NCBI GenBank assembly: GCA_023299945.1
Contig: JALZVZ010000251.1
Location: forward strand, 1 to 15,523
Length of the DNA: 15,523 bases
Direction of reading: 5' to 3'
DNA from: Altererythrobacter sp.
Lineage (GTDB): Bacteria > Pseudomonadota > Alphaproteobacteria > Sphingomonadales > Sphingomonadaceae
Both the position numbers and the translations under genes were made by a program. Under the pieces are notes generated by a model that saw nothing but the letters and a program-made list of their open reading frames with translations, did no database searches and had not been told where the DNA came from. This document shows positions 1 to 15,523 of this stretch, piece after piece. The stretch's first letter is position 1. Every line of letters starts with the position of its first letter.

Positions 1-482
1 GATATGTCCTTGTCGCATTCCTCGCCGTGATAGCTGCCGGGCATGCAATGGATGTCGACCGCGTCTTGATAATACGGAATTGCGACTTCAGGATCGAGCG
101 CAAGCATATTGCTGCCGCGATTGATTTCCTCGACCTTACCAATCAAATCGTCGATCTGGCGCAGCACCAACGCGCGGCCATTTTGCTGGCGCATTTCCAT
201 CGAGTTGCGTTTCAACGCTGACCACGGCCGATGCCATGGGTCGAGGTTCATTGCTTCACGAATTTCATAGCGGTGATTAGGAGCACGCCCATGTTCTTTC
301 TGAAAATTAGGCAGAACTCGTTTCTCATAAGCAATCTTATTACCAGGCCCCAAAACCGTCGCCATATAGCGATTGAAATTGGCCAGAAAATTGAACCGTG
401 CAGCTTCATCATGACGTGGTTTCGGGAAGACCGCATGCTGTGTGACTGCGGTATAGGGAGGGGCAATATCTTCACGTTTCAT
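1..482 (-). CDS. Probable SAM-dependent methyltransferase, N-terminal part (partial)
   Basis: The reading frame starts at the ATG read from 482 down to 480 and stays open to the window edge, so only about the first 160 residues are visible. It opens MKREDIAPPY and contains FNFLANFNRYMATVLGPGNK, a charged helical stretch around SALKRNSMEMRQQNGR, and near the edge VDIHCMPGSYHGEECDKDI. The start overlaps the MFS stop by 4 bp (ATGA), so it is the third gene of the minus-strand operon. The HCMPGSYH-type segment reminds me of proteins annotated as class I SAM-dependent methyltransferases in sphingomonads; that is recognition from memory, and the SAM-binding domain itself lies outside the window. 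A decayed paralogue lies at 14843-15117. The reading frame is certain; the function is tentative. Confidence 0.6.
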   Translation of the reverse strand, partial: MKREDIAPPYTAVTQHAVFPKPRHDEAARFNFLANFNRYMATVLGPGNKIAYEKRVLPNFQKEHGRAPNHRYEIREAMNLDPWHRPWSALKRNSMEMRQQNGRALVLRQIDDLIGKVEEINRGSNMLALDPEVAIPYYQDAVDIHCMPGSYHGEECDKDI

Positions 483-1717
483 GCTGTTGATCCAATCTGC
501 TGCTTGCTCCAATCGGGGTATTTTCCAAGCAGCAAAAGTATCGCGCCGCCTGCAATAAACAGTCCGGCGGCGAAGATGAGCATTTGATCATAGCTACCGC
601 TGGTATCGCGCACATATCCATATAGGACTGGCGAGATCGAAGAGAATATTCCGAAGGGTGCATAAAGGAAGCCATATATGCGGCCATAGGACAGCATGCC
701 AAAATAACGCGAGGCAAGATAGGCTATCATGTCGCTTTCTGCGCCCGCAGCAAAGCCCAGAAAAAAGCCAGCGGTAAAGATCAGCATCTCTGGGGTGGAG
801 TTACCCAATAACAGCCAGCATGCGCCCACGGGCAGCATCAAAACGGGCGCGGCAATTGCCGGGGCCCAGAACTTGTCGAACAGAAACCCGACAATAATGC
901 GCCCAGAAAAAATGCCGGCCGCCACAACGCTCATTACCAACGCAGCTTGTCCCGCGCTTAGGCCGTGCATTTGCACGATCTGAACCATGTGTATATGCGC
1001 GCCGCCATAAGCCAGCGCAATAAACACGATCGACAAAAACAGGATCCAAAACCGGTAACCGCGCAGTGCGTCCGCTAGAGTCATTCCCGTTAAACCGCCT
1101 GTCTCAGAGATGTTCTTTGCAGGACGTTCATGGGGCAAGGGATCACGAAACAGGAAAAATGCAATTGGTAGGCCGACGAAAAGCGGCAGCATCGCCAATG
1201 CAGGGAAAACCGCACGCCAATCAAACGCCTCTAGGACAGCATTGGACAGGAATGGCACAATCAGCCCAGCAAGGCTTGTCCCAAGCAGTAAAATCCCAAG
1301 AGCCAGCCCCCGGTTTTCATAGAACCACATATTGATTGTGCGGCTCCATGTGACCGGTGTCGAACCAATCCCCAACATCCCAACCAGTGCCCAGATCAGA
1401 TAGAAAACTGCGATGTTTTGCGGCACAAAATAGAGGAGCGAAAACGCGATGCCAAACCCGGCTAGCGCCCCCATGGCAACAGGGCGCACTCCAATTTTGT
1501 CGGCCAATGCGCCGACGGCAGGCGCAAGGAAGGCGCCGACCATACCGTAAATTGTAATGCCAATGCTAATCTCGACAAACGACCAGCCCATAGCATAATG
1601 GATCGGGCCAATGACTATCGGCAAGACATTGAACGGGATCGGAGATGCGCCTGTCGCAACGCCGATCATACCTGCAAATAGGCTCCTGCCGCCTTTCTTG
1701 AATTCGGTGGTGTTCAA
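479..1717 (-). CDS. MFS transporter (12-TM, oxalate/monocarboxylate-like group)
   Basis: A 412-residue, very hydrophobic protein with about twelve predicted membrane helices in two halves separated by a charged loop (DPLPHERPAKN). The loop 2-3 signature appears as GALADKIGVRPV at residues 69-80. The second half carries GFAAGAESDMIAYLASRYFG, a pattern typical of the MFS branch that includes oxalate/formate and monocarboxylate carriers. It is expected in the inner membrane and probably imports an organic acid linked to the cluster; the substrate is unknown. The start is TTG, forming a 4-bp TTGA overlap with the stop of the cytochrome gene; GAGG lies 10 nt upstream. Its own stop overlaps the next ATG. 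A fossil of its C-terminus (GKYPDW segment) lies at 15118-15238. Confidence 0.9.
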   Translation of the reverse strand: MNTTEFKKGGRSLFAGMIGVATGASPIPFNVLPIVIGPIHYAMGWSFVEISIGITIYGMVGAFLAPAVGALADKIGVRPVAMGALAGFGIAFSLLYFVPQNIAVFYLIWALVGMLGIGSTPVTWSRTINMWFYENRGLALGILLLGTSLAGLIVPFLSNAVLEAFDWRAVFPALAMLPLFVGLPIAFFLFRDPLPHERPAKNISETGGLTGMTLADALRGYRFWILFLSIVFIALAYGGAHIHMVQIVQMHGLSAGQAALVMSVVAAGIFSGRIIVGFLFDKFWAPAIAAPVLMLPVGACWLLLGNSTPEMLIFTAGFFLGFAAGAESDMIAYLASRYFGMLSYGRIYGFLYAPFGIFSSISPVLYGYVRDTSGSYDQMLIFAAGLFIAGGAILLLLGKYPDWSKQQIGSTA

Positions 1718-3000
1718 GGTGCAGGCACCTCTTCTACCATATCGCCCATCGTTTCCTTCTTGAGGATATTGATAAGCGCAGCCCTGCGGTCAAAATCAGG
1801 CATATTGCCCGAAGACACGACCATGGTGGTACCCGGGGCAAAGGCGTCCGGGTCTTTCAACAATTCATGCATAGCATCATCGGTCCAAACCTCGCCGCGT
1901 GTGCCATGCGCTGCAAAATTGTTAGTGTATGAAAAATTGGGCACTGTCCCGATCTTCTGTCCGAATATGGCATAAAGATTAGGCCCGGAAAGATGCTTCC
2001 CGCCGTTGTCAAAGGTGTGGCAAAAGCCGCACCATTTGAAGTTTTCTTCGCGCACATCGCGTTCCAGTGCTGTTTCAGCGACGACCTGAACCATTTGCAC
2101 CGGACTATCATGTGAAGTCACACCTGCAGGTGCTTTAACGATCTGGCCTGTTTCAAATGGGCTGACCCGGAACAATGCATAGGGTCCGTAAAACCCCATC
2201 CCTATAGGAATAAGCATAGCAGCCGCCGCAATCATGCCAAAGCCCGCTTGCCCTGAGAAACGCGGGCCGCCGGTATCGGGCTGCCGGTTAAGCAATCGGG
2301 CAAGGCCCCAGACACTGGCAAGCACCGCCAGGAAAATTGCCACCGCCATTGGGCCCGGCTCTGGGCCAGAAAAAGTGAAGGCCGCATAGACTGCTACTGC
2401 ACCGGAAAATAGCGTGTAAAGACCAAATCCGGGTAGGAAACCTGCGAACAGACCTTGGCCAAAACGCAGCAGAAAATAAGCTGAAGTTAGCAAAGTCGCC
2501 AGCATCGTAAAGAGCAGAGCAAAGCCAATTGCGGCATGGAAATATCCAGTAAATAGCCAGATTGCGCGGTTCTCCTCCATCAAAGATGGAAAGGCAGGCA
2601 GCGGCCCCAAATGCACCAAATGACCATCAGCCCAAGCGCTTAAAACGCCTAAAAATGGCGCGGCAATCATTAGGGCTAAGGTGGCAATAGTCAGCATAAA
2701 GGACCAGCGATTGGCGAGCGCTGGCAAGGCCGGGTTGACCGGCAGATGACGCCTTTTCCAAAAATGGATTAACAAAAACACGCTAAGGATCGCGAGCAAT
2801 GTCCCCACAGCGTAGTGATAGCCGCGCAATATCTCGCGCATGGGCAATGTTTTGTCGGTGCGCGGTAACAGCGTGTTGATCACATTATGGACAAGGAACG
2901 TCACTGCCCATACGATCGGAAGCCATTTGTAAATGCCCTGAGGCGCAGGGCTGATTTTGCTGTTCTCTTGCTGGCTATCCGCCGTGTGTATCTCAGCCAT
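1714..3000 (-). CDS. Membrane cytochrome: b561-like N-terminal domain fused to cytochrome c
   Basis: From the ATG at 3000 the protein has 428 residues. About seven hydrophobic helices fill residues 27-275 and carry several histidines in or beside membrane segments (about residues 38, 62, 79, 127, 130 and 155), as expected for a heme-b membrane domain. The C-terminal 120 residues are a class I cytochrome c: CGFCH heme attachment at about 324-328, then a GPNLY segment, and PGTTM giving a candidate Met ligand near 393. It probably passes electrons between quinone or periplasmic donors and the respiratory chain. The upstream ATG at 3051 is in frame, but the 3000 start has a perfect AAGGAGG 8 nt ahead and is preferred. 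It is first in the operon with the MFS gene (4-bp overlap). Relation to b561 is by general resemblance only. Confidence 0.82.
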   Translation of the reverse strand: MAEIHTADSQQENSKISPAPQGIYKWLPIVWAVTFLVHNVINTLLPRTDKTLPMREILRGYHYAVGTLLAILSVFLLIHFWKRRHLPVNPALPALANRWSFMLTIATLALMIAAPFLGVLSAWADGHLVHLGPLPAFPSLMEENRAIWLFTGYFHAAIGFALLFTMLATLLTSAYFLLRFGQGLFAGFLPGFGLYTLFSGAVAVYAAFTFSGPEPGPMAVAIFLAVLASVWGLARLLNRQPDTGGPRFSGQAGFGMIAAAAMLIPIGMGFYGPYALFRVSPFETGQIVKAPAGVTSHDSPVQMVQVVAETALERDVREENFKWCGFCHTFDNGGKHLSGPNLYAIFGQKIGTVPNFSYTNNFAAHGTRGEVWTDDAMHELLKDPDAFAPGTTMVVSSGNMPDFDRRAALINILKKETMGDMVEEVPAP

Positions 3001-3008
3001 ACCCCGAG

Positions 3009-3015
3009 CCTCCTT
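3009..3015 (-). promoter_or_regulatory. Ribosome binding site of the cytochrome b/c gene
   Basis: On the minus strand AAGGAGG lies 8 nt before the ATG at 3000. It is the strongest Shine-Dalgarno sequence in the window and decides this start over the in-frame ATG at 3051. Confidence 0.8.
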
Positions 3016-3065
3016 GATTGATGCATACGACCTTGCACTAGACAATGCCATATTCCCTAATGGAT

Positions 3066-3113
3066 AGGCGGAGGCCTGTCTGTATCCTTACTCGCATTGT
3101 CGAGTGTCCGCCT
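3066..3113. repeat. Inverted repeat with inner hairpin
   Basis: AGGCGGA at 3066-3072 is repeated inverted as TCCGCCT at 3107-3113. Inside is a second small stem, CTCG/CGAG (3091-3094 with 3101-3104). It lies just upstream of the cytochrome operon and could be an operator or a leader structure. There is no T-run, so it does not look like a terminator. Confidence 0.4.
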
Positions 3114-3307
3114 GTCGAATAGAAAGGGTGAATAATTGCCACCACTGAATGCCCGCTGTGTAGCCTCATGCGGAGTGGTCTTTAGACATAGTTCTTTGGC
3201 CAGTTTCGAGTTGGCAGACATAATAGGAGCTGTCCCTCTTCAGAACATTTGCTACCAGGTCCGGCTTAGATTAGCGGAGCGTTTGCCTCGTCTTGTTGGT
3301 TGATATT

Positions 3308-3324
3308 AAGCGACGCTTTTAGCG
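3308..3324. repeat. Overlapping short palindromes, candidate operator
   Basis: AAGCG-A-CGCTT (3308-3318) overlaps CGCT-TTT-AGCG (3314-3324), and CGAA-A-TTCG follows at once (3323-3331). Stacked short palindromes in a divergent promoter region fit a regulator binding site, possibly for the IclR-type protein. Binding is not shown. Confidence 0.3.
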
Positions 3325-3339
3325 AAATTCGAACATGTT

Positions 3340-3374
3340 GATGCCGCCAGTTACAATCTCTAGCTGGCGGTATC
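3340..3374 (+). repeat. Long imperfect hairpin in the leader of the hydroxylase operon
   Basis: Bases 3340-3353 can pair with 3361-3374: 14 pairs including two G-U wobbles, centred on CCGCCAG/CTGGCGG, with a 7-nt loop. The wobbles are only compatible with pairing in the plus-strand transcript. No U-tract follows. It could be a leader RNA structure of the 3502 operon or an operator dyad. Confidence 0.35.
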
Positions 3375-3501
3375 TACGTGTCTGCACTGCGCTAGCGAAA
3401 GCCCATAAATGCGCTCGAAGTAAGTATCCGGCAGGCGAATATCATTTGTATTGATGGATCAGATTCTTGGCTTTGCGGGTACCGCTGGCCACTACTGATG
3501 A

Positions 3502-4710
3502 TTGGAGTTTAAAGTCATTACGGATAATGTTGACATCGTTGTTGTGGGCGCTGGCCCGGTGGGTTCGGTGGCGGCAGCACGGTTGGTGCAATGTGGCTTC
3601 TCGGTCATCGTGTGCGAAGCCGAAGCAACCAGCACACAGAACCTGCGCGCATCGACATTCCACCCTCCGACGCTTGAGATGCTCGATACACTGGGCGTGG
3701 CGGACCAAGTTATAAAAGAGGGTTTGAAGGCGCCGGTTTATCACTGGCGCAAGCGCGAGACAGGCGAAGTGTTCTCATTCGACTTTGGCGAGCTGGCTGA
3801 CCGCACCACGCATCCTTACAGGATCCAGTGTGAGCAACACCACTTGTCGCGAATGCTGGCTGAAAAGCTAGCAGGAGAGGCTAAATGCGACCTTCGTTAC
3901 AATACCCGGGTTGTGAATGTTCAGCAGGATGCAGACGGTGTTGATGTAACGCTTGAGACACCGCTAGAGATTCAGCATGTTCGCGCAAAATATGTGATAG
4001 GAGCCGACGGTGCGAACAGCATCGTCCGCAAGTATTTGGGCATCGGGTTCGAGGGGTTCACTTACCCTGAGAAGTTCCTCTGTCTCTCAACTGAAATGGA
4101 CCTTGCCGACCATATCGATGGCTTGGCCTATGTAAATTACGTTTCAGATCCTGAGGAGTGGCTCGTGCTGCTGCGCGTGCCGCGCTTGTGGCGTGTGTTA
4201 GTTCCAACGACCGAGGGGGATGATGACGAGTGGCTATTGTCCGATGCAAAGAAGAATGAAGTCTTTGAGCGACTGGTCGGTCGCAGCGACGTAGAGACCG
4301 CGCATCGAACTATTTACAAAGTGCATCAGCGGGTCGCGGAACGTTTCAATCAGGGCCGTATGTTTCTAGTTGGTGATGCCGCACATCTGAACAACCCGCT
4401 CGGCGGCTTCGGCATGAACAGCGGAATTCACGACGCTTGGAATTTGGCTGGCAAGCTTGATGATGTGGAGCGTCATGGGGCAAGTCCGTCGGTATTCGAC
4501 AGGTTCGACAGGCAGCGCCGTGCGATTACGCATCAGTTCGTGCAGCGTCAAACAATCGACAATATGGAACTGATGAACGGTGAAGGCGGTAAGCAGAAGC
4601 AGATGCGTGACCGTATGAGCCGCCTCAATGATGATCCTGTCGCCCGACGCGAATTTCTGCTTTATCAATCGATGATCAAAAGCTTGGATGATGCTGAGGC
4701 AATATTGTGA
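3502..4710 (+). CDS. FAD-dependent aromatic hydroxylase (PHBH/MhpA-like)
   Basis: A 402-residue flavoprotein monooxygenase of the p-hydroxybenzoate hydroxylase fold, which uses NAD(P)H and O2 to hydroxylate a ring. Visible motifs are the Rossmann GAGPVG at residues 16-21 with the ribose-binding acidic residue near 39, the DG motif GADGANS at 167-173, and GDAAHLNNPLGGFGMNSG from 291, the second FAD motif. These define the FAD_binding_3 family. It is first gene of the plus-strand operon and overlaps the next by 4 bp (GTGA). An in-frame stop lies directly before the TTG at 3502, so the start is TTG or a non-ATG codon shortly downstream. The TTGGAG at 3502-3507 looks like a Shine-Dalgarno sequence, which leaves ATT at 3517 as an alternative. 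The substrate is unknown; the MhpR-like regulator downstream supports an aromatic acid. Confidence 0.9.
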   Translation: MEFKVITDNVDIVVVGAGPVGSVAAARLVQCGFSVIVCEAEATSTQNLRASTFHPPTLEMLDTLGVADQVIKEGLKAPVYHWRKRETGEVFSFDFGELADRTTHPYRIQCEQHHLSRMLAEKLAGEAKCDLRYNTRVVNVQQDADGVDVTLETPLEIQHVRAKYVIGADGANSIVRKYLGIGFEGFTYPEKFLCLSTEMDLADHIDGLAYVNYVSDPEEWLVLLRVPRLWRVLVPTTEGDDDEWLLSDAKKNEVFERLVGRSDVETAHRTIYKVHQRVAERFNQGRMFLVGDAAHLNNPLGGFGMNSGIHDAWNLAGKLDDVERHGASPSVFDRFDRQRRAITHQFVQRQTIDNMELMNGEGGKQKQMRDRMSRLNDDPVARREFLLYQSMIKSLDDAEAIL

Positions 4711-5525
4711 GCGGCATTCCGTCTACACAGATAACACAGCCCCCCTATCCGCCTTATGCCTTGGGTGATCCGCAAGGCATGCGCGATGTGCGCGGCAACC
4801 GCGCTGTTTTTGGTGTTATGGGGCCATCAACCAATACCGTCGTCCAGCCGGATTTTGATGATTTACGGGTGCCGGGCGTTACCAACCATTATAGCCGCAT
4901 AGTCATTCAGGACGCGCAGGCCGTTTCCGACGAAACTTTTTTGGCCGGCACAATCGAGATTTCTGACAATACGTTGGACGCCGTCGCTAGCGTCAAAACA
5001 TGCAACCCCGATTATCTAGTCATGGGTATGTCCGCTGTCACATTCTATAACGGTAAAGCAGGTGCAGCGGCATTTCGTGAACGGATCGAAGAAGCCTCGG
5101 GCATAGGCGTCAGCATCGGTTCTGAATCTTTATCAGCAGCATTGGACGCGATAGGTGGGATCAAGCGCGTTGCATTTGTGTCGCCATATTTCCCTGTCGC
5201 GAATGCCGAAGTTAGCGAGTACCTTAGTGAATGCGGTTATGAAACGGTTCGGAATGCCTGCCTTCGCTGCCCAACTTGGACGGCAATTGCAAAAGTACCA
5301 GAAGACTATCTGACCGAAATTATCCGTGAGCTCGACGGCGACGATGTTGACGCGATCTGCCAAGTCGGCACCAATCTTTCCATGATCCGGCTTGCGGGTA
5401 CGATGGAAAAAGAGCTGGCCAAGCCGGTGATAGCGATAAACACCGCCACCTACTGGCATGCTCTGCGCGCAAATGGCATCAATGACAAAATACACGGTTT
5501 CGGCCGACTGCTAGAGGAACATTGA
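4707..5525 (+). CDS. Arylmalonate decarboxylase / maleate isomerase-like protein (Asp/Glu racemase fold)
   Basis: A 272-residue protein of the Asp/Glu/hydantoin racemase superfamily. Its N-terminus (GVMGPSTNT, residues 36-44) resembles maleate isomerases. MGMSAVTFYNG at 106-116, SPYFP at 159-163 and the C-terminal HGFGRLLEE align with arylmalonate decarboxylase as I remember it. Family members isomerise, racemise or decarboxylate small dicarboxylates through one or two active-site cysteines. Here the position aligned with AMDase Cys188 falls on Gly221 (QVGTNL, 219-224) and the first cysteine position on the MGMS glycine, so both look absent. The start is GTG, overlapping the previous stop by 4 bp, with GAGG 7 nt ahead. 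In the operon it could act on a dicarboxylic ring-opening product. The family is secure; the reaction is not. Confidence 0.8.
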   Translation: MSGIPSTQITQPPYPPYALGDPQGMRDVRGNRAVFGVMGPSTNTVVQPDFDDLRVPGVTNHYSRIVIQDAQAVSDETFLAGTIEISDNTLDAVASVKTCNPDYLVMGMSAVTFYNGKAGAAAFRERIEEASGIGVSIGSESLSAALDAIGGIKRVAFVSPYFPVANAEVSEYLSECGYETVRNACLRCPTWTAIAKVPEDYLTEIIRELDGDDVDAICQVGTNLSMIRLAGTMEKELAKPVIAINTATYWHALRANGINDKIHGFGRLLEEH

Positions 5526-5531
5526 GAGTCG

Positions 5532-6437
5532 ATGATGGACTATGATTACATACCGCTGCCAAACCGCGGTCCGCTTAGTTGGCCTGACGGTAAAACTGTG
5601 GCCCTTGTTTTCACGTTCAACTTGGAAACTTGGGACCTTACCAAGGATCACGACAAGCCGTATTACGCAGGGGGGCCTGCAGTTTTGCCTGATAGTCTGC
5701 CGGCGAATGTCCCAGACTTCCCTAATTATACTTGGCGCGAATACGGACAGCGCGTGGGCATCTGGCGGCTGTATGACTTGTTCGACGAGATGGGTGTGGC
5801 AGCCAGCTGCACTACAAATGCTGTTACCTTTGAAAGGCGCAGCGCGATGGTTGATGCGTGCCTTGAACGCGGCTGGGAATTGCTGGCGCACAATTACGAG
5901 CAGGGCGAATTGCTGACCAATTTTGCGCATGATCCGGCAAAAGAACGCGATATCATCCTACGCTCAATCGAAATTTATGAAAAACACACAGGCAGGCGCC
6001 CAAAAGGATGGCTATCGTCATCCCTACGGGGCACGTTGAACACTGCAGGTATACTTGCCGATCAGGGTTTTGAATTTTATTGCGACCTAATGAATGACGA
6101 TCAGCCTTATATGCTGAGGACGGAGAATGGCGAGATCGTGGCGCTACCATATTCCAATGAGATCAATGATTTCACCTTGCTTACTAGGCGCGGGCATACG
6201 ACCAGTGAGATGCGCGATATATTGATCGAAGAGCTGGAGGTTCTGCACGAAGAAGGCAAACAGTCTGCACGGATCATGAATGTTGGGCTGCATCCTCACG
6301 TCAGCGGGCGGGCCTATCGTATCCGTGCCATCCGTGAATTCATCGAGCATGCGAAGAAGTTGCCGGGTGTATGGTTCCCGACAAGATCCGAGATTGTGGA
6401 GGCGTATAAACCGCAAGCCAAGGCGCATATTGGATGA
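5532..6437 (+). CDS. PuuE-like polysaccharide deacetylase-fold hydrolase
   Basis: A 301-residue protein of the NodB/CE4 fold, subgroup of allantoinase PuuE and related cyclic amide or imide hydrolases. Visible motifs: TFNLETW at 28-34 where classical deacetylases have TFDDG, AHNYEQGE at 119-126 in place of HxxxH, SLRGT at 164-168, and GLHPHVSGR at 252-260. The usual Asp-His-His metal set therefore seems to be Asn30, His120 and Gln124, consistent with the metal-independent behaviour reported for PuuE. There is no signal peptide, so it is cytoplasmic. It would be suited to hydrolysing a C-N bond of a cyclic amide, imide or ureide made in the pathway. It starts 6 bp after the previous stop (ATG at 5532, or 5535, which is better placed for GAGAG) and overlaps the next gene by 4 bp. 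Confidence 0.82.
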   Translation: MMDYDYIPLPNRGPLSWPDGKTVALVFTFNLETWDLTKDHDKPYYAGGPAVLPDSLPANVPDFPNYTWREYGQRVGIWRLYDLFDEMGVAASCTTNAVTFERRSAMVDACLERGWELLAHNYEQGELLTNFAHDPAKERDIILRSIEIYEKHTGRRPKGWLSSSLRGTLNTAGILADQGFEFYCDLMNDDQPYMLRTENGEIVALPYSNEINDFTLLTRRGHTTSEMRDILIEELEVLHEEGKQSARIMNVGLHPHVSGRAYRIRAIREFIEHAKKLPGVWFPTRSEIVEAYKPQAKAHIG

Positions 6438-7672
6438 GGTGGAGCGGTCACATCCGCAACGTCGGAGCAATTGTCGCTCTAGCCTGGCTACTTACTGCCT
6501 GCTCAACGACGCCTTTAGCTGAAGCTCAGACTGCCATCACACCGGAGCAATCCTCCGCCATTCTTGCGGCGAACCTTAAGGAACTTAATGGTGCAACTCC
6601 GCTAGACGTGGATCGTTACAAGCCGCTAGTGACGGTAACTGGTTGCGCGGAAAACGTGATGGAAGCTGCCCCCGCATCCCCCGCGCTTACCGAAGGGCTC
6701 AAGCCAGCCCTGGATTATCATGCGCAGAAGGGCGGGATCGGCATTGCCATTTGGCATAATGGCAAATTGGTATCGGAGGTTTACCGCGAGGGCGTGGATA
6801 GAACCAGTCGAACCGAGAGCTTCTCAATGCATAAATCGCTGCTTGCGCTCGCAGTGGGTTTAGCAATCAAGGACGGGTTTCTTCCAAGTAAAGACGTGCC
6901 GGTGGGCACTTTTCTTCCTGAGTGGGCGGACGATGCCCGCGGTAAAATCCCTCTTTCCGCGTTCCTAAACATGGAAAGCGGACTGGAGCTCTATTCGATG
7001 GGCGGGCCTCAGAGCGCTGAAGCTATGTCCCTAGTAATGTCAGGCGATATAACAAAGGTCGCACTGGGTCATGACGTGGTCGAACCGCCGAATAGGACTT
7101 TTCGTTATAATAATGCCAACAGCCAGATTGTCGGCACAGTCCTAAATCGCGCACTGAACGCCGCAGGCAAACGGGGCGGCTATGCCGCCTATGTTTCGCA
7201 GAACATTTGGTGCCCTTTAGGCAATCAGGACGGAGCCGTTTGGCTGGACCGGGATGGCGGCGCGCCGCATTATTTCTCGGGAATGCAGGCAACATTGCTC
7301 GACTGGCTTCGTGTTGGAGTGATGATCGGAAATAACGGGCAAGCAAACGGCAAGCAGATCATTCCGGCCGACTGGCTCACCCAAATGGCTGAACCGGCAC
7401 CAAACAACCCCAATTACGGCCTGCATTTGTGGCTCGGATCACCGGCAGGTGGCCGTCGAGCTTATAGTCCAGAAAGCCCAATGAAGGTGCCGCATGCAGA
7501 GCCTTATCTTGCAGATGATGTGGTCTTCTTTGACGGCTTCGGCGGCCAGCGTGTCTACATTGTCCCGTCACGAAAGCTGGTCGTCGCGCGCACTTCATTG
7601 GTCGATTTTACTTATGACGACAGCGTTATTCTGAATACAATTTTGCGGGTGATCGCTGAAGGCGAACAGTGA
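6434..7672 (+). CDS. Beta-lactamase-family serine hydrolase, lipoprotein
   Basis: A 412-residue protein. The N-terminus has basic residues, a hydrophobic run and the lipobox LLTAC with Cys23, so it is probably a lipoprotein acting outside the cytoplasm. The beta-lactamase/esterase/DD-peptidase family nucleophile motif SxxK is SMHK at 131-134 and the YxN motif is Tyr225-Asn-Asn227. The late motif region is DGFGGQRVYIVP near 367-378. Such proteins hydrolyse esters, amides or lactams; real antibiotic resistance is unlikely in this context. ATG overlaps the PuuE-like stop (ATGA) and AAGGCG lies about 8 nt upstream. The 10052-11323 gene encodes a diverged paralogue sharing PYLA-D, FDG-G-Q and YIVPS at the C-terminus. 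Confidence 0.88.
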   Translation: MRWSGHIRNVGAIVALAWLLTACSTTPLAEAQTAITPEQSSAILAANLKELNGATPLDVDRYKPLVTVTGCAENVMEAAPASPALTEGLKPALDYHAQKGGIGIAIWHNGKLVSEVYREGVDRTSRTESFSMHKSLLALAVGLAIKDGFLPSKDVPVGTFLPEWADDARGKIPLSAFLNMESGLELYSMGGPQSAEAMSLVMSGDITKVALGHDVVEPPNRTFRYNNANSQIVGTVLNRALNAAGKRGGYAAYVSQNIWCPLGNQDGAVWLDRDGGAPHYFSGMQATLLDWLRVGVMIGNNGQANGKQIIPADWLTQMAEPAPNNPNYGLHLWLGSPAGGRRAYSPESPMKVPHAEPYLADDVVFFDGFGGQRVYIVPSRKLVVARTSLVDFTYDDSVILNTILRVIAEGEQ

Positions 7673-7700
7673 GTTATCGCCATCCGTCAATTACGCTGCT

Positions 7701-8531
7701 ATGATACTCCCCATGAAAAACGAGAATGGCGAAACTGCGCCTTCCGACAATATCCGCGCACTTAGCCGTGGAATTGCGGTTTTACAGGCGATCAACAATG
7801 GCGGTTCCGTGCGAATGATGGATATATCGCGCGAAGCAGGCATTCCATATCCTACGGCGTGCCGCATCGTCGCCACCTTGACTGAAGAGGGGCTGATCGA
7901 ACGCGAACCTGCACGCAAACGATATCGACCGACGGCTTTAGTGCAAACGCTCTCTCACGGTTTCCATAACGAAAGCGGTTTAGTCGCTACCGCCCGTCCG
8001 CATATCGTGGCCCTATGCAAAAAAGTGGGCTGGCCGATAAGTATCGCGACCCGTGTGGGCAATCGGATGATGGTGCGCGATTCTACGCACCATCTGACTT
8101 CTCTTACTCTGACCAATTATGCTCCGGGATTCACCCTGCCGCTGGCTGGGTGCTCTACTGGCAAAGTGTATCTCGCATTTTGCGCCGAAGAGGAACGCCA
8201 CGACCTGCTTTTTGGCATGAACCAAATCGACAGCAGCGGCAATCGGCTGGCGAAAATGATGACCTATGATGACGGCCTAATCAATCAGATCCGTGCAGAT
8301 GGATACGCAATGGAAGCGCGTAATCATTACACCGCCAATCCAGGCAAAACCTCGTCCATCGCAGTTCCAATATTCGACAATGGCAAACTGATCGGGGCGA
8401 TGGCCATCATAATCTTCGCCGCCGCAATGAAACTGGACGAGGCACGGGACAAATTTCTGCCGCAGCTAAAAGCAACTGCGGAGGAAGTTGGCAGAGAATT
8501 ATCCCAGGGGGTATCAGCCCAAGAGGTCTGA
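7701..8531 (+). CDS. IclR-family transcriptional regulator, MhpR-like
   Basis: A 276-residue regulator. Residues about 18-80 form the winged helix-turn-helix (ALSRGIAVLQAINNGG, then MDISREAGIPYPTACRIVAT), followed by the IclR effector domain. WPISIATRVGNRMMVRDSTH, APGFTLPLAGCSTGKVYLAF and the AEEER segment resemble MhpR, the activator of 3-(3-hydroxyphenyl)propionate catabolism, as I recall it. It probably senses an aromatic or dicarboxylic acid and controls the divergent region at 3001-3501 and perhaps the minus-strand operon starting at 14716. It lies 28 bp behind the lipoprotein gene and is likely cotranscribed. No clear Shine-Dalgarno sequence precedes either ATG at 7701 or 7713. The family is certain; activator or repressor mode is not visible. 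Confidence 0.93.
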   Translation: MILPMKNENGETAPSDNIRALSRGIAVLQAINNGGSVRMMDISREAGIPYPTACRIVATLTEEGLIEREPARKRYRPTALVQTLSHGFHNESGLVATARPHIVALCKKVGWPISIATRVGNRMMVRDSTHHLTSLTLTNYAPGFTLPLAGCSTGKVYLAFCAEEERHDLLFGMNQIDSSGNRLAKMMTYDDGLINQIRADGYAMEARNHYTANPGKTSSIAVPIFDNGKLIGAMAIIIFAAAMKLDEARDKFLPQLKATAEEVGRELSQGVSAQEV

Positions 8532-8534
8532 GCG

Positions 8535-8666
8535 ATACTTCTGGTTAAATCGGCCCTTGGCCTCTCCCTTGCGATCTTACTGCTCGCCAGTTGCGTGCCT
8601 GCTGGACAAAACCACACGCCCGACAATATCGAGCGCGTTAGCGCAGCAACATTCGAGGCAAGTGGG
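8535..8666 (+). pseudogene. Headless lipoprotein N-terminal remnant
   Basis: Directly after the iclR stop, in the same frame, the plus strand reads a good lipoprotein signal: LLVKSALGLSLAILLLASC, then VPAGQNHTPDNIERVSAATF. It has a basic residue, a hydrophobic core and a lipobox LLASC. There is no ATG, GTG or TTG between the iclR stop (8529-8531) and the signal; only CTG at 8541 could start it. The open frame continues to a TAG at 8733-8735, but from 8667 it runs antisense over the 3' end of the M24 gene, so the original protein is cut off there. It is best read as the start of a lost lipoprotein, perhaps a third serine hydrolase like its neighbours. A real short peptide starting at CTG is less likely. 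Confidence 0.5.
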
Positions 8667-10055
8667 CTATATCAAAAGAGCCGCAGGAAACTCAGGATTG
8701 AGGGCTACTGGGCCTTCATTAGTGATCAGCGTTAGGTCTTCGTAATGCGCTGACCCACCAATGCCTTCGTCAAACAAGGGGCAATCGACGCTTAGGACCA
8801 TGCCGGGCTCAAGTTTGGTGCCAATGTATTGTTCAGCTGACTGGCCTGACGGATCGTCGCTATGCCATAGACCCACGCTATGGACCCCGAACCGCACAAA
8901 AATATCGAGCGAGCTGCGCCGCAAAGCCTCTTCTCCAGCCTTTATTAGATCGCCATAGGTATTGCCGACGAGCATCTTGGCACGGATCGCTTGCCAGGCC
9001 TTTGCCATGGCCCCGACCACTGCTGCCATTTTTCGATCTGGCTCGCCCAAGAATACGGTCCGGCCAAAGTCGCCATGATAACCATTGAAGCCAGAAACTC
9101 CGTCGATCAGAAAGGCCTGCCCATCGCGCAATTTGCGTTCATACCTTATCGACGTTGCGCGATCGATCGCCATGAATCCGGGAATGCCGCCGCGCTGCGC
9201 CGCCTCGCCAAAATAGGCAGTGCGTAGATCGTGTAAGCCTGCCCCCGCCCTTACTTGTTGTGCCGCCGCCATGGCGGCCTGCGCATTGCTCGTTGCGGCA
9301 TGCCTCATCAACTCAATTTCAATCGGCGATTTGATGCGCCGTATCAGGCCCAGTGGGCCCGCCGGATCGACAAAATCAATCCCCAGCTCAGCCCGTTCGC
9401 AATACATATTTGCCAAGAAGCTGTCCGAAGCAACGCGTTTCCCTGCAAGCCCTGAATCTCGGATCATCTTTACCAATCCGATTTCCGCCGATGCAGTTAT
9501 TGTCGAGGTCAACGCAGCAACTTCGTCGCGCCGGCGCTTTTCATCAAAGCTGAGATCAGCCCCGTCCTCCGCACGCATTAGAGTAGGTGCAGCAGCCTTT
9601 GGCGGGCCCTCAAAGGAGCCTTGGACTTCTGCCGGGCTCGAATAAATACGCGGTTCCAGCCATTGGCCCGGACGTTCGTCGCTTGCAAGATAGTAATAGG
9701 CGAAATCATTGAGCAGCAGCCGGACAGGCTCACGCTGATCAGCCATCAATAGCGCATACGCCTCAAACGGCCGAGGAAACATCATATTGGTGACGGGGCT
9801 AATCCCAGTCAGATGGTAAATACTCACTGGATCGCTGGTCAATACAGCATCGAGCCGGCCGTCAGCCAAAACCTTTGCAGCATTCTCACGGTTAAAATGC
9901 GGTGCATCGACCAACCAGCTATTCAGCTTACTATTGATCGGGTCCGCCGGTGCGATGTTTGCCGATTTTTTCGCAAAAGACGGCGCAGGCATAGCCGCCA
10001 AAGTTGCACCGCTAATTGCTGTACCTAAGGCTGTGCGTCTTGTTAGTTTGGTCAA
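8667..10055 (-). CDS. M24-family (Xaa-Pro aminopeptidase/creatinase-like) hydrolase, Tat-exported
   Basis: I place the start at TTG 10055, giving 462 residues; it forms a 4-bp TTGA overlap with the upstream lipoprotein stop and puts the twin-arginine motif LTRRTALG at residues 4-11, followed by a hydrophobic alanine-rich signal ending near PAPSFA. A longer frame from 10136 would bury the signal and overlap the neighbour by 85 bp. After a creatinase-like N-terminal domain, the M24 domain shows the metal ligands Asp318 (LIDGVS), Asp329 (HGDFGRT), His392 (GVHSVG) and Glu439 (HYEDL). The position usually occupied by the other Glu is Asp424 (SVDCP). M24 proteins cleave peptide or other C-N bonds. 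It is the last gene of the minus-strand operon, and it converges with the iclR side. Confidence 0.87.
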   Translation of the reverse strand: MTKLTRRTALGTAISGATLAAMPAPSFAKKSANIAPADPINSKLNSWLVDAPHFNRENAAKVLADGRLDAVLTSDPVSIYHLTGISPVTNMMFPRPFEAYALLMADQREPVRLLLNDFAYYYLASDERPGQWLEPRIYSSPAEVQGSFEGPPKAAAPTLMRAEDGADLSFDEKRRRDEVAALTSTITASAEIGLVKMIRDSGLAGKRVASDSFLANMYCERAELGIDFVDPAGPLGLIRRIKSPIEIELMRHAATSNAQAAMAAAQQVRAGAGLHDLRTAYFGEAAQRGGIPGFMAIDRATSIRYERKLRDGQAFLIDGVSGFNGYHGDFGRTVFLGEPDRKMAAVVGAMAKAWQAIRAKMLVGNTYGDLIKAGEEALRRSSLDIFVRFGVHSVGLWHSDDPSGQSAEQYIGTKLEPGMVLSVDCPLFDEGIGGSAHYEDLTLITNEGPVALNPEFPAALLI

Positions 10056-11323
10056 TTGGGCTGCATCGCTGGCGTTTGTCCAGTCGGAAACGTGATTCCG
10101 CGAAGGACAGTGTTGGGCAAGACAGAATTGTCCCATTCCGCTGGCTTCTTCGGCCAGGTGCCAAGGCGAAGGATGACAAGATCAGCACTTGGCACAATGT
10201 ATGCTGTTTGGTTGCCATTGCCGTCGAACAGAAACAAATCGCTGGCAAGGTATGGTTGGCTATGCAGGACTTCGTATGAACCGAACCGACTATTGGAAAA
10301 GCCGCGTCGTTCTTTGTATGCTCCTGCAGTATATACGCCCATTCCGTACCACGGGTTTTGCTGCGTTCCGCGCCTCATGTCAGCGACGAAGCCGGCCGGA
10401 AGCAACCGTTCGCCATCCCAGCTGCCATCTTGGAGAAGCAGCACGGCGAGCCGCATCCAGTCTTCGGAAGGTAGCAAGATGCAGCAGCCACTATGTGCCA
10501 TGCCATTGGGGCGGTTGACCCAAATTTCGCCGCCCTTGCCCCCAATAGGAGCAATGACATGGCGCGATAGAAATTCAGCGTAACGCATGCCGGAGGCGCG
10601 CTCGATAATAGGCGCAACCATTTCTGCGGTTGCATTGGCGTATTCGAACGCTTCGCCCGGCTCGTGCACCATAGGCATTTCGCGAATAATAATTTCATCA
10701 TGGCGCGGATGCAGATAAGCTCGGTTGAGCACATCCGCCCTGTCCCGTGACGCCTCGGCTTGCGGTTTAAACCCGCTGCGCATATCGAGGAGATGGCGGA
10801 TCAGGATCTTTTCCTGAGCCAGCCCCTTCCACTCCGTTATGAAGTCTGATGCTGGCTGGTCGACAGAATCAATATAGCCAAGCGCGATAGCCCTGCCGAT
10901 TGCTATAGCGCCAAGGGGCTTACCCAATGAGCGGGCCACCATTGGCGTATCACGCGTGGTATCGCCGAAATAATCCGCCGATTGCAATCCACCTGCGCGC
11001 CAAATCAGCAAAGCTGAGGAATTGTTCGCACCGGCATATTCCCTTGCGGCTGCAAGCGCTTCTGGGTCTATCAATGGGTCCCCGGCACCTGCAGTAGGCA
11101 GCGGTGCAGCGGCCGCGGCTCCAGGAACGGCCTCCATTGTATCATAGCTATTAAGGCCCTGCCCAGTAACGAAGGCTTTGGCTAGGTCGTCGGTGCGCTT
11201 GTTGTAGAGTGCCTCATCCTCCGCGCTGAACTGCAGCGGCGTTTGCTCCAATTCGTTAGTCGCAGCGCTCATGCATCCGCTGAGCATCAGCGCCAACATA
11301 CATGCCAAGTTAGCCTTCTTCAT
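10052..11323 (-). CDS. Beta-lactamase-family serine hydrolase, lipoprotein (second paralogue)
   Basis: A 423-residue protein starting MKKANLACMLALMLSGC, a clear lipoprotein signal with Cys17. SxxK is SLGK at 132-135 and YxN is Tyr228-Ala-Asn230. The C-terminal region (QPYLASDLFLFDGNGNQ, then YIVPSADLVI) matches the equivalent part of the 6434-7672 protein, so the two are paralogues on opposite strands of one cluster. They are clearly diverged in the N-terminal half, which here contains an extra low-complexity stretch (GAAAAAPLPTAGAG) between signal and catalytic domain. It probably hydrolyses an ester, amide or lactam in the periplasm. ATG overlaps the aldehyde dehydrogenase stop by 4 bp and its own stop overlaps the M24 start by 4 bp. 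No strong Shine-Dalgarno sequence is seen, so coupling is likely. Confidence 0.88.
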   Translation of the reverse strand: MKKANLACMLALMLSGCMSAATNELEQTPLQFSAEDEALYNKRTDDLAKAFVTGQGLNSYDTMEAVPGAAAAAPLPTAGAGDPLIDPEALAAAREYAGANNSSALLIWRAGGLQSADYFGDTTRDTPMVARSLGKPLGAIAIGRAIALGYIDSVDQPASDFITEWKGLAQEKILIRHLLDMRSGFKPQAEASRDRADVLNRAYLHPRHDEIIIREMPMVHEPGEAFEYANATAEMVAPIIERASGMRYAEFLSRHVIAPIGGKGGEIWVNRPNGMAHSGCCILLPSEDWMRLAVLLLQDGSWDGERLLPAGFVADMRRGTQQNPWYGMGVYTAGAYKERRGFSNSRFGSYEVLHSQPYLASDLFLFDGNGNQTAYIVPSADLVILRLGTWPKKPAEWDNSVLPNTVLRGITFPTGQTPAMQPN

Positions 11324-12834
11324 ACAATCGCGCAGACTGTCTTGAGATTAAGATAATTGTCCATTGCAGCCTTTCCGCTGTCGCGGCCCCAGCCCGATTG
11401 TTTGATGCCTCCGATAGGCAAAGAAGCGTCATACATGGCATGGCCATTGATCCAGACCGTACCCGCTTGCAGTCGTTCGGTCATCCTAACTGCGCTAGAA
11501 AGCCCTTCAGTCCAGATGCTGGCAGCGAGACCATAATCACTGTCGTTGGACGCGGTGATAACTTCATCGACATCATCAAAAGGCATTGCGGTAAGTACTG
11601 GACCAAACACCTCCTCGCGCGCAATCCGCATGTCAGGCCGCACGCCTGTAACAACAGTCGGCGTAATGAAGCTGGCATTTTCTCCCGCAGTTTCACCGCC
11701 GCACAATATGGAGGCACCTGACTTTTTCCCATCCGCGATAAAGTCTGCGACTTTAGCGGCATGAGCGCTCGATACCAGCGGCCCCATCTGCGTTGCTGGA
11801 TTAAGGCCGTGGCCCATTGCGATACTTTCTGCCGCAGAAACGACGCCTTCGGCAACACGGTCAAAAATGCTGCTGTGAGCATAGAGACGCGACCCGGCGA
11901 TGCAGACCTGTCCAGCATTAAAGAAAATCGCATTGGCTGCGCCCGCAATTGCGGCATCCAGATCAGCATCTGGCATAATGATGACCGGCGATTTTCCGCC
12001 AAGTTCCAGGGTCACGCGCTTCAAATTGCCCTTGGCTGCATCAAGGATCGCACGGCCGGTTGCAGTTGAGCCGGTAAAGGTGATCTTATCGACACCCTTA
12101 TGCGCAGCAAGCGCAGCGCCAGCTTCTGCCCCGTATCCAGTCACCACGTTCAACACACCGTCTGGCAATCCGGCTTCGGTCATGAGTTCCGCAAGACGGA
12201 TTGCGGTAAGTGAGGTGTCTTCCGATGGCTTAAGAACTATTGTGCAACCCGCCGCCAAGGCAGGAGCCAACTTCATCGCCGTCAGAACTAGTGGAGAGTT
12301 CCAAGGAACAATTGCACCGACCACGCCTACAGGCTGCTTCAACGTGTAGGAGAACACCTGCTTACCTTCGGGCTGGTAAGCAATTGAGTCCTGAATTGTA
12401 GAACCCTCGATCTTATCGGCCATACCAGAGAAGAAACGAAACTGTCCGATTGCGCCGGGAATTTCCGCCCAGCGCCCCACATAGAGCGCCTTACCCTGAT
12501 CAAGCGTCTCCAATTCTGCCAGTTCGTCGATGTTCGCCTCCAGCAGATCCGCGATTTGCCAAAGGATACGCCCACGTGCTGCTGGGGTCATTGTGCTCCA
12601 TGGCCCGCCGTCAAAAGCGGAGCGTGCCGCCTTGACTGCCTTCTCGATATCTGACGCACCGCCCCGCGCGATTTGCGTGATCGGCTTACCGGTGGCCGGA
12701 TCGCTTGTTGTAAAAAATGCGCCGTCTGCCGGATCTGTCCATTGCCCGCCGACGAGGATCTGCGCCTTCTGGCGATCAATAAACGCTTGCGCGGCCTTGC
12801 CGAGTTGCTGAACGAGGGGATCGATACGGGACAA
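11320..12834 (-). CDS. NAD(P)-dependent aldehyde dehydrogenase
   Basis: A 504-residue, full-length member of the aldehyde dehydrogenase superfamily, oxidising an aldehyde to the acid with NAD(P). Key residues are in place: VPWN with Asn179, KPSE with Lys202, the nucleotide-binding FTGSTATG at 253-260, the general base Glu277 in LELGGKSP, and the catalytic Cys311 in NAGQVCIAG. No acylating-type features were noticed. It is cytoplasmic. The start is TTG at 12834 with GGAG 8 nt upstream (minus strand GGAGAATTACC before TTG), a convincing ribosome site. It overlaps the downstream lipoprotein gene by 4 bp and follows the VOC gene after 112 bp. It may oxidise the aldehyde released by the lyase encoded at the head of this operon. 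Confidence 0.95.
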   Translation of the reverse strand: MSRIDPLVQQLGKAAQAFIDRQKAQILVGGQWTDPADGAFFTTSDPATGKPITQIARGGASDIEKAVKAARSAFDGGPWSTMTPAARGRILWQIADLLEANIDELAELETLDQGKALYVGRWAEIPGAIGQFRFFSGMADKIEGSTIQDSIAYQPEGKQVFSYTLKQPVGVVGAIVPWNSPLVLTAMKLAPALAAGCTIVLKPSEDTSLTAIRLAELMTEAGLPDGVLNVVTGYGAEAGAALAAHKGVDKITFTGSTATGRAILDAAKGNLKRVTLELGGKSPVIIMPDADLDAAIAGAANAIFFNAGQVCIAGSRLYAHSSIFDRVAEGVVSAAESIAMGHGLNPATQMGPLVSSAHAAKVADFIADGKKSGASILCGGETAGENASFITPTVVTGVRPDMRIAREEVFGPVLTAMPFDDVDEVITASNDSDYGLAASIWTEGLSSAVRMTERLQAGTVWINGHAMYDASLPIGGIKQSGWGRDSGKAAMDNYLNLKTVCAIV

Positions 12835-12936
12835 GGTAATTCTCCAATTGCATTAGCACTACATCAGCGCGTGGCAGGTTAAGGTGTCTTGAGCCACTCT
12901 CTCCGTCTGGCGAACATTACAAGAAATTGCCAATCA

Positions 12937-12950
12937 ATGACCTGCGTCAT
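12937..12950. repeat. Perfect inverted repeat at the VOC-ALDH gap
   Basis: ATGAC-CTGC-GTCAT spans the VOC stop codon and the start of the 112-bp gap before the aldehyde dehydrogenase gene. It is the only clear dyad in that gap. It could be a weak operator or a hairpin; a chance repeat of this size is possible. Confidence 0.25.
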
Positions 12951-13843
12951 TCTGAGCCGCCCACGAGTTCGAGTAATTCTCCAGCAACGCCCCTAACCGT
13001 GCCGGAGAAACGGCCATCATAGAGCGGCCCTTCGCGCCGAACTGGCGTTGTCAGCCAATCCACATCCAGCTCAGCGACATTGTCTACGTCAAGCGTAACC
13101 ATGCTGTTACCGGGGGGCAGTAAACCTGCGCCAAATTGGCGCTCGCTGGCCTGATTGGGATATTCATCCACTTCCACAATCGGCATCCGCCCTTTTTGGA
13201 TCATAGTGAGCGTAGATTGTGTCCCCGCTGGCAGTCCGAATGCCTTATTGATCATTGTGTACTCAATCTTGTGCGTCTCGCCGATGTCCAAATTCAGCTT
13301 ATCCTTATACCACTCCACTGCGGCATGCCGATCAGGCGCAGCCAAAATGACTATGAATATCTCGTCAGCAAGACATTTTGCTTTGGGCAAATCTGTTGAA
13401 GGCGTATCGAGACGCACTTCGTTGAGGTAAATCATTTCTCGCCCCGGCCCGAGCGCCTGCATCGCTATAAAATAGGGCAACCCAGCAATTTCTTTTGGCG
13501 GACCAACGACCTCGAAACTCGATCCAGCCAACCGATCAGGCCACCCGAACGCATCTTGAGCAGTCATCTCATACGCAGCCCAACCAAAGGTAGTGCTTGG
13601 CACAAAACTGGTTGGCGCAGGTTGTTCAACAAGACGAATGAAGCATGACACCCCAGATTTAGGCTGTAGCAAAGCGTAACGCCGGAGCGCGGTGGCCACC
13701 GCACCCCAGCTTTCCGCCAGCGAAGCCGTAATTTGTCCATTCTCAACCAGCGAAAGCCCGAGCGTATCGCGGTAACCGGCTATAGCCTTGTCCAAATCCG
13801 GAACTGCAATGGTTCCGCACCTGATCTGTCCATGGGTGCTCAA
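12947..13843 (-). CDS. Two-domain VOC (glyoxalase/dioxygenase-fold) protein
   Basis: A 298-residue protein with two vicinal-oxygen-chelate modules: the first starts at about residue 9 (GTIAVPDLDKAIAGYRDTLG) and the second at about 165 (AAPDRHAAVEWYKDKLNLDI). The layout recalls extradiol dioxygenases and glyoxalase-like isomerases. However, the position where a metal-binding His normally sits in the first strand of each module is not His (Cys or Gly in RCGTIAV; no His in EIFIVILAAP). Function as a ring-cleavage enzyme is therefore doubtful, and an isomerase, epimerase or binding role is possible. The start is TTG at 13843 with AAAGGA about 8 nt upstream on the minus strand. It lies 48 bp after the lyase gene in the same operon. 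Confidence 0.8.
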   Translation of the reverse strand: MSTHGQIRCGTIAVPDLDKAIAGYRDTLGLSLVENGQITASLAESWGAVATALRRYALLQPKSGVSCFIRLVEQPAPTSFVPSTTFGWAAYEMTAQDAFGWPDRLAGSSFEVVGPPKEIAGLPYFIAMQALGPGREMIYLNEVRLDTPSTDLPKAKCLADEIFIVILAAPDRHAAVEWYKDKLNLDIGETHKIEYTMINKAFGLPAGTQSTLTMIQKGRMPIVEVDEYPNQASERQFGAGLLPPGNSMVTLDVDNVAELDVDWLTTPVRREGPLYDGRFSGTVRGVAGELLELVGGSE

Positions 13844-13891
13844 AGTGGTAATCCTTTGTCTAAGCTAACAATCAAACCAAGAACCCCATCG

Positions 13892-14716
13892 TCACGAAAC
13901 GTCTTTCTCAGCGATCAATGCGGTAACTTCGGCAAAAGGCTTCCAGCCCGTTTCCTTATTAGGCTCACCTGAAGATAGCGATTGGTAAAACCTTTCACCT
14001 GCACCTGCAGCAGCGAGCCCGGCTCCGGAAGGGTATATCACAACCTTAACTCCAAGCCGCTCATAATCAGAAGGCGTCAAAACCGGTGTTACACCCCCGT
14101 GCGCTGCATTGATCATCAGTGGACCTTTGAGAGTGGCTCCCGCCTGTTCAATTTCAAGCGAAGATGGCACCGCCTCCAACAACAAAACATCCGCACCAGC
14201 TTTATGATAGCGCGCCAGTCGCGCGATTGCCGCATCCAAGCCTTCACTCTTACGAGCGTCAGTTCGTGCCACAATCAGCATATTACCATCGCCGCGCCCT
14301 TCTATAGCAGCCCCAATCCGGGCCTCCATCTCTTCGATGGCAGCACATTGCGGCACCCCCGAGTGGCCGCAAATTTTAGGAAAGCTCTGATCCTCAATCT
14401 GGAACGCAGCGATACCAGCACTCTGATAGGCGGCAGCCGCGTGCATGCAATTTGCCAAACTACCAAAACCAGTGTCTGCATCTGCAATAATGGGTGTTTG
14501 GGCATGCCGAGCATATCGGGAAAAAGCGTCAATGAACTCGCTCATTCCAACAATGCCAGTATCCGGCTTACCATACCTGCTAGCTGCGGCCCAATAGCCG
14601 GAACCAAAGAGAGCTCCGAAGCCCATCTTGTCCGCTAAAACAAGGCTCACATGATCGTAAAATCCAGGTGCGACTACAATAGCCTCAGCGTGGATTTGGT
14701 CGATCAAAGAAGCCAT
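13892..14716 (-). CDS. Isocitrate lyase/PEP mutase-family C-C lyase
   Basis: A 274-residue alpha/beta-barrel protein of the ICL/PEPM superfamily. It shows the metal-binding ADADTGFG near residues 78-85, IEDQSFPK at about 107-114 and the catalytic loop KICGH at about 114-118, whose Cys is typical of lyases (isocitrate, methylisocitrate and dimethylmalate lyases) and missing in PEP mutase. ARTDAR follows at about 150. The expected reaction is Mg-dependent retro-aldol cleavage of a branched hydroxy-dicarboxylate, giving pyruvate, glyoxylate or succinate-type products. I take the ATG at 14716; an in-frame TTG at 14722 is possible and neither has a good ribosome site. It is the first gene of the minus-strand operon. 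The exact substrate is unknown; the short length argues against isocitrate lyase proper. Confidence 0.88.
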   Translation of the reverse strand: MASLIDQIHAEAIVVAPGFYDHVSLVLADKMGFGALFGSGYWAAASRYGKPDTGIVGMSEFIDAFSRYARHAQTPIIADADTGFGSLANCMHAAAAYQSAGIAAFQIEDQSFPKICGHSGVPQCAAIEEMEARIGAAIEGRGDGNMLIVARTDARKSEGLDAAIARLARYHKAGADVLLLEAVPSSLEIEQAGATLKGPLMINAAHGGVTPVLTPSDYERLGVKVVIYPSGAGLAAAGAGERFYQSLSSGEPNKETGWKPFAEVTALIAEKDVS

Positions 14717-14842
14717 TTTCAATTGTTAGGATGAACAACGGCATGAACTCACCTATGCAAAAAATTGTATTCAGCAGGCGGATGAAACGCATCATGCCAC
14801 CGCTCTAAAGTCGGAGGATAAATAAGAGCTTATGTTTTTTAA
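14717..14842 (-). promoter_or_regulatory. Probable promoter region of the minus-strand operon
   Basis: About 125 bp lie between the lyase start and the end of the decayed block, so the promoter for 14716-8667 should lie here unless it sits in the decayed DNA. Short dyads are present: GCAT-C-ATGC (14789-14797) and GATG-aaacg-CATC (14781-14793). I cannot place a convincing -35/-10 pair. Confidence 0.35.
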
Positions 14843-15117
14843 TATGCCCACGGCCCGCTGATAATCAGGAATTTCGACTGATGGATCAAGCAGTAGCCCA
14901 TTGCGACCAGTGTTCAGTTTTTCGGTTTCAGCGATCAGTTCTCCCAACTGGCGCAGCTCCATAGCGGCCCATCTGTTGCCGTATCTCCATCGACTTGCGT
15001 TTCAGAGCAGATCAAAACTGGTACCATGGGTCGCTGTTCATCGAGGCGCGAATTTCAAACCGATCCTTCGGTTCGCGGCTATGCTCTTTCTCGTAGTTGG
15101 GCTTCACTCGATTGTTA
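14843..15117 (-). pseudogene. Decayed copy of the methyltransferase-like gene
   Basis: Read on the minus strand this stretch gives RVKPNYEKEHSREP, then RFEIRASMNSDPW, then SALKRKSMEIRQQMGR, aligned with the partial gene at 1-482 (RVLPNFQKEHGRAP, RYEIREAMNLDPW, SALKRNSMEMRQQNGR). It is dead: the Trp codon TGG of the intact copy is TGA here (15012-15014). A frameshift follows MGR, after which the other frame reads MELRQLGELIAETEKL and DPSVEIPDYQRAV. The first roughly 49 residues are missing, and similarity ends at about 14843. There is no start codon context. Confidence 0.85.
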
Positions 15118-15238
15118 TTATGCACTCTCAGTTGGGGACGGCGCTGTCTTTACCGTATCAAGCCCAGCAGCCTCCCAATCGGGATATTTACCCAGCAGCA
15201 AGGTTGCACCACCGATTGCAAATAGGAATATGGCGGCG
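15118..15238 (-). pseudogene. C-terminal remnant of an MFS transporter gene
   Basis: On the minus strand the frame reads AAIFLFAIGGATLLLGKYPD and ends TVKTAPSPTESA with a double stop TAATAA (15115-15120). It matches the last helix and tail of the transporter at 479-1717 (AAGLFIAGGAILLLLGKYPD). The remaining roughly 380 residues are missing. At its upstream end it is joined directly to the cytochrome remnant. Confidence 0.85.
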
Positions 15239-15440
15239 CTTCCACCAGCAAAGCAGCAAATAAATGCTAAGCACGAGCAGCATTGCACCAACCAGATAAT
15301 GCCAGCCTTGCAATGTTTCTCGCATGGGCGTTGTTTTGTCGGCGCGCGGCAACAATGTATTGACGATACTATGAACGGAAAATGTTGCGATTAACTGGCG
15401 AGGGCTTCGCCGGCGCTTGCGTCGATGAATTTTCGCTCAA
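15232..15440 (-). pseudogene. N-terminal remnant of the cytochrome b/c gene
   Basis: The minus strand reads ATFSVHSIVNTLLPRADKTT followed by PMRETLQGWHYLVGAMLLVL and KRRH, aligned with residues of the intact protein at 1714-3000 (VTFLVHNVINTLLPRTDKTL, PMREILRGYHYAVGTLLAIL, KRRH). Upstream, in another frame, a TTG at 15440 starts MSENSSTQAPAKPSP, similar in character to the intact N-terminus, and that frame then hits TAG. So the gene has a frameshift near the N-terminus and has lost everything after the second helix, including the cytochrome c domain. Confidence 0.85.
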
Positions 15441-15523
15441 ATTAGGCGCCTTGTGCCGCGGACCAAAGCCTGCCCGAGACTGCCGTCTGGGTGCAAAGCT
15501 ACATATCAGCGAAACGTTGCCTG
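15441..15523. other. Right edge, no feature seen
   Basis: The 83 bases upstream of the cytochrome remnant show no recognisable gene or motif and no obvious match to the leader of the intact cytochrome gene. Confidence 0.4.

Follow-up and report, generated by a model that had tools for sequence, protein, structure and literature searches.

After xenologous gene displacement, a genome holds a dead homologue alongside a working one that is not its sister. Gene remnants can also lie at the edges of metabolic clusters, and the gibberellin operon of rhizobia has, in the sections of the source that we draw on, flanking remnants of cyp115 and idi (PMC7273348). The locus described here, from an Altererythrobacter sp., has features of both. 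The window analyzed is a stretch of 15,523 nucleotides that forms the whole of contig C251 in a draft genome of 2.51 Mb (361 contigs, 90% complete), with close proteins coming from Erythrobacter MAGs. As in xenologous gene displacement, it carries non-sister homologues of which one is dead and one working, the live methyltransferase-like gene being truncated at the contig end; unlike displacement in place, the two cassettes occupy different sites. As with the gibberellin operon, fragments of once-working cluster genes sit beside a metabolic gene cluster that has probably moved horizontally, but the remnants in that operon, as far as the same sections describe them, are single genes, whereas the window holds a dead three-gene cassette with a cassette of another lineage ~12 kb away (PMC7273348).

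The live block occupies the left end of the window on the minus strand. It consists of a membrane cytochrome gene (1714..3051; 445 aa, with a C-terminal cytochrome c domain), an MFS carrier gene (479..1717; 412 aa), and a methyltransferase-like gene (3..512). Relatives of the cytochrome are named cytochrome c2 or cytochrome b561 by one source, and a full-length relative of the methyltransferase-like gene has a SAM-methyltransferase domain at residues ~200 to 310. The first-pass annotation had called this block intact, but the contig start cuts the methyltransferase-like gene after its first 170 aa, so that its full integrity is not visible. Another contig of the same genome, C347, starts near this cut point, but it was rejected as the left neighbor because its methyltransferase half is 85 to 98% identical to that of relatives and thus belongs to another module. 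C347 (1-5137; locus L051) opens with that half, which the contig start truncates; next come a zinc alcohol dehydrogenase, a FAD-binding protein, an unnamed 241-aa gene, and a carbon-nitrogen hydrolase, a gene set that recurs in relatives.

Dead and live blocks stand in direct orientation about 11.8 kb apart, bracketing the catabolic genes as had been described on first reading. The plus-strand run (3502..8531) comprises FAD monooxygenase-like, Amdase-family, PuuE-allantoinase-like, beta-lactamase-family, and IclR regulator genes, and the minus-strand run (8667..14722) M24-family, beta-lactamase-family, aldehyde dehydrogenase, glyoxalase-family, and PEP-mutase/methylisocitrate-lyase-like genes; the first gene of the latter starts 121 bases after the remnant. 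The M24-family ORF as listed shares 85 bases (10052-10136) with the beta-lactamase-family ORF and probably has its true start further in. Labels of NTF2 and DUF3237 in the gene maps were unsupported by Pfam and were dropped. A Pfam scan of the window's 13 proteins revealed no transposase, integrase, or IS family, the outer borders lying beyond the contig. Within 14600-15523, three terminator-like sites were found where 1.1 would be expected, and no promoter-like site where 0.8 would. In 600-base steps, G+C content dips slightly, to 46 to 47% in 14551-15000 and 50 to 52% in 14851-15450, against 50 to 57% in the rest of the window.

The catabolic families include the FAD monooxygenase-, Amdase-, and PuuE-like genes at 3502-6437 and the methylisocitrate-lyase-like gene at 13892-14722; CoA-transferase III, HMGL-like, and aconitase-family genes lie elsewhere in the genome (contig C41, 7708-11802 of L004). 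As a guess from family membership, they could together convert a cyclic imide to a substituted malate, which would then be cleaved; kinship of imidases to PuuE is reported in the portion of PMC9304392 used here. Positions 557-3241 and 11578-12288 of another contig of this genome (C314; L053) hold two tandem PuuE/imidase-like genes, 27 to 30% identical to that of the window, and two PEP-mutase-family relatives. Tandem imidase-like pairs also occur in L084, L092, L103, L110, and L112. One genome (G011, contig C1, 981000-1066500, within L084-L088) has a catabolic supercluster of ~85 kb on a 3.0-Mb contig, in which six methyltransferase-family members accompany numerous genes related to the catabolic ones of the window.

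The dead block is a true, well-preserved remnant of the three-gene cassette. At 14843-15427, on the minus strand, pieces of the cytochrome, MFS carrier, and methyltransferase-like genes follow one another in the order of the genes at 3-3051. Comparison of 14723-15523 with 1-3500 by BLASTN returned three colinear plus/plus pieces with 66 to 69% DNA identity: a methyltransferase-like piece (14844-15128 versus 52-337; 66%, 287 columns, E 2e-33), a cytochrome piece (15225-15376 versus 2741-2892; 67%, 153 columns, E 4e-16), and a piece near the MFS C-terminus (15175-15238 versus 509-572; 69%, 64 columns, E 2e-5). TBLASTN agreed, with 37 of 66 residues identical for the cytochrome (E 2e-25), 14 of 18 for the MFS carrier (E 2e-5, the search space being very small), and 32 of 58 plus 22 of 41 in two frames for the methyltransferase-like gene (joint E 5e-24, one TGA). 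The ordered match of three gene pieces to the left block, which the first-pass annotation had read from translations, was thus borne out by both searches. Similarity covers 14843-15427 of the extent first assigned, and none was found in the remaining 15428-15440.

Little of the coding sequence survives. The cytochrome remnant (15221..15427) is readable for residues ~49 to 105 of 445 (15221-15391), with fainter similarity out to 15427 seen against one relative (P0016), and it lacks the cytochrome c domain. It adjoins the MFS remnant (15175..15225), which retains only residues 386 to 403 of 412; since the two abut near 15221-15225, ~2.2 kb is missing there. The methyltransferase-like remnant is split into a first piece (14964..15137) with a single in-frame TGA and a second piece (14843..14962) in a different frame, without the SAM-methyltransferase half, and its first 45 to 55 residues are unreadable. 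In all, ~163 of ~1255 codons (~13%) can be read (55 + 17 + 50 + 41). The nonsense change, frameshifts, and large deletions claimed on first reading take the form of a single TGA, a single frameshift, and large deletions, and these lesions, in sequence significantly similar to a working gene, identify the block as a pseudogene remnant.

The remnant bears marks of past selection as coding sequence. Against the live gene, mismatches at codon positions 1, 2, and 3 numbered 18, 11, and 31 in the cytochrome remnant (55 codons) and 9, 9, and 27 in the first methyltransferase piece (49 codons), a third-position excess in two of the three pieces; the second methyltransferase piece (38 codons; 13, 10, and 19) has little such excess. 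Differences at positions 1 and 2, summed over the loci L145-L150, were 104, 158, and 187 for the remnant and 80, 136, and 151 for the same codons of the live window genes, that is, 16 to 30% more in the remnant. We read this as a long divergence while the cassette probably still worked, followed by decay with large deletions, the relative shares of the two being poorly measured. The longest identical stretch common to the dead and live blocks is 11 bp. Experimentally, segments of 25 to 90 bp have been found for starting homologous recombination, according to the part of PMC9650840 consulted, so the excision of the cluster by recombination between repeats that had been envisaged is unlikely today, the blocks sharing none of the long identical stretches of excising direct repeats.

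To place the two blocks among their relatives, we compared scores and trees. Five of 120 listed cytochromes outscore the window's own (86 bits), which ranks sixth of 120 proteins against the cytochrome remnant: P0015 (96 bits), P0010, P0007, and P0011 scored 96 to 90 bits, and P0016 was ahead by 0.4 bit. The methyltransferase remnant scored best with P0138, at 137 bits versus 113 for the window's own gene. Quick trees had 72 and 53 rows for the two genes; careful trees had 37 rows for the cytochrome and 36 for the methyltransferase, and 36 and 38 rows, respectively, with named loci added. Their rows were hand-selected from the listed matches (34 of 120 cytochromes in the 37-row tree and 34 of 149 methyltransferases in the 36-row tree). 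In quick and careful trees alike, dead and live copies of both genes fell in separate supported clades. The dead cytochrome grouped with P0007, P0010, P0011, P0015, and P0016 (98/97 and 99/98 in two samplings) and the live one with P0002-P0005 and P0008 (100/99 and 100/98). The dead methyltransferase was sister to P0138 (99/95 in both samplings), and the live one grouped with P0140, P0143, P0144, P0147, P0149, and P0151 (100/99 in both). The dead pieces find their closest relatives among proteins of metagenomic origin.

AU tests rejected dead and live copies as sisters in both samplings, for the cytochrome (p 0.0012 and 0.00089) and for the methyltransferase (p 7.9e-5 and 0.0075). Larger groups were picked after the trees were seen: the dead copy held with the live one and its nearest kin gave p 0.0019 (cytochrome, 5 rows) and 0.0008 (methyltransferase, 6 rows), and the dead copy held with the live one's wider clade was mildly rejected for the methyltransferase (p 0.024, 8 rows) and not clearly rejected for the cytochrome (p 0.060, 7 rows). 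The dead pieces in these trees are short, at 55 (cytochrome) and about 90 (methyltransferase) residues, and the dead methyltransferase has an end branch of 0.45 to 0.48 versus 0.008 to 0.023 for its sister P0138; such short pieces and long branches can mislead trees. By these tests, the two copies are not each other's closest relatives for either gene in either sampling.

Distribution of the cassette was analyzed in genome surveys. Among 150 relatives (91 of the same genus, own genome included), six had a best cytochrome match below E 1e-70, again counting its own; weaker matches occurred in all 150, which is unsurprising for cytochrome c, and among the matches listed, down to about E 7e-12, the window's remnant was the sole N-terminal-only one. 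A match to a cytochrome of the dead copy's clade at E<=1e-40 was found in 13 of 397 genomes in a draw from the family and 6 of 396 in a draw from the order, one per genome and own included, in overlapping draws that scored at most four candidates per genome and at a threshold that a short remnant would miss. No plasmid matched such a cytochrome at E 1e-20. Within these limits of candidates and threshold, two cassettes were seen in no genome but that of the window. In that genome, the remnant DNA matches, besides itself, only the left block and contig C41 (72% over 122 bases), the latter encoding a whole, distinct methyltransferase of 424 aa.

When genome contigs were first scanned with the live cytochrome, no relative emerged; an alignment of 20 cytochromes yielded 26 named loci. 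Gene maps of relatives were made by TBLASTN with a chosen set of 37 query proteins and show only genes within that set. The order cytochrome, MFS carrier, methyltransferase recurs in six of the 26 loci (L145-L150), which are also the six best full-length cytochrome matches (58 to 71%). In all six, a second methyltransferase gene and a beta-lactamase-family gene lie in divergent orientation to the cassette, and beyond them five of the loci have an MmgE/PrpD-family gene and an unnamed 178-aa gene. Four of them, L145 and L150 (uncultured Sphingomonadaceae), L148 (uncultured Altererythrobacter), and L149 (Sphingorhabdus sp. 109), have the gene order and strand of both window blocks, but where their cassettes diverge from that methyltransferase and beta-lactamase-family pair, the window's live block diverges from the FAD-Amdase-PuuE-like run. 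Relics of the second methyltransferase were sought in 3052-3560, 14700-14860, and 15380-15523 and none was found, the only foreign match in these segments being 12 residues of a TetR protein (E 0.03). Two partial cytochromes at contig ends, L167 (60%) and L168 (67%), lack the downstream MFS-methyltransferase pair and count against a fixed cassette. This pair is also missing from the remaining loci (36 to 51%); in L163, the neighboring position is taken by a different MFS gene.

FAD monooxygenase-, Amdase-, and PuuE-like genes accompany several of the distant cytochromes (L158 and L160; G090, G025, and G063). Because the window's live cassette diverges from a run of this type, the window joins two arrangements that are otherwise seen separately. 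An IclR gene follows the cassette in G538, and 5 kb farther the opposite strand carries a PEP-mutase-family gene; the dead cassette next to 13892-14722 loosely resembles this arrangement. Among the examined loci, which do not include the contigs of P0138, P0007, P0010, and P0015, no cassette of the dead copy's lineage stood next to these catabolic genes.

The symmetry of the locus had suggested a tandemly duplicated left block, and gene order and strand are indeed equal on both sides of the 11.8 kb. A tandem or segmental duplication within the lineage, with later decay of the right copy, is nonetheless unlikely: the AU tests reject sisterhood for both genes in two samplings, the 66 to 69% DNA identity is low for a duplication, and the dead copy scores higher with other lineages (P0015 and P0138) than with the live block. 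Given the separate clades and this rejection, the dead block is probably no tandem duplicate. The non-sister trees do fit a much older duplication, in which both cassettes were vertically inherited paralogues predating the clade split and one died here. This is the main rival to the explanation that we prefer, yet it too is rather improbable, as the single cytochrome matches per genome in both draws would then demand many separate losses. A false join, with the contig's right end belonging elsewhere, is suggested by the position of the remnant at a contig end in a draft of 361 contigs; it is very unlikely, since it would unite intact sequences rather than yield ordered decay of three genes within 0.6 kb; a misassembled end could affect the join to the neighboring gene, not the decay itself.

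We therefore favor, as the probable explanation, the presence of two cassette lineages in the window, the dead one from a different branch and decayed within a catabolic mosaic. The remnant is likely a dead member of a recurring cassette of membrane cytochrome, MFS carrier, and SAM methyltransferase that belongs to related catabolic clusters of the erythrobacter group and other Sphingomonadales. Catabolic clusters in this group may be mosaics of exchangeable runs, and the locus may have been assembled from cassette-bearing pieces through horizontal transfer or rearrangement. Two cassette lineages would then have met at one locus, where one sufficed and the other was redundant; long after the lineages had diverged, the redundant one would have been lost by point decay and, for the most part, a small number of large deletions. 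The array of related modules offered as an alternative in the first-pass annotation survives in its modularity, neighboring gene kinds standing in other orders in relatives; an expanding array was not seen, with one match in each of the 13 family genomes (E<=1e-40, at most four candidates scored per genome, a limit that a short remnant would miss).

The remnant has an ordinary cause, a familiar kind of event that left a trace of clusters rebuilt from parts. It also carries a warning that similar blocks flanking a cluster need not be duplicates. More tentatively, the cassette could be an interchangeable electron-transfer and transport part that is swapped among related catabolic clusters of Sphingomonadales, with the outgoing cassette still readable here. 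Exchange of the cassette as a whole would make joint action of its three genes probable and so offer a way into an uncharacterized gene set. Remnants of this kind document the assembly of catabolic clusters from parts.
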